Below the pieces are notes generated by a model. It saw only the letters and a list, made by a program, of their open reading frames with translations, did not search any database and was not told where the DNA came from. A program made the translations under genes and the position numbers. Source: Vicinamibacterales bacterium (lineage in GTDB: Bacteria > Acidobacteriota > Vicinamibacteria > Vicinamibacterales > UBA8438). From it: a stretch of DNA of 63,393 nucleotides. The stretch is taken from assembly GCA_029940535.1 (NCBI GenBank), contig JAPYUM010000006.1:23009-86401 (forward strand), in the 5' to 3' direction. This document shows, in pieces, positions 1-63,393 of this stretch. Position 1 is the stretch's first letter. Each line of letters starts with the position of its first letter.

Positions 1-270
1 ACCAGTCCGCTTCGAGACCGTCTTGCGTGGCGGTTCCATCAATCCGTTCGCCGGCTGTGGTCTGAGCCGACCTGCCTGCTGCACGGCCTGCTCATGACGC
101 AACGGGCGCCGTGCGTCGACCCCGACGAGGTAGCGACCCGCAGGAGCCCTGAGATGATGCATGTATGGCTTGTCGATCATCCACGTGGAGCGTTCGCAAC
201 CGAGATGTGGATTGAACCGAGCTTGCTCAGTGGGCTCCTCGAGCGAAGATTGGCTGAACGCGGCTGGTGA
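1..270 (+). CDS. Hypothetical protein, C-terminal part (runs off left edge)
   Basis: The frame is open from the first base to a TGA at 268-270, giving about 89 residues that end in ...LLERRLAERGW. The last third (SPEMMHVWLVDHPRGAFATE) looks like real protein, with balanced hydrophobic and charged residues. The 5' end lies outside the window. I do not recognise the family. No other frame in this stretch looks better, but a non-coding 5' segment cannot be excluded. Confidence 0.45.
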   Translation, partial: TSPLRDRLAWRFHQSVRRLWSEPTCLLHGLLMTQRAPCVDPDEVATRRSPEMMHVWLVDHPRGAFATEMWIEPSLLSGLLERRLAERGW

Positions 271-359
271 ACCGACAGCGGGGCACGTCGACGTGGCCAC
301 GACAGCACGGACAGCACAATTCCGGGGCGGTCACTCGGGCGGTGGGGTAGAGTAGTTTC

Positions 360-1061
360 ATGGACAGGCGGCGCCGCGTAGGCACGTTGATGACGGCACT
401 GGCGGTCGCCTGTGCGCTCGTCGCGGCGACAGGCCTCGAGGGTGGGGCTCAGGGTACCGGCACCATCACCGGTGCGGTGACCATGAACGACCCGCCGCCG
501 GCAAGCACGCTGGCGGCGACCGCGGACCAAGCGGTGTGCGGCGACACCGCGCCCAACGAGGCCATCGTCGCGGATTCCGATGGACACGTGGCGAATGCGG
601 TGGTCCGGGTGACCGGGTTGGCGTGGCCCGATGGCGGGCCTCCGCCGACGATCAACAACGTCGACTGCCGGTTCGTGCCGCATGTCCAAATCGCCAGGAC
701 CCGCAGCCAGCTCGAGATTACAAGCGCGGATGACACGCTGCATTCGACGCACGCCTACGACGATCGCAATCGTACCGATTTCAACATCGCGATGCCCTTC
801 GCCGGCATGAATGTCACTCGTCCGCTGCGCCGGCCCGGCGCTGTGCGCATCGAGTGCGACTCCCACAAATGGATGCGCGGGTGGGTGGTGGTCAGCAACG
901 ACCGGGGCACCGTTAGCACGCCAGACGGCATGTTCACGATTCAGGACGTGCCGGTCGGCACCCACGAGGTGACGGTCTGGCATGAGACGCTGGGCGCTCA
1001 GCCGCAATCGGTCACGGTCACCGCCGGTGAGACGACGGCGGTGGAGTTCACACTGCAGTAA
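360..1061 (+). CDS. Secreted cupredoxin-like / carboxypeptidase-regulatory-like protein
   Basis: 233 residues with a Sec signal peptide over about residues 1-31 (basic start, then a hydrophobic core ending GLEGGAQG), so exported. The body has a plastocyanin-like pattern: His128 and His131 in DTLHSTHAY and a late C166-D-S-H169-K-W-M172 cluster, which could supply a type 1 copper site. The last 50 residues (GMFTIQDVPVGTHEVTVWHE) resemble the beta-sandwich carboxypeptidase regulatory fold. Such proteins are common in Acidobacteriota and are often annotated methylamine-utilisation-like; the true role is unknown. Copper binding is inferred from residue spacing only, and the Cys-to-Met spacing is shorter than in classical plastocyanin. 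No partner gene is adjacent. Confidence 0.7.
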   Translation: MDRRRRVGTLMTALAVACALVAATGLEGGAQGTGTITGAVTMNDPPPASTLAATADQAVCGDTAPNEAIVADSDGHVANAVVRVTGLAWPDGGPPPTINNVDCRFVPHVQIARTRSQLEITSADDTLHSTHAYDDRNRTDFNIAMPFAGMNVTRPLRRPGAVRIECDSHKWMRGWVVVSNDRGTVSTPDGMFTIQDVPVGTHEVTVWHETLGAQPQSVTVTAGETTAVEFTLQ

Positions 1062-1104
1062 GGTCGCAGTACTTAGGCTGCGGGGCCGATTCGCCAGTGG
1101 CGTG

Positions 1105-2127
1105 CTACCCGGCTCTGTCTGCCTGCCATTGCATTCCCGCGTCCAGGATCTGCTGCAGCAACGCTTCGTACGGCACACCGTCGTGGTGGGCCGACTCGGC
1201 GAAGTCCTCACCGTACGCGAGCTGAGGATTGGCGTTCGCCTCCAGCACCCACGGCTGTCCGTCGGCGTCCAGCCGGATGTCAATCCGACCGTACCCGTTC
1301 ATCTGCAGGGAGTGAAACGTGCGGGTGGCGAGGTGCTGTAGATATTCGGCCACGCCGCGACGCGGCAGGCGAGCCCGGCCACAGCGGATGCCGTGCTTCT
1401 GCTGATAGGACCCGCTCCACTTGACCCGTTCGGTGGCGATGCGGTGCAGGTCGCGCGGCATATCGGTGAACTTCATCTCCCAGACCGGGAACGCACGCAG
1501 CCGGTCATTCCCGATGACCCCCACATACAGCTCGCGTCCCTCGATGTATTGCTCGACGATGGCGTCGGTGCCGAGCCCGTCGTGGACATACGCCACACGT
1601 TCCGCGAGTTTGGCGTCGTTGGTGACCACCGAGGCTTGTGAGATGCCGTACGAGGCATCCTGGGTCAGGGACTTCACGATGAGTGGGTAGGTGAGGCGGC
1701 TCGGTCGCCGGGCCGGACGACCCACCGGCACGATGGCGAACGCCGGAATCGGAATGCCATCGTAGGTCAGCACTTTTTTTGCCAGCGCCTTGTCGCGCGA
1801 CAGAATCATGCCGCGCGGGTTGCAGCCGGTATAGTGCAGCCGCAAGAGTTCGAGGTGACTCACCACGTTCTGGTCGAACGTGCCGACTTCGTGAAATGCC
1901 TCCATCAAGTTAAAGGCGAGGTGTGGCCTCACCTCCGCTATCGCCTCGCTGATGACCTCCAGGGTGTCGTCGAGCCCGACGATGTAGACGTCGTGTCCCA
2001 TCGCGGCCAGCGTGTTCGTGACGTCGTACTCGGTCTTCCAGCTGGCATTGACCACGTCAACGCCGCGGACATCGTCAGGGGGGACCAGATACTCGTGTAG
2101 GAGGGCGAGCACGCGACGCTTCTTCAC
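1105..2127 (-). CDS. ATP-grasp ligase, D-alanine--D-alanine ligase-like
   Basis: About 340 residues of ATP-grasp fold. The N-terminal Rossmann-like part (KKRRVLALLHEYLVPP) leads to a central nucleotide-binding region (RDKALAKKVLTYDGIPIPAF, then YPLIVKSLTQDASYGI) and ends with the metal-binding VLEANANPQLA motif. This family joins amino or carboxy substrates using ATP. Similarity is to the D-Ala-D-Ala ligase superfamily, but the sequence is divergent enough that another dipeptide or peptide ligase is possible. The longest frame begins at 2250, but the best start is GTG at 2127, with GGAG five bases upstream; the extra 41 residues of the longer frame look non-coding. It is transcribed away from ettA. 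Confidence 0.75.
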   Translation of the reverse strand: MKKRRVLALLHEYLVPPDDVRGVDVVNASWKTEYDVTNTLAAMGHDVYIVGLDDTLEVISEAIAEVRPHLAFNLMEAFHEVGTFDQNVVSHLELLRLHYTGCNPRGMILSRDKALAKKVLTYDGIPIPAFAIVPVGRPARRPSRLTYPLIVKSLTQDASYGISQASVVTNDAKLAERVAYVHDGLGTDAIVEQYIEGRELYVGVIGNDRLRAFPVWEMKFTDMPRDLHRIATERVKWSGSYQQKHGIRCGRARLPRRGVAEYLQHLATRTFHSLQMNGYGRIDIRLDADGQPWVLEANANPQLAYGEDFAESAHHDGVPYEALLQQILDAGMQWQADRAG

Positions 2128-2330
2128 ACTCACTCCGGGGTGAGGGCCCCCGGTGCGGTTGCCACCGGCGGCGAATCTGACATGCAGTAGACTGGTTCGC
2201 CGTCGGCCACGGTGCGTGACCCGGTCGGACAACCCTGGGTCGTGCCGCACCGTGCGCCCGGGCGACCGTGACTGTATCGTATTTTCCTGGCTTTGACATC
2301 CTGCTGATTTCTGTTTTCTGGAAGATCTGA

Positions 2331-4007
2331 ATGGCTCACCAATACGTCTACACCATGCACCGTCTCGGCAAGTCCTACGGGCAGGGGCAAGAGGTGTTGA
2401 AAGACATCTCCCTGTCCTTCCTGCCCGGCGCCAAGATCGGAGTGCTCGGACTTAACGGGGCCGGCAAGAGCACCCTGTTGAAGATCATGGCCGGTGAGCT
2501 GACCGATTTTTCCGGCGAGGCGTTCCTCTCCGACGGGTTGACGGTCGGCTACCTGCCGCAAGAGCCACAGTTGAATCCGGATAAGACGGTTCGGGGCAAC
2601 GTCGAGGAAGGCGTGGCCGAGCACAAGGGACTGCTGAAGGCCTACGACGACGTGGTCGCCAGTTTCAACTATGGTCTCAGCGGCGATGAGCTCCAGGAGG
2701 CGATGGACGAGCAAGGCCGCTTGCAAGACCAGATCGAGGCGGTAGGCGCCTGGGACCTCGACTCGCGGGTCGACATGGCCATGGACACCCTACGGCTCCC
2801 GCCGCCGCGTTCGTCGGTCGAGAACCTGTCGGGCGGCGAGCGGCGCCGAGTGGCGCTGTGCCGACTGATGCTGCAGTCTCCCGATCTGCTGTTGTTGGAT
2901 GAGCCGACGAATCATCTGGACGCGGAGACTGTTGGCTGGCTCGAGCGGCACCTGCAGCAATACAAGGGCACGGTGGTGGCGATCACGCACGACCGTTACT
3001 TTCTCGACAACGTGGCCGGTTGGATTCTCGAGCTCGACCGCGGTGAGGGCATTCCGTGGGAGGGGAACTACTCCTCCTGGCTCGACCAGAAGCAGAAGCG
3101 ACTCGGGGTCGAGCAAAAGCAGGCGGGCAAGCGCCAACGCACTCTGCAGCGCGAACTGGAGTGGATTCAGATGTCCCCGCGGGCTCGCCAGGCCAAGGGA
3201 AAGGCGCGGCTCAACGCCTACGAGGAACTGTTGAATCAGGACGTGGCCGCGAAGATGGAGACGGTCGAGATTTACATCCCACCCGGTCCCCGTCTCGGTG
3301 ACGCGGTTGTCGAAGTCAAGAACATCCGGAAGGGCTACGGCGAGCGGTGTCTCATTCAGGACCTGAGTTTCACGTTGCCGCCAGCCGGCATCGTCGGGGT
3401 CATCGGCGCCAACGGCGCCGGCAAGACCACGATGTTCCGGATGATCGCCGGTGCAGAGACCCCGGACGCCGGCACCCTCACGCTTGGAGACTCCGTCAAG
3501 CTGGGCCATGTCGACCAGAGCCGCGAGCTGGACCCGGAGAAGACCGTCTGGGAGGTGATCTCCGAAGGCGAGGAGGAGATCAGACTGGGGCATCGGACGG
3601 TCGCCTCACGCGCCTACTGTTCCTGGTTCAACTTCAAGGGGCGAGACCAGCAACGGAAGGTCAGCGAGCTATCCGGCGGCGAGCGGAACCGTGTGCATCT
3701 CGCCACGCTGCTCAAGACCGGCGCCAACGTGTTGTTGCTCGACGAGCCGACGAACGACCTCGACGTCGACACCCTGCGCGCGCTCGAAGACGCCTTGCTG
3801 GAGTTTGCCGGCTGTGTCGTCGTCATCAGCCACGACCGCTGGTTCCTCGACCGCATCTCCACCCACATTCTGGCCTTCGAGGGCGATAGCCAGGTCGTGT
3901 GGTTCCAGGGCAACTACCAGGATTATTCAGCCGACCGTCGCCGCCGGCTTGGCTCGGCCGCCGACCGCCCCCATCGGATCAAATACCGCCGCCTCGTCCG
4001 TGCGTAG
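2331..4007 (+). CDS. ettA: Energy-dependent translational throttle protein EttA (ABC-F)
   Basis: 558 residues, the usual length for EttA (555 in E. coli). It has two ABC ATPase domains and no membrane segments. The first has Walker A GLNGAGKST at about residues 40-48, signature LSGGERRR and Walker B LLLLDEPTNHLD. The second has GANGAGKTT, LSGGERNR and VLLLDEPTNDLD. A basic linker with an arm region joins them. EttA binds the ribosomal E site and gates early elongation according to the ATP/ADP ratio. The start codon ATG at 2331 follows a purine-rich stretch (GGAAGATCTGA). A large inverted repeat follows its stop. Confidence is high because both signature motifs and the family-typical length are present. 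Confidence 0.95.
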   Translation: MAHQYVYTMHRLGKSYGQGQEVLKDISLSFLPGAKIGVLGLNGAGKSTLLKIMAGELTDFSGEAFLSDGLTVGYLPQEPQLNPDKTVRGNVEEGVAEHKGLLKAYDDVVASFNYGLSGDELQEAMDEQGRLQDQIEAVGAWDLDSRVDMAMDTLRLPPPRSSVENLSGGERRRVALCRLMLQSPDLLLLDEPTNHLDAETVGWLERHLQQYKGTVVAITHDRYFLDNVAGWILELDRGEGIPWEGNYSSWLDQKQKRLGVEQKQAGKRQRTLQRELEWIQMSPRARQAKGKARLNAYEELLNQDVAAKMETVEIYIPPGPRLGDAVVEVKNIRKGYGERCLIQDLSFTLPPAGIVGVIGANGAGKTTMFRMIAGAETPDAGTLTLGDSVKLGHVDQSRELDPEKTVWEVISEGEEEIRLGHRTVASRAYCSWFNFKGRDQQRKVSELSGGERNRVHLATLLKTGANVLLLDEPTNDLDVDTLRALEDALLEFAGCVVVISHDRWFLDRISTHILAFEGDSQVVWFQGNYQDYSADRRRRLGSAADRPHRIKYRRLVRA

Positions 4008-4017
4008 GTCCGAGGGG

Positions 4018-4105
4018 GTTTTCTGACGAGGCGTCTGTCTGGAGGGAGCAGCCAGGTGGGCTGTGACCGACGAAGTAGCGCCGCCAAACGGGCGCCTCGT
4101 CGGAA
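4018..4105. repeat. Dispersed intergenic repeat, copy A (inverted pair)
   Basis: The right arm (4066-4105), read on the minus strand, is CCGACGAGGCGCCCGTTTGG followed by CGGCGCTACTTCGTCGGTC. It matches the repeats at 27305, 35469 and 47610. The left arm (4021-4041) is an imperfect copy in the opposite orientation, so together they form a hairpin with arms of about 24 bp. It lies between convergent ettA and the SGNH gene and may end transcription in both directions. Confidence 0.6.
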
Positions 4106-4108
4106 AAC

Positions 4109-4915
4109 CTATGGGGCATTCCAATCACTCGCCAGTATTTCACTGGCGACGATTCGATGCCCGAGTGCGTTCCAGTGCCTACCGTCCGGACCGGTTACCC
4201 TACGTTGGCCCGCGAGCAGAGCCGGTGTCAGATCGGCGACGGGAAGGTCGAGTTCTTCGAAGGCGCCAAAGAGCCGCGGTATGACCGGCGCCTGCCTTGT
4301 GTCGTGAAAAAAGAGCTTCGGGATGATACCGGCTTGTCGCGCCTCCGCCTGGACCGCGGCAAGGCACGCCGCCACGATGGCCTGCCCGTTCCCAGCGTTC
4401 TTCTTGGGTTGGTCGAGAAAGTAGCGCGATAGCGCACTGACGTAGCTGTAGTCGGCCTGCTCGTTCTCGAGAAACCGACGAAACGCCATCAACTGTTGAT
4501 TGGTCCCATAACCCTGCACACCGAGGTTGATGACGTGGAATCCGCTTCGAGCCAGATGCGCCGCGACCGTCTCGCTGTCGTTGACACCTTCGCCGAAGGC
4601 GAAAGAGTCACCCAGGAGGACCACGGTTGTCGCGTCGTCTGGGCTTGGGTTGTCTGGGACTACCCGGCGGCCGGCCCGGTCGGTTCTGAAGCACCAGGTC
4701 ACGCCATAGAGGTTTCGGCACACGTCGAGGTCTGACCGAAGCCGGTAACCGAGTTCCACATCAGTCTCATACACCAGCGGGCGTCGAAGCACCGTGACCG
4801 CCGCACGGACAGCGAGTTCCGCCAGCATCAGGGAAACGAGAAGAACTATCGTCGTAAAGACGAGCTTCCGTTTCAGCGTCATCTGGAGCGGCTGTCCTCC
4901 GGCGTGGGATGTCAT
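4109..4915 (-). CDS. SGNH/GDSL-like hydrolase, membrane anchored, atypical
   Basis: 268 residues with one N-terminal membrane segment (LVFTTIVLLVSLMLAELAV), so probably exported and anchored. Block I of SGNH hydrolases is clear (VVLLGDSFAFGEGV, nucleophile Ser), block II Gly is in GVQGYGTNQQL, and block V Asp/His is in PDGRHWNALGH. The block III GxND motif that normally lies between them is absent; the sequence jumps from FLENEQADY to SYVSALSRYFLDQ. The protein is shorter than most relatives, which suggests an internal deletion or a diverged enzyme. Activity is therefore doubtful. It could act on acyl or acetyl groups of cell-surface glycans. Start is ATG 4915; ATG 4882 is an alternative. Confidence 0.6.
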   Translation of the reverse strand: MTSHAGGQPLQMTLKRKLVFTTIVLLVSLMLAELAVRAAVTVLRRPLVYETDVELGYRLRSDLDVCRNLYGVTWCFRTDRAGRRVVPDNPSPDDATTVVLLGDSFAFGEGVNDSETVAAHLARSGFHVINLGVQGYGTNQQLMAFRRFLENEQADYSYVSALSRYFLDQPKKNAGNGQAIVAACLAAVQAEARQAGIIPKLFFHDTRQAPVIPRLFGAFEELDLPVADLTPALLAGQRRVTGPDGRHWNALGHRIVASEILASDWNAP

Positions 4916-4982
4916 CGCTCTGGGCTAGCTGCCGTGGTCATCTTCTGACGGCCTCCGGTCAGTTCCCGAGTGTTCGTTGCCA

Positions 4983-6824
4983 CTACGCGGCTGCGGCGGC
5001 GCTCTTCGTTCGACTCAGGTGCAATGCGATGGCAGCGACGAATAGGACGGCGCCGACTAGGTCGGTCATCGTTGTCGCGTAGAACAGCAACAACCCACCG
5101 GCGACCGCGATCGTCCGCTCGACCATGGTAGCCGCCTGTCGCAGCCACCCGCCAAACCCCATCGCCAGCGCCAGGATGCCGACCACGGCGGTCGACACGG
5201 TCTTGACGGTGTCCACCAACGGCGCCTGGAGCAGCACGCCAAGCCCTTCCGGACTCAACGTAAAGGCGAACGGGACCAGGAACGCCGGCAGGGTGTACTT
5301 CCAGGTCAGCATCATCGTCTTGAACGGGTTGCCGCCGGTGATGGCCGCCGCCGCGAACGGCGACAAGGCCGTCGGTGGACTGACCTCGGACAGCACCGCG
5401 TAGTAGAAGATGAACATGTGCGCCGCCACCTCCGGCACCCCGACCTCGGTCAGGGCTGGTGCGATCATCACCGCCGCGATGATGTAGGAGGCGGTGACCG
5501 GCACGGCCAGGCCCAGCATCCAGACGGCCACGGCCGCATAGAACACCGTGAAGAAGACGCTGCCGCCGGCCAGATCCACGATGATGTTCGAGATCTTCAG
5601 GCCCAGTCCGGTCAACGTGACGACCCCGACGATGACGCCGGCCGTGGCGGTGGTGGCGACCACCCCGAGCACCGCACGGCCGCCGGTTTCGAGGGCCGTG
5701 ACGAGCCGCTTCGGTTTCAGGGCGGTTTCACTCCGCACGAAGCTGAGCACGATCGCCAGCATCGTCGCGTAGAAAACCGCGCGGAACGGTGTCATCCCAG
5801 ACACGAGCAGCACGACGATCGCGATCAGGGGGAGGAAGTGATAGCCGGACTGAAGCGTCAGTTCCCTCACCGACGGCAGGTCGACATCGACCGCCTTCGT
5901 CCCCAGCCGGCGGGCGTCCGCCTCGATCATCAATATGATCGACAGGTAGTAGAGCACGGCCGGTACGATGGCCATCAGAATCACCTGAAGGTAGGTGACC
6001 TTCAGGAACTCGGCGATGAGAAACGCGGCGGCGCCCATGGTGGGCGGAGCCATGATGGCGCCGATGCCGCTGGCCGACAGAATGCCCCCCCCGACCTCGG
6101 GCGAAAACCCGGCGCGTCGAAGCATCGGCCAGGCGACGGCTCCCAGTGTCACCGTGGTGGCGACGCCGCTGCCGGACACGGTGCCGAGCAGGAATCCGGA
6201 CAGTGCGACCGTTCGTCCCGGTCCGGCGCCGCTCTTGGAACGTCCGAATGCCGACATCGTCCAGGTAATGAAGAACTGCCCCGCGCCCGAGTGCTGCAGC
6301 ATGGCGCCGAAAATGGTAAACAGGACGATATAGGTAGCGGCCACATTCAGCGGCACACCGAAAATGCCCTCCAGCGTCATGTACAACGTCCCGACGAGAC
6401 GCGCCAGGGTGTAGCCCCGGTGCGCGAAAATCTCCATCCTGATCAGCTCGAAATAGGGACCGTAGTAGCCGTAGAGCAGGAACGCGACGGCGGTGACGGG
6501 CAAAATCGAGCCAACGGTGCGCCGCGTGGCTTCGAGCACGAGCAGCGTCGTGATGGCGCCGAACAGAATGTCGATGCCGGTGGGGGTCGCCGCGCGACGG
6601 ACGAACTCGTCGAAGTCGACGATCGGGAAGGCCAGCACGGCCACCGTGATCGCGGCTAGCGCCCAATCGAGCGCCGACACCCGCCTCCGCGTCGCCGACC
6701 GCGCAGGATAGAGGATGAAGGTGAGGACCAACGAGATCAGCAGAAAGCTGAGTCGATAGATCTGCGCTGGTACGATCCGGACGGTCCAGTACAGCGCGTA
6801 CACCGACAATCCCGCCGCCAGCAC
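4983..6824 (-). CDS. TRAP transporter permease, fused 4TM/12TM subunits
   Basis: At least 613 residues, almost all hydrophobic, matching fused DctQM-type permeases that work with TAXI binding proteins. Recognisable stretches include GTVSGSGVATTVTLGAVAWP, GGGILSASGIGAIMAPPTMG and SEVSPPTALSPFAAAAITGG. It would take up an organic acid or similar solute using the sodium or proton gradient. The TAXI binding lipoprotein is immediately upstream on the same strand, so the two form an operon. The start is unclear: GTG 6824 is the first standard start, but the frame stays open upstream with a convincing sequence (PPIDPRDDPDAEIQTRRLTG). A CTG at 6923, eight bases after GGAG, may be the real start. Confidence 0.9.
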   Translation of the reverse strand: MLAAGLSVYALYWTVRIVPAQIYRLSFLLISLVLTFILYPARSATRRRVSALDWALAAITVAVLAFPIVDFDEFVRRAATPTGIDILFGAITTLLVLEATRRTVGSILPVTAVAFLLYGYYGPYFELIRMEIFAHRGYTLARLVGTLYMTLEGIFGVPLNVAATYIVLFTIFGAMLQHSGAGQFFITWTMSAFGRSKSGAGPGRTVALSGFLLGTVSGSGVATTVTLGAVAWPMLRRAGFSPEVGGGILSASGIGAIMAPPTMGAAAFLIAEFLKVTYLQVILMAIVPAVLYYLSIILMIEADARRLGTKAVDVDLPSVRELTLQSGYHFLPLIAIVVLLVSGMTPFRAVFYATMLAIVLSFVRSETALKPKRLVTALETGGRAVLGVVATTATAGVIVGVVTLTGLGLKISNIIVDLAGGSVFFTVFYAAVAVWMLGLAVPVTASYIIAAVMIAPALTEVGVPEVAAHMFIFYYAVLSEVSPPTALSPFAAAAITGGNPFKTMMLTWKYTLPAFLVPFAFTLSPEGLGVLLQAPLVDTVKTVSTAVVGILALAMGFGGWLRQAATMVERTIAVAGGLLLFYATTMTDLVGAVLFVAAIALHLSRTKSAAAAA

Positions 6825-6946
6825 AGTGACCAGACGCTCCGTGACGCCGGTCAGACGTCTGGTCTGGATCTCGGCGTCCGGATCGTCGCGGGGATCGATC
6901 GGTGGGGCAGGAGGATTCGCCAGGGCAGGGCTCCGGTGGCTTGGGC

Positions 6947-7936
6947 CTAGTTGCCTGGCCAGGCGTTCTGCTCGCGGTAGTAGCGGATGGCGCCCTCGTG
7001 GAACGGCACCGTGGACCCGAGCACGGCGCTCTCGAGAGTAAGCTTGGCCGCTTCTGCGTGCACGGCGGCGAGTTGGCCGTGATGTTCGAACAGCGCCTGC
7101 GTGATCTGGTAGGCCAGCTCCTCGGACATCGATTCGTGAGCGACCAGCACGTTGGCCACGCCGATCACGTCTGCGTCAGCCGCCATGCCGGGGTACGTGA
7201 TGCTCGGGATGGTGACACTGTGATACACCGCGTCGCCGTGCTGCTCGAACAGGACCGGGAGCGTGTCGGTGTTCGATATCAGCTTGACCGTCCGGCCAGG
7301 CGTCGACGCCAGATCGAGCACCGCGCCCGTGGGGATGCCGCCGCTCCAGAAGAACGCGTCGATCTTGTCGTCCTTGAGCGCGTCGACCGACTCGGAGACG
7401 CCGAGACTCTGTTGGCGAATGTCGGTGCCGGGGTTCAACCCGGCCGCCTCGAGCACGCGCACGGCCGTGATCTCGGTGCCGCTGCCGGGTGCGCCCGTCG
7501 ACACGACCCGATCGCGGAGATCGGCGACCGTCTCGATACCCGTGCCTTCCAGTGTCACCAGCTGATTCAGATTGTCGTAGAGCACCGCGATGGCTCGCGC
7601 CGGCACCACGCCGAAGTCGGCGAAAACGCCACGACCGGCCGCCGCATCATCGAGCGAGTCTGCCAGCGCGAACGCCAAGTCGGCGCCCTGATTGGCGAGG
7701 AACTTCAGGTTGTCGACCGTGCCGGCCGTCACTTCTGCCGTCGCTTCGACCCCGTCGACGTGGTCGCTGATGACCTGGGCGACCCCGCCGCCGTAGGGAT
7801 AGTAGACGCCACCCGTGCCGCCGGTGGCGACAGACAATCGCTGCGTCAGCCCGCCGCCGCTGGGCGGGGCACAGGCCGCGACCACGCCGAACAATGCCAC
7901 CGTGAGGATCGCAGGAAGACCAACACGCTTCATCAT
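6947..7936 (-). CDS. TAXI-family TRAP transporter solute-binding lipoprotein
   Basis: 329 residues from ATG 7936. A lipoprotein signal peptide ends in VVAACAPP, so Cys is the probable lipidation site and the protein sits at the membrane. The mature start (LSVATGGTGGVYYPYGGGVAQ) is the hallmark of TAXI/Imp binding proteins, which bind small dicarboxylic or amino acids. Other family features are the DDKIDAFFWSGGIPT region and the C-terminal LAAVHAEAAKLTLESA region. It lies directly upstream of the TRAP permease and probably delivers substrate to it. A TTG at 7957 is a less likely start. The bound solute cannot be told from sequence. Confidence 0.92.
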   Translation of the reverse strand: MMKRVGLPAILTVALFGVVAACAPPSGGGLTQRLSVATGGTGGVYYPYGGGVAQVISDHVDGVEATAEVTAGTVDNLKFLANQGADLAFALADSLDDAAAGRGVFADFGVVPARAIAVLYDNLNQLVTLEGTGIETVADLRDRVVSTGAPGSGTEITAVRVLEAAGLNPGTDIRQQSLGVSESVDALKDDKIDAFFWSGGIPTGAVLDLASTPGRTVKLISNTDTLPVLFEQHGDAVYHSVTIPSITYPGMAADADVIGVANVLVAHESMSEELAYQITQALFEHHGQLAAVHAEAAKLTLESAVLGSTVPFHEGAIRYYREQNAWPGN

Positions 7937-8130
7937 CAAGTCGCCGCTCCAGATCAATGCGGACCAGGTGCTGAGGGTCCCTATTCTACTCCCGCGCGGT
8001 TGTGGGTCCCGCCCGCGGAGGTCATGCCCCTGAGTACGGGCACTATGATAGTCGGAGATGTGCCGATGTCCTCTCCACGGTTGAGGGACGGACGGCCTCC
8101 GGCGGACGCAGGGCCCGTCGATTCTTGCTG

Positions 8131-9684
8131 ATGCTGACAGCCATGCTCCGGCGCACGATTTCGGCTCTGGCGCTCACGACTCTGGGCGTCCTCAGTCTGG
8201 CGGCCCAGCCGTCATCCGGTCTGCGCTTCGAAGTCATGCTCGACCCATCGTTGCCAGCGCAGCCGCCCGGTCGTCTGCTCGTCGTGCTCGTCGGTGTCGG
8301 GGGCGGCTCCAGCGACCGGGTCGAGCCGCGACGCTTCATCGGACGCGCGGGCCGCGGCGCCGTACCCACCCTCGGCGCCGACGCCCCCGCCCTCGGCCCC
8401 GGCGCCCTGGTCATCGTCGATGCGGCCGCCGCTGCGATGTTTCCCCTCGAACGCTTCACTGACTTGCCAGCCGGCGATTATCGGGTGCAGGCGGTTCTCA
8501 GTACCAACCGCGATCTCCGGGCTCCAGACGCACCCGGCAACCTCTACAGCGATTCCGTGCGTGTCACCCTTGGCCCGCCACGTGCCGCTCCCGTTCGTTT
8601 GACGCTGACTCGGCGCATCCCCGACGAGGCGTTGCCGCCCGACACGTCGTTCTTGCGGTTCATCAAGTTCCGGTCCGAGCTGCTGTCCGCGTTCCACGGC
8701 CGTCCCATCTATCTGCGCGCGGGCGTCATCCTCCCCGAGGGCTACGATCAGGAGACCGACCGCCGTTACCCGCTTCGCGTGCGCATCGGAGGCTACGGAG
8801 ACCGCTACACTGCGGTCCAAGCGATGATGCGGCCCGGGTCGTCCTTCAGAGCGGCGTGGACCGCGTCCGACGCGCCGTCCATGTTGCTGCTGCATCTCGA
8901 TGGCGCCGGTCCATTCGGCGACCCGTATCAGGTCAACTCCGCCAACAACGGTCCATTCGGCGACGCCGTGACTCAGGAGCTGATCCCACACATCGAGCGC
9001 GAATTCCGTGGGGTTGGGGCGCCCCACGCGCGGGTCCTCGACGGAGCTTCGACTGGCGGCTGGGTCTCACTCGCGCTGCAGATGTTCTATCCCGACGTCT
9101 TCAACGGTGCCTGGGCGTCCTGCCCCGATAGCGTCGACTTTCGTGCCTTCCAGCGTGTCGACGTCTATGCCGGCGACAGCGCGTATGTCGACGAACGGGG
9201 CGTCGACCTGCCGAGTGCGCGCAACCTCGACGGCAGCGTCCGCTTCACGATGCGTCACGAACTGCGGATGGAAAACGTGCTCGGCGTCGGCGACAGCTGG
9301 ACGGCGTCCGGCCGCCAGTGGGGCGCCTGGAACGCCGCCTATGGACCGCGTGGCGCGGACGGCCGGCCGGTGCCGCTCTGGGATCCGCAGACCGGGAGAA
9401 TCAACCGGCCCGTGGCTCGCCACTGGGAGCGTTACGACCTCCGCTTGCGGCTCGAGCGTGAGTGGGACGCGCTGGCGCCCCAGTTACGAGGGAAACTCAA
9501 CATCTGGGTGGGAGAGATGGACGACTACTTTCTCAACGATGCCGTCCATCTCTTCGATCAATTTCTCGCGACCAAGCCACCACTCGACGCGCGCGTCGTC
9601 TATGGACCGAGCCGGGGTCACTGCTGGACCGGCATCTCCGAGGCGGAGATGATGCGAGAGATGGCGCGGGCCATGTCGCGCTGA
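8131..9684 (+). CDS. Secreted alpha/beta-hydrolase esterase (enterochelin-esterase-like)
   Basis: 517 residues from ATG 8131. A signal peptide (LRRTISALALTTLGVLSLAA) indicates export. The nucleophile motif is DGASTGGW with Ser307, an acidic residue is likely in WVGEMDDYF, and the His lies in YGPSRGHCWTG near the C-terminus. This order fits putative esterases of the enterochelin esterase/D-type group. The N-terminal 150 residues form an extra beta-rich domain. The substrate is unknown; a peptide or sugar ester is possible. No clear Shine-Dalgarno sequence marks the start; ATG 8143 is an alternative. The reading frame is open up to 8002, but that part looks non-coding. Confidence 0.8.
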   Translation: MLTAMLRRTISALALTTLGVLSLAAQPSSGLRFEVMLDPSLPAQPPGRLLVVLVGVGGGSSDRVEPRRFIGRAGRGAVPTLGADAPALGPGALVIVDAAAAAMFPLERFTDLPAGDYRVQAVLSTNRDLRAPDAPGNLYSDSVRVTLGPPRAAPVRLTLTRRIPDEALPPDTSFLRFIKFRSELLSAFHGRPIYLRAGVILPEGYDQETDRRYPLRVRIGGYGDRYTAVQAMMRPGSSFRAAWTASDAPSMLLLHLDGAGPFGDPYQVNSANNGPFGDAVTQELIPHIEREFRGVGAPHARVLDGASTGGWVSLALQMFYPDVFNGAWASCPDSVDFRAFQRVDVYAGDSAYVDERGVDLPSARNLDGSVRFTMRHELRMENVLGVGDSWTASGRQWGAWNAAYGPRGADGRPVPLWDPQTGRINRPVARHWERYDLRLRLEREWDALAPQLRGKLNIWVGEMDDYFLNDAVHLFDQFLATKPPLDARVVYGPSRGHCWTGISEAEMMREMARAMSR

Positions 9685-9721
9685 GGCGTGCTGCCGTAGT
9701 TGTGACCGGCAGTAATAAGCC

Positions 9722-11851
9722 TCACCGCGGCTCGGATGGTTCGTTCAGCCAGTGCGTGAACCAGCTTCGCATCCGCTCCAATCGATCGACCAACAGCCAG
9801 GGCTCGCCTGACCTCGACAATCCATGACTCGATCGGGGATACCGCACCATTTCGGTCGGAATCTGTCGCTTCTTCAGAGCCATGAACCACTTCTCGCCGT
9901 CCCCGATGGGGGTGCGGTAGTCGTTCTCGCTGTGAATGATGAGCGTCGGGGCGGTGACGTTCTCGACATACGTGATCGGCGACAGCCGGTCGTACCGTTC
10001 TGGCTGCTCCCATGGCGGGCCTTCGAACGCGAAGTCCAACAACGACTGCGCGTCGGTCGAACCATACAGACTGGTCCAGTCGGCGATCGATCGGCTGGTG
10101 ACGGCGGCGGCGAATCGGTTGGTCGTGGCGGTGAGCCAGTTGCTCATGAAGCCCCCGTAGCTACCGCCCGAGACGCCGATTCGGTCCGGGTCGATGTCCG
10201 GATACGCCTCGAGTGCGATGTCGACACCGGCCAGGTAATCCTCCGCGTCGATCTCACCCCAGCCGGGCGTTGTGGCGTACATGAAGTCGTGGCCGTACCC
10301 GGTCGACCCCCGCGGGTTCGTGTACAACACGAAGAAGCCGGCGTTCGACAGCACGTGGAACGTCCGGAAGAACGTGTTGCGATACGCTCCGTACGGGCCG
10401 CCGTGGATTTTTAAGATCATGGGGTACTGCCGGCCCGCTTCGTACCCGACGGGTTTGATGAGCCAGCCTTCGACCTGGCTGCCGTCCGTGAGCGTCCAGG
10501 CGAGCTTCTCGGCCGGTTGGAGGGTGACCTCGGCGAGCCACTCCTCGTTGAACGAGGTGACCGGGCGTTGGCCGCTGCCGTCGCGTCGGTTGACGAATAC
10601 TTCGGCCGGGGTAACGACGTCAGACGCGCTGTAGGCCATGACCAGACCGTCGCTCGAGGCCGAGAGCGATTGCACGTCTCGGTCTCCACTCGTGACTTGG
10701 CGAATGAGATCACCGGTGGCGGTCACTTCGTACAGATGCCGGTTCCCCCTCACGCCCGCGAGAAAGCGAACCGCATCGCCGGTGGGGGCCCAGGTCGGCG
10801 CGCCGGGCACGAACGGCCAGTCGGACGTCAGGGTCCGCGGGAGTCCACGCACCCTGCCGTCGGCGGTCAGGTCGACCACCCGGACGTCGGTCTCCTCGCC
10901 TCGAGCGCGCGTGTGCAGGAACGTGAGTGCAGTGCCGTCCGGGGAGACGTGTGGCGACAACTCGTCCCCTGGGTTCGAGGTCAGAGTGTGTGGGTCGCCC
11001 GTTTCCCGGTCGATGACGTAGATGTCGGTGGTGAGGTCGTCGCTGTACTCGTCATCCTCGAGCGCGTCGCCCGTGAAATACAGCCGCTGGGTGTCCGGCG
11101 ACCAGACAAGTTCGCCGACGTCGTACGCCAGGTCCGTTCGCTGGACGGCCGGTCCGCCTGCCGCCGATACGATAAAGAGCTGACGCTTGGCGGGCGTCGA
11201 CGGATGTGGCAACAGCGTCAGTGTGCCGTCGCGCTTGTAGGCCATGGTAGTGATGACGCGCCCGTCGAAACGCTCGGCACTCAGCGTGTTGGTGATGGCA
11301 TCCGGCGCGATCCAGCCCCGTCGTTCCGCGGCTACACCATCGGTGGCGTCACTTGGCCGCTTGAGAAAGGCGATCCACTGGCCGTCCGGCGACCAGATCG
11401 GGGCGCCCTCGACGCCCTCTATCTGAAAGGCCTCGCCACCCGGGAATGTGATGCGGGCGAACCAGGTGGGGTTGGTGTCCTCAGTCTCATCACTGTCTGT
11501 CTCGCGACGTGGCGACTGGAAGCTCAGGAGGCGGCTATCGGGTGACCAGACGGGTGCGCTGGCCTCGCGTGTCGGGTCGGTAAACCGAAATGGGTCACCG
11601 GACGGTTGCCCGCCAGCGAGTTCCTGCATCCAGATCTCCCGGTGCCGCCGATTGGCGTCTTCGTCGATGGTGGTGACGGTGAAGGCGACCAGCGCGCCGT
11701 CCGGCGAGATGGCGACCTCGCCGACACCGATCTCGCGGTAGAAGTCGTCCGGCACGAGTCCGCGACTCTGGGCACCGACAGACAATGGGGACAGCGCGAC
11801 GGCGGTAACGGCCAGTGCGGCGACGGTGGCATGGGGGTGGCGGTTCAGCAT
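9722..11851 (-). CDS. Secreted S9 family peptidase (acylaminoacyl-peptidase/DPP-like)
   Basis: 709 residues with a signal peptide (ATVAALAVTAVALSPLSVGA). The first 430 residues form a seven-bladed propeller, with repeated SPDG/SPDS motifs (EVAISPDGALVAF, APVWSPDSRLLSF, PIWSPDGQWIAF). The C-terminal hydrolase domain carries GVSGGSYGGF (Ser near 562), HSENDYRTP (Asp near 641) and RSSHGLSRSG (His near 676). The complete triad predicts an active oligopeptidase in the periplasm or outside. Start ATG 11851 is preceded by GAGGAG. It is divergent from the gamma-glutamyltransferase at 11900, only 48 bases away, so both may share a control region and both act on peptides. Confidence 0.93.
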   Translation of the reverse strand: MLNRHPHATVAALAVTAVALSPLSVGAQSRGLVPDDFYREIGVGEVAISPDGALVAFTVTTIDEDANRRHREIWMQELAGGQPSGDPFRFTDPTREASAPVWSPDSRLLSFQSPRRETDSDETEDTNPTWFARITFPGGEAFQIEGVEGAPIWSPDGQWIAFLKRPSDATDGVAAERRGWIAPDAITNTLSAERFDGRVITTMAYKRDGTLTLLPHPSTPAKRQLFIVSAAGGPAVQRTDLAYDVGELVWSPDTQRLYFTGDALEDDEYSDDLTTDIYVIDRETGDPHTLTSNPGDELSPHVSPDGTALTFLHTRARGEETDVRVVDLTADGRVRGLPRTLTSDWPFVPGAPTWAPTGDAVRFLAGVRGNRHLYEVTATGDLIRQVTSGDRDVQSLSASSDGLVMAYSASDVVTPAEVFVNRRDGSGQRPVTSFNEEWLAEVTLQPAEKLAWTLTDGSQVEGWLIKPVGYEAGRQYPMILKIHGGPYGAYRNTFFRTFHVLSNAGFFVLYTNPRGSTGYGHDFMYATTPGWGEIDAEDYLAGVDIALEAYPDIDPDRIGVSGGSYGGFMSNWLTATTNRFAAAVTSRSIADWTSLYGSTDAQSLLDFAFEGPPWEQPERYDRLSPITYVENVTAPTLIIHSENDYRTPIGDGEKWFMALKKRQIPTEMVRYPRSSHGLSRSGEPWLLVDRLERMRSWFTHWLNEPSEPR

Positions 11852-11899
11852 GAAGAGAACTCCTCGATTCGTTCGAAAAGTGTATGCGATCATGACGAC

Positions 11900-13612
11900 A
11901 TGACTAACCGGAAGCGACGTGGTTTCGCCTGCGGCATTGTTGGAGCCGTTGCGGTCGCGTGGGTGGCGCTCGCGCCGACGCTGCTGGTGGGGAGCACGCG
12001 CCCGATCCGCGCTCGGCAGGCGATGGTGGTGTCGCAGGACGCACTGGCCTCGCGCGTCGGTGATCAGGTGCTGCGGGACGGGGGCAACGCCGTGGACGCC
12101 GCGGTCGCGACCGCGTTTGCGCTGGCGGTCACCTATCCCACGGCAGGAAATATTGGCGGTGGTGGGTTTCTGGTCTACCGGCCGGCCGTGGGCGACGCGG
12201 TGGCGTATGACTTCCGAGAAACCGCACCGGCTTCGGCTACGCCCACGATGTTCATGCGTGGGGGCGAGTACGACCGGCGCGTGCACCATAACAGCCATCT
12301 GGCCGTCGGCGTGCCGGGGACCGTGGCGGGATTGCATCAGGCCTGGTCAGAGCACGGGTCGCTGTCGTGGGAGCGTCTGGTTGAGCCGGCGATGACGTTG
12401 GCGCGCGAGGGGTTCGTGGTGAGGGACTCTTTGGCCCGCTCATTGGCCGCCGTCCTGCCGCGGATGGCCGACTACCCCGCGTCAGTGGCGCAGTTTTCGA
12501 ACCAGGGTCAGCCCTACCGGGTCGGCGAGACGCTTCGCCAGCCGGATCTGGCGCGGACACTCTCGCGGATCGCGCTTCAGGGACCGGCCGGGTTCTACAC
12601 GGGTGAGACGGCCGAACTCCTTGCCGCCGAGATGGCGGCGAACGGCGGCATCATGACCCAGGCCGACCTGGCCGCGTACCGGGCGGTGCGTCGCGCGCCG
12701 ATGACAGGCACCTACCGCGGTTACGACATCATCTCCATGCCGCCGGTGAGCTCTGGCGGGCCGGCTCTCATCCAGATGCTCAATGTGCTGGAAGGCTATG
12801 ACTTGGCGGCGTCCGGCAGCGGGTCGGCGGCGACCACCCATCTCATCATCGAGGCGATGCGGCGGGCCTTCGCCGACCGGGCTCAGAATCTGGGCGATCC
12901 GGCCTTCAACGCCAACATGCCGATCGATAGATTGATTTCGAAGGACTACGCCGCCGAGCTCCGATTGACCATCGATGCCGACCGGGCCTCGGTGTCGTCA
13001 CCTGACAGCTTCTCCTGGCCGGTCGAAAGCGAGGAGACGACGCATCTGTCGGTGGTCGATGCCGCGCGCAACGCGGTGTCGCTCACCTACACGTTGGAGC
13101 AGGGGTATGGGTCGAAGATCACCGTGCCGGGCGCCGGCTTCCTGCTGAACAATGAGATGGGCGACTTCAATGCGGCCCCCGGGTTGACGACCCAGACCGG
13201 GCTGATCGGCACTGGTCCCAACCTGGCTGAGCCTGGCAAGCGGATGCTATCCAGCATGACCCCGACCATCGTGGCCCGCGAGGGTCAATTGGTCATGGTC
13301 ACCGGTAGCCCCGGTGGTCGGACCATCATCAACACGGTGCTGATGACGATTCTGAACGTGGTCGACTTCGGGATGAACATTCAAGAGGCGGTAGATGCGC
13401 CCCGGTTGCATCACCAGTGGCTGCCAGACCAGACACGGTATGAGCGGTGGGGGTTCTCGCCGGATACCCTGGCGCTGCTCGGGCAGCGCGGCCACCGCAT
13501 GACCGAGATCGGTGTGCAGGGTGCGGTGTCGGCCATCCTCTACAACGCCGAAGAGGATATTTTAGAGGCGGCTGAAGATCGTCGGCGAACAAGCTCGGCT
13601 ATCGGTTTTTAG
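11900..13612 (+). CDS. ggt: Gamma-glutamyltransferase 1
   Basis: 570 residues with an N-terminal signal/anchor. The family start RQAMVVSQDALASRVGDQVL and the GGNAVDAAVATAFALAVTYP block are typical. The autoprocessing/nucleophile Thr is Thr380 in EETTHLSVVD, and the oxyanion GG is in TGSPGGRTIINTVL. The enzyme is made as a proenzyme that cleaves itself before Thr380, then removes or transfers gamma-glutamyl groups, for example from glutathione, in the periplasm. ATG 11900 was chosen because the signal peptide begins there; the Shine-Dalgarno sequence is weak. A second family member lies at 19354-21051. Confidence 0.93.
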   Translation: MTNRKRRGFACGIVGAVAVAWVALAPTLLVGSTRPIRARQAMVVSQDALASRVGDQVLRDGGNAVDAAVATAFALAVTYPTAGNIGGGGFLVYRPAVGDAVAYDFRETAPASATPTMFMRGGEYDRRVHHNSHLAVGVPGTVAGLHQAWSEHGSLSWERLVEPAMTLAREGFVVRDSLARSLAAVLPRMADYPASVAQFSNQGQPYRVGETLRQPDLARTLSRIALQGPAGFYTGETAELLAAEMAANGGIMTQADLAAYRAVRRAPMTGTYRGYDIISMPPVSSGGPALIQMLNVLEGYDLAASGSGSAATTHLIIEAMRRAFADRAQNLGDPAFNANMPIDRLISKDYAAELRLTIDADRASVSSPDSFSWPVESEETTHLSVVDAARNAVSLTYTLEQGYGSKITVPGAGFLLNNEMGDFNAAPGLTTQTGLIGTGPNLAEPGKRMLSSMTPTIVAREGQLVMVTGSPGGRTIINTVLMTILNVVDFGMNIQEAVDAPRLHHQWLPDQTRYERWGFSPDTLALLGQRGHRMTEIGVQGAVSAILYNAEEDILEAAEDRRRTSSAIGF

Positions 13613-13662
13613 ATCGGTTCTGACCTCTTGCCGAGGCGAATTCTTCTGGACAGGAGATTTGG

Positions 13663-14030
13663 ATGGCTATCAGCGAAGCGTTGCTTCCGGAGTTCGATCA
13701 GGAGATGGCCGGCGTGCGGAAGACGTTGGAACGGGTGCCGGCCGACAAGCGCCGACGAGTGTGGACGAGCTGCTCGCGATATTTGACAAGAACCTGGCGG
13801 AGGCCCGGGCTGCGATTGCGGGCGCCACCGACGAGACCCTGATGCCACCGTGGACGTTGCTCCACAATGGGCTCACCACGTTCAGAATGCCGCGGGTCGC
13901 AATGATACGCAGCTTCGTGATGAATTACCTGATCCACCACCGGGCCCAGCTTGGCGTGCATCTCCGCTTGAACGACGCACCGGTCCCATCTATCTACGGG
14001 CCGTCGGCCGATGAGGATCCGTTCGCGTAG
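13663..14030 (+). pseudogene. DinB-family protein, broken by internal deletion and frameshift
   Basis: ATG 13663 follows AGGAGATTTGG and begins MAISEALLPEFDQEMAGVRK, the normal DinB start in Acidobacteriota. After VPADK (about 13749) this frame degenerates and stops at 13840. The C-terminal half continues in another frame from 13749 (APTSVDELLAIFDKNLAEAR) to the stop at 14030, with the family ending NYLIHHRAQLGVHLRLNDAP and SIYGPSADEDPF. The central block, about 45-50 residues including the WKPH-type metal region, is missing. The gene is therefore a deletion-plus-frameshift pseudogene. The LIHHRAQ metal-ligand motif survives. Its tail overlaps the convergent transglycosylase by 37 bases. Confidence 0.85.
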
Positions 14031-16246
14031 ACTCGGTGGTAACCGGCCACGTTGGCTAGTACCTCGCGGACGAACCGGCGGGTCTCGCTGTACGGGATGG
14101 TGTCGACGAAGAGATCCTCGGGCAGGTCCCGAGCCGATTCCCACCAAATAGCCACGCGCTCCTCGCCCGCATTGTAGGAGGCGATCACCGGGGCGAGGGC
14201 GCCGCCAAACATCGCGAACAGATCACCGGCCAGGGTGGCCGCAATCGCCGCGTTCACCCGTGGTTGGAGCAACACCGTTTCATCCTCGAAGTCGGCCGCT
14301 GACAGTCCGTCGAGTCCGGCGCGCGGGCCGAGTTCGGTCGCCTTGTACGGCATGATCTGAAAGAGCCCCAGGGCGCCGACGAACGATCGCGCGTTGGGGT
14401 CGAAACGCGATTCCTGCCGCATCAGCGAGAACATCAACGCCGGGTCGAGGTCGCGCCCGCCGGCCGCTCGTTCGACCGCGTTGAGAAACGGGCGTGGATA
14501 CACCAGAGCATAGAAGTCGTCCGGTAGGTCGTCGGCCGGGCGCTGCAGGAAGCCGGTGAAATGGTTCGCCAGGAGACGTGCGACGGCGCGGTGGTCACCG
14601 GCCTCGGCCGAGGCGCGAGCCGCCAGCAGCGCCAGGCCGCGGTCGCCGCGCCGCCGTTCGACGAGTCGCCGCAGATACCAGGCGGCATCCACGGCCAGTC
14701 CCGCGCGCGCCAGTGTCATCGCGGCCTTGAACTCGGCTCTGGTCTGTGAGGTTTCTTCGACAGCGAGGACGGGAAACCGACGAGTCGGTGGCGCCGGGAC
14801 CGCCGCGTCACCGCCAAGTGCCCCTAGCCGCGCGCGGGCCTGCAATCCGTAATAGTTGTAGGGCTGTGTTTGGACCAGCGACCGGAAGCGGCGGGTCGCG
14901 GCTTCCGGCTGCCCGGTCCGCAGTTCGGCGATCGCCTGCCAGTATTGACCAGCCGGCTCCAGGTCGCCGGTCGGTCCCCGTTGGTTCAGGGCGCGGAGGT
15001 TGACCAGGGCGCGGTCGTTGTCACCGGCTCGCAACGCGGCGACCCCCGCCTTCCACAGCATCATCCGCTGGCCGTCGGCGTCGGCAGCCCGCTGAAACAG
15101 CTGACGATACAGGTCGAGGCCGTCTTCCACGTCGCCCACGGCCACCAGATACGCGGCGAGCAGTTCACCGGCACTGAACCGTTGCGCCGCCGTGGCTCCG
15201 GGCACCCCGCCGTCGAAGAGGCGGAGCCCGAGGCGACGGGCCGTGTCGGTGTTCCCCATCCGGACCGCGAGCCGAAACTCGGTCAGCTTGACGCCCGGCA
15301 GGAGCGGACTCGACGGATGACGCGAGGCGAAGGCGGCACACTGCGCGACCGCCTCCTGGTTCGTACGGCTCTCGTAGAGCACACCGATCAGCTCGACGTC
15401 GAGACGGGCCTCGGCGTCCGGTGCCACGGCCCGCCAGGCGTCGATGATCGCGGCCGCTTCGGCGTAGCGAGAATAGCCGCGGAGGCGCCCCGTCAACGTG
15501 CGGTACTGGCTGGCGGTGAACGGAGCCGGTAGCGCGCCGTCCCGCTCGCGCAGACGGCGCTCGGCCGATCGGGCCTCGGCGTAGCCGGCACCCGTCCGGT
15601 GTTCGAGCTGGGTTTCGCGCAGCGTGGCGATCGCGCCACTCAGATCTCCGGCGCCCTCTTGGGCGCGGGCCAGCCCGAGCCGCGCCCGATCGGCCATCGC
15701 GCCGCGCCGCTGCTGTGACAGAGCCTGCCGAAACAGGACGGACGCGCGGTCGAACTCCTCTCGCGCGAGATGCGCGTCGGCGACGTCAAGCGTGAGGTCC
15801 AGATGTCGCACTGGGTCCGAGCCGTGCAGTTCTGACAGGATTGGCCTCGCCAGCGTTGGTTCGCCCCGAGCCGCCATGCTCGCGACCAGCGCGCGTCGTG
15901 AGAAGGTGCGCATCCACACCTCCCGGTCGATGACCTGTCGCCACGCCGCCTCTGCCTCCGCCCTACGCCCGGCAGCATTCAGCAGGGTGGCGCGCAGGAC
16001 CAGGGCGTCCAGCGGCTCAGGAGCGGTGTCGCCGACGGCGCGGTCCAGGCTTGCCAAGGCCGCGGCGTAGTCGCCGGACGTGGACAGGGCGACGACGTCT
16101 GGGTAGGTGAGAGCCGGGAGTCTGAGCGTGGTGTCGACCGTACCCGGTTCGACAGTCTGGCCGGCCTGGGAGGGCGTAGCCTGAATCGTCGCTGATCCGA
16201 ACGCCACCCAGAGGGCGACGAGCAGACCTGCGTAGGGGGTGATCAT
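13994..16246 (-). CDS. Lytic transglycosylase (Slt70-like) with helical repeat domain
   Basis: 750 residues from ATG 16246, with a signal peptide (PYAGLLVALWVAFGSATIQA). Residues of about 60-560 are alpha-helical TPR-like repeats, as in the superhelical ring of Slt70. The C-terminal 170 residues are the lysozyme-like SLT domain: LMRQESRFDPNARSFVGALG (catalytic Glu in RQESRFD), LFQIMPYKATELG, and PVIASYNAGEERV. It would cleave murein in the periplasm with anhydro-MurNAc formation. The purine-rich GGAAG precedes the start. The 3' end overlaps the DinB pseudogene tail. Confidence 0.93.
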   Translation of the reverse strand: MITPYAGLLVALWVAFGSATIQATPSQAGQTVEPGTVDTTLRLPALTYPDVVALSTSGDYAAALASLDRAVGDTAPEPLDALVLRATLLNAAGRRAEAEAAWRQVIDREVWMRTFSRRALVASMAARGEPTLARPILSELHGSDPVRHLDLTLDVADAHLAREEFDRASVLFRQALSQQRRGAMADRARLGLARAQEGAGDLSGAIATLRETQLEHRTGAGYAEARSAERRLRERDGALPAPFTASQYRTLTGRLRGYSRYAEAAAIIDAWRAVAPDAEARLDVELIGVLYESRTNQEAVAQCAAFASRHPSSPLLPGVKLTEFRLAVRMGNTDTARRLGLRLFDGGVPGATAAQRFSAGELLAAYLVAVGDVEDGLDLYRQLFQRAADADGQRMMLWKAGVAALRAGDNDRALVNLRALNQRGPTGDLEPAGQYWQAIAELRTGQPEAATRRFRSLVQTQPYNYYGLQARARLGALGGDAAVPAPPTRRFPVLAVEETSQTRAEFKAAMTLARAGLAVDAAWYLRRLVERRRGDRGLALLAARASAEAGDHRAVARLLANHFTGFLQRPADDLPDDFYALVYPRPFLNAVERAAGGRDLDPALMFSLMRQESRFDPNARSFVGALGLFQIMPYKATELGPRAGLDGLSAADFEDETVLLQPRVNAAIAATLAGDLFAMFGGALAPVIASYNAGEERVAIWWESARDLPEDLFVDTIPYSETRRFVREVLANVAGYHRVYANGSSSADGP

Positions 16247-16379
16247 GTCGCGCTTCCATATCCAGGCGGCGGCACACCCGTTCAGCTGCGGGTCCATAGC
16301 GGTTTGCGGTACTGTCAGGGCGTGCGACCATGCGCGCCCCGCGCCCGCCGAGGTTGACTCGACGTTACAATTCGCTGTC

Positions 16380-16649
16380 GTGGCCTACACGTACCATCCG
16401 AGAATACTCGACGAACTGGGTCAATTCGGCCTACGCCCCACCCCCTGTACGTCGCCGGCTCTCGCCAAGGAGTTCGTGAACGACCTCTACCGTCATGAGC
16501 TCCGCGCGTTGAGCGCCCGGCTCAAGTCGCGGGAGATACCCAAGGACGGCTATACGGACCGCGTGGTCGCGCTGCGCCAGAAATATTTCCTACTCTCGAT
16601 CCGCCTCGAACTGTGGACGACCAAGCCGGACCGCGCTACGCAATCGTGA
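16380..16649 (+). CDS. Small conserved-type hypothetical protein
   Basis: About 89 residues from GTG 16380, rich in Arg and Leu ([20 protein letters not shown]), with no signal peptide or membrane segment. The region upstream of GTG 16380 reads like non-coding sequence, so the longer frame from 16239 is probably not used. I do not recognise a named family; its helical, basic character would suit a small cytoplasmic or nucleic-acid-associated protein. It overlaps the end of the aldolase gene by 14 bases in a convergent arrangement. Confidence 0.6.
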
Positions 16650-17712
16650 CGCCGTCGGCCAGATAGACGTTCTGAATCGAGTTCAGCAAGGCAATGCCGT
16701 CGGCCATTGGACGTTGGAACGCCTTGCGGCCCGAGATGAGACCGGTGCCCCCGGCGCGCTTGTTGATGACCGCCGTCTTCACCGCTTCCTGCAGGTCGCT
16801 TTCGCCGCCCGAGGCGCCGCCGGAGTTGATGAGACCGGCCCGGCCCATGTAGCAATTCGCCACCTGGTAACGCGTGAGATCGATGGGGTGATCGGTCGTC
16901 AAGTCCGAGTACACGGCCTTGTGGGTCTTGCCGAATTTGAGTGCGTTGAAGCCGCCGTTGGTGTCCGGTAGCTTCTGTTTGATGATGTCGGCCTGGATGG
17001 TCACGCCGAGGTGGTTGGCCTGTCCGGTCATGTCGGCCGCCGTGTGATAGTCGGTCCCCGCCGTCTTGAAATCGGAGTTCCGGAGATAACACCACAGCAC
17101 CGTGAACATCCCGAGCTCATGCGCCTGCTGGAACAGTTCCGACACCTCCACCAGTTGCCGTTTCGATTCCTCCGACCCGAAATAGATGGTGGCCCCGACA
17201 CCCATGGCACCCATGTCGAACGCTTGCTCGACGCTGGCGAAGCGGATCTGGTCGAACGAGTTCGGGTATGAGATGAACTCGTTGTGGTTGAACTTCATGA
17301 TGAATGGAATCTTGTGTGCGTACTGCCGTGACACCGCACCCAGCACGCCCAACGTGGACGCCACCGCGTTGCACCCGCCCTCCAGCGCCAGCTTGGCGAT
17401 GTTCGATGGGTCGAAGTAGGCGGGGTTGGGCGCGAACGAGGCACCGGCGGAATGTTCGATGCCCTGGTCGACGGGGAGGATGGACAGATAGCCGGTGTTC
17501 GCGAGTCGTCCAGAACCGAACATCGCGCTCAAGCTCGTGAGAACACGGGCCGGCCGGTCCGACTGGGCGACACAGCGGTCGATGAAGTCTGGACCCGGAA
17601 GGTGCAGACTCGATGCGGGAATTGTCTGACACTCATGATCGAGCAGTGCGGCGTCGTCACCCAGGACGCCCACAATTTCATCTACCCCGGACACACTCAA
17701 CCCTGTAGACAC
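16636..17712 (-). CDS. fbaB: Class I fructose-bisphosphate aldolase (FbaB type)
   Basis: 358 residues, the normal length for the archaeal/bacterial FbaB type. Key stretches are [36 protein letters not shown] (Lys in IMKFNHNE), [14 protein letters not shown] and [10 protein letters not shown], where Lys of the Schiff-base region is expected, then [13 protein letters not shown] for phosphate binding. It interconverts fructose 1,6-bisphosphate with dihydroxyacetone phosphate and glyceraldehyde 3-phosphate in the cytoplasm without a metal. It is monocistronic, with a 233-base gap upstream in which I see no further gene. Confidence 0.93.
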
Positions 17713-17945
17713 TCTGTCACCTCTGCTCCGAAAGGGCCGGTGCGTGACGAACTTCTCGCCGGCGCTCGGCGCGTTGCCGTGGACACGCCCGATGCGTGGC
17801 TGAAATGTATGTGTATCAAGGTGTTACGAGTATTCTGGAGGGATCACACTGGCGTTGCCGCTTCACAGAACGACAATTTTCCGTCGCCCGCAGCTAAATT
17901 ACAAGTCCACCGTGGCCAGAGCGTAGCAAGATGGTCGTCGGGCCG

Positions 17946-18350
17946 CTACCGTCCGAACGTCCATCGAAGGACGGGCATCAGTGGAATGGTCGGGGCCCTG
18001 AACTCCTTCGGTTCCCACATGTCGATGAAGTCGGCGTGGGTTGGTCCGCCGAATGGCACCGCGCCGTATTGGGTGTCGAATCTTTGCAGCAGTTCGATCT
18101 TCGGTGCGACACCGAAGACAGACAGCCGGTAATCGAGACGAAACAGCGACCCAGGCCCCTCGCGTTCCCGCAACAGGGCCAGCCTGTGTTTCACGCGGGT
18201 GAGGTTCAGCGCCACAACCGGTTCGGCGGAGTCCCCGACCCCCGCCGCCGCCACGGCGAGGTCCTGCGCGGCGCTGGCGGCCGGCAGAATCAGCCCCACC
18301 GCTGATACGAGCAGCAAGGCCGTTCCGAAGGTGATCACGTGGATGCGCAT
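17946..18350 (-). CDS. Small secreted hypothetical protein
   Basis: 134 residues from ATG 18350 with a clear signal peptide (FGTALLLVSAVGLILPAASA). The mature part has beta-strand-like alternation (VVALNLTRVKHRLALL, LFRLDYRLSVFGVAPKIELL) and ends with Arg (LRWTFGR). It may be a small periplasmic or outer-membrane-associated protein. No family recognised. The TPLMPVLRW-type tail and size give no catalytic hints. The start has no strong Shine-Dalgarno sequence; the frame extends to 18392. Confidence 0.6.
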   Translation of the reverse strand: MRIHVITFGTALLLVSAVGLILPAASAAQDLAVAAAGVGDSAEPVVALNLTRVKHRLALLREREGPGSLFRLDYRLSVFGVAPKIELLQRFDTQYGAVPFGGPTHADFIDMWEPKEFRAPTIPLMPVLRWTFGR

Positions 18351-18524
18351 GTGCGTCACATCGACACTACCACTGCGAGATGACGTCGGCAATCGGGACG
18401 CCCGCCGTGTGTCAGTTGGCGTGGTCCCCGCAGAACCGACCAGCTAGGTGCCGCCGCCACAAAGGTAGGACGTCGACTCGGGTAGAATGGTCGCCCCAAG
18501 TGTGTGAAGGACATCACCGACACG

Positions 18525-19334
18525 ATGACTGAGAAGACTGACGCTCCTCCGGCTCCTCCCACCCACGGCGGTCGTCCTCCATCGACGATGGAGACGTTTG
18601 TGCCCGACCTTGTCGAACATGGTGCGACCGTGCGCGGCGAACCGCAGACCCTCGACACGCGGTTGTTCGTGCAATTGCACGTCTTCACTGACTGTCTCGA
18701 TACCGGTGCGGTGGTCTCGGCCGTGCGCGACAGCGGGCTCGAGGCGGTGGTCTACGCCAATCTCAACGATCCACGCGGGGTCGGCGTGGTGCTGATGTCG
18801 GAGGATCCGAACCTGTTCGCGGACGCCGGTCGGGCGTTGCTCACCGGGCCGGCCTTCGCCGGCCTCACGCCGCTGCCCGACTTCACGATGATCGGTCGGA
18901 CCTATGCGGGTGGTCGTGAAGCGGACCTGACGGACTTCCTGCTGCACAAAGTGCGGCGGCATGCTCTGAACCCCGACTACCCATGGGGCATCTGGTATCC
19001 GCTCCGTCGGATCGGCGCGTTCAACCGCCTGCCACGGGGCGACCAGGGCCGCATCCTCATGGAGCACGGGACGGTCGGCCGCGGCTACGGCAACCTGGGG
19101 CTCGCGGTCGACGTTCGGCTCGAGTGCCACGGCCTCGACCGCGACGACAACGAGTTCGTCATCGGTCTGATCGGTCCGGAGCTCTATCCTTTGTCCAAGC
19201 TGGTCAAGGACATGCGCCCCACCATTCAGACCTCCGAATACATCAAAGAGATGGGTCCCTTCTTCGTCGGCCGGGTGCTGTATCAAGCCCCGGTTCCGGA
19301 GGCGGTCAGGGCGAGCGAGACTTCCGGGTACTAG
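18525..19334 (+). CDS. Chlorite dismutase family protein (HemQ-like)
   Basis: 269 residues, cytoplasmic. The family pattern is clear: FVQLHVFTDCLDTG near the start, DFTMIGRTYAGGREADLTD in the middle, and ILMEHGTVGRGYGNLG, where His181 fits the haem-proximal His of HemQ/Cld (M-x-x-H-G-x-x-G-R), then QTSEYIKEMGPFFVGRVL at the end. HemQ-type members decarboxylate coproheme to haem b; others are chlorite dismutases or peroxidases. Which one this is cannot be told without structural alignment. ATG 18525 is preferred over GTG 18504. It is convergent with the second gamma-glutamyltransferase. Confidence 0.85.
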   Translation: MTEKTDAPPAPPTHGGRPPSTMETFVPDLVEHGATVRGEPQTLDTRLFVQLHVFTDCLDTGAVVSAVRDSGLEAVVYANLNDPRGVGVVLMSEDPNLFADAGRALLTGPAFAGLTPLPDFTMIGRTYAGGREADLTDFLLHKVRRHALNPDYPWGIWYPLRRIGAFNRLPRGDQGRILMEHGTVGRGYGNLGLAVDVRLECHGLDRDDNEFVIGLIGPELYPLSKLVKDMRPTIQTSEYIKEMGPFFVGRVLYQAPVPEAVRASETSGY

Positions 19335-19353
19335 AGCGGACCGTACCGGCCCA

Positions 19354-21051
19354 CTAGTACGCCACCGCCCAGCCTTCACGTCGGCGGTCCGCGCCGGCGC
19401 GTCGGCGGCCGGAGATCTGGTCGACCAGCACCGCCTGAGCGCCGCCGAATTCGGCGGTGAGCCCGCTGCGGGCGTGCACTGTATAGCCGCGCGCTACGAG
19501 GGCGTCGCGGACTTCCTGGGGCACCGCTTCCTCGATCGCCAACGACCCGTCGTTCAGACGGCGGAGCCGCGGGGCGTCAATCGCCTCCTGGGGCGTCATG
19601 CCGAACACCGCGATGTTGTTGATGACCTGGGTGAGGGTATGCGTCTGGCCGTCGCCGCCTGGGGTGCCGACCGCGAGCCAGGGCAGATCGTTGCTGAGCA
19701 CAATGACGGGACACAGGGTGTGGAACGGTCGTCGCCGTGGCGCGAAGACATTCGGGTGGTCTTCTTCGAATCGAAAAAGCGACCCACGATTTTGGAGCAC
19801 GATGCCCGTCTCGGGCACAACCAACCCTGAGCCGAAGGTGGCGAACAGGCTCTGAATCAGCGACACCACGTTGCCGTACTGATCGACGGCGATGACGTAG
19901 ACGGTGTTCGGGTGATCTGGACTGGTTGCGACGTCGAGTGACGGCGCGCGGCCACCGGGTGTGATCGACCCAGCGAGTTGCCGAATGCGAGCGGGCTCGA
20001 GCAGTTCGTCGGTCGTGACCCGCATGGCGCGCGGGTCAGCCACCTCATGGTCGCGGTCGACGAATGCCAGTCTGATGGCCTCGGAGATGGTGTGCAGATA
20101 GTCGGCGCTGTTGTGTCCGAGGGCGGCCAGGTCGTGGTGCTGCAACATCGCGAGCTCTTCGAGGAGCGTGACCCCCTGGGTGTTCGGGGGGACGACCTGC
20201 ACTTCGAACCCCTGGTAACGAGCGCTGACCGGCTGCGTCCACTCAGGCATGTACATGGTCATGTCGTTCGGCCTGACCAGACCGCCTCGGTCCTGGATGA
20301 AACGGACGACCTTGCGACCTAGCGCCCCGGTGTACAGTTCCTCGGCGCCTTTTTCCTGGAGCGTCAGCAGGGTCTGCGCCAGGTCGGGCCGAGCCAGGAC
20401 ATCACCGGGCTGAGGCGGGCGTCCACCAGGGAGAAAAATCCGCGCCGCTTCCGGCTCCTCTCGGAGCTTGGCTTCCGCCCCAGCGATGTCCGACGCCAGT
20501 CGTTCAGAGACTGGCAGACCCGCCTGCGCGAGTCTGGACGCCGGTTCCAGGGCCTCGGCAAACGAGATGGTTCCGAAGCGGCGCAACGCTTCAGACCAGG
20601 CGCCGACCGCACCTGGCACCGATACGCTCAGTGGACCGGAACTCGGCATGCGGTCCAGGCCGTCCGCCTTCAGTTCCTCGAGGGTCTTCGCGCTACCCGA
20701 CTTGCCCGAGCCGTTGAGCGCATAGGTGAGCCTGGTGGCCGAGTCGTGATAGAGCAGGAACATGTCGCCGCCGATCCCGTTCATGTGCGGGCGGGCGACC
20801 GCGAGCACGGCGGCGGCGGTGATCGCGGCATCCATCGCCAGTCCGCCGGACTGCAAGACGGCCAGACCGGCCTCCGCCGCGAGCGGGTGACCGGCGGTGA
20901 CCGCTCCCGCGTTGCCCGCCGCGTCGCGCCCCGGTTCGGTATCTCGGGTGATCGATGAAGCGCACCCGATCAAGAACATGATTAGCACAGCGGCAACCGC
21001 GCGGCTCGCGGTGCGCCCGGTCGTTCGGATGGAATGTCGGTGTTCGCGCAT
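19354..21051 (-). CDS. Gamma-glutamyltransferase family lipoprotein 2
   Basis: 565 residues from ATG 21051, with GGGAGGA just upstream. A lipoprotein signal ends in FLIGCASS. Family blocks include LAAEAGLAVLQSGGLAMDAA, NGIGGDMFLLYHD and GTPGGDGQTHTLTQVINN. The nucleophile Thr is retained (Thr383 in NTVYVIAVDQYGN), although the usual second Thr of TTH is Val. It likely self-processes and acts as a gamma-glutamyl hydrolase or acylase-like enzyme rather than a classical transferase. It differs clearly from the enzyme at 11900, so this is not a recent duplicate. Confidence 0.9.
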   Translation of the reverse strand: MREHRHSIRTTGRTASRAVAAVLIMFLIGCASSITRDTEPGRDAAGNAGAVTAGHPLAAEAGLAVLQSGGLAMDAAITAAAVLAVARPHMNGIGGDMFLLYHDSATRLTYALNGSGKSGSAKTLEELKADGLDRMPSSGPLSVSVPGAVGAWSEALRRFGTISFAEALEPASRLAQAGLPVSERLASDIAGAEAKLREEPEAARIFLPGGRPPQPGDVLARPDLAQTLLTLQEKGAEELYTGALGRKVVRFIQDRGGLVRPNDMTMYMPEWTQPVSARYQGFEVQVVPPNTQGVTLLEELAMLQHHDLAALGHNSADYLHTISEAIRLAFVDRDHEVADPRAMRVTTDELLEPARIRQLAGSITPGGRAPSLDVATSPDHPNTVYVIAVDQYGNVVSLIQSLFATFGSGLVVPETGIVLQNRGSLFRFEEDHPNVFAPRRRPFHTLCPVIVLSNDLPWLAVGTPGGDGQTHTLTQVINNIAVFGMTPQEAIDAPRLRRLNDGSLAIEEAVPQEVRDALVARGYTVHARSGLTAEFGGAQAVLVDQISGRRRAGADRRREGWAVAY

Positions 21052-21237
21052 GGGGTCCTCCCGGCTCCGGCGCGAAGCCGGGCTCCAGAGCCTTGGACCT
21101 CTGGTCAGAGGCCCAAGCGCCATCTTACTGCCTCCGCCCTGTCGAATCGACTGCGCCGGCCCGCCACTCATGCTCGATATCAGCCGCCTCACTCAGCGAT
21201 TCCGGATCGCGGTTCCGACTCTGGTAGGATGACGCGC

Positions 21238-22716
21238 ATGCCAGACAAGTCAGACGGGTTCAACTCGCTTCAGCTGCCGGAAACCAGTCCTCGCGGTCTG
21301 CTCCGCCACTTTGGCCCTGGACTCATTTTGATGATGACGGGTATCGGCACCAGCCACCTGGTGACCGCGCCAGCGGCGGGTGGACGGTTTGGGTACGCGT
21401 TGCTCTGGTGTATCCCGGTGGCCTATATCTTCAAGTACTACGGCTTCGAGATGGCGTTCCGGTTCACGAACGCGACCGGGCGCAGCATGCTCGACGCCTA
21501 CTCCACCGCGCCCGGTAAGTGGCCGGTCTGGTACGTCCTCGTCACGACGCTGATTCAGTGCGCGCTGGGTCAGGCTGGCCGGCTGGCGGCGGCCGCGGCG
21601 GTCCTGTTTTTCGTGTTTTCCGAGTATCTCGGGCTCGGGTTGTCGAGTTGGGTCTATGGACTCGGGCTGGGGGCCCTGGCGGTGGCTATCATCCTCTATG
21701 GTCGGTACGCCATCGTCGAGCTGTCTACCAAGATCCTGGCCGGTATCTTGTTCGTCTCGACCGTCGGGGTCTACGCCGTCGAGCCGGCGCCGCTGTCGGC
21801 GATGGGAGAATTCTTCAGGGTGCAGATCCCGGGCGGGTCGTGGCTGATCATTGCCGCCTTCCTCGGACTGCTGCCGACTGGTATGGACGTGTCGCTCCAG
21901 GCCTCTGAGTGGGGGAAAGCGAAACGGGTCGGCATGGGGCGGATTCGTGAGGAGCTTGAAAAGCAAGGCCTGGCGCGGCCCTTCGATGCGTTCAGCTCGA
22001 CCAAGTCCGATCTGAGTGTCGACGTGTCGAAGCTGCCAGCGCACGCGCAGGAATACTGCCGGCGCTGGTTCCGCATCGGCATCCTTGATTTCACCCTTGG
22101 TCACATCGTGTCGTTTATTCTGGCCACCGTCTTCTTGCTGTTGGCGGCCGTGTGGCTCTATCCAAGCGAGGTGTCTGGCACCGGCGTCATTGGCGAGATC
22201 GCGCGCATCTTCACTGATAGTGTCGGCCCCGGCATGATGTTCGTGTTTCTGGGCGGGGCGTTCGCGGCCACGTTCTCCACCGCGTTCAACTACTTCGATG
22301 GGTGGCCCAGAGTGGTCGCGGCCTGTTGTCGCAACCTCTTCAGGGCGACCGCTGCGTTGCCGGGCATCGCGGCGCACGAGTTGACCACGGCGCACCGGGG
22401 AACGGCGTCGTCCGAGTACAACATCTACCGGATCACGATGTTCTACTCGTTGATCGCCGCCACGTTGATCATCGCGGGGGTGCCGCGGCCGGTGTTCCTG
22501 GTGCTGGTGTCGTCGGCGCTTGCGTTTTTCATCGCGCCCATCATTTTCTTCCTCAATCTGTACTACTGCCTGACCGTGATTCCGAAAACGGACACGGCGT
22601 TCTATCCGTCGAAGCCGGTCATCTGGTTCAGTTGGCTGAGTCTGGCGGTGTTCACCGGCTTGACGGTCATCCTCATCATGGCCCGCGTGTTCGACTTGAC
22701 GCTGTTCGGCGGCTAG
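21238..22716 (+). CDS. Nramp-family transporter lacking the canonical metal-site motifs
   Basis: 492 residues with about 11-12 membrane segments. Membership is seen in FGPGLILMMTGIGTSHLVTA at TM1 and the TM6 region LLPTGMDVSLQASEWGK. Canonical Nramp proteins carry DPGN in TM1 and MPH in TM6; here these positions read GTSH and TGMDV. The Asp, Asn and Met that bind manganese or iron are therefore missing at the expected places. The substrate may be another cation or not a metal at all. A soluble insert with KRVGMGRIREELEKQG follows TM6. ATG 21238 was chosen because AGGA lies eight bases upstream. Confidence 0.8.
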   Translation: MPDKSDGFNSLQLPETSPRGLLRHFGPGLILMMTGIGTSHLVTAPAAGGRFGYALLWCIPVAYIFKYYGFEMAFRFTNATGRSMLDAYSTAPGKWPVWYVLVTTLIQCALGQAGRLAAAAAVLFFVFSEYLGLGLSSWVYGLGLGALAVAIILYGRYAIVELSTKILAGILFVSTVGVYAVEPAPLSAMGEFFRVQIPGGSWLIIAAFLGLLPTGMDVSLQASEWGKAKRVGMGRIREELEKQGLARPFDAFSSTKSDLSVDVSKLPAHAQEYCRRWFRIGILDFTLGHIVSFILATVFLLLAAVWLYPSEVSGTGVIGEIARIFTDSVGPGMMFVFLGGAFAATFSTAFNYFDGWPRVVAACCRNLFRATAALPGIAAHELTTAHRGTASSEYNIYRITMFYSLIAATLIIAGVPRPVFLVLVSSALAFFIAPIIFFLNLYYCLTVIPKTDTAFYPSKPVIWFSWLSLAVFTGLTVILIMARVFDLTLFGG

Positions 22717-22747
22717 GACACTGACCAGGTTATTCTGGCCAGTGTCC
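22716..22747 (+). terminator. Hairpin after the Nramp-family gene
   Basis: GGACACTG-A-CCAG, loop of six, then CTGG-C-CAGTGTCC gives a 12-bp stem with one mismatch, starting at the last base of the TAG stop. No T-run follows, so it may be a weak terminator or a 3' stabiliser rather than a classic intrinsic terminator. Confidence 0.55.
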
Positions 22748-22788
22748 CAACGCGGGGCGATACACCACTCGTCGCTTGGAGTAGTTCC

Positions 22789-23715
22789 GTGTTCACGCAT
22801 CCGATGCCACCCCGTCCGAGTCATACCGCCCTCCGCCCTGCGGCGTGGAGTGCCCTGATCAGAACGGTGGCGTTCGCGTTGCTCTGGCTCCCGACCCCGG
22901 CCGCGGCCCAGTCGTTCACGGCTGAGATTACCCATCAGGCACGCGGGGTGTTCCCGGGCGAAGCGGTACTCGTCAGGGTCGTGCCGTCGGTGCCGGTGGC
23001 CGATATTCGGGGCGCCGTGTTTGGCGGGATCGTCCGTTTCTATCAGGCCGGCGAGACGTCCTGGGAGGGTCTGGTTGGCGTCGATCTACTGGTCGAGCCC
23101 GGGTCCTACGACTTGGCCCTGCAGATCACGCCGGTTGCTGGCTCACCGGTCGAGCGCGACTACCCGCTTCTGGTCGAGGACAAGGCGTATCCGACGCGGC
23201 AACTCACCGTGGCGCCGCGATATGTCGAACCGCCCCCCGACGTCAGCGCTCGGATCGCGCGCGAGTCCCAAGAGCAGCGGGCCATCTTCGCCAGTGCTTC
23301 GGACGAACGCCTGTGGCGTGGCCCCTGGGGCACCCCGGTGCCGGGACGCGCCACCAGCGCGTTCGGCAGCCGCAGCGTGTTCAACGGCCAACCGCGGAAT
23401 CCCCACAGCGGCGCCGACTTCCGGGCGGCCGAGGGCACCCCGGTTGTCGCGCCGAACGTGGGTCGGGTGGTGCTGACCGGCGATACCTACTTCTCCGGTG
23501 GTTCGGTCATCCTCGACCATGGTTGGGGGCTGTATTCCTACTTTGCCCACCTCTCGAAGATCTTGGTCGACAAGGGAGACCTGGTCGAACCAGGTCAACC
23601 CGTCGGTCAGGCCGGCGCGACCGGTCGCGTGACCGGCCCGCATCTGCACTGGACCCTACGTCTGAACTCCGCCCGAGTCGACCCGCTGTCGGTGATCGAG
23701 CTACTCGCGCGGTAG
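22789..23715 (+). CDS. Secreted M23 family metallopeptidase
   Basis: 308 residues from GTG 22789, with GGAG seven bases upstream. A signal peptide ends in PTPAAAQS. Residues of about 40-150 form a beta domain. The C-terminal LytM domain has His206-x3-Asp210 (NPHSGADF), and His285-Leu-His287 (TGPHLHW), the zinc ligands and catalytic His of active M23 endopeptidases, so the enzyme should cleave peptide cross-links in murein. ATSAFGSRSVFNGQ is the usual entry into the domain. Together with the transglycosylase at 13994 it supplies wall-remodelling activity. Confidence 0.93.
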   Translation: MFTHPMPPRPSHTALRPAAWSALIRTVAFALLWLPTPAAAQSFTAEITHQARGVFPGEAVLVRVVPSVPVADIRGAVFGGIVRFYQAGETSWEGLVGVDLLVEPGSYDLALQITPVAGSPVERDYPLLVEDKAYPTRQLTVAPRYVEPPPDVSARIARESQEQRAIFASASDERLWRGPWGTPVPGRATSAFGSRSVFNGQPRNPHSGADFRAAEGTPVVAPNVGRVVLTGDTYFSGGSVILDHGWGLYSYFAHLSKILVDKGDLVEPGQPVGQAGATGRVTGPHLHWTLRLNSARVDPLSVIELLAR

Positions 23716-23759
23716 GCACGCGCGTGTCGGTGGATGGTGCTGGGTGGGTGCCGGCAACA

Positions 23760-24575
23760 CTAGAATCTGAAGCGCACGCCGCTGGTGATCTGCAGTCCTC
23801 CGAGGTCTACCTCGATCGGTTGTCCGTCGATCTGAAGCATGACCACACCCCGAACGTAGCGTGCCAGCAGACCCACGCCGATATGCCTCATCACGGCGAA
23901 GTTGCGAAGGAACGGGAGTCGGTGGAGGAAGAATGAGTCGATATCGACGCCGCCGTTGAGTCCCGTGGTCGTTTTCGACTGCGCCCTCACCGTGTGGTCG
24001 GAGAAGACGATGTCGCTGAACGGAAACCCCACCTCGGTGTGCTGAACCGCCGTGACCAGGTCCTGCTTTGCGCTGATGATGCTGGGACCGGCGGAAACGG
24101 AGACGACGAGCCAGTCAGCGAACTGAGTCACCCAGAGCGCGCGGATGTGGAGGCCGAGTTCCTGGCGCTCGAGACCACCGGCGCGGCCCGTGGTGGTCCG
24201 CGGCAGATCGAAAAAAAATGGATGCGGCACTTCGGAGGAGATCCGAGCTTCGTGGATGGTACGGAAATGGGACACGTCGAGCCCGATCCCGAGGTTGCGC
24301 CACAGGAGGTATGAGACGCCTCCATCGACGACGCCGCCGTCCTTGAGCTCGTAGTCCGCTGCGAATTGCCCCTGCTCCTGATGGGCCGTGAACACCCGCG
24401 TGCCGGCGAAGGTCCGTGATGCCGGCCGCCACCCGGAGTCGAGTCGCGCGACGATGCGGTCGGTTGGCGTGAGCTGAGCCGTCGCTTCAGGCGCGGCGAC
24501 CAGCAGTCCGGCGATGAGCCAGAGGGCCGGCGCCACGGGCCCGCGACACAAGGAAATAGCTTGCCGAGTCCGCAC
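23760..24575 (-). CDS. Outer-membrane beta-barrel-type hypothetical protein
   Basis: 271 residues with a signal peptide (LWLIAGLLVAAPEATA). The mature part shows regular amphipathic beta strands and ends with aromatic Phe (LQITSGVRFRF), typical for outer-membrane barrels inserted by BamA. Strand-like segments include SYLLWRNLGIGLDVSHFR and WLVVSVSAGPSIISAKQD. No catalytic motif is seen. It is in the same orientation as the M4 peptidase upstream, with 32 bases between them, and may be co-transcribed. Confidence 0.7.
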   Translation of the reverse strand: MRTRQAISLCRGPVAPALWLIAGLLVAAPEATAQLTPTDRIVARLDSGWRPASRTFAGTRVFTAHQEQGQFAADYELKDGGVVDGGVSYLLWRNLGIGLDVSHFRTIHEARISSEVPHPFFFDLPRTTTGRAGGLERQELGLHIRALWVTQFADWLVVSVSAGPSIISAKQDLVTAVQHTEVGFPFSDIVFSDHTVRAQSKTTTGLNGGVDIDSFFLHRLPFLRNFAVMRHIGVGLLARYVRGVVMLQIDGQPIEVDLGGLQITSGVRFRF

Positions 24576-24607
24576 GTGTCTTGCTCCTTCGATTGGGACC
24601 CGGATCT

Positions 24608-26299
24608 TCAGTTGACCCCGACGGCGGCCCAGGCATCGGTGACGGCTCGCTCCGGCGCGCTATTGACGCCGTAGAGATCGCGCGCCGACTGGATGGTGGC
24701 GGCACGGGCGGCCGCGAAGTTGGAGTTCCGGGTCATCAGGACGGTGAACGCTCGAAAGAAGATCTGTTCGATTTGTTCCCGGTTGCCGGCGCCAACCCCG
24801 GCGACGCTCAACCCGGACACTCTATTCGCGCCGCCTTCGATCGCGAGATAGAAGGCGTGCCCCGGGATCAGCGAATTCGTATGCACCCCGCCGTTGTCGT
24901 CCTTGCCGAGGAACCGTAGGCTGTAATGGTCTGGGTCGCCGAACTGTATGGGGTTGGCGAGCGAGCGGATGCCACCCGGCTCGATGACGTCCTCGCCAAG
25001 CGCATAGTCGGCGACGCCGGCCCCGTCACGGAACAACGACTCCGCGTAGAACTCCACACCGACTCCGATGACATCTGAAAACGCTTCGTTCAGCGCGCCC
25101 GACTCGTCCACGTAGAGCAGCGCGGAGGTGAAATCCGTGACCGCGTGGGCTAGTTCGTGGGCCACGATATCGAGCGCGCCGGAGAAGAAGTCGAATCGCT
25201 GGCCCCCAAGCAGGATGTTGGGAGGCAGCCCTTCGCCGAAGACCGCGACGCCAACCCCATCGGGGCCGCAGAGCCCGCAGTAGAACGCGTTGAGGTAGAA
25301 CAGCCCGATCTCTTCGGCTGTCGCCGTGAAGATATCCCCTCGATTCACGGGGTGGACCAGGCTGATCATGCGGACGTTCTGATTATTCAGGCCCTGACGG
25401 CCGAACCGTATGGACAGGTAGTCGTATGTCCACCCCATGCCGACGTGCGCGTCGACGCTCGCGCCGTCGCGCCATTGGTTGTCGCTATCGGTCGACAGGT
25501 CCGCGTCGAACAGTTGCGAGAGTCCGTTGAGCACTAGTTGGGTGCGGGGCAGATCGCCGTCCATGTCGAACGTGAACACCTCCGCCGGGCGAAGCTGATC
25601 GTGTGCGAGGAACGCTCCGCCCACGGTCGTGACGCTCATTTTCTTGCGATCGCTCTTGATCCCGAAGCCCTCGCCGATGACGCACTGCGAGCACGGTAAG
25701 ACTGGTTGCTGGGTCTTGAGATCGTTGTACGACCAGACGAGGGCGCCCGTCGCCGCGTCGACGAAGTAAACCATGAGTTGCGAGTTGGTGAACGTCCGCG
25801 CCTCGTAGACCAGCCGGTAGGTGCGCGCGTTGGCCCTGTCGGGGAGGACCACCAACCGAGGAGGCGCCGAACGGAACAGCGTCCGGCCGCTCAGATCTTG
25901 AACTACCGCGGCCGCGTCGTCGGCCGAGAGCCTCGGGGTGGTTTCCAGATCGATCGCGAGGTGTACGGTGCCGAACAGGGAAACGAGTAGCCCACGTGCC
26001 GTTTGGCGCGTGACTTCCGCCCCGTAGACCGGGACCCCTTCGTGAAACTGTTGCAGCCGTTCGTGCGAACGGTCCGGCACCAGCGGGTCATCAGTCTGCG
26101 CGGTGAGCCGAAGCGATCCATCGCGCGTCAACTGATTCACCAACGTGTCAGACTCACGCAGCGCGGCGATGGTTGCGCCCGTACCGGCCGACAGCGTGAC
26201 GACTCCATCGGGGGCCTGCAGTTGGGCTGTCGCCGACGCCGGGAGGGTCAAGAGTGCGAGCGCAATGGCACCGCAGACGGGTCGATTCAACGCGTGCAT
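24608..26299 (-). CDS. Secreted M4 family metallopeptidase (thermolysin-like)
   Basis: 563 residues with a signal peptide (GAIALALLTLPASATA), an FTP/PepSY-type propeptide (residues of about 25-190, with ERLQQFHEGVPVYGAEVTRQ), and a thermolysin-like catalytic domain. The zinc site is His381-Glu382-x2-His385 (VAHELAHAV) with Glu405 in GALNEAFSDVIG. NGGVHTNSLIPGHAFYLA marks the downstream His/Asn region. It would be exported as a zymogen that matures by removing its propeptide, then degrade external protein. It belongs with the other peptidases of this region. Confidence 0.94.
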   Translation of the reverse strand: MHALNRPVCGAIALALLTLPASATAQLQAPDGVVTLSAGTGATIAALRESDTLVNQLTRDGSLRLTAQTDDPLVPDRSHERLQQFHEGVPVYGAEVTRQTARGLLVSLFGTVHLAIDLETTPRLSADDAAAVVQDLSGRTLFRSAPPRLVVLPDRANARTYRLVYEARTFTNSQLMVYFVDAATGALVWSYNDLKTQQPVLPCSQCVIGEGFGIKSDRKKMSVTTVGGAFLAHDQLRPAEVFTFDMDGDLPRTQLVLNGLSQLFDADLSTDSDNQWRDGASVDAHVGMGWTYDYLSIRFGRQGLNNQNVRMISLVHPVNRGDIFTATAEEIGLFYLNAFYCGLCGPDGVGVAVFGEGLPPNILLGGQRFDFFSGALDIVAHELAHAVTDFTSALLYVDESGALNEAFSDVIGVGVEFYAESLFRDGAGVADYALGEDVIEPGGIRSLANPIQFGDPDHYSLRFLGKDDNGGVHTNSLIPGHAFYLAIEGGANRVSGLSVAGVGAGNREQIEQIFFRAFTVLMTRNSNFAAARAATIQSARDLYGVNSAPERAVTDAWAAVGVN

Positions 26300-26416
26300 A
26301 GGGTAGTTCCAGCTGTGGCGCTGGGTCGGGGCTGCTCAATTGTAGCGGATCCGGAGGGCCAGCCGGCTGATCCGGATGTCGGATGTACAATTCGTCCGAC
26401 GAAAGAGGAGCGGAAA

Positions 26417-27307
26417 GTGAGCAAGATTGTGCACAGCAGTATGCGGATGGCGGCCGTTCTGGGCGTGTGCCTATCGGTGACCGTCGGCGTGAACGCCCAG
26501 ACCGGCGGTCCCGTCGTCGGCCCGCCCAGCGGGGCCCTGGTGGTCGTCGGGGGCGCGATGCGCGACCCCGCCATTCTCGAACAATTTGTGCGGCTGGCCG
26601 GTGGACCTGGCTCACCGATTGTCGTGATACCGACCGCGGGCGGGGCCGAGACCTACGATCAGTCGTATCCGGGGTTGCAGGCGTTTCGCGACGCGGGCGT
26701 CACGGACCTTGTCGTGTTGCACACAACCGACCGCGACGTGGCCGACAGTGAAGTCTTCGTGTCCCCGCTGCGTCGTGCGCGTGGGGTCTGGTTTCCTGGC
26801 GGGCGGCAGTGGCGTCTGGCCGACGCGTATCTCGACACCGAGGTACAGGAGGCGCTCCGCGATGTCCTACGCCGCGGCGGCGTGGTCGGGGGATCATCGG
26901 CTGGGGCGACTATTCTGGGTTCATATCTCGCGCGCGGAGACTCGGCCACCAACACCATCATGATGGGCGACCACGTGGTGGGATTCGGATTCCTGAGGGA
27001 TACAGCCATCGATCAGCATCTGCTTCGGCGGAACCGGCAGTTCGACCTGCTCAGCGTCATTGAGGCGCACCCCGAACTGCTTGGGATCGGGCTCGACGAG
27101 GACACCGCGATCGTGGTGCGCGGCGATGAATTCGAGGTGATCGGCCGCAGCTATGTGGCAATTTACGACCACGCGCGGCAGCTCGACTCCGGCGGACGAT
27201 TCTATTTTCTTGGAGCCGGCGACCGGTTCGATCTGCGCAACCGTCGGGCGTTCCGGTTCGAGCGCGAGCGCCGGCCGCTGGACCGCGTAGTCGAGCGTCC
27301 CTGGTAG
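26417..27307 (+). CDS. Secreted cyanophycinase-like peptidase (S51 superfamily)
   Basis: 296 residues from GTG 26417, with GAGGAG six bases upstream. The signal peptide is VLGVCLSVTVGVNAQTG. The core is class-I-glutaminase-like: GALVVVGGAMRDPAILE, VVIPTAGGAET, GVWFPGGRQWRLADAYLDT and the nucleophile elbow GGSSAGATILGS with Ser161. This matches cyanophycinase-type exopeptidases, which hydrolyse beta-Asp-Arg dipeptides, and related isoaspartyl peptidases. The substrate here may be another isopeptide. Its stop codon overlaps the start of a dispersed repeat. Confidence 0.88.
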   Translation: MSKIVHSSMRMAAVLGVCLSVTVGVNAQTGGPVVGPPSGALVVVGGAMRDPAILEQFVRLAGGPGSPIVVIPTAGGAETYDQSYPGLQAFRDAGVTDLVVLHTTDRDVADSEVFVSPLRRARGVWFPGGRQWRLADAYLDTEVQEALRDVLRRGGVVGGSSAGATILGSYLARGDSATNTIMMGDHVVGFGFLRDTAIDQHLLRRNRQFDLLSVIEAHPELLGIGLDEDTAIVVRGDEFEVIGRSYVAIYDHARQLDSGGRFYFLGAGDRFDLRNRRAFRFERERRPLDRVVERPW

Positions 27308-27372
27308 GTTTCCTGGCGAGGCGTCCGTCTGGCGGCGTTGCTGCGGCTTCTTCAGACGAGGCTCCGCCCCGA
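27305..27372 (+). repeat. Dispersed intergenic repeat, copy B
   Basis: Begins TAGGTTTCCTGGCGAGGCGT and continues CCGTCTGGCGGCGTTGCTGC. It shares over 30 near-identical bases with the copies at 4066, 35469 and 47610. The first TAG is also the stop codon of the S51-like gene. The rest of the gap to 27555 is GC-rich with short inverted repeats; I see no gene in it. Confidence 0.7.
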
Positions 27373-27555
27373 ACCCCACGCGGGCCCTCGCGGGCCCCCC
27401 AACCCCACTCCGGTCCCGCGGGGCGCGCATTGTCGCGCGCCTTCGCCTTGGCAGCCCGTCACACGCGACACCAGGGCAGGCGGTGGGACCGAGCCGCCCG
27501 CTCCCGCCGCCCATTCGTAGAGCCTCGCCCCGGAACCACCTTTGGGCCAGTGTCC

Positions 27556-28707
27556 CTATTCCGCCAGCGCGTCAAGTAACGCGTCCACGTCCGCGGCGTC
27601 GTTGTAGAGATTGGGGGAGATTCGAATCGCGTCTCCCCGCAGCGAGACCGAGACGTGACGCGCGTGCAGCCGTTCGGCCAGGACGGCCGTGTTCCCGGCA
27701 TGATCCGGGCGTACGCCAAAGAGGTGCGCGCCGCGCCAGCTGTCGTCTTCAATCCAATATCCGCGTTCTCGCAGGGTCTGGGTGACCTCACTTGTCAGAT
27801 TGCGGCAATATTCCTGAATCGCCGGTACCGTCCACTGGAGCACCAACTCGAGTGCCGACGCCAACATCGGCAACAGCGTGAAGTTGGACCGCTCACCGAC
27901 GTCATAGCGGACGGCCGCTCCCTGGTAGTCGTCTCGGTACCGAACCAGGTCGGCGAACGCCTCGCTGTCGCGTCGGGTAATCCAGCCCTCCTCCAACGGG
28001 GTACCGTCGTCGAACGCCTGCCCGTAGTACGCCAAGCCGACCGAGTAGGGACCGAGCAGCCACTTGTAGCCGGCGCAGACCAACGCGTCCGGTCGAATTC
28101 GCTGAATGTCGAATGGCAACGCTCCCACCGACTGCGTACCGTCCACCACGAAGAGCGCGCGACACTCACGGGCCCGCTGTCCGATCCGTTCCAGGTCGAA
28201 CCGCGTGCCGTCGGTCCAGTGAATCTGGGGGAGCGCTACGACGGCTGTCCTGCGGTCGATGGCGGTCAGCACGCGCGCGTTCCACTCCACCGCCCGATCG
28301 CCGTCCTGGTGCGGCGGTGGCGGAACTGTTCGCAGCGTGAGTCCCCGGTCCGCGCACAGTCGTCGCCACGTGTAGACGTTGCTGGGAAACTGTTCCTCGA
28401 GCACCACGATGTTGTCGCCCGATGTCGCGCGCACGTTCCGCGCAACCGTGGCCAGGCCATACGACACCGATGGCAGGATCGCGATGCGGTTCGGATCCGG
28501 AGCGTTGACGATCCGGGAGAAGAGGCACCGGACCAGGTCGCTCTCTTCGAAGAAGTCGCGGGGGCGGATCAGGTGCGGCGTCGCACGCCGGTCGATACCC
28601 ACAATGCCCGCCGCGTGCACCGCTCGGGCGAGCGGCGCCATGAAGGCACAGTTCAGATAGTGCACCCCCTCGGGCACCGTGAAATGGGATTTCTGGCAAG
28701 CAAGCAT
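27556..28707 (-). CDS. Aminotransferase class V-fold PLP enzyme
   Basis: 383 residues from ATG 28707, cytoplasmic. Fold-type I features: YLNCAFMAPLARAVHAAG at the N-terminus, ILPSVSYGLATVARN, RALFVVDGTQSVGALPFD, and the PLP lysine Lys215 in CAGYKWLLGPYSVG. The C-terminal domain ends RISPNLYNDAADVDALLDAL. This is the selenocysteine lyase/cysteine desulfurase-like group; no Cys loop typical of NifS/IscS is obvious, so an aminotransferase, kynureninase-like or lyase role on small amino compounds is more likely. The longer frame to 28788 reads as non-coding. Confidence 0.85.
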   Translation of the reverse strand: MLACQKSHFTVPEGVHYLNCAFMAPLARAVHAAGIVGIDRRATPHLIRPRDFFEESDLVRCLFSRIVNAPDPNRIAILPSVSYGLATVARNVRATSGDNIVVLEEQFPSNVYTWRRLCADRGLTLRTVPPPPHQDGDRAVEWNARVLTAIDRRTAVVALPQIHWTDGTRFDLERIGQRARECRALFVVDGTQSVGALPFDIQRIRPDALVCAGYKWLLGPYSVGLAYYGQAFDDGTPLEEGWITRRDSEAFADLVRYRDDYQGAAVRYDVGERSNFTLLPMLASALELVLQWTVPAIQEYCRNLTSEVTQTLRERGYWIEDDSWRGAHLFGVRPDHAGNTAVLAERLHARHVSVSLRGDAIRISPNLYNDAADVDALLDALAE

Positions 28708-28779
28708 GGCCGGGCGAATCGCCGCGCCAGTATACGCCGCGTGTGGCATTCTAGAATGGAGGCGCCAAGGGAGACGGGG

Positions 28780-30075
28780 ATGAGACACGAGAAAGCGAAG
28801 TGGCTGGGCGGGGTCGCCTCCGCATGCATCGGGGTCCTGGCGGCGGGATGCGGGGGGGCGGTACCGGTACCGGCACCACCATCAGAGACGGAGGTCGACG
28901 CCGCCCTGATCGAGCGCGCGCGCGACCTGCACGCCCGGGTGTTGACCATCGATACCCACGACGATATTCCGCTCGACTTCGCGACGCCCGAGGTCGACCC
29001 CGGCGTGCGCGGCGACCGTAAGGTGGATCTACCCAAGATGGAGGAGGGCGGGCTCGATGCCGGATTCTTCATCGTGTACGTGGGGCAGACCGCGCGAACG
29101 CCGGAGAACTACGCGCAGGCCCAGGCCGACGCCATGCGCAAGTTCGCGGCGATTCACCGGATGGCCGACACGCTGTACCCGGACCGGATCGAAATTGCCT
29201 ACACGGCGGACGACTTCGAACGGATTGCGGCTGACGGGAAGCTCGTGGCGGCCATTGGCATCGAGAACGGGTATGTCATCGGCACCGATCTCACGCTGCT
29301 CGAGACCTACTATGAGCTGGGCGCGCGCTATTTGGGGCTTGCCCACAACGGACACAACGACATCGCCGACTCGGCTGGGCCGCGTGAAGATCTGGGGGAC
29401 GCCGTCTCCGAGCATGATGGCGTCAGCCCGTTCGGCGAAGAGGTCATCGCCGAATTGAACCGGCTGGGCATCATGGTCGACGTGTCGCATGTGTCGAAGG
29501 CGGCGATGCTCGATGCGGTCCGATTGTCCCGGGCACCCGTGATCGCGTCTCACTCCAGTACCCGCGCGCTGGCCGATCACGCCCGCAACCTGGATGACGA
29601 GCAGCTCCTCGCGCTGCGCGACAACGGCGGGGTCATGCAGACGGTGGCGCTCGGCAGTTTTATCAGTAGCACGGCCGCGGCTCGGGCCGACGCGGTGCGG
29701 CGTCTCCGGACCGATGTCGGGCTGTCGCCACGAGGCGGGAGCGGTCAGGCGGACCTTCCGGCTCCGCGACGAGCTGAGTACGACCGTCGGATGGCGGACA
29801 TCGACCGGGAGTGGCCGTCGGCTGATGTCGCGACGTTTGTCGATCACATCGACTACGCCGTGCAGTTGATCGGAATCGACCACGTCGGTATCAGTTCCGA
29901 TTTCGACGGCGGTGGCGGCATCAGCGGGTGGAACGACGCGAGCGAGACCGTCAACGTGACGATCGAGCTCGTCCGTCGCGGCTACACCGATGAGGAGATC
30001 GCCAAGATCTGGGGAGGCAATCTCCTCCGGGTGCTGGGCGAGGTCGAACGCGTGGCCGCCGCGGCTGGCTCGTAG
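28780..30075 (+). CDS. Membrane dipeptidase lipoprotein (peptidase M19)
   Basis: 431 residues from ATG 28780. A lipoprotein signal ends in GVLAAGCGG. The renal-dipeptidase fold is seen in VLTIDTHDDIPLDFA (His-x-Asp zinc ligands), GIENGYVIGTDLTLLETYYE (Glu ligand), YLGLAHNGHNDIADSA, IMVDVSHVSKAAMLD (His ligand), PVIASHSSTRALADHARN (His ligand) and HVGISSDFDGGGG (Asp). All metal ligands are present. It hydrolyses dipeptides, possibly including D-amino acids at the C-terminus, at the cell surface. It is divergent from the PLP enzyme, 72 bases apart. Confidence 0.94.
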   Translation: MRHEKAKWLGGVASACIGVLAAGCGGAVPVPAPPSETEVDAALIERARDLHARVLTIDTHDDIPLDFATPEVDPGVRGDRKVDLPKMEEGGLDAGFFIVYVGQTARTPENYAQAQADAMRKFAAIHRMADTLYPDRIEIAYTADDFERIAADGKLVAAIGIENGYVIGTDLTLLETYYELGARYLGLAHNGHNDIADSAGPREDLGDAVSEHDGVSPFGEEVIAELNRLGIMVDVSHVSKAAMLDAVRLSRAPVIASHSSTRALADHARNLDDEQLLALRDNGGVMQTVALGSFISSTAAARADAVRRLRTDVGLSPRGGSGQADLPAPRRAEYDRRMADIDREWPSADVATFVDHIDYAVQLIGIDHVGISSDFDGGGGISGWNDASETVNVTIELVRRGYTDEEIAKIWGGNLLRVLGEVERVAAAAGS

Positions 30076-30101
30076 CGTCTTGTGGCGAAACTGGTTCTTC
30101 G

Positions 30102-31430
30102 ATGACGTCGGCTCCCAGCGCCGTTGCGGCGTCTCCGTCCGCACCGTCAGGGCGCCCTGCGCTCGCCTTCTTGCCGCCGACACGACTGCCTCTCTGGTAC
30201 TTCGGTCTGGCGCACACCTCCTTGTTGGTGGCCCTGGCGGTGGTGGCGGTCGATCCGCGTGGCGTGAGCGGCTTCTTCTACCATCCGCGCATGTTGGGAG
30301 TGGTGCATCTCATCACGCTGGGGTGGATCACCGGGGCCATTTTGGGGGCCATCCGTGTGGTTGCGCCGTTGGTTCTCCGGGTCTCGATTCCGGTCACACG
30401 GGGCGACTACTGGGCGCTGTCGTTCGTCGCCATCGGCACGAGCGGCATGGTGTCTCACTTCTGGCTCGAGACCTTCAACGGGATGGCCTGGTCGGCGGGG
30501 ATGGTCGTGCTCGGACTGCTGCATGCCGTGGCTCGGCTCGCCGTTCGGCTGCGGTCCGTCACCATCGACCGGCCGATTGCCGTGCACCTGTGGCTGGCAT
30601 GCCTGAACCTGCTGTTGGCCGGCACCGCTGGCGTCGTGATTGCGATCGACAAGGTGACGGACATCGTCCCGGGGTACGCACTCTCCAACGTGTACGCCCA
30701 TGCCCACCTGGCTGCTGTCGGGTGGGCATCGATGATGGTGGTTGGGGTTGGATACCGCCTGTTGCCGATGGTCTTGCCGTCGGCCGTGCCTCGCGGACGG
30801 GGGCTCTACGGAAGCGCGATGTTCCTGGAGACCGGGTTGATCGGGTTTGTCGTCACGCTGGTCACCGGGTGGCCAGGCATGCCCGTGTTCGCGGTTGGTA
30901 TCGTGGCGGGGCTTGTGGTGTTCTTGGGCCAGGTGGTGTGGATGACCCGCCATCGCCGAACCCCACCGGCTGAGCGAGCCAGGCCGGATTTCGGGGCCAT
31001 TCAAGCCGGACACGCGATGGTCTATCTCATGCTGGCCGCCGGCTGCGGACTCTGGCTGGTCGCGTCACCGACATCGAGCTCGACACCCGCGCTGATGATG
31101 CTGTACGGCGTGTTCGGACTGGTTGGGTTTCTCGCCCAACTCGTCGTCGCGATGGAAATGCGCCTGTTGCCCCTGCTGGCCTGGTACGCCGCCTTCGCAG
31201 AGGGCGGATTCACGGCCCCAGAGCTGTCTACTCACGTGTTGCCGGCCCAATCGGTGGCGACTCTTGCGTTCGCCGGGTGGGTCCTGGGGCTTCCGTTACT
31301 CGCTGGCGGGCTCGCGATGGACAAACCGTCTGGCGTCGCCATTGGGGCCGGGGTGCTGCTCGCGGCGGTGGCACTCAACACTGGGCATGCGGTGTGGATG
31401 CTGCGTCCGCTCGTACGGCGGCGACACTGA
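30102..31430 (+). CDS. Polytopic membrane protein, haem-copper-oxidase-I/NnrS-like
   Basis: 442 residues with about 12 membrane segments. Conserved-looking His residues sit in membrane segments: FFYHPRMLGVVHLITLGW, MVSHFWLETFNG, SNVYAHAHLAAVGWASMM and IQAGHAMVYLML. The pattern resembles NnrS and proteins annotated cbb3-type subunit I-like in Acidobacteriota, but the full set of oxidase ligands is not evident. It may bind haem b or respond to NO or oxygen. It starts 27 bases after the M19 gene, so they may be co-transcribed. Confidence 0.6.
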   Translation: MTSAPSAVAASPSAPSGRPALAFLPPTRLPLWYFGLAHTSLLVALAVVAVDPRGVSGFFYHPRMLGVVHLITLGWITGAILGAIRVVAPLVLRVSIPVTRGDYWALSFVAIGTSGMVSHFWLETFNGMAWSAGMVVLGLLHAVARLAVRLRSVTIDRPIAVHLWLACLNLLLAGTAGVVIAIDKVTDIVPGYALSNVYAHAHLAAVGWASMMVVGVGYRLLPMVLPSAVPRGRGLYGSAMFLETGLIGFVVTLVTGWPGMPVFAVGIVAGLVVFLGQVVWMTRHRRTPPAERARPDFGAIQAGHAMVYLMLAAGCGLWLVASPTSSSTPALMMLYGVFGLVGFLAQLVVAMEMRLLPLLAWYAAFAEGGFTAPELSTHVLPAQSVATLAFAGWVLGLPLLAGGLAMDKPSGVAIGAGVLLAAVALNTGHAVWMLRPLVRRRH

Positions 31431-31457
31431 TGCTGTTGTCCCCACGGGAGCGCGGCG

Positions 31458-32039
31458 TCACCTCACCAAGCCCGCCACCAACGCACCGGTCGCATAGGCC
31501 ACGCCGGCCACCGCGGCGCCCAGGGCGAGCATCTCCAGGCCGGTTCTCCACCATCGGTCGGTTGTCACCAGCGCCCGAGCGGCCCCGACCGCGAAGAGTG
31601 TCGCCAGCGCGGCCGCTGCCGCCCAACCGAATCGCCGGCTCGTGGCCCCGGAGACGAGGTAGGGGACCAGCGGGACGACACCGGCCAGGACGAACGCGAG
31701 GAACGTCGCCGCGCCGTGTCTCGCCGGACGCGCTTCACGTTCGGCCAGCCCCTGCGCAGCCCGGACGCTCTCTTCGGCTTGAATACCCAGGTAGTTGCCG
31801 ACACCCATCGACATGCCGTCAGCCAGCAGATTGGCGATACCGACCACAAGCACCGTGCCGGCAGACAACGTGCCGCCAGTGACCCCCGCCACCACGGCGA
31901 AGGTCGTCAGCACCCCGTCGTTCGCGCCGTAGATCAGATCGCGGATGTAGTGTCGGACCGTGTCCTCCACGCCCGTGGGATCCACGTGCAGGGAGGGGCC
32001 GCGTGCACCGGCGCCGATCAGGTCACGAGTGTCCGACAT
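31458..32039 (-). CDS. VIT1/CCC1-family membrane protein
   Basis: 193 residues from ATG 32039. Family markers are HYIRDLIYGANDGVLTTFAV, ANLLADGMSMGVGNYLGIQA with the charged AEESVRAAQGLAEREARPAR loop, then three more membrane segments. VIT1/CCC1 proteins move ferrous iron or manganese out of the cytoplasm. The frame remains open to 32225, but that part (rich in Arg, Gln, Ser) looks non-coding. The 276-base gap to the kinase gene holds nothing I recognise. Confidence 0.85.
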   Translation of the reverse strand: MSDTRDLIGAGARGPSLHVDPTGVEDTVRHYIRDLIYGANDGVLTTFAVVAGVTGGTLSAGTVLVVGIANLLADGMSMGVGNYLGIQAEESVRAAQGLAEREARPARHGAATFLAFVLAGVVPLVPYLVSGATSRRFGWAAAAALATLFAVGAARALVTTDRWWRTGLEMLALGAAVAGVAYATGALVAGLVR

Positions 32040-32315
32040 CCCGCCCGCGTGGTCCAATTGCGTCCGAGCCTTGCTCGTCCGGGTCTGGTACGACGCTGTC
32101 GGCTGGGTCCCATCGGAGGCAATCCGTACAGGTCTCGCCGGCGAGAAGCTGATCGCCGTCAGGACGAGCTGGGTGCGCGCAGCTCCAGAACGACGTTGGG
32201 GTTGACGCACGTCCAGGTGCGACAACGTGGCCGAAGCGGGCCCAGCGACAGGTCCACGGTCGATGTAGGACGGTGTGCGCTTCCATCTGTCACCACCTAG
32301 ATTGGTGCGGCGTCA

Positions 32316-33920
32316 TCACGGCGTCGCGGTGATACCGACGCACGCCTCGACGGCTTGTGCGGTGGCGTCGCGTTCGCCGGCCGCGTCCACCCTAGTCCAG
32401 TCGAGGTCCCCGATGCCTCTCGCGAGTTGCTCTCGGAGCACGGCCGGCGTGGCGTCCGAGACATCGCCGGACCGTCGCGCGATTCGGTCGGCGCGGGTGT
32501 CGACGGGGGCGTGGAGCCAGACCCCGGTAAACGGGACGCCAGCGGTACGGGCGACATCGGCGATCACGACTCGGTCGCGGGGGTCGGCGAACACCGCGTC
32601 GACGATGACGGAGTGGCCCGCCGCGGCCGCGGTGGCGGCCCGGACCGCCAGTTCGCGATACACGCTACGAGTGACTCCCTCAGTATAGCCCTCCGAGCCA
32701 AGGCGGTCGGCCGGCCCCACGCCGAGCAGTGATTTCCGTATTACGTCGCTCCGGAGCACCAGGGCGCCCGGCGCCGCGCCGATGGTCGGGGCCAGCCGCT
32801 TGGCAACCACAGACTTGCCGGCGCCGCTGAGCCCTCCGATGGCGACGAGTCGGGCGGGCGCCGGGTCAATCAGCGACAAGGCCAGGGTGAGATAGTCCTG
32901 GGCCGCCTGCCGCTGCACCGCTTGCGCTGTGGGGGTGCTCTGGAGCCGGGCCGCCGTCGCACTGGTCTTGGCCCGGACCGCGGCGCGGACGGAGAGAAAC
33001 AGCGGCATCAGCGCGAGTCCATCGAGGTCCGCCGTCGCGGTGACGTACTCGTTGCACACCGCGTGAGCGTGTTGACCCAATCCGCGATGAAGCAGGTCCA
33101 TGACGAGGAAGGCGAGGTCGTAGAGCACATCAATGCAGGCGATCTGGTCGCTGAACTCGATGCAGTCGAACAGTATGGGGCGTCCCTCGAGGAGACAGAC
33201 GTTCCGTAGGTGCAGATCGCCGTGGCAGCGACGCACGAATCCCTCGGCGCGTCGCGTCATCAGACGGTCGGCCTGTCGGGAGAGTGCTTCGTGCGATCGC
33301 GTTGTGAGTCGGAGGCAGGCGGCGGGGTCGAGCACACCCGGGCCATAATCGTGGAATCCGTCCGCGTTCCCGTCGATGACCCACGCCATGCCTCGCCGAC
33401 CGCCATGGTCGAATCGCCACTCTGCGATGGCGTGCAGCCGTGCCACCGCTCGTGCGAGATTCGGCATCAGCGCCAGGTCCAGCGCGCCTCGTTCGGCCAT
33501 ACCGTCGAGCACATCGGACTGGTCGAAACGCGACATTTCAATGAGCCATTCCACGGCGGGGCCGTCCCCGTCCAGCGCGAGGGATCCGTTCGCGTCGCAG
33601 GTCACCGCGCGCACTCGATGATACACGGACGGGGCCGTGCGCCGGTTCAGGCGCACTTCCGCCAGGCAGCACTCGCGTCGGCGCTCAACGGTGGAGTAGT
33701 TGAGATAGTCGTATTGCAGCGCGCGTTTCAGCTTGAACGCCCGCTCATCGACAAGGAACACCACTGAACAGTGTGTGTCGATGCGCTCCACCGTTCCGGC
33801 GGTCGACCCGTACGCGGCGGGGAACCCGAGAAAGGCGATGACGTCGCGCTGGTTGACCGTCGCCCCCTGACTGGGGTCGTGGGGGCTGTCGGGTTCGACC
33901 GCGGTTGTCGTGGAGCGCAT
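32316..33920 (-). CDS. Bifunctional aminoglycoside-phosphotransferase-like / AAA kinase (Rv2004c-like)
   Basis: 534 residues, cytoplasmic. The N-terminal two-thirds is an APH-like kinase domain: FKLKRALQYDYLNYST, catalytic RRCHGDLHLRNV with Asp235, and ILFDCIEFSDQIACIDVLYD. The last third is a P-loop kinase: GGLSGAGKS with Lys369, RSDVIRKSLLG, and GHSVIVDAVFADPRDRV. The architecture matches the mycobacterial DosR-regulon protein Rv2004c and similar proteins near Usp genes. Substrate unknown. A purine-rich GGAAGAG precedes ATG 33920 and an exact sigma-54 promoter lies at 33948-33963. It is divergent from the 34179 gene and shares a control region with it. Confidence 0.88.
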   Translation of the reverse strand: MRSTTTAVEPDSPHDPSQGATVNQRDVIAFLGFPAAYGSTAGTVERIDTHCSVVFLVDERAFKLKRALQYDYLNYSTVERRRECCLAEVRLNRRTAPSVYHRVRAVTCDANGSLALDGDGPAVEWLIEMSRFDQSDVLDGMAERGALDLALMPNLARAVARLHAIAEWRFDHGGRRGMAWVIDGNADGFHDYGPGVLDPAACLRLTTRSHEALSRQADRLMTRRAEGFVRRCHGDLHLRNVCLLEGRPILFDCIEFSDQIACIDVLYDLAFLVMDLLHRGLGQHAHAVCNEYVTATADLDGLALMPLFLSVRAAVRAKTSATAARLQSTPTAQAVQRQAAQDYLTLALSLIDPAPARLVAIGGLSGAGKSVVAKRLAPTIGAAPGALVLRSDVIRKSLLGVGPADRLGSEGYTEGVTRSVYRELAVRAATAAAAGHSVIVDAVFADPRDRVVIADVARTAGVPFTGVWLHAPVDTRADRIARRSGDVSDATPAVLREQLARGIGDLDWTRVDAAGERDATAQAVEACVGITATP

Positions 33921-33947
33921 GGTGCCGTCTCTTCCATTACGTTATTT

Positions 33948-33963
33948 AGCAACACGCGTGCCA
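33948..33963 (-). promoter_or_regulatory. Sigma-54 promoter of the APH/AAA kinase gene
   Basis: Minus strand TGGCAC-N5-TTGCT, an exact -24/-12 element with the required GG-N10-GC. Expected transcription start is about 15 bases before ATG 33920. The palindrome pair at 34035-34074 lies 70-110 bp upstream. Confidence 0.8.
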
Positions 33964-34034
33964 CGGATGTCGCCCGGACGGGACGGGGCGCCATGCGCGA
34001 GGCGGGTGTCTCGCCCATCGATCCGAAGAGGGCC

Positions 34035-34074
34035 GCGGGAAATTTTTCGTCGCTGTGGCGCGGAAAATCACCCA
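34035..34074. promoter_or_regulatory. Candidate activator-binding palindrome pair, shared by divergent genes
   Basis: GCGGGAAATTTTTCGT (34035-34050) and CGCGGAAAATCACCCA (34059-34074) resemble the better palindromes at 53593 and 53615. They sit between two divergent sigma-54 promoters: the left copy is about 80 bp from the minus -24 element and about 72 bp from the plus one. Confidence 0.55.
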
Positions 34075-34113
34075 CATCGAATGCGACCAGAGACGGGCTT
34101 GGGGCCTGGCTCG

Positions 34114-34129
34114 TGGCACGTCGATTGCT
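34114..34129 (+). promoter_or_regulatory. Sigma-54 promoter of the membrane-protein pair
   Basis: TGGCAC-GTCGA-TTGCT is an exact -24/-12 match. Expected start is near 34141, about 38 bases before ATG 34179. Confidence 0.8.
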
Positions 34130-34178
34130 AGGTTGTCATCCAGACGCGTAGCCAAGAGGCCAACGAAGGGATGCCGAG

Positions 34179-34778
34179 ATGACGGAGCTTCTGGAAGCGG
34201 TTGGGAGTAGCGGCTTCAGTATGGCCTGGAAACAGTCGACGACCGGATTCGTGTCCATGCTGGCCTTTCACAGCATCGGCCTCGCCTTTGTGATGGGCAT
34301 CAGCTGTGCGATTGCCATGCGCGTGCTCGGCGTGGCGCGCGCGATACCACTGGCGCCGTTGGAGGACTTTCTCCCGCTCATGACCGCAGGCTTCTGGGTC
34401 AGTGCGGTCACCGGCGTCATGCTACTGGTCATGGACCCGGTCCGTATCGTCCCGGATGCGACGCTCTACATCAAGCTGGGGGCGGTCGCGTGGGTCATGG
34501 TCCTCATCCGAAGATTCCGAGCGCACATCTTCGGTGAGGGAGCCAAACTGGATTCCCCGGCGGGAGTGAAGCGCGCCAAGACACTGGCGACACAGGTGCT
34601 GCTCGTCTGGGGTGTCGCGTTGGTGTCCGGGAAGGTCATGGCCTATACCTGGGTCGCCGGATACCAGACGGCGATCGCGGTCATCATCGTCACCGTCGCG
34701 GCGGGGCTGGTCGGGCGTTTTCTGCTGGGGTGGGGCAAGCCGGTTAACCAAGCCGATCCGTCTAGGCAGGCCGCGTAA
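34179..34778 (+). CDS. Multi-TM membrane protein, paralogue of the next gene
   Basis: 199 residues, about five membrane segments, no signal peptide. The stretch SMLAFHSIGLAFVMGISCAI followed by MRVLGVARAIPLAPLEDFLP parallels LHIAGLVLLVGIVG and LRLMGVAKRLPIAPLRQLLP of the next protein, so the two are paralogues. The His of the H-x2-G-L motif lies inside the membrane and could bind haem or copper; this is inference. AAGGG precedes ATG 34179. It is first in a three-gene set (34179, 34823, 35351) under a sigma-54 promoter. Confidence 0.75.
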   Translation: MTELLEAVGSSGFSMAWKQSTTGFVSMLAFHSIGLAFVMGISCAIAMRVLGVARAIPLAPLEDFLPLMTAGFWVSAVTGVMLLVMDPVRIVPDATLYIKLGAVAWVMVLIRRFRAHIFGEGAKLDSPAGVKRAKTLATQVLLVWGVALVSGKVMAYTWVAGYQTAIAVIIVTVAAGLVGRFLLGWGKPVNQADPSRQAA

Positions 34779-34822
34779 GTGTCGACCGACCTACGAGTGT
34801 ACGGAAACAAGGGGGCGCGACC

Positions 34823-35338
34823 ATGGACCTGGAGTCTGGAATTGCTTACTGGCTGAGGTGGCCCAGCGTCGAGGCGTTTCTGGCCGCCTACACTTGGGCC
34901 TGGCCGCTGATGGAGATCCTGCACATCGCCGGTCTCGTTCTCCTCGTCGGTATCGTGGGCATGTTCGACTTGCGATTGATGGGCGTGGCGAAACGCCTGC
35001 CGATCGCGCCCTTGCGCCAGCTCCTGCCGTGGGCCGCGTTCGGGTTCATCCTGTGTGTCGGCTCCGGGCTGGTCTTTGTGACAGGTCTCATGCAGAACGT
35101 CAGCATGCATCCCTATGTCGCGATCAAGGTGGACCTCTACCTGCAGATCAAGCTGCTGTTCATTCTTCTCGCCGGTATCAACCTGCTCGTGTTCTATCAG
35201 AGCGGCATGTCTCGGGCGGTCGACGGCCTGGGGGCCGGCGATGACGCGCCCCCGCTGGCCAGAGCCATCGGTGGAATCTCGCTGTTTCTGTGGATTGGCG
35301 TCGTGTACTGGGGCCGGCTGGTCCCATGGGGCATTTAG
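34823..35338 (+). CDS. DUF6644-like multi-TM membrane protein
   Basis: 171 residues with four to five membrane segments, a conserved MEILHIAGLVLLVGIVG segment and a second charged/aromatic segment SMHPYVAIKVDLYLQIK. I associate this with proteins annotated DUF6644 that often sit near cytochrome genes, but am not certain. A Shine-Dalgarno-like AAGGGGG lies before ATG 34823. It is probably co-transcribed with the paralogue upstream and the 39-residue gene downstream, and may form a hetero-oligomer with them. Confidence 0.7.
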   Translation: MDLESGIAYWLRWPSVEAFLAAYTWAWPLMEILHIAGLVLLVGIVGMFDLRLMGVAKRLPIAPLRQLLPWAAFGFILCVGSGLVFVTGLMQNVSMHPYVAIKVDLYLQIKLLFILLAGINLLVFYQSGMSRAVDGLGAGDDAPPLARAIGGISLFLWIGVVYWGRLVPWGI

Positions 35339-35350
35339 TGAGGAGTGGGC

Positions 35351-35470
35351 ATGTCTAAGGCGTGGCGCACTGTCCTGTTCGTCCTGATTCTTGCGGTGTT
35401 CGTGAACGTGGGGTTCACCTATCTGTCGGAGATTTTCCCTCAGATGTGGCCCCCGCTTCCCGGGTACTAG
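35351..35470 (+). CDS. 39-residue single-TM protein
   Basis: ATG 35351 follows GAGGAGTGGGC. The product starts MSKAWRTVLFVLILAVFVNV, one membrane segment, and ends PQMWPPLPGY. The strong Shine-Dalgarno site, the 12-base spacing from the preceding gene and the basic-then-hydrophobic design support a real small protein, probably an accessory subunit of the membrane pair. Its TAG stop is part of the dispersed repeat copy C. Confidence 0.7.
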   Translation: MSKAWRTVLFVLILAVFVNVGFTYLSEIFPQMWPPLPGY

Positions 35471-35540
35471 GTTGTCCGACGAGGCGTCCGTCTGGCGGCG
35501 TTGCTTCGTCGGTCGCCCCCGCCCGGCCGGGCGGGGCGAC
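35469..35540 (+). repeat. Dispersed intergenic repeat, copy C
   Basis: Starts AGGTTGTCCGACGAGGCGTC, then CGTCTGGCGGCGTTGCTTCG, followed by a GC-rich hairpin CGCCCCCGCCC/GGGCGGGGCG. The 5' end overlaps the TAG stop of the small gene. Confidence 0.7.
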
Positions 35541-35546
35541 CGCCTG

Positions 35547-35583
35547 CGTGGTGTTTTCCCCACTGGCTGCGGAAAAATCCAGC
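35547..35583. promoter_or_regulatory. Candidate activator-binding palindrome pair
   Basis: CGTGGTGTTTTCCCCA (35547-35562) and TGCGGAAAAATCCAGC (35568-35583) lie about 21 bp apart. The second is about 70 bp from the -24 element at 35646. Each is a half-conserved version of TGGGGAAATTTCCCCA. Confidence 0.5.
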
Positions 35584-35645
35584 CAACCACGGCGGGGCGG
35601 CCACAACACCCAAGCTGTGTCCGGCATTTCCCGCGACTTGGGGTG

Positions 35646-35661
35646 CGGCATCACTGTTGCA
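35646..35661 (+). promoter_or_regulatory. Sigma-54 promoter of the monooxygenase-like gene
   Basis: CGGCAT-CACTG-TTGCA keeps GG-N10-GC and the full -12 TTGCA. Expected transcription start is near 35672, upstream of both candidate starts (35687 and 35726). Confidence 0.65.
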
Positions 35662-35725
35662 AACAGAGAGATGACTTGGTTACGAAATGACAGAACAGCG
35701 GGTCTTGCGGGAAAGGACGGAGACG

Positions 35726-37075
35726 ATGGTGCGCTTGAAATCATGGCGGTTCGGTCTGACGGCGGCTCTCCTTGGGCTTGCGCTCATGTGTCCGGTCGTT
35801 GCGTCAGCGGCTGAGGCGGTAGACGAGCAGCCTTCGTTCACGAAAGACATCGCTCCGATCTTTCGTGACAAGTGCGAGGCCTGCCATCGGCCGGGATACA
35901 TCGCGCCGATGTCCTTGCAGACCTACGCCGAAGTGAGGCCCTGGGCCCGGTCGATCAAGCAGCGCGTCGAATCGCGACAGATGCCACCGTGGCACATCGA
36001 CAAGGCGGTTGGGGTCCAGTCGTTCAAGAACGACCGCTCGATGACCGACGCGGAAATCGAAACCGTCGTTCGGTGGGTCGACAATGGGGCGCCGCAAGGC
36101 AATCCGTCAGATCTGCCGCCGGCCGCCGTGTTCGCGGATGACGATGTTTGGAACTATGCGGACTTCTTTGGCGGTCCCCCTGACGTGGTCATCCACTCCA
36201 CACCCTACACGATGCCGGCGCTCGCCCAGGACCACTGGTGGAAACCGGAAGTATCCACGGGTCTGACCGAGGACCGCTGGATCCGTGGCATAGAGATCCG
36301 GCCCACCACGGTGCCTGGCCGCCGCATTACGCACCACGCGTTGGCGCGCCTTCAGCAAGAAGAAGAGGATGAGGCGCTGGGCGCAGCCTCCGACATCGGT
36401 CCCGGCCTGTTGATGGAGTGGGCGGTCGGCAAGCAGGGCGAGATCATGCGTCCGAACAGCGGCAAATTGATCAAGGCCGGCTCGAGCATCGTCTGGGATA
36501 TCCACTATCACGCCGTCGGCGAGCAGATCACGGACACCGTGGAGCTTGGTCTGTATCTCTACCCGAAGGGGGAGGAGCCGAAGTTCAGACAGGTGCTGGC
36601 GGCGTTCAGCACGTTCGAAGGGGGGCGCGAAGCGCTCTCGATTCTGCCGAATCAGGTCACCGTCACCGAGGCCTTTCATGTCATGAAGCAGAACGGCCGG
36701 ATCGAGAACTTCCAGCCGCACCTGCACCTGCGAGGTCGCGGGATGCAGATGGAAGCGATTCTGCCTGACGGTGAACGGCGGGTGTTGAGCCTGGTCAGCA
36801 AGTTCGACTTCAACTGGCACAACAACTACGTCTATGCCGACGACGCGGCGCCGCTGCTGCCCAAGGGGACCGTGCTGGCGTTCAAGGCCTGGTACGACAA
36901 CACCGCCGGGTTGCGGGGCAACCCAGATCCGAACCAGTGGGTTGGCTGGGGCGACCGAACGGTGGACGAAATGGGCCATGCCTGGGTCAACGTCACCTAT
37001 CTCGACGATGCCGACTTCGAGGCCGCCACCGCCGAGCGCGCAGCGACACTCGAAACCGCGACGGACGAGGAATAG
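35726..37075 (+). CDS. Secreted haem c / copper-monooxygenase-like protein
   Basis: 449 residues from ATG 35726 (GGACGGAG just upstream). The signal peptide ends in VVASAAE. An N-terminal cytochrome c-like domain has Cys50-x2-Cys53-His54 (KCEACHRPGYIAPMSL). The rest resembles copper type II ascorbate-dependent monooxygenases: ITHHALARL, DIHYHAVGEQ and FQPHLHLRGRGMQMEA supply paired His and Met copper ligands. Such fused proteins are frequent in Acidobacteriota; the substrate is unknown. It is under a sigma-54 promoter and followed 42 bases later by a secreted protein gene. ATG 35687 is an alternative start. Confidence 0.82.
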   Translation: MVRLKSWRFGLTAALLGLALMCPVVASAAEAVDEQPSFTKDIAPIFRDKCEACHRPGYIAPMSLQTYAEVRPWARSIKQRVESRQMPPWHIDKAVGVQSFKNDRSMTDAEIETVVRWVDNGAPQGNPSDLPPAAVFADDDVWNYADFFGGPPDVVIHSTPYTMPALAQDHWWKPEVSTGLTEDRWIRGIEIRPTTVPGRRITHHALARLQQEEEDEALGAASDIGPGLLMEWAVGKQGEIMRPNSGKLIKAGSSIVWDIHYHAVGEQITDTVELGLYLYPKGEEPKFRQVLAAFSTFEGGREALSILPNQVTVTEAFHVMKQNGRIENFQPHLHLRGRGMQMEAILPDGERRVLSLVSKFDFNWHNNYVYADDAAPLLPKGTVLAFKAWYDNTAGLRGNPDPNQWVGWGDRTVDEMGHAWVNVTYLDDADFEAATAERAATLETATDEE

Positions 37076-37117
37076 CACGTAGCTGGTGCCGGAGACGACA
37101 AGGAAAGGGAGACGTTC

Positions 37118-38032
37118 ATGCGCACGAACAGAGTGGTCGGTCTGATAGCGCTCGCGGTTGCCGGCGTCATGCTGGCCGGCGTCGGCGCCGTGGCCCAGCC
37201 ACTACCGCTCGAGCCGCCCCACAAGGCGTTCGGTCAAGCGGTGTGGCCGGCTTACGAAGGCTGGTATGACAATCCGGACGGGAGCTACACCTTTCTGATC
37301 GGGTATTTCAACCCGAACAAGGAGCAGGCGTTCGACATTCCGGTGGGCGAGGACAATTTCTTCTCACCCGGAGAGCCTGACCGCGGCCAGCCGACACATT
37401 TTGCCACCACGCGTGGGTGGGCGGTGTTCGCGGTCGTGTTGGGGAAGGAATACGTTGACACGGCGAAGCAGTTGACCTGGACCCTCGTCACCAACGACCA
37501 ACGGGCCTCGATTCCGATGCACACGGACCCGGGGTGGTATGTGGAGCCGTTTGAGGACGCCGCGAACAAGAACCGGCCGCCGGCGCTGCGATTCACGGCG
37601 ACCGGGCAGTCCTTCGAGGGCCCACCGGTGAGTGGAATCGCGTCGTCGTACTCGACCACGGTGTCGAAACCGCTCACGGTGAAGCTCTGGACGAGTGACG
37701 TCGAGCCGACCGGTTACGCAACGGAACCCCAACAGATCGTCGCTAGCGATCAGCCTCCGCGGGACAGCCGGCGGCGGCGACCCGGTCTGGTGTTGCGGTG
37801 GATGAAGCTGCGAGGGCCGGGAGACGTGACGTTCAGCGAACAGAGACAGTCGTTCGACACGGCCGACCAGACTCCCGAGACCGAGGTGACGTTTTCGGCC
37901 GCCGGCGAGTATGTCCTGCGGGTGGAAGCGCTCGATTCGACCGGCTCTGGCGGCAGTGGATCGCAGTGCTGCTGGACCTCGGCCCACATCGCGGTGAGTG
38001 TCGCGGCTCCCCTGGAAACGACCGGCGGCTAG
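37118..38032 (+). CDS. Secreted hypothetical protein
   Basis: 304 residues with a signal peptide (VGLIALAVAGVMLAGVGAVA). The mature part is beta-rich, with YNPNKEQ-like segments (TFLIGYFNPNKEQAFDIPVG) and a C-terminal Ig-like stretch (VTFSAAGEYVLRVEALD). A Cys pair lies in GSQCCWTSAH. No enzyme motif. A Shine-Dalgarno GGAAAGGGAG precedes ATG 37118. Co-transcription with the monooxygenase-like gene is likely, so it may be a partner or carrier. Confidence 0.7.
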   Translation: MRTNRVVGLIALAVAGVMLAGVGAVAQPLPLEPPHKAFGQAVWPAYEGWYDNPDGSYTFLIGYFNPNKEQAFDIPVGEDNFFSPGEPDRGQPTHFATTRGWAVFAVVLGKEYVDTAKQLTWTLVTNDQRASIPMHTDPGWYVEPFEDAANKNRPPALRFTATGQSFEGPPVSGIASSYSTTVSKPLTVKLWTSDVEPTGYATEPQQIVASDQPPRDSRRRRPGLVLRWMKLRGPGDVTFSEQRQSFDTADQTPETEVTFSAAGEYVLRVEALDSTGSGGSGSQCCWTSAHIAVSVAAPLETTGG

Positions 38033-38188
38033 CATCCGTCGGGAAGAGCGGTTGGCGCGTCGGTCGGGGTTGAGGGGCCCCGGCCGGCGCGTCGTTGTGT
38101 ACGCGCCTCGTCGGTCAACACTGGCCCCATCTGACCCGCTTTCTGACCACCACCTGGTGCACGGTCCCGCGTGATCCTCCCGGTGCGC

Positions 38189-38204
38189 CGCGTTAAACTC
38201 CCCA
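38189..38204. promoter_or_regulatory. Weak activator-site-like sequence before the cox operon
   Basis: CGCGTTAAACTCCCCA matches 10 of 16 positions of TGGGGAAATTTCCCCA, including CCCCA. Its centre is about 60 bp from the -24 element. A partner 22 bp upstream is poor, so this is tentative. Confidence 0.3.
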
Positions 38205-38255
38205 CCCGAGAACCCCCACGACCCGGTTCGGATGCGACATTCGGTATCAACGCCC

Positions 38256-38271
38256 TGGTACACCGCTTGCT
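38256..38271 (+). promoter_or_regulatory. Sigma-54 promoter of the cytochrome oxidase operon
   Basis: TGGTAC-ACCGC-TTGCT is an exact TGGYAC-N5-TTGCW match 65 bases upstream of the coxB start. Expected transcription start is near 38283. Confidence 0.75.
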
Positions 38272-38335
38272 ATAGATGACGGGCAGGCGTAGCGGTCTGG
38301 TGGGTATCACGCGTCGGACTAGGCGGAGGAGATTT

Positions 38336-39178
38336 GTGACAGCGGATGACAGTGTGACGCGGTCGGATTCTGGGCGGTGGTCGGCCGAAGGAATGGCGCT
38401 CGGCGCGCTCTTCGTCTTGGTCGGTCTGCTCGGCGTTGCCTACGGTGCCCGGTCCTGGTTTCCGGAGCTGGCGTCGCGCCACGGTGCCGGCATCGACGCG
38501 ATGCTCAACTACCTGCTGGTGTCGACCGGTGGACTGTTTCTCGTCGGACACCTGGTCTTGGGCCTGTTCATCTGGCAGGGCAGCCGGAGACAGCGTGTCA
38601 GTCGACGGTCGGCGACACCTCGGGCCGAGCGGCGCCTGTCGGTCGGCCTCGGTATGTTGATGGCGCTGATCGCGGAAGGCGGCGTCCTCGCGATCGGCAT
38701 CCCTGTCTGGGGCGAGTACTACATGTCCGACACGCCGGACGACGCAGTGGTGATCGAGGTGACCGGGACCCAGTTCATGTGGCACGCGCGATACCCGGGA
38801 CCAGATGGGCAGTTTGGTCGCCTCCGCCCGGAACTGATCGATTCGGCGTCCAATCCGATCGGCCTCGATGCCGACGACCGGCGCGCCGCCGACGACGTGG
38901 TGTGGACGGGCGAGGTCTATGCCCCCGTCGACCGCACCATCCTGATTCGACTCCGTTCGACCGACGTCATCCACAGCTTCTTCGTACCCAGCCTGCGGGT
39001 GAAGCAGGACGTGGTGCCCGGGATGACACCGGACGTCCAGTTTGTCGCCACCCGTGAAGGGCGATTCGATATTGCCTGCGCGGAACTATGCGGCCTGGGC
39101 CACTACCGCATGCAGGGGTTCTTCAACGTCGTGACTGACACCGAGTTCGATCGGTGGCTGCGCGAGCAAGGGTCATAG
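38336..39178 (+). CDS. coxB: Cytochrome c oxidase subunit II
   Basis: 280 residues from GTG 38336, with GGAGGA just upstream. Two N-terminal membrane segments anchor it, then a cupredoxin domain faces the periplasm: VIEVTGTQFMWHARYPGPDG, DVIHSFFVPSLRVKQDVVPG and the CuA site Cys248-x3-Cys252-x3-His256-x2-Met259 (CAELCGLGHYRM), all ligands present. It accepts electrons from cytochrome c and passes them to subunit I. No haem c domain is attached. First gene of a seven-gene run ending in the ZIP gene. Confidence 0.93.
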   Translation: MTADDSVTRSDSGRWSAEGMALGALFVLVGLLGVAYGARSWFPELASRHGAGIDAMLNYLLVSTGGLFLVGHLVLGLFIWQGSRRQRVSRRSATPRAERRLSVGLGMLMALIAEGGVLAIGIPVWGEYYMSDTPDDAVVIEVTGTQFMWHARYPGPDGQFGRLRPELIDSASNPIGLDADDRRAADDVVWTGEVYAPVDRTILIRLRSTDVIHSFFVPSLRVKQDVVPGMTPDVQFVATREGRFDIACAELCGLGHYRMQGFFNVVTDTEFDRWLREQGS

Positions 39179-39182
39179 CCGG

Positions 39183-40925
39183 ATGGACGAGCCGCGGGGA
39201 TTCCTACGCCGATACGTGTTCAGTACCGACCACAAGGTCATCGGCATCCAGTACATCCTGACCGGTCTGGTCATGGGGTTGTTCGGCGCCGGTCTCGCGG
39301 TGCTGATCCGCCTGCAACTGGGCTGGCCGGAGGTGCCCAAGACGCTGCTTGGTGTGTGGCTGCCGAACGGGATGCCGGGCGGCATCATGACGCCGGAGTT
39401 CTACCTGGCCGTCGTGACCATGCATGGCACCATCATGGTCTTCTTCTTCATCTCGTACGTGCTGGTCAGCGGATTCGGCAACTATCTCGTCCCGCTCCAG
39501 ATCGGCGCCAAGGACATGGCGTTCCCCCTGCTCAACATGCTGTCGTTCTGGGTGGCCTTGTTGTCGGCGGTGGTCATGTTGTTGTCGTTTCTGGTGGAGG
39601 GGGGCGCCGCCGCGGCCGGGTGGACGGCCTACCCGCCGCTCAGCGCCGTCGCCTCCGCGGTGCCGGGGTCGGCTCTCGGGCAAAGCGTCTGGCTGCTCAG
39701 CATGGCCTTGTTCATCGCGTCATTCACGATGAGCGGCCTCAACATTGTCGCCACCGTCTTCAGCCTGCGCGCGCCCGGGATGTCGATGATGCGGCTGCCC
39801 TTGACGGTCTGGTCGTACTTCATCGCGTCCATTCTTGGCGTCCTCGCGTTCCCACCGTTGACGGCCGCCGCGATCATGCTGCTGTTCGACCGGCATCTTG
39901 GCACCAGCTTCTTCTTACCGGCTGGGCTTGTCATCGGCGGCACGGTTCTCCCGCACCAGGGCGGGTCGCCGTTGCTCTGGCAGCACCTGTTCTGGTTTCT
40001 GGGGCATCCGGAGGTGTATGTCCTGATCTTGCCGGCCCTGGGGATTGCCGCCGACATCCTGCCGGTCTTCACTCGCAAGCCGCCGTTCGGATATCGCTGG
40101 TCGGTCTACTCGCTCATCGCGGTCGGTGCGCTCAGCATGGTCGTCTGGGGCCACCACATGTTCGTCAGCGGGATGAGTCCGTTCACCGGTGAGTACTTCT
40201 CGCTGGCGACGTTGACCATCACGGTCCCGATGGCGATCTACGGCGTCAACATGCTCGGTAGCGTCTGGGGGGGAGCCGTGCGTCTGACGTCTCCCATGGT
40301 GTGGTCCCTGGGCGTCATCGCGCTGTTCGGAAGTGGCGGCTTCGGGGGCATCTACCTGGGAAACGCGACCGCCGACATGCAGCTCCACGACACCTACTTC
40401 GTCGTCGGACACTTCCACCTGATGATCGGTGGGGTGACGATGTTCGGCATGTTCGCCGGTATCTATTACTGGTTCCCGAAGATGTTCGGGCGCTTGATGC
40501 ACGAAGGCCTGGGGAAGGCGCACTTCTGGGCGACGTTCGTGCCGTTCTTCATGGTGTTCTTCGCGCAGCACTTCCAGGGACTGCAGGGCATGCCACGTCG
40601 CTATTACGCGTTCTCGACCTACGAGTACCTGCGAGAGGCGGCGGCACAGAACGGCGTGATTTCCATGCTGGCGATAGCGGTCGTCGCCGGACAATTCATC
40701 TTCCTGGCGAATTTTCTGTGGAGCCTGTTTCGTGGCCGCGTGGCCGGGGAGGATCCGTGGCAGGCGACCACCCTCGAGTGGACCGTGCCATCACCGCCGC
40801 CGCACGGGAACTTCGTGGCCCAGCCGATAGTCCGCCGTTGGCCCTACGACTACAGTGTCGACGGCGTGAGCCACGACTACGTGCCACAGACGGCGACGGC
40901 GTCCGAGGCCGCGGTGACATCGTAG
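39183..40925 (+). CDS. coxA: Cytochrome c oxidase subunit I
   Basis: 580 residues with about 12 membrane segments. Haem and CuB ligands: HGTIMVFFFISYVLVSGFGN, FLGHPEVYVLILPALGI (His-Glu-Tyr, A1-type), WGHHMFVSGMSPF and LHDTYFVVGHFHLMIGG. The reaction centre is complete, so it should reduce oxygen to water and pump protons. It lies four bases after coxB and before the two subunit III genes. A1-type assignment rests on the HPEVY Glu. Confidence 0.97.
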   Translation: MDEPRGFLRRYVFSTDHKVIGIQYILTGLVMGLFGAGLAVLIRLQLGWPEVPKTLLGVWLPNGMPGGIMTPEFYLAVVTMHGTIMVFFFISYVLVSGFGNYLVPLQIGAKDMAFPLLNMLSFWVALLSAVVMLLSFLVEGGAAAAGWTAYPPLSAVASAVPGSALGQSVWLLSMALFIASFTMSGLNIVATVFSLRAPGMSMMRLPLTVWSYFIASILGVLAFPPLTAAAIMLLFDRHLGTSFFLPAGLVIGGTVLPHQGGSPLLWQHLFWFLGHPEVYVLILPALGIAADILPVFTRKPPFGYRWSVYSLIAVGALSMVVWGHHMFVSGMSPFTGEYFSLATLTITVPMAIYGVNMLGSVWGGAVRLTSPMVWSLGVIALFGSGGFGGIYLGNATADMQLHDTYFVVGHFHLMIGGVTMFGMFAGIYYWFPKMFGRLMHEGLGKAHFWATFVPFFMVFFAQHFQGLQGMPRRYYAFSTYEYLREAAAQNGVISMLAIAVVAGQFIFLANFLWSLFRGRVAGEDPWQATTLEWTVPSPPPHGNFVAQPIVRRWPYDYSVDGVSHDYVPQTATASEAAVTS

Positions 40926-41010
40926 GCGTCCACGGGGACCTTTGCGTGCCGCTCGGTTCGAATGCTGCATGACCTTCGTCTCGGGCGGCGAAACGGTTGA
41001 GGAGAACGTG

Positions 41011-41610
41011 ATGACCACTCTGCGCGCCACCACCACTACCTGGACCGGCCCGGGACGCATCGAGCGGGAGCAGCTCGTCCAGTTCGGCGTGTGGATGTTT
41101 CTCGCCACGGTGGTGATGCTCTTTGCGGCGTTCACGAGCGCCTACATCGTCCGACGCGCCGGCACCGACTGGCGGTCGATCGCCATGCCGTCGGTGCTGT
41201 GGCTCAACACCATCGTGCTTGGCGCCAGCAGTCTCGCGGCTGAGGTGGGTCGACGCGCGGCTGAGCGGTCTCGATGGAGTGCAGCGCGAAAGGGGTTCAT
41301 CGGTGCGGTGTTGCTAGGGGTCGTGTTCTTGGGCGGGCAGCTTGCCGGCTGGCGCGCACTCGCGGAGTTGGGGGTGTTCGTGCCGACGTCGCCGCAGGCG
41401 TCGTTCTTCTACATGTTGACCGGGGTGCACGCCGTGCACCTCATGGCCGGTCTGGTCGTCCTGCTGGTGACGTTGCCGGCGCTCCGCGCCGCGGGCGGGC
41501 CGACCCTCGGCGCCGTGTCTCCTGGAGTCCGCGCACGACTGGCGGCGACGTTCTGGCATTTCTTCGGCGCGCTCTGGGTCTACCTCTTCGTGCTGTTTGC
41601 CTGGTTCTGA
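41011..41610 (+). CDS. Cytochrome c oxidase subunit III-like protein (first)
   Basis: 199 residues from ATG 41011, with GAGGAG upstream; five membrane segments. Subunit III marks: LVQFGVWMFLATVVMLFAAF, GVHAVHLMAGLVVLL and WHFFGALWVYLFVLFAWF. It stabilises the oxidase and its proton uptake. The next gene is a second subunit III, an arrangement seen in several Acidobacteriota and Bacteroidota operons. Confidence 0.9.
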   Translation: MTTLRATTTTWTGPGRIEREQLVQFGVWMFLATVVMLFAAFTSAYIVRRAGTDWRSIAMPSVLWLNTIVLGASSLAAEVGRRAAERSRWSAARKGFIGAVLLGVVFLGGQLAGWRALAELGVFVPTSPQASFFYMLTGVHAVHLMAGLVVLLVTLPALRAAGGPTLGAVSPGVRARLAATFWHFFGALWVYLFVLFAWF

Positions 41611-41613
41611 GTT

Positions 41614-42219
41614 ATGGAAACAACCGCGCACATCGCTGACCGTTGGGGTGGCGGCACCTGTCCCTTCGATGCGGGCTGGAAGAAGGTGATGATGTGGTCC
41701 TTCATCGTCACCGACGGTCTGCTCTTCGCCGGTTTCCTCGGCGGCTACGGTTACGCGCGCACCATGGCGACCGTCTGGCCGGACCAGGCGACCGTCTTCA
41801 CGTTGCCGTTCATCGCGGCGATGACCTTCGTGCTCATTTCGAGCAGTGCCACCATGGCCAGCGCGGTCTGGTCCGCGCGGCACAATCAGCGCGCGGCCGC
41901 GGTGCGCTACGTGTGGCTGACTCTGGCTGGGGCCGTTCTGTTTCTCGGCATGCAGGCCTACGAATGGACCCATCTCATCAACGAGGGCGCCACCCTGAGT
42001 AGCAATCCGTGGGGCGACCCTCTGTTCGGTGCCTACTTCTTTGTCACGACCGGATTCCACGGGAGCCACGTGCTGATCGGCGCCATCGTTCTGCTGGTCC
42101 TCGGGATCAATCTCGCGCGCGGGAGGACAACGACGGAGAACGTCGAGATGGCCGGGCTCTATTGGCATTTTGTCGACCTCGTGTGGGTGTTCATATTCAC
42201 CTGCTACTACCTGCTGTGA
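41614..42219 (+). CDS. coxC: Cytochrome c oxidase subunit III (second)
   Basis: 201 residues, five membrane segments. Typical ends: FVTTGFHGSHVLIGAIVLLV and LYWHFVDLVWVFIFTCYYLL, the family C-terminus. The N-terminus holds WKKVMMWSFIVTDGLLFAG. It begins four bases after the first subunit III gene, so translation is coupled. Confidence 0.92.
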   Translation: METTAHIADRWGGGTCPFDAGWKKVMMWSFIVTDGLLFAGFLGGYGYARTMATVWPDQATVFTLPFIAAMTFVLISSSATMASAVWSARHNQRAAAVRYVWLTLAGAVLFLGMQAYEWTHLINEGATLSSNPWGDPLFGAYFFVTTGFHGSHVLIGAIVLLVLGINLARGRTTTENVEMAGLYWHFVDLVWVFIFTCYYLL

Positions 42220-42238
42220 CGCTGTGAGGGAGCCGCCC

Positions 42239-42547
42239 ATGACGGAGCACGCGGACGTCGGCCTCAAGACCTACTGGGTCACCTGGGGCATCTTGCTCGG
42301 GCTAACGCTGGTGATGGTCGGGCTGGACCAGGCCCCGATGTCACGGCAGTTGTTCGTGGTCCTGATGCTGGCCGCCATGCTGGTGAAGGCCACGCTCATC
42401 GCCGGGACGTTCATGCATCTCAGGGTCGAACGCGTGGCGTTTGTGCTGATGGTCGTGGTGGGACTGTTCGTCAATAGCCTGATCCTCTTCGGTCTTATCG
42501 TGCCGGATGCGTTCAGGATTCTCGAGATGAACCAGGTGACTCCATGA
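42239..42547 (+). CDS. Cytochrome oxidase subunit IV-type protein
   Basis: 102 residues, three membrane segments (GILLGLTLVMVGLDQ, VVLMLAAMLVKATLIAGTFMHL, VAFVLMVVVGLFVNSLILFG). The KATLIAGTFMHLRVE stretch is typical of the bacterial COX4 family. GAGGGAG precedes ATG 42239. Its stop overlaps the next start (ATGA). Confidence 0.85.
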   Translation: MTEHADVGLKTYWVTWGILLGLTLVMVGLDQAPMSRQLFVVLMLAAMLVKATLIAGTFMHLRVERVAFVLMVVVGLFVNSLILFGLIVPDAFRILEMNQVTP

Positions 42548-42810
42548 CCCTGCGCCATCTTGCGCTCGTTGCCTTGGTGGGTGTGCTTGCCTCTGGGTTC
42601 GTCTGGCCCGAGAGTGCCGAGGCCCAGTGCTCGATGTGTCGACGCGCCTTCGACTCCCCAGAGGGGAGACAGTTGGTCGCCGCGTTCCGGTCCGGCATCC
42701 TCTTTCTGCTTGCCGCCCCCTTCGTGGCCTTCGGGGTGGTGGCGACGCTGGCCGTGCGGGGACAACGTCGCGTCGGTCGGTCTGCGTCGAGCTCGTCGGA
42801 GCCGATCTGA
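42544..42810 (+). CDS. Small Cys-rich-motif membrane protein of the oxidase operon
   Basis: 88 residues: signal peptide (ALVALVGVLASGFVWPESAEA), then AQCSMCRRAFDSPEGRQ with a C-x2-C pair, then one membrane segment. The ATGA overlap with the subunit IV gene shows tight coupling. The Cys pair facing the periplasm could bind copper or undergo thiol exchange during CuA assembly; this is inference from place and motif. Confidence 0.75.
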   Translation: MTLRHLALVALVGVLASGFVWPESAEAQCSMCRRAFDSPEGRQLVAAFRSGILFLLAAPFVAFGVVATLAVRGQRRVGRSASSSSEPI

Positions 42811-42873
42811 CGACCCCCGGTTACCAGTCCCCGATCTGACCGGCGTCACACCCGGGCGACATCACCTTGTGCG

Positions 42874-43701
42874 GTGCGCGTGATCGACGAACTGAGTCAT
42901 TTCGACCCCGTCGTCCAGGCGCTGATCGCCGGCGTCGCGACGTGGGGCGTCACGGCGCTCGGTGCCGCCCTCGTCTTTCTGACCCGTAGCGTCTCCGCGG
43001 CGTTGCTCGATGCCATGCTCGGCTTTGCCGCCGGCGTCATGATCGCGGCCAGCGTCTGGTCGCTGCTCGTGCCCGCGATCGAGCTGTCCGTTCGGCTCGG
43101 CTATCCCGCGTGGCTGCCCGTCGCCATCGGATTTTTGCTGGGTGGTCTCTGTCTGCGCGCCGTCGACCAGGTCCTGCCTCACCTCCACCCGAGGCTGGCG
43201 GATAGCGAGGCGGAAGGCGTTCACACGACCTGGCGCCGAACGACGCTGCTGGTCATGGCGATTACGCTGCACAACCTGCCGGAGGGACTGGCCGTTGGGG
43301 TGGCCTTTGGCGCGGCCGCGACCCCGATGGGTGCCGCGAGCGGGGCAACATTTGCTGCCGCGGTCACCTTGGCCATCGGCATCGGTCTCCAGAACTTTCC
43401 CGAGGGGGTAGCCGTGTCCATGCCGCTCCGCCGCGAAGGCGTCTCGGCCTGGAAGAGTTTTCATGCCGGTCAACTCTCCGCCGCGATCGAACCGGTTGCC
43501 GCCGTCGCCGGGGCGGCCGCCGTCGTCACGGTCGAGGGTTTGCTGCCGTTTGCGCTGGCGTTTGCGGCCGGCGCCATGCTGTTCGTGGTCGTCGAAGAAC
43601 TGATCCCCGAATCGCAGCGAGGAGGGCATGGGGATCTGGCCACCATGATGACCCTGGTTGGGTTTGTCGTGATGATGGTGCTTGACGTCGGCTTTGGCTA
43701 G
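42874..43701 (+). CDS. ZIP-family metal transporter
   Basis: 275 residues, eight membrane segments. The metal site is clear: ITLHNLPEGLAVGVAFG in TM4 (His133, Glu137) and IGLQNFPEGVAVSMPLR in TM5 (Gln173 replaces the more common His). PHLHPRL lies in the loop before. ZIP proteins import zinc or iron into the cytoplasm. Starts with GTG 42874; GTG 42880 is an alternative. Its place after the oxidase genes could link metal supply to oxidase assembly. Confidence 0.9.
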   Translation: MRVIDELSHFDPVVQALIAGVATWGVTALGAALVFLTRSVSAALLDAMLGFAAGVMIAASVWSLLVPAIELSVRLGYPAWLPVAIGFLLGGLCLRAVDQVLPHLHPRLADSEAEGVHTTWRRTTLLVMAITLHNLPEGLAVGVAFGAAATPMGAASGATFAAAVTLAIGIGLQNFPEGVAVSMPLRREGVSAWKSFHAGQLSAAIEPVAAVAGAAAVVTVEGLLPFALAFAAGAMLFVVVEELIPESQRGGHGDLATMMTLVGFVVMMVLDVGFG

Positions 43702-43716
43702 TACAGGCGGGATCCG

Positions 43717-43754
43717 AGGTGAAACTTTTCGATGCCGCCATGAAATTTTCCCCG
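43717..43754. promoter_or_regulatory. Candidate activator-binding palindrome pair
   Basis: AGGTGAAACTTTTCGA (43717-43732) and CATGAAATTTTCCCCG (43739-43754) are spaced exactly 22 bp centre to centre, as at 53593/53615. The second is about 78 bp from the -24 element at 43825. Confidence 0.55.
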
Positions 43755-43824
43755 CCGCTTTGCCGTGCGTGACCGGTAATTCCCCCACCTGGCCCGCGCC
43801 GGACCCCTTTGGCGAAAAGACACC

Positions 43825-43840
43825 TGGATCGAAGTATGCA
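43825..43840 (+). promoter_or_regulatory. Possible sigma-54 promoter of the cytochrome gene
   Basis: TGGATC-GAAGT-ATGCA keeps GG-N10-GC but departs from consensus at three other positions. Expected start near 43852, 80 bases before ATG 43932. The upstream palindrome pair is the main support. Confidence 0.5.
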
Positions 43841-43931
43841 ATCTCCAGCACGTCGACGCGTGTGCGGACGGCACACGTAACCAGACGATTCGGCACAATC
43901 AATGGTATGCACGTTCAAGAGGGAGAGACCA

Positions 43932-44471
43932 ATGCGAGCAGCGCTTCTCGTGGTGATGATGTTCGGTCTGACGGCAGGCAGCGTAGGGGCACAGACGTCT
44001 CTGGAGACGCCGCCGGTTGGCACCCTGGCTCAGATCATGCGCGGCATCTATTTTCCGAACTCGAACATCATCTTCGATACACAGATGCAGGACCCGGACG
44101 CGGAGCCGGAGAAGAACGCCACCGGGGGGACGGTCAGCAGCACATTCGCCGGTATTTACACCGGCTGGCCGGTGGTCGAGAACGCGGCCCTCGTGCTGGC
44201 TGAAGGGGCGAGCCTCATCAATAAGCCGGGGCGTCTCTGCGAGAACGGGCGGATGGCTCCGGTCCAGCGGTACGACTGGCTGAAGTACTCACGCGAGATG
44301 ACCGACGTCGGCTGGGCGATCTATCAGGCCGCGCTTGAAAAGGACCAAGAGGCAGTTGGCGAACTGACGAACGACCTCGCGCAAGCCTGCGACAACTGTC
44401 ATCGGGTCTATCGCAGTAACGCACAGGGAGCCTCCCTGCGCTGTCTGGGAAGCGGCATCATCCTTCCCTAG
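43932..44471 (+). CDS. Periplasmic class II-like cytochrome c
   Basis: 179 residues from ATG 43932, signal peptide ending SVGAQTS. The single haem motif is near the C-terminus: Cys153-x2-Cys156-His157 (ACDNCHRVYR), the usual place in cytochrome c'-type four-helix bundles. Upstream text (LAQIMRGIYFPNSNIIFDTQ) is characteristic of a family frequent in Acidobacteriota. It may transfer electrons or bind NO. GGGAGAG precedes the start. Single gene followed by a hairpin. Confidence 0.85.
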   Translation: MRAALLVVMMFGLTAGSVGAQTSLETPPVGTLAQIMRGIYFPNSNIIFDTQMQDPDAEPEKNATGGTVSSTFAGIYTGWPVVENAALVLAEGASLINKPGRLCENGRMAPVQRYDWLKYSREMTDVGWAIYQAALEKDQEAVGELTNDLAQACDNCHRVYRSNAQGASLRCLGSGIILP

Positions 44472-44487
44472 TGATCTCGTGTGAAGT

Positions 44488-44530
44488 GGGTGCCGCCCTG
44501 ACTACAGGGGCCACGTCAGAGGCGGCACCC
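44488..44530. terminator. Bidirectional terminator-like hairpin
   Basis: GGGTGCCGCC-CTGAC, loop, GTCAGA-GGCGGCACCC gives a 14- to 15-bp imperfect stem between convergent cytochrome and Usp genes. No long T-run on either strand. Confidence 0.65.
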
Positions 44531-44565
44531 AGTGCACGGCAGCACGCCGTCGCTCGTCACGCGCC

Positions 44566-44985
44566 TCACTTGACCAGCAGGACCGGGCATGCCACCAACA
44601 CCCCCACCTTGTAGCTGAGGGTGCCCCAACTCGACCCTGGCTCTTCCCGATTGACTGGGTGTGACGCGAGCACCACCAAGTCGATGTCGCGTTCTTCGCT
44701 CAGTCGGAGAATCTCGGTGGCCGGGGTGCCATACGCCACCTCCGTTCGCACGGCCACCGTGGCGTCCGTATGACGGGCCAGCAATGCGGCAAGCCGCCTG
44801 CGCGCGCGGGTCTCCAACTCGGCGTAGAACGACTTCATCTCGCGAAACTCGACGCCTTGAATCGTCTGGATGACGTGCACCAGCGTGACGGTCCCGCCGG
44901 TCGGTTTCAAGAGGTCGACCGCGATATCGACGGCGCGTTCTGCACGGGGGGTCAGGTCGGTCGGAATCAGGATGTGATTGAACAT
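44566..44985 (-). CDS. Universal stress protein without the ATP-binding glycine motif
   Basis: 139 residues from ATG 44985 (GGAGGA upstream). Starts FNHILIPTDLTPRAERAVDI, as Usp proteins do. Where ATP-binding Usps have G-x2-G-x9-G-S/T, this one reads VLASHPVNREEPGSSWGTLS, so it probably does not bind ATP in the usual way (UspA-like rather than UspFG-like). Last gene of a minus-strand run with Usp (47022), cytochrome (46120) and Yip1-like (45566). Confidence 0.9.
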   Translation of the reverse strand: MFNHILIPTDLTPRAERAVDIAVDLLKPTGGTVTLVHVIQTIQGVEFREMKSFYAELETRARRRLAALLARHTDATVAVRTEVAYGTPATEILRLSEERDIDLVVLASHPVNREEPGSSWGTLSYKVGVLVACPVLLVK

Positions 44986-45032
44986 GCGGTCCTCCGTCTC
45001 TCCACGACACGAGGAGCCAGGTGATGACCGTG

Positions 45033-45566
45033 TCACGACACCGTCGGTGCGAAGAAGATGCCGATCACCCAGAAGGTCGCCACAAAGATGGTCCACCTGG
45101 TCGCGCACACCCCGAACGCCCGTAAGGGGCTCGTGAAGTCGAGCGCGTGCTGAACGGCGACGACCATGGCCGCGAGAAGCCAGAGGAAGGCGACGGCCGT
45201 CACGGTGGGCCCCAGGCCCGGCACCAACCCCAGCACCCCCAGGAGACCGGGGGCCGCGGCAAAACCGAGGACCCGGAGCAATTCACCGGGGTCCGTGCGT
45301 GTTTGCGGCTCGGCGAAGAACCGCGTGCCGATGACGTAGGTCAGCAGTGCCCAGGTGATCCAGCCGGCGATGGAGACCAGCGTCAGCGCAAGGACGGCCC
45401 CGAAGCGACCTGGTTGGAGTCCGGTCCACCCCAATCCCAACCCTGCGCTCGCCAACACCACGACCGCCAACGCCTGTCCGGTGGCGTTGTGGTCCGCTTC
45501 GACCGTCTCATAGGTGTTCGAGTCCAGCCTGGCCGCGCCGATCACCCGTGTGATGAATGTCGTCAT
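45033..45566 (-). CDS. Yip1-domain-like membrane protein
   Basis: 177 residues with about five membrane segments (ALAVVVLASAGLGLGW, FGAVLALTLVSIAGWITWAL, LGFAAAPGLLGVLGLVPGLG, VTAVAFLWLLAAMVVAVQHA, WTIFVATFWVIGIFF). The arrangement and the AAAPGLLG signature fit bacterial YIP1-family proteins. Function unknown. It is flanked by Usp and cytochrome genes on the same strand. A GTAGCGA/TCGCTAC hairpin at 45602-45620 lies between it and the upstream gene. Confidence 0.75.
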   Translation of the reverse strand: MTTFITRVIGAARLDSNTYETVEADHNATGQALAVVVLASAGLGLGWTGLQPGRFGAVLALTLVSIAGWITWALLTYVIGTRFFAEPQTRTDPGELLRVLGFAAAPGLLGVLGLVPGLGPTVTAVAFLWLLAAMVVAVQHALDFTSPLRAFGVCATRWTIFVATFWVIGIFFAPTVS

Positions 45567-45643
45567 GTCTACCCCGCGGCTTATTCGAGACGCTGACTCA
45601 CGTAGCGAGATACTTCGCTACCGTCGTGAAATGGTTCGTACTC

Positions 45644-46120
45644 TCACGGAGCCGCACCGCGTGATTTCACGCGGTCAGGGTCAATCTGTGCGAGTTCCGG
45701 CCACGGCCGGTCTGCGAGGCCTTGTGCTTGCCGCACACCTCGCACGTGTTTATGGCACTCGACGCATTGCAGGGTCAGCTCAACGTAGGCCAGTGTGGCG
45801 GCATCGAGGTTCCGATCGAGCCCGGCCTGTGACAACCGGTTGGCGGTGTCGCGGAAGCCGGCGCTGTAGCGCTGATACTCCGGTGTGCGCAGGACGTTCC
45901 AGCTCGACAGATCACTGAGAATTCGCAGGTCGTTGGCATTCCGCTCGATGGTTTCAAAACGCTCGAGTACGAGTCCCTCGATCAGTTGTCGTGAGTGCTC
46001 CAGTTTTTGCCGCATGATCTCGGGCAGGGTGGGCGCCTGGCGCGCCTCCGCCACGGTGCCTGCGGTCGTGATCAGCAGCACCGCCCCCGACAGCCAAATC
46101 CCGCGTACATGTCGTGGCAT
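45644..46120 (-). CDS. Periplasmic class II-like cytochrome c
   Basis: 158 residues with a signal peptide (SGAVLLITTAGTVAEA). Four-helix-bundle-type helices precede a C-terminal haem site Cys119-x2-Cys122-His123 (LQCVECHKHVRG). It starts only 17 bases after the double Usp gene and must be co-transcribed. A CCGCGTGA-AA-TCACGCGG palindrome lies in its last codons (45657-45674). Possibly a redox or NO sensor or an electron carrier for stress. Confidence 0.82.
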   Translation of the reverse strand: MPRHVRGIWLSGAVLLITTAGTVAEARQAPTLPEIMRQKLEHSRQLIEGLVLERFETIERNANDLRILSDLSSWNVLRTPEYQRYSAGFRDTANRLSQAGLDRNLDAATLAYVELTLQCVECHKHVRGVRQAQGLADRPWPELAQIDPDRVKSRGAAP

Positions 46121-46137
46121 CGCATCCTCCCGAGTTC

Positions 46138-47022
46138 CTAGGTGGTGTCTCGGACCACCAGTACCGGCGTGTCACACGTGCGACACACTCGCTCGGTGAC
46201 ACTCCCGATGAGCATGTGCGGCAGCCCGGTCAGGCCGCGCGTGCCCATCACGACAAGATCCGCCCGTCGGTTCTTGGCCATACGAGCGATCTCGACCGGT
46301 GCGCTTCCGTCCGTCACGGTCCAGGTGGCGCCCTCGATCTCCCCCGACCACTCCCGGAGGCTCCGGTCCAGGAGCCGGTGGAGGTCACCCGACGCCACCA
46401 GCCCGCCATCGCTGTTCCCGCCGTAGTAGAACGCCGGAATCGGTTCGACGACGTGCAGCAGATCCAGTCGGGCGTTGGTCCCGGTCGTGAGCCACCGGGC
46501 CATGTCGAGCGCCCGCGCCGAGCCGGCTGAGAGATCGACCGGGACGAGGATGCGGCGCGGGCGCCCTTGCTCGTCTTCCGCAGGCGGCGGCTCGGGGTGG
46601 ACGACGCTGCGCACCGTCACTACGTGTCCCGTCCAATGGCGCACGATCTTCTCAGCGGTGCTGCCGATGAGCAGGCGTCCCAGGCCGCTTCGACCGTGGG
46701 TGCCCATCACGACGAGGTCCGGTCGCAGCTCGGTGGCGCGCTCCATGACCGCTTCGAAGGCGGATACCGCCGGACGGTGCGAGAGCTGCACCGTCGGCAC
46801 GCGCCGGGTGGGGTCCTGTTCTGCCAGCCGGTTGGCCTCGGCGCTGACGGTCTCGGCGAGGGCTTCCAGCGGCGGCTCGGATCCACTCGAGGAGTGCAGC
46901 AGTTGACTGTGAAACAGATGGAGTTCGGCGCCGTACCGCGTGGCGAACTCGACCGCGACCCTGCGGGCCTTCGCGGCGCTGTCTGAGAAATCCGTCGGAT
47001 GGAGGATCGTGTCAATCCGCAT
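46138..47022 (-). CDS. Tandem-domain universal stress protein
   Basis: 294 residues, two Usp domains. Domain 1 starts RIDTILHPTDFSDSAAKARR and has MGTHGRSGLGRLLIGSTAEK; domain 2 has RRILVPVDLSAGSARALDMA and MGTRGLTGLPHMLIGSVTER. Both carry the G-x2-G-x9-G-S/T ATP motif. First gene of the Usp-cytochrome-Yip1-Usp run, divergent from the Usp at 47152. A weak sigma-54-like sequence lies at 47046-47061. Confidence 0.93.
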   Translation of the reverse strand: MRIDTILHPTDFSDSAAKARRVAVEFATRYGAELHLFHSQLLHSSSGSEPPLEALAETVSAEANRLAEQDPTRRVPTVQLSHRPAVSAFEAVMERATELRPDLVVMGTHGRSGLGRLLIGSTAEKIVRHWTGHVVTVRSVVHPEPPPAEDEQGRPRRILVPVDLSAGSARALDMARWLTTGTNARLDLLHVVEPIPAFYYGGNSDGGLVASGDLHRLLDRSLREWSGEIEGATWTVTDGSAPVEIARMAKNRRADLVVMGTRGLTGLPHMLIGSVTERVCRTCDTPVLVVRDTT

Positions 47023-47045
47023 GGCGTTCGCTCACTCTGTACGTA

Positions 47046-47061
47046 CCCAAAGTCCGTGCCG
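47046..47061 (-). promoter_or_regulatory. Weak sigma-54-like sequence before the tandem Usp gene
   Basis: Minus strand CGGCAC-N5-TTGGG has a good -24 half but GG instead of GC at -12. It could be degenerate, and no palindrome pair is seen upstream. Confidence 0.25.
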
Positions 47062-47078
47062 CCGTGCAGGCCCGAAGT

Positions 47079-47094
47079 TGGCACACGGTTTGCG
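47079..47094 (+). promoter_or_regulatory. Sigma-54 promoter of the single-domain Usp gene
   Basis: TGGCAC-ACGGT-TTGCG has a perfect -24 and TTGC at -12. Expected start is near 47105, inside the palindrome CTGGTACCAG (47102-47111). No AAATTT-type palindrome pair is seen upstream. Confidence 0.65.
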
Positions 47095-47151
47095 ATAGTT
47101 TCTGGTACCAGCCCTGAGCTGGGACGGGACCGCAGGGAAGAGGAGGCGGAC

Positions 47152-47598
47152 ATGATTACGATGAAAACGATTCTTGCGCCGACCGACTTCAGCACGACGT
47201 CCAATGTCGCGCTGGACCATGCCAAGGCGCTCGCCGAGAAATTCGGCGCCACGCTGCATCTCATCCATGTGTTGCCAGACCCGCATGCCCAGGCGTGGTC
47301 CATTGAGGCGGCCGGCATTCCGGTCGACGAGATGCAGACACGTTGGGGTCAGGAGGCACGGGCGCGGCTGGAGGGGTTGCTCACCGACGAAGAGCGCCAG
47401 TCTCTCCACGCCGTGGTCGAGACGCGGGTGGGACACCCGTTCCTCGAAATCATCCGGTACGCCAAGAACCAGGACGTCGATCTCATCGTGCTGGGAACCC
47501 ATGGTCGTGGCGCCGTCGAGCACATGCTTCTGGGCAGCGTGGCCGAGAAGGTAGTGCGCAAGGCGCCCTGTCCGGTCTTGACCGTTCGCGAAGGCTAG
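47152..47598 (+). CDS. Universal stress protein (ATP-binding type)
   Basis: 148 residues from ATG 47152 (GAGGAGG upstream). TILAPTDFSTTSNVALDHAK at the start and LGTHGRGAVEHMLLGSVAEK near the end give the full ATP motif. Closest in style to the many stand-alone Usps of Acidobacteriota. Divergent from the tandem Usp gene and preceded by a good sigma-54 promoter. Repeat copy D follows. Confidence 0.94.
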   Translation: MITMKTILAPTDFSTTSNVALDHAKALAEKFGATLHLIHVLPDPHAQAWSIEAAGIPVDEMQTRWGQEARARLEGLLTDEERQSLHAVVETRVGHPFLEIIRYAKNQDVDLIVLGTHGRGAVEHMLLGSVAEKVVRKAPCPVLTVREG

Positions 47599-47609
47599 AC
47601 CCAGTTCGC

Positions 47610-47688
47610 GATGCCATAGAGGTTTCCGGCCGAGACGTCCGTCTGGCGGTGTTGCTGCGTCGGTCGCCCCCGCCCGGCGGGCGGGACG
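47610..47688 (+). repeat. Dispersed intergenic repeat, copy D
   Basis: CCATAGAGGTTTCCGGCCGA then GACGTCCGTCTGGCGGTGTT and a GC-rich hairpin CGCCCGGCGGGCG. Same order and orientation relative to the upstream gene as copies B and C. Confidence 0.7.
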
Positions 47689-47848
47689 GGACTGGGAGCA
47701 GTATCGCCTGTTCACCGAGTTGTTCTCCCCGGCCGGCTACATCGTCAACCTGTCGTATCGGTACAACGCGCTCGACGAGGTGCAGTTCGACTTCGACGAC
47801 TACAGCGCGCATGTCGCCGAAGTATCGATCGGTTGCCGGTTTCGGTAG
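47684..47848 (+). pseudogene. 3' remnant of a beta-barrel-type protein gene
   Basis: The frame from 47684 reads DWEQYRLFTELFSPAGYIVN then LSYRYNALDEVQFDFDDYSA and ends VSIGCRFR. The alternating strands and terminal Phe-Arg look like the end of an outer-membrane protein. The 5' part is replaced by repeat copy D, and there is no start or ribosome site. It is therefore likely a decayed gene. Nothing else is seen between 47849 and 47931. Confidence 0.6.
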
Positions 47849-47931
47849 CGACCCGAGTCGCCGCCGCCGCTGCGCGTGGCAACGGCGATCGCAATCCCAC
47901 CCGATCCGGCCATCGCACAGCGCTCCCCCGG

Positions 47932-48348
47932 TCACCGGGGTTCGGACAGATAGCGCACGAAGTCCGCCTCGGTCAGGATGCCGGTCATGCGGTCACCGTC
48001 CACCACCGGCAGACAGCCGTACTTGTTCTCGAGCATGACCCGCCCGGCCGTGGCCACATCTGAATCCGGCGCGACCACCTCGACGTCCAGGGTCATAATG
48101 GACTCCACCTTGACCTCGCTCATGACGTCGTGCTGGGCCGACAGCGTCAGGTCATCGGTCGGCGCCAGCGCCCGCTGCATCAGGTCGCGTTGGGAGACGA
48201 GCCCGACCACCGCGCCGTCCTCGTCGACCACCGGAAGGTGCCGGATACCGTGGCGATCCATCAGGTTCCGGGCGGTCTGCAGGTCGTCGTCGGGGGCCAC
48301 CGCCACCGGGTCATCGGTCATGAGGTCTGCTGCGCGCAGTTTGGTCAT
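47932..48348 (-). CDS. CBS-pair protein 1
   Basis: 138 residues made of two CBS motifs: AADLMTDDPVAVAPDDDLQT to GIRHLPVVDEDGAVVGLVSQRD, and VESIMTLDVEVVAPDSDVAT to GCLPVVDGDRMTGILTEADF. Stand-alone CBS pairs bind adenine nucleotides and sense energy state; Rv2626c (Hrp1) of M. tuberculosis is a known stress-induced relative. GGAGG precedes ATG 48348. A possible sigma-54 promoter lies at 48383-48398. Confidence 0.93.
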   Translation of the reverse strand: MTKLRAADLMTDDPVAVAPDDDLQTARNLMDRHGIRHLPVVDEDGAVVGLVSQRDLMQRALAPTDDLTLSAQHDVMSEVKVESIMTLDVEVVAPDSDVATAGRVMLENKYGCLPVVDGDRMTGILTEADFVRYLSEPR

Positions 48349-48382
48349 CGGTTCGCCTCCAGAGTCTCGCTCTGATTCTCAC

Positions 48383-48398
48383 TACAACCTTCGTGCCA
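48383..48398 (-). promoter_or_regulatory. Possible sigma-54 promoter of CBS-pair protein 1
   Basis: Minus strand TGGCAC-N5-TTGTA: perfect -24, T in place of C at -12. Expected start about 24 bases before ATG 48348. Confidence 0.5.
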
Positions 48399-48458
48399 CC
48401 AGTGGTCGGTCCAAGAAAGAGAACCAGAGCCTTGTCGGGCCGCCGCCGCGCCCTGGCG

Positions 48459-49553
48459 TCAGTCCGGCTGCTCCAGGTCGGCGACCATGGCTCGGAGGAA
48501 ACTCGCAGCTTCAGCGCCCGTGACCGCCCGATGGTCGAACGTCAGCGACAGCGGTAGCTGACGGTGAATCGTGGGCACATCATCCGCGGCCACCACCTGG
48601 CGGGCTATTCTCCCCGCTCCGACGATTGCTACCTGCGGGGGCACCACGACCAATTGGGCGAACCGACCGCCGATGGTTCCGAAATTCGATAACGTGATCG
48701 TTTGACCGCGGAGTTCCGTCGGTGGGATCGTACGGATGGCGACGTCTCGCTTCAGGCGCGCCAGGGCGTCCCGGAGGTCCTCTGTCGTGCGCCGGCCGAC
48801 ATCGCGGAGTACCGGCACGAAGAGGCCGTTCTCGGTGTCGACGGCGACCCCGAGATCGATAGTTTTCCGTACCCGCCGTGAGCGCTCGGTGCCGTTGAAC
48901 CAGGCGTTGAGGGCCGGGGCGGCGGCACACCCGGCCGCGACCGCCCGGGTGAGTCGCAGCATGACCACCGCGTCGGCCGACCAGCACTCGACGTCCGCGA
49001 CATCGGTGACGGTCGCCGGCACGACCTCTGCGTGGGCTCTTGCCATGCGGTCGGCCATGGCACGACGGACACCCCGCAGTGGTTCGGCCTCCTCGGCGTC
49101 GGCAAGCGCCTCGGCGCCCCGCTCCACATCCCTCGCGGTGATCGCACCGGCCGGTCCGGATCCCGAGAGGGACACGAGATCGACACCGCGCTTGCGGGCT
49201 AACGCGCGCACGGCCGGCGTGGCACGCACCGCCGAGGGTGCTGCGACTGGGGTCGGCATCGCGGCGGGGGGACCGGCATCGACTTCGCCGACCACCGTCC
49301 CGGTATCCGGCTGGGTGTCGGCTGCCTCGAACTCCACGAGCGGATCGCCCACGTCCAGTCGAGACCCCACGTCGGCGCACAGCTTGGTGACCCGGCCGGA
49401 CCGGGGGGACGGAATTTCGACGACCGCCTTGTCGGTCTCGACGGCCACCAGCGGCTGGTCGGTCACCACATGGTCACCGACACCGACGTGCCACGAGACG
49501 ACTTCGGCCTCCGCGAGGCCTTCACCGAGATCAGGCAGCTGGAAGATGGTCAT
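48459..49553 (-). CDS. Dihydrolipoamide acyltransferase (E2) of a 2-oxoacid dehydrogenase
   Basis: 364 residues from ATG 49553, which overlaps the E1-beta stop (ATGA). Lipoyl domain with Lys42 in VETDKAVVEIPS; E3/E1-binding domain AVRALARKRGVDLVSLSGSG to AITARDV; catalytic domain ending FDHRAVTGAEAASFLRAM with His341. In the usual DHRxxDG motif the Asp is Thr here, which is common in this subgroup. It transfers acyl groups from E1 to CoA. No E3 gene is in the window. Confidence 0.92.
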   Translation of the reverse strand: MTIFQLPDLGEGLAEAEVVSWHVGVGDHVVTDQPLVAVETDKAVVEIPSPRSGRVTKLCADVGSRLDVGDPLVEFEAADTQPDTGTVVGEVDAGPPAAMPTPVAAPSAVRATPAVRALARKRGVDLVSLSGSGPAGAITARDVERGAEALADAEEAEPLRGVRRAMADRMARAHAEVVPATVTDVADVECWSADAVVMLRLTRAVAAGCAAAPALNAWFNGTERSRRVRKTIDLGVAVDTENGLFVPVLRDVGRRTTEDLRDALARLKRDVAIRTIPPTELRGQTITLSNFGTIGGRFAQLVVVPPQVAIVGAGRIARQVVAADDVPTIHRQLPLSLTFDHRAVTGAEAASFLRAMVADLEQPD

Positions 49554-50530
49554 TCGAATGCGAGCACCTCGCGGGCCGCGGTCAGGATCCGGTCCGTGGA
49601 TGGCAGATAGTGGTGTTCGAGTCGCGGTAGCGGTATCACCGTGTCGTAGCCGGTGACCCGCTTGACCGGCGCCTGCAGGAACAGGAGTCCCTCGTCGGCG
49701 AGGCGTGCCGCGATCTCTCCGCCGAATCCACCGGTCCGTGCGGCTTCGTGCACGATGACGCACCGGCCGGTCTTCTCCACCGAACGCAAGATGGTCGCGC
49801 TATCGAGGGGGCGCAGCGTGCCGACGTCGATCACCTCAGCTCCAATCCCGTCGCGTGAGAGTGTCTCCGCCACCGCCATCGTTTCGATCACCGACGCCCC
49901 CCAGCTCACCAGCGTGAGGTCGCGACCCTCATTCAGGACGAAGCAGCTGTCGAGCGGGGCGACCGCGGTCCCCAGGGCGACTTCCTCTCTGATCGTCCGA
50001 TAGATCCGCTTCGGCTCGAGGAAGACGACCGGGTCCGGACACCGGATGGCGTTCAACAGCAGTCCATACGCTCGGTTGGGTGCAGACGGAATCACGACCC
50101 GCAGACCGGGGATCTGTGCGAACAACGCCTCGGTGCTCTCGGAGTGGTGCTCAATGGCGCGGATGCCGCCGCCGTAGGGCGCGCGCAGCACCATCGGACA
50201 CGTCAGCCGGCCGCGCGTGCGCCAACGCAGTCTGGCGGCGTGACTGATCATCTGGTCCAAGGTCGAATACATGAAGCCCATGAACTGGATCTCGGCGACG
50301 GGCCGGAACCCCTGGGCGGCCAGTCCGATCGCCGCGCCGGCGACGACCGTCTCGGCCAGTGGAGTATCGAACACGCGCGTCGGACCGAACCGGTCGAGCA
50401 GCCCGTCCGTGGCCCGAAACACGCCACCGTCCACCCCGACGTCTTCACCAAGCACGAGCACGCGCTCGTCTTCTTCCATGGCCTGTGCGAGTGCCGCATT
50501 CACCGCCTGGACCAGCGTGAGCTCAGCCAC
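49550..50530 (-). CDS. 2-oxoacid dehydrogenase E1 component, beta subunit
   Basis: 326 residues. Typical stretches: VQAVNAALAQAMEEDERVLV, GEDVGVDGGVFRATDGLLDR, RVFDTPLAETVVAGAAIGLA, PEIQFMGF-like AEIQFMGFMYSTLDQMISHA and CVIVHEAARTGGFGGEIAAR. It forms the TPP-dependent E1 heterotetramer with the alpha subunit. Its start overlaps the end of E1-alpha by eight bases. Pyruvate or branched-chain oxoacid may be the substrate. Confidence 0.94.
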   Translation of the reverse strand: MAELTLVQAVNAALAQAMEEDERVLVLGEDVGVDGGVFRATDGLLDRFGPTRVFDTPLAETVVAGAAIGLAAQGFRPVAEIQFMGFMYSTLDQMISHAARLRWRTRGRLTCPMVLRAPYGGGIRAIEHHSESTEALFAQIPGLRVVIPSAPNRAYGLLLNAIRCPDPVVFLEPKRIYRTIREEVALGTAVAPLDSCFVLNEGRDLTLVSWGASVIETMAVAETLSRDGIGAEVIDVGTLRPLDSATILRSVEKTGRCVIVHEAARTGGFGGEIAARLADEGLLFLQAPVKRVTGYDTVIPLPRLEHHYLPSTDRILTAAREVLAFE

Positions 50531-51599
50531 GGCGCGTCACTTCCTTCAGCAGCGCGTCGCGCTGTGCGGCCAGGTCTGTCGGCAGCGTCTCGTACATGAA
50601 ATCGAAGATCGCTTCGACCGGCTGAGGCGGAATAGCGAGATACGCCTCGGCGGCGGCCTCGACCTCTACTGAGCAGGCAGCGATCACCGCTTCCTCTTCT
50701 TCCTTGCTCCAATCCATCTGGTCGACCAGATACGCCTTGATCCGCTTGATCGGGTCGTCCTCCCAGTGCGCGCCGACCACCTCGTCATCTCGATATCGAC
50801 TCGCGTCGTCGGCGGTCGTATGGTCCGCGAGGCGATAGGTGATCGCCTCGATCAGATGCGGACCCTCGCCGGCGCGCGCGCGGGTCAGCGCTGCCTCCAT
50901 GGCGATACGCACCGCCACGACATCGTTGCCATCGACCTGCTCGCAGGACATCCCGGCCGCGAACGCCTTTTGCGCCAGGGTCTCGGCCGCGGTCTGTGCC
51001 GCGCGTGGCATTGAGATCGCCCAGGCGTTGTTGCAGACGACGAACACCGCCGGCACCTGCCAGACACCGGCCAGGTTCAGGCCCTCATAGAAATCTCCCT
51101 TCGAGGTCGCGCCATCGCCACAGAGACAGACGGCGGCGCGGCGCTCGCCACGCAGCTTGAACGCCATCGCCGCCCCGGCCGCATGCGGGAGATGCGTCGC
51201 AATCGGCACCGTCACCGGGAAGTCCTGGCGCGGCGTCGCAAAATTGCTTCCTCGCTCGTCGCCACCCCAGAACAGAAACAGCTCTGTCAGGGTGACCCCC
51301 CGTAGCAGCTGCGCGCCGTGGTCGCGCGCATAAGGGAGCAATACGTCCGCGGGGGTCATCGCCACCCCGACGCCGACCGCGATCGCTTCCTGGCCGAGCG
51401 ATGAGGCATAGGTCCCGAGGCGGCCGGTGCGCTGTAGTGCGATCGCTCTGGTGTCGAACGTGCGGGTGAGCACCATGGCGCGATACATCTCAACCATCGC
51501 GTCGCGGTCCTCGGCGAGGGGCGGCAGCGGCTGCGTGGGCCGACCGTCGCGATCGATCAACCGCGTGTAGTGCACCTCGAAGGTCGCTACTCGGGTCAC
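50523..51599 (-). CDS. 2-oxoacid dehydrogenase E1 component, alpha subunit
   Basis: 358 residues from GTG 51599 (GAGGGG seven bases upstream). TPP motif CGDGATSKGDFYEGLNLAGV to VVCNNAWAIS, preceded by LPHAAGAAMAFKLRGERRAA and the substrate-side SLGQEAIAVGVGVAM. The order E1-alpha, E1-beta, E2 is a single operon. Because the operon lies among stress genes and has its own candidate sigma-54 promoter, it may be a special-condition complex rather than the housekeeping one. Confidence 0.94.
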   Translation of the reverse strand: MTRVATFEVHYTRLIDRDGRPTQPLPPLAEDRDAMVEMYRAMVLTRTFDTRAIALQRTGRLGTYASSLGQEAIAVGVGVAMTPADVLLPYARDHGAQLLRGVTLTELFLFWGGDERGSNFATPRQDFPVTVPIATHLPHAAGAAMAFKLRGERRAAVCLCGDGATSKGDFYEGLNLAGVWQVPAVFVVCNNAWAISMPRAAQTAAETLAQKAFAAGMSCEQVDGNDVVAVRIAMEAALTRARAGEGPHLIEAITYRLADHTTADDASRYRDDEVVGAHWEDDPIKRIKAYLVDQMDWSKEEEEAVIAACSVEVEAAAEAYLAIPPQPVEAIFDFMYETLPTDLAAQRDALLKEVTRRG

Positions 51600-51622
51600 A
51601 GAAAGCCCCTCTTCTATCTCGT

Positions 51623-51638
51623 TGCACGTCTTGTACCG
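51623..51638 (-). promoter_or_regulatory. Possible sigma-54 promoter of the oxoacid dehydrogenase operon
   Basis: Minus strand CGGTAC-N5-GTGCA keeps GG-N10-GC. The predicted leader would be only about 13 bases, beginning at the Shine-Dalgarno AGAGGGG, so it is marginal. Confidence 0.35.
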
Positions 51639-51729
51639 GTTCGCACCGATGTTCCCGGGTGTGGCCGGTGTAGCGCTGAAGAGGAGACCGGCGACGCTCG
51701 CCCTCAATGGTCGGACCGGCCGTACACGA

Positions 51730-51766
51730 ATAAGACCCTGTTCTCCGAGAGAGAGCAGGGTCTTAT
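51730..51766 (-). terminator. Terminator hairpin downstream of hsp20
   Basis: ATAAGACCCTG, 15-base loop, CAGGGTCTTAT: an exact 11-bp stem, 49 bases after the hsp20 stop on the minus strand. It isolates hsp20 from the dehydrogenase operon. Confidence 0.7.
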
Positions 51767-51814
51767 CGGCTGGTAAAGGGACCGCCGACGAGGGCTATCG
51801 GGTCGACGATGCGT

Positions 51815-52264
51815 CTATGCGGTCTTCTTGAAGAAGTTGCCTCCCTTCTTCACCTCGATCGTCCGGGCCTTCGCCTCCTCCATCATTGGTAGCGTTAGCG
51901 CGAGCATCCCGTTATTGAGCTCGGCGGTCACACCTGCGACGTTGACGGTCTTCGGTAGTTCGAATCTTCGCTCGAAACGCCCGTAGTGGAACTCCGTCCG
52001 GGTCGTCTCGCCTTCTTTGTCCTCCTCCATCTCGTGTTCACCGGTCACCGTGAGCACGTTCCCGGTCACCTCGACGGTCACGTCCTTCAGCTCCATGCCG
52101 GGCACCGCCATCTTGACCATCCACGCGTTCTCACCGGTGGTGACCTCGGTTGCCGGAGCAAAGCCGCGTCCGAAACGATCCATCTCTCGAGTGAGCGGCA
52201 TCAACCCCGCGAACGGCCATTCGGCATCTTCCCAGAGTGGGTTCCTTCGCCTGAGTGCTAGCAT
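51815..52264 (-). CDS. Hsp20/alpha-crystallin small heat-shock protein
   Basis: 149 residues from ATG 52264 (AGGAGG upstream). Alpha-crystallin domain from about residue 40: EVTTGENAWMVKMAVPGMEL, VTVEVTGNVLTVTGEHEMEE, GRFERRFELPKTVN and the A-x-x-x-n-G-x-L motif AELNNGMLALTLP. It is a holdase chaperone in the cytoplasm. A possible sigma-70-type promoter (TTGACG, 18 bases, TATGTG) lies at 52329-52358 on the minus strand; no sigma-54 element is seen. Confidence 0.95.
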   Translation of the reverse strand: MLALRRRNPLWEDAEWPFAGLMPLTREMDRFGRGFAPATEVTTGENAWMVKMAVPGMELKDVTVEVTGNVLTVTGEHEMEEDKEGETTRTEFHYGRFERRFELPKTVNVAGVTAELNNGMLALTLPMMEEAKARTIEVKKGGNFFKKTA

Positions 52265-52514
52265 CGCGTGTTCCTCCTTTCTTCCCTTGCCAGCCGGAAC
52301 GAAGGTCGTCGATCGACTTTCCTTCGTCCACATAGTTAGACGAAAATCACTGCGTCAATGTTCCATGGAAGATACCCGTAAATACCCATTTATTGTATGA
52401 CTTATAGGAAATACTCGACGGAGTGAAGCTGCGCTAGCGCGTATACGCCAATTCATGGCGTCGCAAACACGTCGGACCAGGCTCCCTGCCGGTCGGACCT
52501 CCCGCTGGCCCCTT

Positions 52515-52637
52515 CGCCACGAACTGAATTACGTCGTCCGGCCACAGACGGCGCGGCGTTTGCCCGAGTTCATCAGACCGCACCTGACACTCGATCCGCA
52601 CGCTCGCGACCGACCGGATCGGATGTACACCGTGCGA
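52515..52637 (+). pseudogene. Fragment of a VTC-domain polyphosphate-polymerase-like gene
   Basis: RHELNYVVRPQTARRLPEFI then RPHLTLDPHARDRPDRMYTV matches the usual N-terminal start of bacterial VTC-domain proteins (R-x-E-x-K-Y ... R-P-x-L-x-x-D-P-x-A ... Y-x-V-R). The normal SLYLD continuation is lost at 52637, where the frame breaks. About 41 residues remain of a usual 240 or more. Confidence 0.55.
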
Positions 52638-52797
52638 TTGGCTCGCCACGCGGCTTGCCGACACCGGCACCGAGGCGGCCCGCCAGCGCATTCTCGTCAA
52701 GCTCTGGCGGTTGCCCGACGTGACGCTGTCGTTCATGAGCGCCGGGTCTCGAGACGGCGACGACGTCGAGTAGCGTCTCGCTGGTGCGAATGTGGCG

Positions 52798-53022
52798 AGC
52801 GGAGAACGGGGACTCCATTTGGCGGTGGTTGACGAGTCCGGGGCGTTGGTGGGCCACCAGGTGTTCGCCACGCACGAGCGGAGCGACGAGTCTGAGCGTC
52901 TGGTCGACGCTTTGGGCGCGGTGCCGCAGCAACATGTGGTCATGCTGGCGATCAAGGGCGACAGGTCGACGTATCTCACGGAGGCCGCCGTCAGGTTCCT
53001 GATCGACCAATTGGGGAGTACG
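52798..53022 (+). pseudogene. Fragment resembling the ILEI/PANDER (FAM3) domain
   Basis: GERGLHLAVVDESGALVGHQ then VFATHERSDESERLVDALGA and QHVVMLAIKGDRSTYLTEAA fits the ILEI/PANDER beta-alpha domain pattern (G-x-N-V-v-V-D ... F-D-T ... V-a-V-k-D). There is no start codon with a Shine-Dalgarno site, and the frame runs into the antisense of CBS protein 2. Family assignment is by eye. Confidence 0.5.
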
Positions 53023-53048
53023 TTCGCGCACCGTTGGGGACGACAAGA

Positions 53049-53459
53049 TTACAGGGGACTAGCGGCTGCCGCGACGAAGTCGCCCTCCGTCAGGATTCCG
53101 ACGAGGGTCTCTCCATGTACCACCGGCAAGCACCCGACCCTCTGCTCGATCATCAAGCGGGCCGCGTCAGGCACCGGAGTGTCTGGGGTCGTAGTCACCA
53201 CCCGGTCATGCATCACACTCTTGACCGCGATGCTGCCCAACATCTTGTCCTTGGCATGCGTCCCGAACCCCAGCGCGCGCACGAGGGCGCTGTGAAACAG
53301 GTCCCGCTGGCTCAGAATGCCCACCAGGCGACCGCGGTCGTTCACGACCGGTAGATGACGCACGCGTGAGGTCTGCATCAGATCTTCCGCCAGCGCGAGT
53401 CGCTCGTTCCGATCCAGCGTGATGACCTTCGCGCTCATGAGGTCTTCGACACGTTGCAT
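53049..53459 (-). CDS. CBS-pair protein 2
   Basis: 136 residues from ATG 53459 (AAGGAGGA upstream). CBS motifs: VEDLMSAKVITLDRNERLAL to RVRHLPVVNDRGRLVGILSQRDL and VKSVMHDRVVTTTPDTPVPD to RVGCLPVVHGETLVGILTEGDF. Paralogue of the protein at 47932. Likely an adenine-nucleotide-binding energy sensor. Divergent from the 58-residue membrane protein; the region between carries a shared palindrome pair. Confidence 0.93.
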   Translation of the reverse strand: MQRVEDLMSAKVITLDRNERLALAEDLMQTSRVRHLPVVNDRGRLVGILSQRDLFHSALVRALGFGTHAKDKMLGSIAVKSVMHDRVVTTTPDTPVPDAARLMIEQRVGCLPVVHGETLVGILTEGDFVAAAASPL

Positions 53460-53514
53460 CCCGTCCTCCTTGCTGGCACCCGGCGATCGTCGCTGTCGCC
53501 CTGTTGTGACGTAC

Positions 53515-53530
53515 ACCAAGTTTCGTGCCG
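53515..53530 (-). promoter_or_regulatory. Possible sigma-54 promoter of CBS-pair protein 2
   Basis: Minus strand CGGCAC-GAAAC-TTGGT: good -24, GG for GC at -12. Its -24 end is 70 bp from the left palindrome at 53593, the same distance as in the other units, which is its main support. Confidence 0.45.
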
Positions 53531-53592
53531 GAGCGATGGCCTATCGGACTCATGGTTCCTGAGAGGCCTTCGCCGAGTACACCGCTCGAAAG

Positions 53593-53630
53593 TGGGGAAA
53601 TTCCACCAGGCCTTTCGGGAATATTCCCCA
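53593..53630. promoter_or_regulatory. Best activator-binding palindrome pair (divergent promoters)
   Basis: TGGGGAAATTCCACCA (53593-53608) and TCGGGAATATTCCCCA (53615-53630) are spaced 22 bp centre to centre, two helical turns. The second contains the perfect palindrome GGGAATATTCCC. Between two divergent sigma-54-like promoters: 70 bp from the minus -24, 68 bp from the plus -24. Confidence 0.65.
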
Positions 53631-53690
53631 GCGTGGCACTGCGGTCACGCGCAGAGTGCGTGTCCTTCCGCTCGGTCAGCGACCGGTGTC

Positions 53691-53706
53691 CGGTACGAGA
53701 GTTGCT
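53691..53706 (+). promoter_or_regulatory. Sigma-54 promoter of the 58-residue membrane protein gene
   Basis: CGGTAC-GAGAG-TTGCT: exact -12 and only the first base of the -24 differs. Expected start near 53717, 17 bases before ATG 53734, with GGAG in between. Confidence 0.7.
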
Positions 53707-53733
53707 CCTTCCGGAGCGAAGGAGAACGAGACG

Positions 53734-53910
53734 ATGACTACGCAACAGGCAAACGGGCTCAAGCGCACTGGTTCAGTTGCCGGCGCCGGCGCGGTCGTGG
53801 CCGCCATCGGTATGTTCGCGGCGGCGCCCACCGCGATCGCCGCCGGACTACTGGTCTGCTGGGGGATTGCCTTCGTGACGCTAATTGGGTACATCGACAC
53901 GCTGTCGTAG
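53734..53910 (+). CDS. 58-residue membrane protein
   Basis: ATG 53734 follows GAAGGAGAACGAGACG. Two hydrophobic segments, SVAGAGAVVAAIGMFAAAPT and AIAAGLLVCWGIAFVTLIGY, joined by a short turn, with no charged residue after the first 12. The strong ribosome site and the sigma-54 promoter with two activator palindromes make it a real gene, although no family is recognised. A small membrane protein induced under the same condition as the Usp/CBS proteins. Confidence 0.75.
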   Translation: MTTQQANGLKRTGSVAGAGAVVAAIGMFAAAPTAIAAGLLVCWGIAFVTLIGYIDTLS

Positions 53911-54132
53911 CCGCCGTGGAGGATGGCGCAGCCTGGAGTAGACGGCTGCCGGGGGAAGGTTCGGCAGGGTCTCCTCCAGGTGCGCCAGGGTCAACTCAGG
54001 GGCGGGCGGCGGTCGAGGTGGGATCCGTGACCGGAACGCGTCGCAACCTGGGTATCAACGTGTTGTCCAGCACGTCACCCCGATGACTCTTAAAGCAAGG
54101 TCAGTGCCGTACGGCAGACCGTCGACGGGTGC

Positions 54133-55491
54133 TTAGCTTCGCGTCAGGCCGAATTTCTCGATCCGATATCGGATCTGGTCCCGGTTCAGCCCCAGCAATG
54201 TGGCAGCTCGGGTCTGGTTCCACTGCGTGCGTTCGAGCGCTTGGGCGACCAGGCCGCGTTCCAACTGCTCCAGATTCGTGCCCCCGGCGGCGAGTTCCAT
54301 GCCGCCGGACGTGGCTGGACGCGACCCTAGCATCGGGAAGTCACCCAGCGTGAGCAAGTCGCTGTCTGTCAAGAGCATGGCGCGCTCGGTCGCGTTTCGA
54401 AGCTCTCGGACATTGCCCGGCCACGGATACTGTTCGAGTGCCTCGAAGACCTCCGGGGCGGCGCCCTGGACCTGTTTCCGGAACTCGCGGTTGAACAGGT
54501 CGATGTAGTACTTGGCCAGCACCGAGATGTCGGCTGCCCGCTCCCGCAAGGGGGGCAACCGCACGGGCAGCACGTCGAGTCGATAATACAAGTCCTCACG
54601 AAACAGGCCTTGCTTCACCGATTCCTCGAGATTCCTGTTTGTCGCCGCGATGATCCGGACGTCGACCTGGATGTCCTGCGCGCCACCGACCCGCTTGAAG
54701 GTCTTCTCTTCCAGGAACCGAAGCAGCTTGGATTGCAGACCGGGCGACATCTCCCCGATCTCATCGAGAAACACCGACCCACCGTCAGCCGACTCCAGGA
54801 GGCCGCGCTTCTGTTGTCGTGCGTCGGTGAAGGCGCCACGCTCGTGGCCGAACAGTTCGCTCTCCAGCAGGGAATCGGTGAGGGCCGAGCAGGTGATGTT
54901 CATGAAGGGCTGGGCGGCGCGGCTGCTCGCGTAGTGAATGACCTTCGCGGCGAGATCTTTCCCGGTGCCGCTCTCTCCGGTGAGGAGGACCGTGGACGCT
55001 GGACTGGCCGCAATCTTCACCAGCAGGTCTTTGATCTGCTGCATGGCCGGCGAGCCGCCCACGATCTTGTCGATGCTCCACGGTTTGGCCTGGTTCGCCC
55101 GTAGCGCTCGCACCTCGCGCCGCAATCGTGTGGTTTCGAGCGCCTTCTCGACCAGTACGGCGATCTCGTCCAGGTTGAACGGTTTGGTGGCGTAGTGATA
55201 CGCCCCCTCCTTCATGATCTCGACCGCCGTCGCCACGTTCGAGAAGGCGGTCAGCAGAATCACCAGCACGTCAGGCTCGCGGCGACGCACCTCTTTCAGC
55301 ACCTCGAGGCCGTCGGTGTCGGGCAGCCGGTAGTCGAGCAGGACCAGGTCGACGCCCTCGCTGAGTTTGGCCAGCGCCGCGGCACCGGTATCCGCCTCCA
55401 GGGTCTTGTATCCGTCCTGAGAGAGCCGTTCGACGAGCGACCAGCGGATGAGTTGCTCGTCGTCGACTACCAGAACCGTCGCTTTCGCCAT
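54133..55491 (-). CDS. NtrC-type sigma-54-dependent response regulator
   Basis: 452 residues from ATG 55491. REC domain with phosphoacceptor Asp53 (LLDYRLPDTDG); AAA+ domain with Walker A GESGTGKD (Lys178), the sigma-54 contact loop GAFTDA (219-224, Asp for the last Gly of GAFTGA), Walker B GGSVFLDEIGEM and the sensor region; C-terminal Fis-type helix-turn-helix NQTRAATLLGLNRDQIRYRI. It should activate sigma-54 promoters when phosphorylated. There is no Shine-Dalgarno site; TATAAT lies nine bases before ATG, so the mRNA may be leaderless. Divergent from a PAS kinase that is the likely partner. Confidence 0.95.
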   Translation of the reverse strand: MAKATVLVVDDEQLIRWSLVERLSQDGYKTLEADTGAAALAKLSEGVDLVLLDYRLPDTDGLEVLKEVRRREPDVLVILLTAFSNVATAVEIMKEGAYHYATKPFNLDEIAVLVEKALETTRLRREVRALRANQAKPWSIDKIVGGSPAMQQIKDLLVKIAASPASTVLLTGESGTGKDLAAKVIHYASSRAAQPFMNITCSALTDSLLESELFGHERGAFTDARQQKRGLLESADGGSVFLDEIGEMSPGLQSKLLRFLEEKTFKRVGGAQDIQVDVRIIAATNRNLEESVKQGLFREDLYYRLDVLPVRLPPLRERAADISVLAKYYIDLFNREFRKQVQGAAPEVFEALEQYPWPGNVRELRNATERAMLLTDSDLLTLGDFPMLGSRPATSGGMELAAGGTNLEQLERGLVAQALERTQWNQTRAATLLGLNRDQIRYRIEKFGLTRS

Positions 55492-55500
55492 ATGTTGCGA

Positions 55501-55506
55501 ATTATA
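55501..55506 (-). promoter_or_regulatory. -10 box suggesting a leaderless regulator mRNA
   Basis: Minus strand TATAAT followed by nine bases and the ATG of the NtrC-type gene. A start 7 bases after the box would fall next to the ATG. No good -35 hexamer is visible. Confidence 0.4.
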
Positions 55507-55739
55507 CAGAGGGGCAGTGTTGGCTGGGTCCGGCGTCGGCTCCGCATTCTTGCCGTCCGCCGATCCAGCGCGGCTGCCCCCAGAGCCGCCTCCATGTGTG
55601 TGCGAGGTTTCCCGCATGACCACCTCCGGCGATCCGCGCGCTGGCACCCAACTGCGCGCTGATAGGATGTCTGTAGAACCAGGGTGCGCCGTTTCCCGTG
55701 CCACCGCTTCCCACTGCCTCAACGCAAGAGTCACGCCAG

Positions 55740-56810
55740 ATGCAAGATTCCGCCGACGCCGCCTCCGGGTCGCTCTTCAAGGAGCTCCGTGACATCCAGT
55801 ACGCTCTCGACAGGTCCGCGATCGTCGCCACCACCGATGTCGCGGGGAAGATCACTGCTACCAACCAGAAGTTTCGTGACATTTCCGGCTACTCGGAGTC
55901 GGATCTCCTCGGCCAGGACCACCGCATCATCAATTCCGGACATCATTCGAAAGAGTTCTTTCGCAATCTGTGGAGCACCATCGTTGGGGGAGAGGTGTGG
56001 ACGGGCGAGCTCTGCAATCGAGCCAAGAACGGCAACGCGTATTGGGTCGACACCACAATCGTGCCGTTTCTCGACGACGCAGGCGTGCCATATCAGTACA
56101 TGGCGATCCGCTTCGAGATCACGGGGCGAAAGCGAGCCGAGACCAAGCTGCGGGAACAGGAGACGTTGGCCCGACTTGGAGAGATGGCTGCCGTCGTGGC
56201 GCATGAAGTGAAGAACCCGCTCGCTGGCATCCGCGGCGCCCTGCAGGTCATCAGCGGTCGGATGCCAGCGGATGCGCCGGACGTGGCGGTGCTCGGGGAC
56301 ATTCAGGACCGGATCGATGGGTTGGACCAGATGGTTCAGGATCTGTTGGTGTTTGCGCGGCCGACGCCACCAACGATGGGACAGACCGCCCTGTTGCCGC
56401 TCATCTCGGGAACCGTGTCGATGCTCAGCCAGGATTCGGCCTGGGCTGGGGTGGAGATCGTCGTGCCTGAGACGGCGCCGACCCTACGCGTGGATGCGGC
56501 ACAGCTTCAGGTGGTGCTTTTCAATCTCTTGCTGAATGCGGCCCAGGCAGTCGGGGGCGATGGGCGGGTCGAGGTTGCGGTGGACACAACGCCTGAGTGG
56601 TGCGAGATCCGTGTAGGCGACGATGGGCCCGGCCTCGACCCCGCGGTTCGGGACAGGCTGTTCGAGCCGTTTGTCACCACCAAGCATCGGGGGAGCGGGC
56701 TGGGGCTGGCCACGGCCAAGCGCGTGGTCGAGATGCATCACGGCACGCTCGTCGCCGACTCTGGACCGAACGGGGGCACCGTCCTGTCGATTCGCCTGCC
56801 GGTCGAGTGA
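55740..56810 (+). CDS. PAS-domain sensor histidine kinase (NtrB-like)
   Basis: 356 residues from ATG 55740; GTG 55698 would add 14. No membrane segment, so cytoplasmic. PAS domain of about residues 20-130 (ALDRSAIVATTDVAGKITAT, GYSESDLLGQDHRIINSGHH). H-box VVAHEVKNPLAGIRGA (His near 155), N-box LLNAAQAVGGDGRV, G1 VGDDGPGLD, G2 HRGSGLGLATAKRVVE. Of the NtrB type by H-box. The PAS with a -PAC tail may bind haem or flavin. It most likely phosphorylates the divergent NtrC-type regulator. Confidence 0.92.
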   Translation: MQDSADAASGSLFKELRDIQYALDRSAIVATTDVAGKITATNQKFRDISGYSESDLLGQDHRIINSGHHSKEFFRNLWSTIVGGEVWTGELCNRAKNGNAYWVDTTIVPFLDDAGVPYQYMAIRFEITGRKRAETKLREQETLARLGEMAAVVAHEVKNPLAGIRGALQVISGRMPADAPDVAVLGDIQDRIDGLDQMVQDLLVFARPTPPTMGQTALLPLISGTVSMLSQDSAWAGVEIVVPETAPTLRVDAAQLQVVLFNLLLNAAQAVGGDGRVEVAVDTTPEWCEIRVGDDGPGLDPAVRDRLFEPFVTTKHRGSGLGLATAKRVVEMHHGTLVADSGPNGGTVLSIRLPVE

Positions 56811-56842
56811 GTGGGCGGGAGGGGTGGCGCCCCGGGCCGTGG

Positions 56843-57835
56843 TCAGGGTGTCAGGTGCACTTCGGCCAGCCCGATACCGCGCTCTCCGGCGACGGAGTAC
56901 AGCAAATAGACGTGACCGTCTTCCTCGAAGATAGCCGGGTCGCGCAGTTGGTTGGCCGGCTCGTCAATCGACCCGCCACGCGACGGTGTCACCGGGAGGT
57001 CCGCTCCTTCCCAGGAACGCTCCGGTCGCAACACCTCGACGGGCGCCGATTCTTGCCAGCTCATCCAGCCGCCGGTCATGTCGATGGTCGACACCCAGAC
57101 CCGCTCGGGAGCGTCGCCCCTCGCCGTCCAGAAGACATACAGCCGCGTGCCGCGTCGCAGAATCGCTGAATGCCGCATGTCCGGGTTGAAGAGCTGTGGT
57201 CCTTCCTCGAAATTGGTCAGCCCGTCGCGCGACCGATACAGCACACCCGGCATCGCCAGGGCGTACACGAAGTTGTCGTAACGGAAGGTCCGGAAGTACG
57301 GTCGACCCAAAATCTCGGGCCGCCCTTCGAACTGGATGCCATCGTCGGAGACGGCGGCCCGGGTGACCTGACGTCCGGCGTCTCGGCCATGGACATACAT
57401 GACGATCTGACGGCGCGCGTCGTCGATCCGCACCTCGGGTGACGCCACGTGCACATAGGCGCCTGGTGGCGCGCAGGGCGGACAGGTCGTGGGAAAGTGC
57501 GACTGGTCGAGTTGCAGCGTGCCCGGTTCGTGCGTGGTCCAGGGACCACGCAACGCGTCCGCATACGCCAACCTGATGTAGGTTCCGCGATGATCCGCGA
57601 AGTACAGGTAATACCGTCCCAGTGGCGCCTCGACCCAGTCCGGTACCCTGATCAGCGACGGGCCGGCGATGTTGCTGCCCATGGACGCGTCCATGTTCGG
57701 TCGGATGATCGGGGCCTCGACGAGCCGCTCGACCCGCACGGCCTCGGCCGTCTCCGTCTGACCCGCGTTCGCCAGCGACGCCGTGCCCATCGCGGTTACT
57801 GCGAGCAGGGTGGTCGTTGCGCGCATGGATGTCAT
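56843..57835 (-). CDS. Secreted five-bladed beta-propeller protein (GH43-like)
   Basis: 330 residues from ATG 57835; ATG 57826 is an alternative. Signal peptide [18 protein letters not shown]. Repeated aromatic strands fit a GH43/32-type five-bladed propeller: [20 protein letters not shown] (first acidic region), [53 protein letters not shown] and [20 protein letters not shown]. The acid residues of an active site are not certain. Possibly a glycosidase or a sugar-binding relative. The open frame to 58060 is the antisense of frc. Confidence 0.72.
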
Positions 57836-57941
57836 GGTGCTGCTCATTCTACTGCCGGGCGAATGTCGTATCCCACCGCTCCGGTGCGATAATGTGTGGT
57901 TGCCCTGCGCACACGACGACGACCATTCTACGGAGAACGCG

Positions 57942-59186
57942 ATGAAAGCCCTTGAGGGAGTACGGATACTCGACATGACCCACGTGCAGTCGGGCCCCAC
58001 CTGCACGCAGCTACTCGCCTGGTTCGGTGCCGACGTCATCAAGGTCGAGCGCCCGGGCAAGGGCGACGCGACCCGCAGTCAGCTACGGGATATCCCGGAC
58101 GTCGACAGCCTGTACTTCACGATGCTGAATCACAACAAGCGCAGCATCACGCTGAACACGAAGCACGAGAGCGGCAAGGCGATCTTCACCAGACTGATCC
58201 AGGAGTGCGATGTGCTGGCGGAGAACTTCGCTCCCGGTGCGCTCGACCGGATGGGGTTTTCCTGGGAGCGAATTCAAGAGATCAATCCTCGGATCATCTA
58301 TGCCTCGATCAAAGGGTTCGGACCTGGTCCGTACGAAGACTGCAAGGTCTACGAGAACGTGGCCCAATGCACGGGTGGCGGCGCCAGCACCACCGGGTTT
58401 CCTGATGGTCCGCCGGTAGTGACCGGCGCCCAGATCGGCGACAGCGGGACTGGCCTGCATCTGGCGCTGGGCATCGTGACGGCGCTGTTTCACCGCGAGA
58501 AAAGCGGTCGAGGCCAGAAGGTCGTGTGTGCCATGCAGGACGGGGTGCTGAACCTGTGTCGCGTGAAACTGCGAGACCAACAGCGTCTGGCGCACGGACC
58601 GCTGACCGAATATCCCCAGTATCCGAACGGGACATTCGGTGAGGCGACACCACGGGCCGGCAACGCGTCCGGTGGCGGCCAGCCGGGATGGATCGTCAAG
58701 TGCAAGGGGTGGGAGCACGATCCCGACGCCTACATCTATGTCATTGCGCAGGCGGCGGCGTTCGCGGGACTCGCGAAGGCGGTCGGACACGCGGACTGGC
58801 TGGACGACCCGGAGTGGAATACTCCGAAAGCACGGTTGTCGAAGATCGACGTGATGTTCGACGAGATCGAGAAGTGGACCCAGACGAAGGAGAAATTCGA
58901 GGTCATGGCGATCTTGAATCCACTCAACGTGCCGTGTGGGCCGGTGCTCTCGATGAAGGAATTGTCGCAGGAAGCGTCGTTGCGGGAGACCGGGACCATC
59001 GTCGAGGTTGAACACCCGACCCGCGGGTCGTACCTGAGTGTCGGCAACCCGATCAAACTGTCAGATTCACCCGCCGACGTCCAGCGCTCGCCCCTGCTCG
59101 GCGAACACACGGATGAAATTCTCGGCGGCGTGTTGGGGATGGATGCGGCCGCGATTGCCGTCGCGAAGGCCGACGGCGCGGTGTAG
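57942..59186 (+). CDS. frc: Formyl-CoA:oxalate CoA-transferase (class III CoA-transferase)
   Basis: 414 residues from ATG 57942 (CGGAGAACGCG). [20 protein letters not shown] at the start and [20 protein letters not shown] carry the Asp nucleophile Asp167 (Asp169 in Oxalobacter Frc); [20 protein letters not shown] closes it. It moves CoA from formyl-CoA to oxalate for oxalate breakdown. The partner oxalyl-CoA decarboxylase gene is not in the window, so a related substrate is possible. The next gene, a PanE-like reductase, is 47 bases downstream. Confidence 0.92.
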
Positions 59187-59233
59187 CCAATCGGTTTCGT
59201 AGTCGCGGGTCTTCAGACCCGCCCAGGAGGTCC

Positions 59234-60244
59234 ATGAAAGTCTGTGTCGTAGGGGCGGGAGCCATCGGTGGGTATGTGGCAGTGCGGCTGGCGCACGCCG
59301 GGCATGACGTATCGGCGATCGCCCGCGGTCCGCATCTGGCCGCCATCCGGTCCCACGGCTTGACGTTGGTGGAAGCGGAGCAGGAACTGGTCGCGACCAA
59401 TTTGACCGCGACCGACCGGATTCCCGATCTGGGGCGGCAGGACGTGGTCCTGCTGGCACTCAAGGCGCACCAGATTTCGGCGGTCGTCGAGGATCTGCCG
59501 TCGATCGTGGGGCCCGAGACGGTGCTCGTGACGCTACAGAACGGGATTCCCTGGTGGTACTTCCAAAAGCTGGGCGGTCCGTATGCCGACCGTGTCGTGG
59601 AGACCGTCGATCCGGGTGGCGTGCTGTTCAACGCCATCGACCCGAATCAGGTGGTCGGCTGCATCGCTTATCCGGCCGCGACCATCGCCGAGCCCGGCGT
59701 GATCAAGCACATCGAAGGCAACCGGTTTCCGGTTGGTGAGCTCGACGGCAGCGCGTCCAAGCGCGTGGCCATGGTGTCCGCCCTGTTCGAGGGCGGTGGG
59801 TTCAAGGCCCGCGTGCTGGACGACATCCGGTCCGAGATCTGGCTGAAGCTGTGGGGCAATCTGTCCTTCAACCCGATCAGCGCGTTGACCCACGCGACGC
59901 TCGTCGACATCTGTCAGTTCCCACTGTCACGGGCGCTGGCGGCGACGATGATGACCGAGGCCCAGGTGATTGCCGAGCGCCTGGGCGCCAGCTTTCGCGT
60001 GCCGATGGAGCGGCGAATCGCCGGCGCCGAGAGTGTCGGGAAGCACAAGACCTCGATGCTCCAGGACGTCGAGGTTGGGAAGCCGCTCGAGATCGATGGC
60101 ATGCTGGGCGTGGTGGTGGAGCTCGCCGACATTACCGGGGTCGAGGTGCCGACGCTGCGTACGGTGTATGCGTGCGCCAGTCTGTTGAACCGGACGATTC
60201 AGGACGAGGGCCTTCGCATCAAGGGCAGCCCGCGGGCGGTGTGA
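59234..60244 (+). CDS. panE: 2-dehydropantoate 2-reductase-like NADPH enzyme
   Basis: 336 residues from ATG 59234 (GGAGG upstream). Rossmann start KVCVVGAGAIGGYVAVRLAH; ketopantoate reductase marks LLALKAHQISAVVEDL, VTLQNGIPWW and LKLWGNLSFNPISALTHATL (Lys and Asn catalytic). The C-terminal helical domain ends PTLRTVYACASLLNRTIQDE. It reduces 2-dehydropantoate or a related 2-oxo acid. In the frc context a role outside CoA synthesis is possible. Confidence 0.85.
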   Translation: MKVCVVGAGAIGGYVAVRLAHAGHDVSAIARGPHLAAIRSHGLTLVEAEQELVATNLTATDRIPDLGRQDVVLLALKAHQISAVVEDLPSIVGPETVLVTLQNGIPWWYFQKLGGPYADRVVETVDPGGVLFNAIDPNQVVGCIAYPAATIAEPGVIKHIEGNRFPVGELDGSASKRVAMVSALFEGGGFKARVLDDIRSEIWLKLWGNLSFNPISALTHATLVDICQFPLSRALAATMMTEAQVIAERLGASFRVPMERRIAGAESVGKHKTSMLQDVEVGKPLEIDGMLGVVVELADITGVEVPTLRTVYACASLLNRTIQDEGLRIKGSPRAV

Positions 60245-60274
60245 CTCGGCCACGGGCAGCGAAAAGGGGAATCT

Positions 60275-62230
60275 ATGTTACGCAAGCGGATCGGTTGGCT
60301 TCTCTGCGTTGTCGTCATCGCGGTCGCGCCCGCTCAGGCACAGCCGGGCGGTGACCTCGAGTGGCGGACCTATGGTGGCGATCTGGCCAGTACCCGGTAT
60401 TCCCCCGCCGACCAGATCACGGCCGACAACTTCAGCGACCTCGAGCTGGCCTGGAGCCTGCGGACAGACAACTTTGGCCCAGAGCCGGAGTTCAATCTCC
60501 AGTCGACACCGTTGATGGTCGGCGGCGTGTTGTACTCCACGGTCGGTTCCCGGCGGGCGGTGATTGCGGCCGACGCCGCGACCGGCGAGTTGCTCTGGAT
60601 GCATCGTCTGGATGAGGCCGAGCGCGGCTCGGCGGCGCCGCGTCGTCTGTCAGGGCGTGGCCTGGCCTATCGAGACGACGGCGGGGCCGGCCAGATCCTC
60701 TACGTCACGCCGGGGTACCAGTTACTCGCGCTCAGCGCGGCCACCGGGCAACGGATTGCGGGTTTCGGCACTGACGGAATCGTCGATCTGAAACTGAACA
60801 TGGATCAGGACATCGACCTGGTCACCGGGGAGGTCGGTCTCCACGCCGCGCCGCTCGTCGTGGGCGACACCATTCTGATCGGCGCCGCGCACTTGCCGGG
60901 GAGTGCGCCAGAGTCGATGGAGAATGTGAAGGGCCACGTGCGCGGTTTCGACGCCGCTACTGGCGAGCGCAAGTGGATTTTTCACACCATTCCGGGTGGT
61001 GACGAGTTCGGCAATGACACGTGGCTCAATGGGTCCTGGCGCTACACAGGCAACGCCGGCGTCTGGGGGCAGATGACGGTGGACGCGGAACTGGGCATCG
61101 CCTACTTCGCGACCGAGATGCCGACCAACGACTACTACGGGGGCCACCGGCATGGCGACAACTTGTTCTCCGACAGCCTGGTGGCGGTGGACATCGAGAC
61201 CGGCGAGCGGCTCTGGTACTACCAGTTCATCCATCACGATGTCTGGGACTGGGACCTGCCATGTGCGCCGATCCTGGTCGACATCACCGTCGACGGACGG
61301 GAGATCAAGGCGATTGCACAGCCCAGCAAGCAGACCTGGCTGTATGTGTTCGACCGCGAGACCGGCGAGCCCGTCTGGCCGATCGAGGAACGGGCGGTCG
61401 AAGCGTCGACCGTGCCGGGCGAGTTGCTTGCGCTCACGCAGCCGTATCCGACCAGGCCACCGGCCTACGACCGCCAGGGCGTGGGTCTCGACGACCTGAT
61501 CGATTTCACCCCAGAGCTCCGGGCCGAGGCGGAGCAGATCGCGTCGAATTATCGGGTCGGTCCGATCTTTACGCCGCCCACGGTCTCGGTGCCGGAGGGC
61601 CCCTGGGGCACCCTGATGCTGCCGTCCCAGGCAGGAGGAACCAACTGGCCCGGCGGGTCGCTCGATCCGGAGACTGGCATCATCTATCTGTATACCTACA
61701 CCCAGGTAGTGTCGCTGGGGCTGATCAACGACCCGGAGCGATCCGACATGGATTTCATCCGCGGTCGGACGTCTGAGGTCACCGCCCGGGACGCCGCGCT
61801 CACGATTGACGGGATCCCGATCATCAAGCCACCATGGGGACGGATCACGGCCATCGACCTCAACCGTGGGGAGATTCTCTGGCAGGTACCGCACGGGGCG
61901 ACGCCGGACAACATTCGGAACCACCCGCGGCTCCAGGGTGTGGAGGTGCCGCGCACGGGTCGGGTCGGGCGTATCGGCACGCTCAACACGAAGACGCTGG
62001 TCATCGCCGGCGAGGGCGGGATGTTCACGACGCCGTCCGGGGCGCGCGGCGCGATGTTGCGGGCCTACGACAAGATGACCGGGTCGGAGGTCGGCGAGGT
62101 CTACATGCCCGCGCCGCAAACGGGATCCCCGATGACCTACGTGCTCGATGGCGTTCAATACATCGTGGTCGCGGTCAGCGGGAGCGGCGAGTCCGGTCAG
62201 TTGCTGGCGTATCGGTTGCCGCCGGAATAG
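60275..62230 (+). CDS. PQQ-dependent (quinoprotein) dehydrogenase
   Basis: 651 residues with a signal peptide (LLCVVVIAVAPAQAQPG). Eight-bladed propeller with tryptophan-docking repeats (LEWRTYGGDLASTRYSPADQ, LELAWSLRTDNFG, GELLWMHRLDEA, GERLWYYQFIHHDVWDWDLP, GEILWQVPHGATPDNIRNHP). Resembles glucose/alcohol-type quinoprotein dehydrogenases. It oxidises an alcohol or aldose in the periplasm and passes electrons to a cytochrome or quinone. No haem c domain. Followed at 80 bases by another secreted gene. Confidence 0.9.
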   Translation: MLRKRIGWLLCVVVIAVAPAQAQPGGDLEWRTYGGDLASTRYSPADQITADNFSDLELAWSLRTDNFGPEPEFNLQSTPLMVGGVLYSTVGSRRAVIAADAATGELLWMHRLDEAERGSAAPRRLSGRGLAYRDDGGAGQILYVTPGYQLLALSAATGQRIAGFGTDGIVDLKLNMDQDIDLVTGEVGLHAAPLVVGDTILIGAAHLPGSAPESMENVKGHVRGFDAATGERKWIFHTIPGGDEFGNDTWLNGSWRYTGNAGVWGQMTVDAELGIAYFATEMPTNDYYGGHRHGDNLFSDSLVAVDIETGERLWYYQFIHHDVWDWDLPCAPILVDITVDGREIKAIAQPSKQTWLYVFDRETGEPVWPIEERAVEASTVPGELLALTQPYPTRPPAYDRQGVGLDDLIDFTPELRAEAEQIASNYRVGPIFTPPTVSVPEGPWGTLMLPSQAGGTNWPGGSLDPETGIIYLYTYTQVVSLGLINDPERSDMDFIRGRTSEVTARDAALTIDGIPIIKPPWGRITAIDLNRGEILWQVPHGATPDNIRNHPRLQGVEVPRTGRVGRIGTLNTKTLVIAGEGGMFTTPSGARGAMLRAYDKMTGSEVGEVYMPAPQTGSPMTYVLDGVQYIVVAVSGSGESGQLLAYRLPPE

Positions 62231-62310
62231 TTGGGTGCGGCATGCTATTGTCGGCTTCGAGAGGCCACCGGTGGTCGAACGTGTTCCTGCGGCAACAACA
62301 AGGAGAAACG

Positions 62311-63294
62311 ATGACTCGTTCAGCATTCGCTTCCGGTGTCCTCGTCAGCGGGATGGTGGCCACCCTCGCGGGGCCGGCTGTGGCGCAGAACGCCGCGGAC
62401 TACACGCCCACGAGGCTGGCCGACGGCCAACCCAACATCACTGGGATGTGGAACAACTCGAGGGCGATGTTCACGCCGCTCGAACTACCAGAGGAACTGG
62501 CCGGGAAGGAACTGTCGGCGGAGGAACTGCAGGCTCGTGCCCAGGCGCGCGGCGAGGGGCGGATCGCTGGGTCTGAGTGGAAGGGCCACGAGAACTCGCG
62601 CGGGGTCGGCGGCTACGGTACCTACTGGTTCGACTGGTACTGGGAGACGCCAGACGACATCGGCCAAGCGTCGATTATCGTCGACCCGCCCAACGGTCGC
62701 ATTCCCCAACGGACCGCCAACGCCCGGGAGTCGGTGGCGATGAACCTGGCCGAACTGCACGATCAGGCGGGGAACATGGAATCGGGCGACCGTTGTATCT
62801 CTCGGGGCGTGCTCGGCATGATGATGCCCACCGAATACAACAACGGCACCCTCATTCTGCAGTCGCCCGGTTACGTCACGATTCACAGCGAAATGATCCA
62901 CAACGTCCGAATCATTCCGATCGACGTCCCGCACGCCGACACCAAGGTGAAGCAATGGGAAGGCGATCCGCGCGGGCGCTGGGAAGGCAACACGCTGATC
63001 GTCGAGTCGACCAACTTCAAGGCGGTCAAGAACATCCGTGGCCCGACGGCGGGGACACGGTCGAGACAGTCTGAGAAGCAGCACATGGTCGAGCGGTTCA
63101 CCGTTGTCGGTCCCGATGAAATCCGGTACTCGGTCACGATGAACGACGAAGACACCTACACCGCGCCCTGGACCGCGGCGTTCCCGTTCAACCGCGACGA
63201 CGAGTATCTGCAGTTCGAGTATGCGTGCCACGAGGGCAACTATTCGGTGCCGAACGCGCTCGGCGGCGCCCGGCAGGAAGAGGCCGGCCAGTAG
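62311..63294 (+). CDS. Secreted hypothetical protein of the Acidobacteriota 'LADGQPNITGMW' type
   Basis: 327 residues from ATG 62311 (AAGGAGAAACG). Signal peptide VSGMVATLAGPAVAQN. Starts with the LADGQPNITGMWNN motif and has ESVAMNLAELHDQ, GDRCISRGVLGMMMPTEYNN, GDPRGRWEGNTLIVESTNFK and RFTVVGPDEIRYSVTMNDED, all typical of large paralogous families in Acidobacteriota that accompany quinoprotein dehydrogenases and Ton-B receptors. Probably a periplasmic partner of the neighbouring dehydrogenases. Function unproven. Confidence 0.85.
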   Translation: MTRSAFASGVLVSGMVATLAGPAVAQNAADYTPTRLADGQPNITGMWNNSRAMFTPLELPEELAGKELSAEELQARAQARGEGRIAGSEWKGHENSRGVGGYGTYWFDWYWETPDDIGQASIIVDPPNGRIPQRTANARESVAMNLAELHDQAGNMESGDRCISRGVLGMMMPTEYNNGTLILQSPGYVTIHSEMIHNVRIIPIDVPHADTKVKQWEGDPRGRWEGNTLIVESTNFKAVKNIRGPTAGTRSRQSEKQHMVERFTVVGPDEIRYSVTMNDEDTYTAPWTAAFPFNRDDEYLQFEYACHEGNYSVPNALGGARQEEAGQ

Positions 63295-63303
63295 GAGGTC
63301 CAC

Positions 63304-63393
63304 ATGTCGTCCAAGGTTCGCACGCTGTTTGCTTGTGCCACGTTCGTAGTCGCGACCTCCATGTCCGCCTGGGCGCAGGTCGAAAACTTCACC
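63304..63393 (+). CDS. Start of a secreted, probably PQQ-dependent dehydrogenase (truncated)
   Basis: Thirty codons to the window edge: MSSKVRTLFACATFVVATSM then SAWAQVENFT. Signal peptide with AWAQ-type cleavage. The mature start QVENFT is the usual beginning of quinoprotein alcohol dehydrogenases in this group, and the two genes before support that. AGGAGGTCCAC precedes ATG 63304. It is ten bases after the previous stop, so the genes are co-transcribed. Confidence 0.6.
   Translation, partial: MSSKVRTLFACATFVVATSMSAWAQVENFT

Follow-up and report, generated by a model that had tools for sequence, protein, structure and literature searches.

Palindrome pairs in a Vicinamibacterales genome are probable sigma-54 enhancers of an NtrC-type redox/oxygen regulon

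The window, by which we mean the whole stretch of 63,393 nucleotides of Vicinamibacterales DNA that was analysed, contains two neighbouring palindromes at 53593-53630, and the question is which protein they serve. A sequence-only reading had put the two copies 22 bp apart, had listed three further pairs within the window, and had judged a single shared activator likely from their common, enhancer-like geometry. Both the first pair and the other three were recovered, with the sequences and positions given in Table 1. We consider it probable (around 0.8) that the pairs represent the sigma-54 enhancers of an NtrC-type redox/oxygen regulon, in which the response regulator encoded at 54133-55491 would act on the paired sites and the kinase encoded at 55698-56810 would be its partner.

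Table 1. Predicted elements and genes of the putative regulon within the window
Feature	Position	Strand	Remark
Pair 1, distal operator TGGGGAAATTCCACCA (predicted)	53593..53608		pair ranks first genome-wide in both paired-site models, R1 and R2
Pair 1, proximal operator TCGGGAATATTCCCCA (predicted)	53615..53630		matches matrix and paired-site model
Pair 2, operators (predicted)	34037..34050 and 34060..34073		foreign-genome matrix and paired-site model
Pair 3, operators (predicted)	35548..35561 and 35570..35583		foreign-genome matrix and paired-site model
Pair 4, operators (predicted)	43719..43732 and 43740..43753		foreign-genome matrix and paired-site model
Sigma-54 promoter CGGTACGAGAGTTGCT (predicted)	53691..53706	+	68 bp from proximal site of pair 1
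Perfect sigma-54 promoter TGGCACGTCGATTGCT (predicted)	34114..34129	+	consensus match; beside pair 2
Perfect divergent sigma-54 promoter TGGCACGCGTGTTGCT (predicted)	33948..33963	-	consensus match; beside pair 2
Sigma-54 promoter CGGCATCACTGTTGCA (predicted)	35646..35661	+	9 of 12; pair 3
Sigma-54-like promoter TGGATCGAAGTATGCA (predicted)	43825..43840	+	9 of 12, weakest; pair 4
NtrC-type response regulator, inferred activator	54133..55491	-	receiver, AAA+ with GAFTDA, Fis-type HTH
Soluble PAS histidine kinase, inferred partner	55698..56810	+	FAD-type redox PAS (MmoS/Aer/NifL-like)
Target: 58-aa conserved membrane peptide gene	53734..53910	+	gene of 66% identity in L062 and a similar one of 58 aa in L033, each preceded by pair and promoter
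Target: membrane protein gene	34179..34778	+	followed by 34823-35338; L062 orthologue also with pair and promoter
Target: APH-AAA_33 kinase-like protein	32316..33920	-	behind divergent sigma-54 promoter
Target: protein carrying a single CxxCH haem site	35726..37075	+	first gene before haem-copper oxidase genes 38276-41610
Target: cytochrome c'-like protein	43932..44471	+

The motif was derived from other genomes. Orthologues of the regulator in other genomes defined 17 loci from which sigma-54-like promoters were collected, leaving out the genome of the window, and the regions upstream of these promoters were subjected to a palindromic motif search with eight seeds. Seven of the eight, unrelated ones among them, converged on nGGGAAATTTCCCn. 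The core of the operator is conserved over about 12-14 bp (GGGAA-N2-TTCCC), two-thirds of the clearly classifiable sites are even-centred palindromes, and the centre-to-centre spacing within pairs is 18-24 bp across species. The sequence-only reading had proposed a matrix and a search of the genome and its relatives. A 14-bp matrix made from the other genomes only, and thus blind to the window, yielded the four pairs at 34037 (spacing 23), 35548 (22), 43719 (21) and 53594 (22), next to one weak and spurious pair at 62888, and the motif recurs in relatives. At a strict cut-off (summed score 17.5, spacing 18-24, and a promoter of at least 9 of 12 within 30-105 bp) the window holds four pairs, all four with a promoter, versus a mean of 0.17 pairs and 0.005 pairs-with-promoter in 200 first-order shuffles of the window. 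Chance palindromes or transcript hairpins, which find some support in the general abundance of short palindromes in genomes and in the number of single sites scoring at least 8 (65 in the window versus about 47 in the shuffles), are rejected because of these shuffle statistics, and the pairs are moreover conserved before orthologous genes, so that practically no weight is left for this explanation.

A genome-wide ranking gave the same picture. The paired-site profile R2, made from sequence only out of 49 foreign pairs with the genome of the window excluded, was searched against the 4.83 Mb, and the four pairs of the window, which covers 1.3% of the genome, came out as the four best places; a first model (R1) had recovered two of the four. 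The E-values of these genome searches are rough, as the calibration was shortened. R2 also matched C162, C193 and C161, which look like chance because no promoter above 7 of 12 is found near the centre of these loci, and the recognisable sites of the genome are clustered on this contig. Within the held-out loci, which come from genomes that played no part in training, the spacing of the pairs is concentrated at 19-23 bp with almost none at 10-18, and 41% of the pairs have a promoter of at least 10 of 12 within 30-105 bp, versus 1.4% for randomly chosen positions of these loci. A lack of motif enrichment at sigma-54 promoters, which the sequence-only reading had named as speaking against it, is thus the opposite of what was observed.

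The -24/-12 consensus by itself is uninformative at the level of the genome (546 matches with at most two mismatches versus 987 for a reversed control), and of the window's five promoters, two (35646 and 43825) reach just 9 of 12. With the centre of the nearer site and the first -24 base as end points, the distance is 68 bp for the promoter at 53691 (+), 69 bp for 35646 (+) and 78 bp for 43825 (+). The range of 68-80 bp that had been claimed for all four pairs therefore stands for three of them. It fails for 34037/34060, where the nearer copy lies 47 bp from 34114 (+) and the other copy 80 bp from 33963 (-); this one pair is located between two divergent promoters. The two are the only perfect matches to TGGCACG-N4-TTGCW in the 4.83-Mb genome, and they point apart around a single enhancer pair (33948-34129), so that this pair probably drives transcription in both directions. 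Another near-perfect promoter, TGGCACGAAGGTTGTA (48383-48398, -), is situated immediately upstream of the CBS gene 47932-48348 and has no recognisable operator pair.

The distance between site and promoter is phased at 10.5 bp, both in a set of 50 that includes the window distances with strong promoters (Rayleigh p 7e-5) and in 40 non-redundant gene clusters (p 4e-4), as well as in the held-out loci alone, which exclude those of the window (n=27, p 0.014). Preferred distances are about 48, 59, 69, 80 and 90 bp, and the window distances of 47, 68, 69, 78 and 80 bp lie near these peaks. Like sigma-54 enhancers, the pairs consist of dyad sites that are repeated ahead of a -24/-12 promoter, and they show the helical-phase constraint at short loop length that is expected for such enhancers without strictly defining them. 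The earlier suggestion that the pairs are placed like NtrC-type enhancers thus appears well founded, considering the promoter adjacency and the phasing. GGGAA-N2-TTCCC is nevertheless a generic palindrome and the set of targets resembles hypoxia regulons, which would also suit operators at which a redox protein of, e.g., the FNR/CRP or LuxR type activates or represses without sigma-54. Given the strong -24/-12 elements near the pairs, the helically phased distance, the co-occurrence of the pairs with a sigma-54 activator and the tandem arrangement two turns apart, which is the usual enhancer layout, we consider such operators very improbable.

Which sigma-54 activator uses the enhancers is a separate matter, as the genome contains 16 matches to PF00158 and the protein cannot be told from four sites by themselves. 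The distribution over genomes is more telling. Within the order, 77 of 162 genomes have an orthologue of the regulator and 74 have pair matches. Among the 144 held-out genomes, pairs occur in 46 of the 59 that are regulator-positive versus 13 of the 85 that are regulator-negative (Fisher OR 19.6, p 3e-14, a value that overstates the evidence because the genomes are not independent by descent). At least two of the latter 13 (G051 and G060) do possess the gene, which is truncated or fragmented in the assemblies (L099, L117, L110), and 13 of the 59 regulator-positive genomes show no pair match at the threshold used. When only carriers of the nearest paralogue are considered, the regulator keeps an OR of 15.8 (p 3e-10), and the paralogue has no predictive value for pairs once the regulator is known. 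Furthermore, 22 of 83 held-out matches lie within 5 kb of the regulator, where 0.3% is expected (p about 1e-36). The recognition helix LNRDQIRYRIEKF hardly varies among 17 orthologues and was found in none of the 13 other activators of the same genome that were examined. Considering that the pairs track the regulator and not its nearest paralogue, adjoin its gene, and go with a recognition helix that is unique among the activators examined, their use by another sigma-54 activator of the genome is improbable, and the single shared activator proposed by the sequence-only reading is most likely the regulator encoded next to pair 1. The pairs, the promoters, the phasing and the link to the regulator are all supported by sequence statistics.

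The regulator possesses the domains PF00072, PF00158 and PF02954, all above cut-off, and thereby the architecture of the NtrC family; rpoN was found in the genome. The loop that contacts sigma-54 reads GAFTDA and not GAFTGA in the regulator and most orthologues, GAFTGA being present in L069 and L075. This counts against the proposed role, although GAFTDA has been listed as a variant compatible with sigma-54 activation, and DVU2106 of D. vulgaris, which carries it, has assigned promoters (PMC4641369). Over its full length the regulator resembles the AtoC and NtrC models and NtrC-family structures such as 4l4u. It shares the receiver-AAA+-Fis architecture with NtrC, AtoC and ZraR, but the scores for these equivalogs stay under the NCBIfam cut-offs (AtoC 470 vs 714; NtrC 409 vs 559), and since this holds for every equivalog listed, the protein was taken to be none of the named regulators.

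The kinase gene, divergent from the regulator gene, has a syntenic counterpart in most orthologous loci, although some relatives lack an FAD-type kinase beside the regulator. The best structural match of the PAS domain is MmoS PAS-A (3ewk, E 4e-47), followed by Aer and NifL, all of which are flavin redox sensors. In Aer, His53, Trp70, Asn85 and Arg115 contact the flavin (PMC9668731). The corresponding positions are conserved in the FAD-type orthologues of the kinase, with His for Arg in L063. In three loci the kinase near the regulator has a FixL-like PAS instead of the FAD type (L065:7351-8334, L069:9253-10305 and L075:8322-9305). Those of L065 and L069 match solved FixL haem domains (E 2e-36 to 2e-38), and the alignment of L065 retains the RHD motif, which in FixL holds the haem-ligand His. 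There is thus an apparent exchange of sensors, FAD PAS versus FixL-type haem PAS, beside a conserved regulator. Two of these three loci, L069 and L075, are also the ones with GAFTGA. Since both kinds of PAS report oxygen or redox, the signal of the kinase is likely oxygen or redox as well. PAS domains are versatile, and in some relatives neither kinase type is adjacent to the regulator, which would fit a correct cis code combined with a kinase that answers another cue. Given the four conserved positions of the flavin pocket, the FixL-type kinases in three relatives and the respiratory targets, we regard this as unlikely, though with a real chance of being correct.

The targets were assigned with a simple rule, which picked the wrong frame in some cases; with this proviso, the genes that follow pairs with a promoter frequently encode c-type cytochromes, Usp, NifU-like and CBS proteins, CcoI-kind (Cu-type) P-type ATPases, chaperones and the regulator itself. 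Genes similar to the one with the single CxxCH site are located behind pairs in L084, L086, L113 and L119, and the upstream layout is kept at the orthologues of two window targets in L062, that of the 58-aa gene also in L033. The APH-AAA_33 fusion has an architecture like that of Rv2004c of the DosR regulon of M. tuberculosis.

Taken as an oxygen/redox-responsive sigma-54 system, the locus suggests the following mechanism. Each palindrome would be the site of one dimer of the regulator, and paired sites, separated by roughly two turns of the helix and thus lying on the same face of the DNA, would nucleate an activating oligomer. Via a short, helically phased loop, this oligomer would contact the sigma-54 RNA polymerase, bound to a -24/-12 promoter at a distance of 47-90 bp. 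The kinase probably senses cellular redox or oxygen by its FAD-binding PAS and would phosphorylate the regulator, and we infer that activation takes place at low oxygen or under reduced conditions. The phosphorylated regulator would then switch on genes for c-type cytochromes, universal-stress, CBS and membrane proteins, and probably the haem-copper oxidase. A wider suggestion, which we put forward tentatively and at somewhat less than even odds, is that this constitutes the main oxygen/redox persistence regulon of the Vicinamibacterales and perhaps of some other Acidobacteriota/Planctomycetota. It would then be the sigma-54 equivalent of the DosR and FNR programmes, with a single operator code and a single regulator, and with a sensor kinase that can be of the FAD-PAS or of the FixL-type haem kind.

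Several known systems are comparable. The hypoxia-induced NmpR regulon of Myxococcus xanthus depends on sigma-54 and an NtrC-like response regulator, has two palindromes at each promoter, and counts among its targets CBS and Usp proteins, a Cu-type P-ATPase with a cbb3 oxidase, and the operon of the regulator itself (PMC11841059). In NmpRSTU, the operator is GCGCA-N5-TGCGC with 14-15 nt between the sites, and the sensor is a protoglobin-kinase phosphorelay (PMC11841059). The likeness, which comprises the NtrC-type regulator, the paired palindromes, sigma-54 and overlapping kinds of targets, is a functional one; here, the operator is GGGAA-N2-TTCCC with centres 18-24 bp apart and the kinase has an FAD-PAS. 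Membership in the NmpR regulon was considered and rejected because the sequence and the spacing of the operator differ. With NifL-NifA and MmoS-MmoR the system shares a flavin PAS redox sensor tied to sigma-54 activation, and among solved structures the PAS of the kinase is closest to PAS-A of MmoS, the FAD-PAS sensor that feeds the sigma-54 activator MmoR. Unlike in those systems, a simple soluble kinase is encoded divergently from an NtrC-type regulator, and the targets relate to respiration and stress, not to nitrogen fixation or methane oxidation. The three relatives in which the kinase next to the regulator has a haem PAS of the FixL type recall FixL-FixJ, but FixJ is not known to be a sigma-54 activator and the genome of the window has the FAD type. 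The DosR dormancy regulon of Mycobacterium tuberculosis overlaps in its kinds of genes (Usp, Hsp20, CBS and the APH-AAA kinase Rv2004c), but DosR is of the LuxR type, has another operator and is not known to use sigma-54.

A search of the open-access literature retrieved no paper with this operator and no operator described for any sigma-54 activator of the Acidobacteriota. As predicted here, the system adds a previously undescribed case to the sigma-54 enhancer regulons, a class that is known. The Acidobacteriota are abundant and poorly cultured, and a complete predicted circuit (sensor class, regulator, operator, promoter geometry and targets) can be read from the sequence; therefore, the oxygen/redox response of uncultured relatives could be predicted from their genomes. 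In addition, the 10.5-bp phasing provides naturally occurring data on the geometry of the loops that short sigma-54 enhancers form, and the exchange between FAD- and FixL-type sensors bears on the swapping of signalling modules.

Outside the order the operator signal is weak. All five genomes with R2 matches at E < 0.05 are regulator-positive, and at E 0.3 the presence of the regulator does not separate the genomes (12/18 vs 9/18). L159, from a member of the Phycisphaerae (Planctomycetota), encodes a homologue of the regulator with 54% identity and has two operator pairs with -24/-12 promoters (L159:4641 and L159:8459), and the operator code may thus reach beyond the Acidobacteriota. Several genomes, namely G025 (L076), G137, G138, G121, G127, G129 and G130, contain two copies of the regulator, mostly adjacent and on one contig. 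Finally, the regulator and pairs are present at 66% GC in L157, titled 'Bifidobacterium breve isolate HRS-HS13-bin-114', a title that looks like that of a mislabelled acidobacterial bin.
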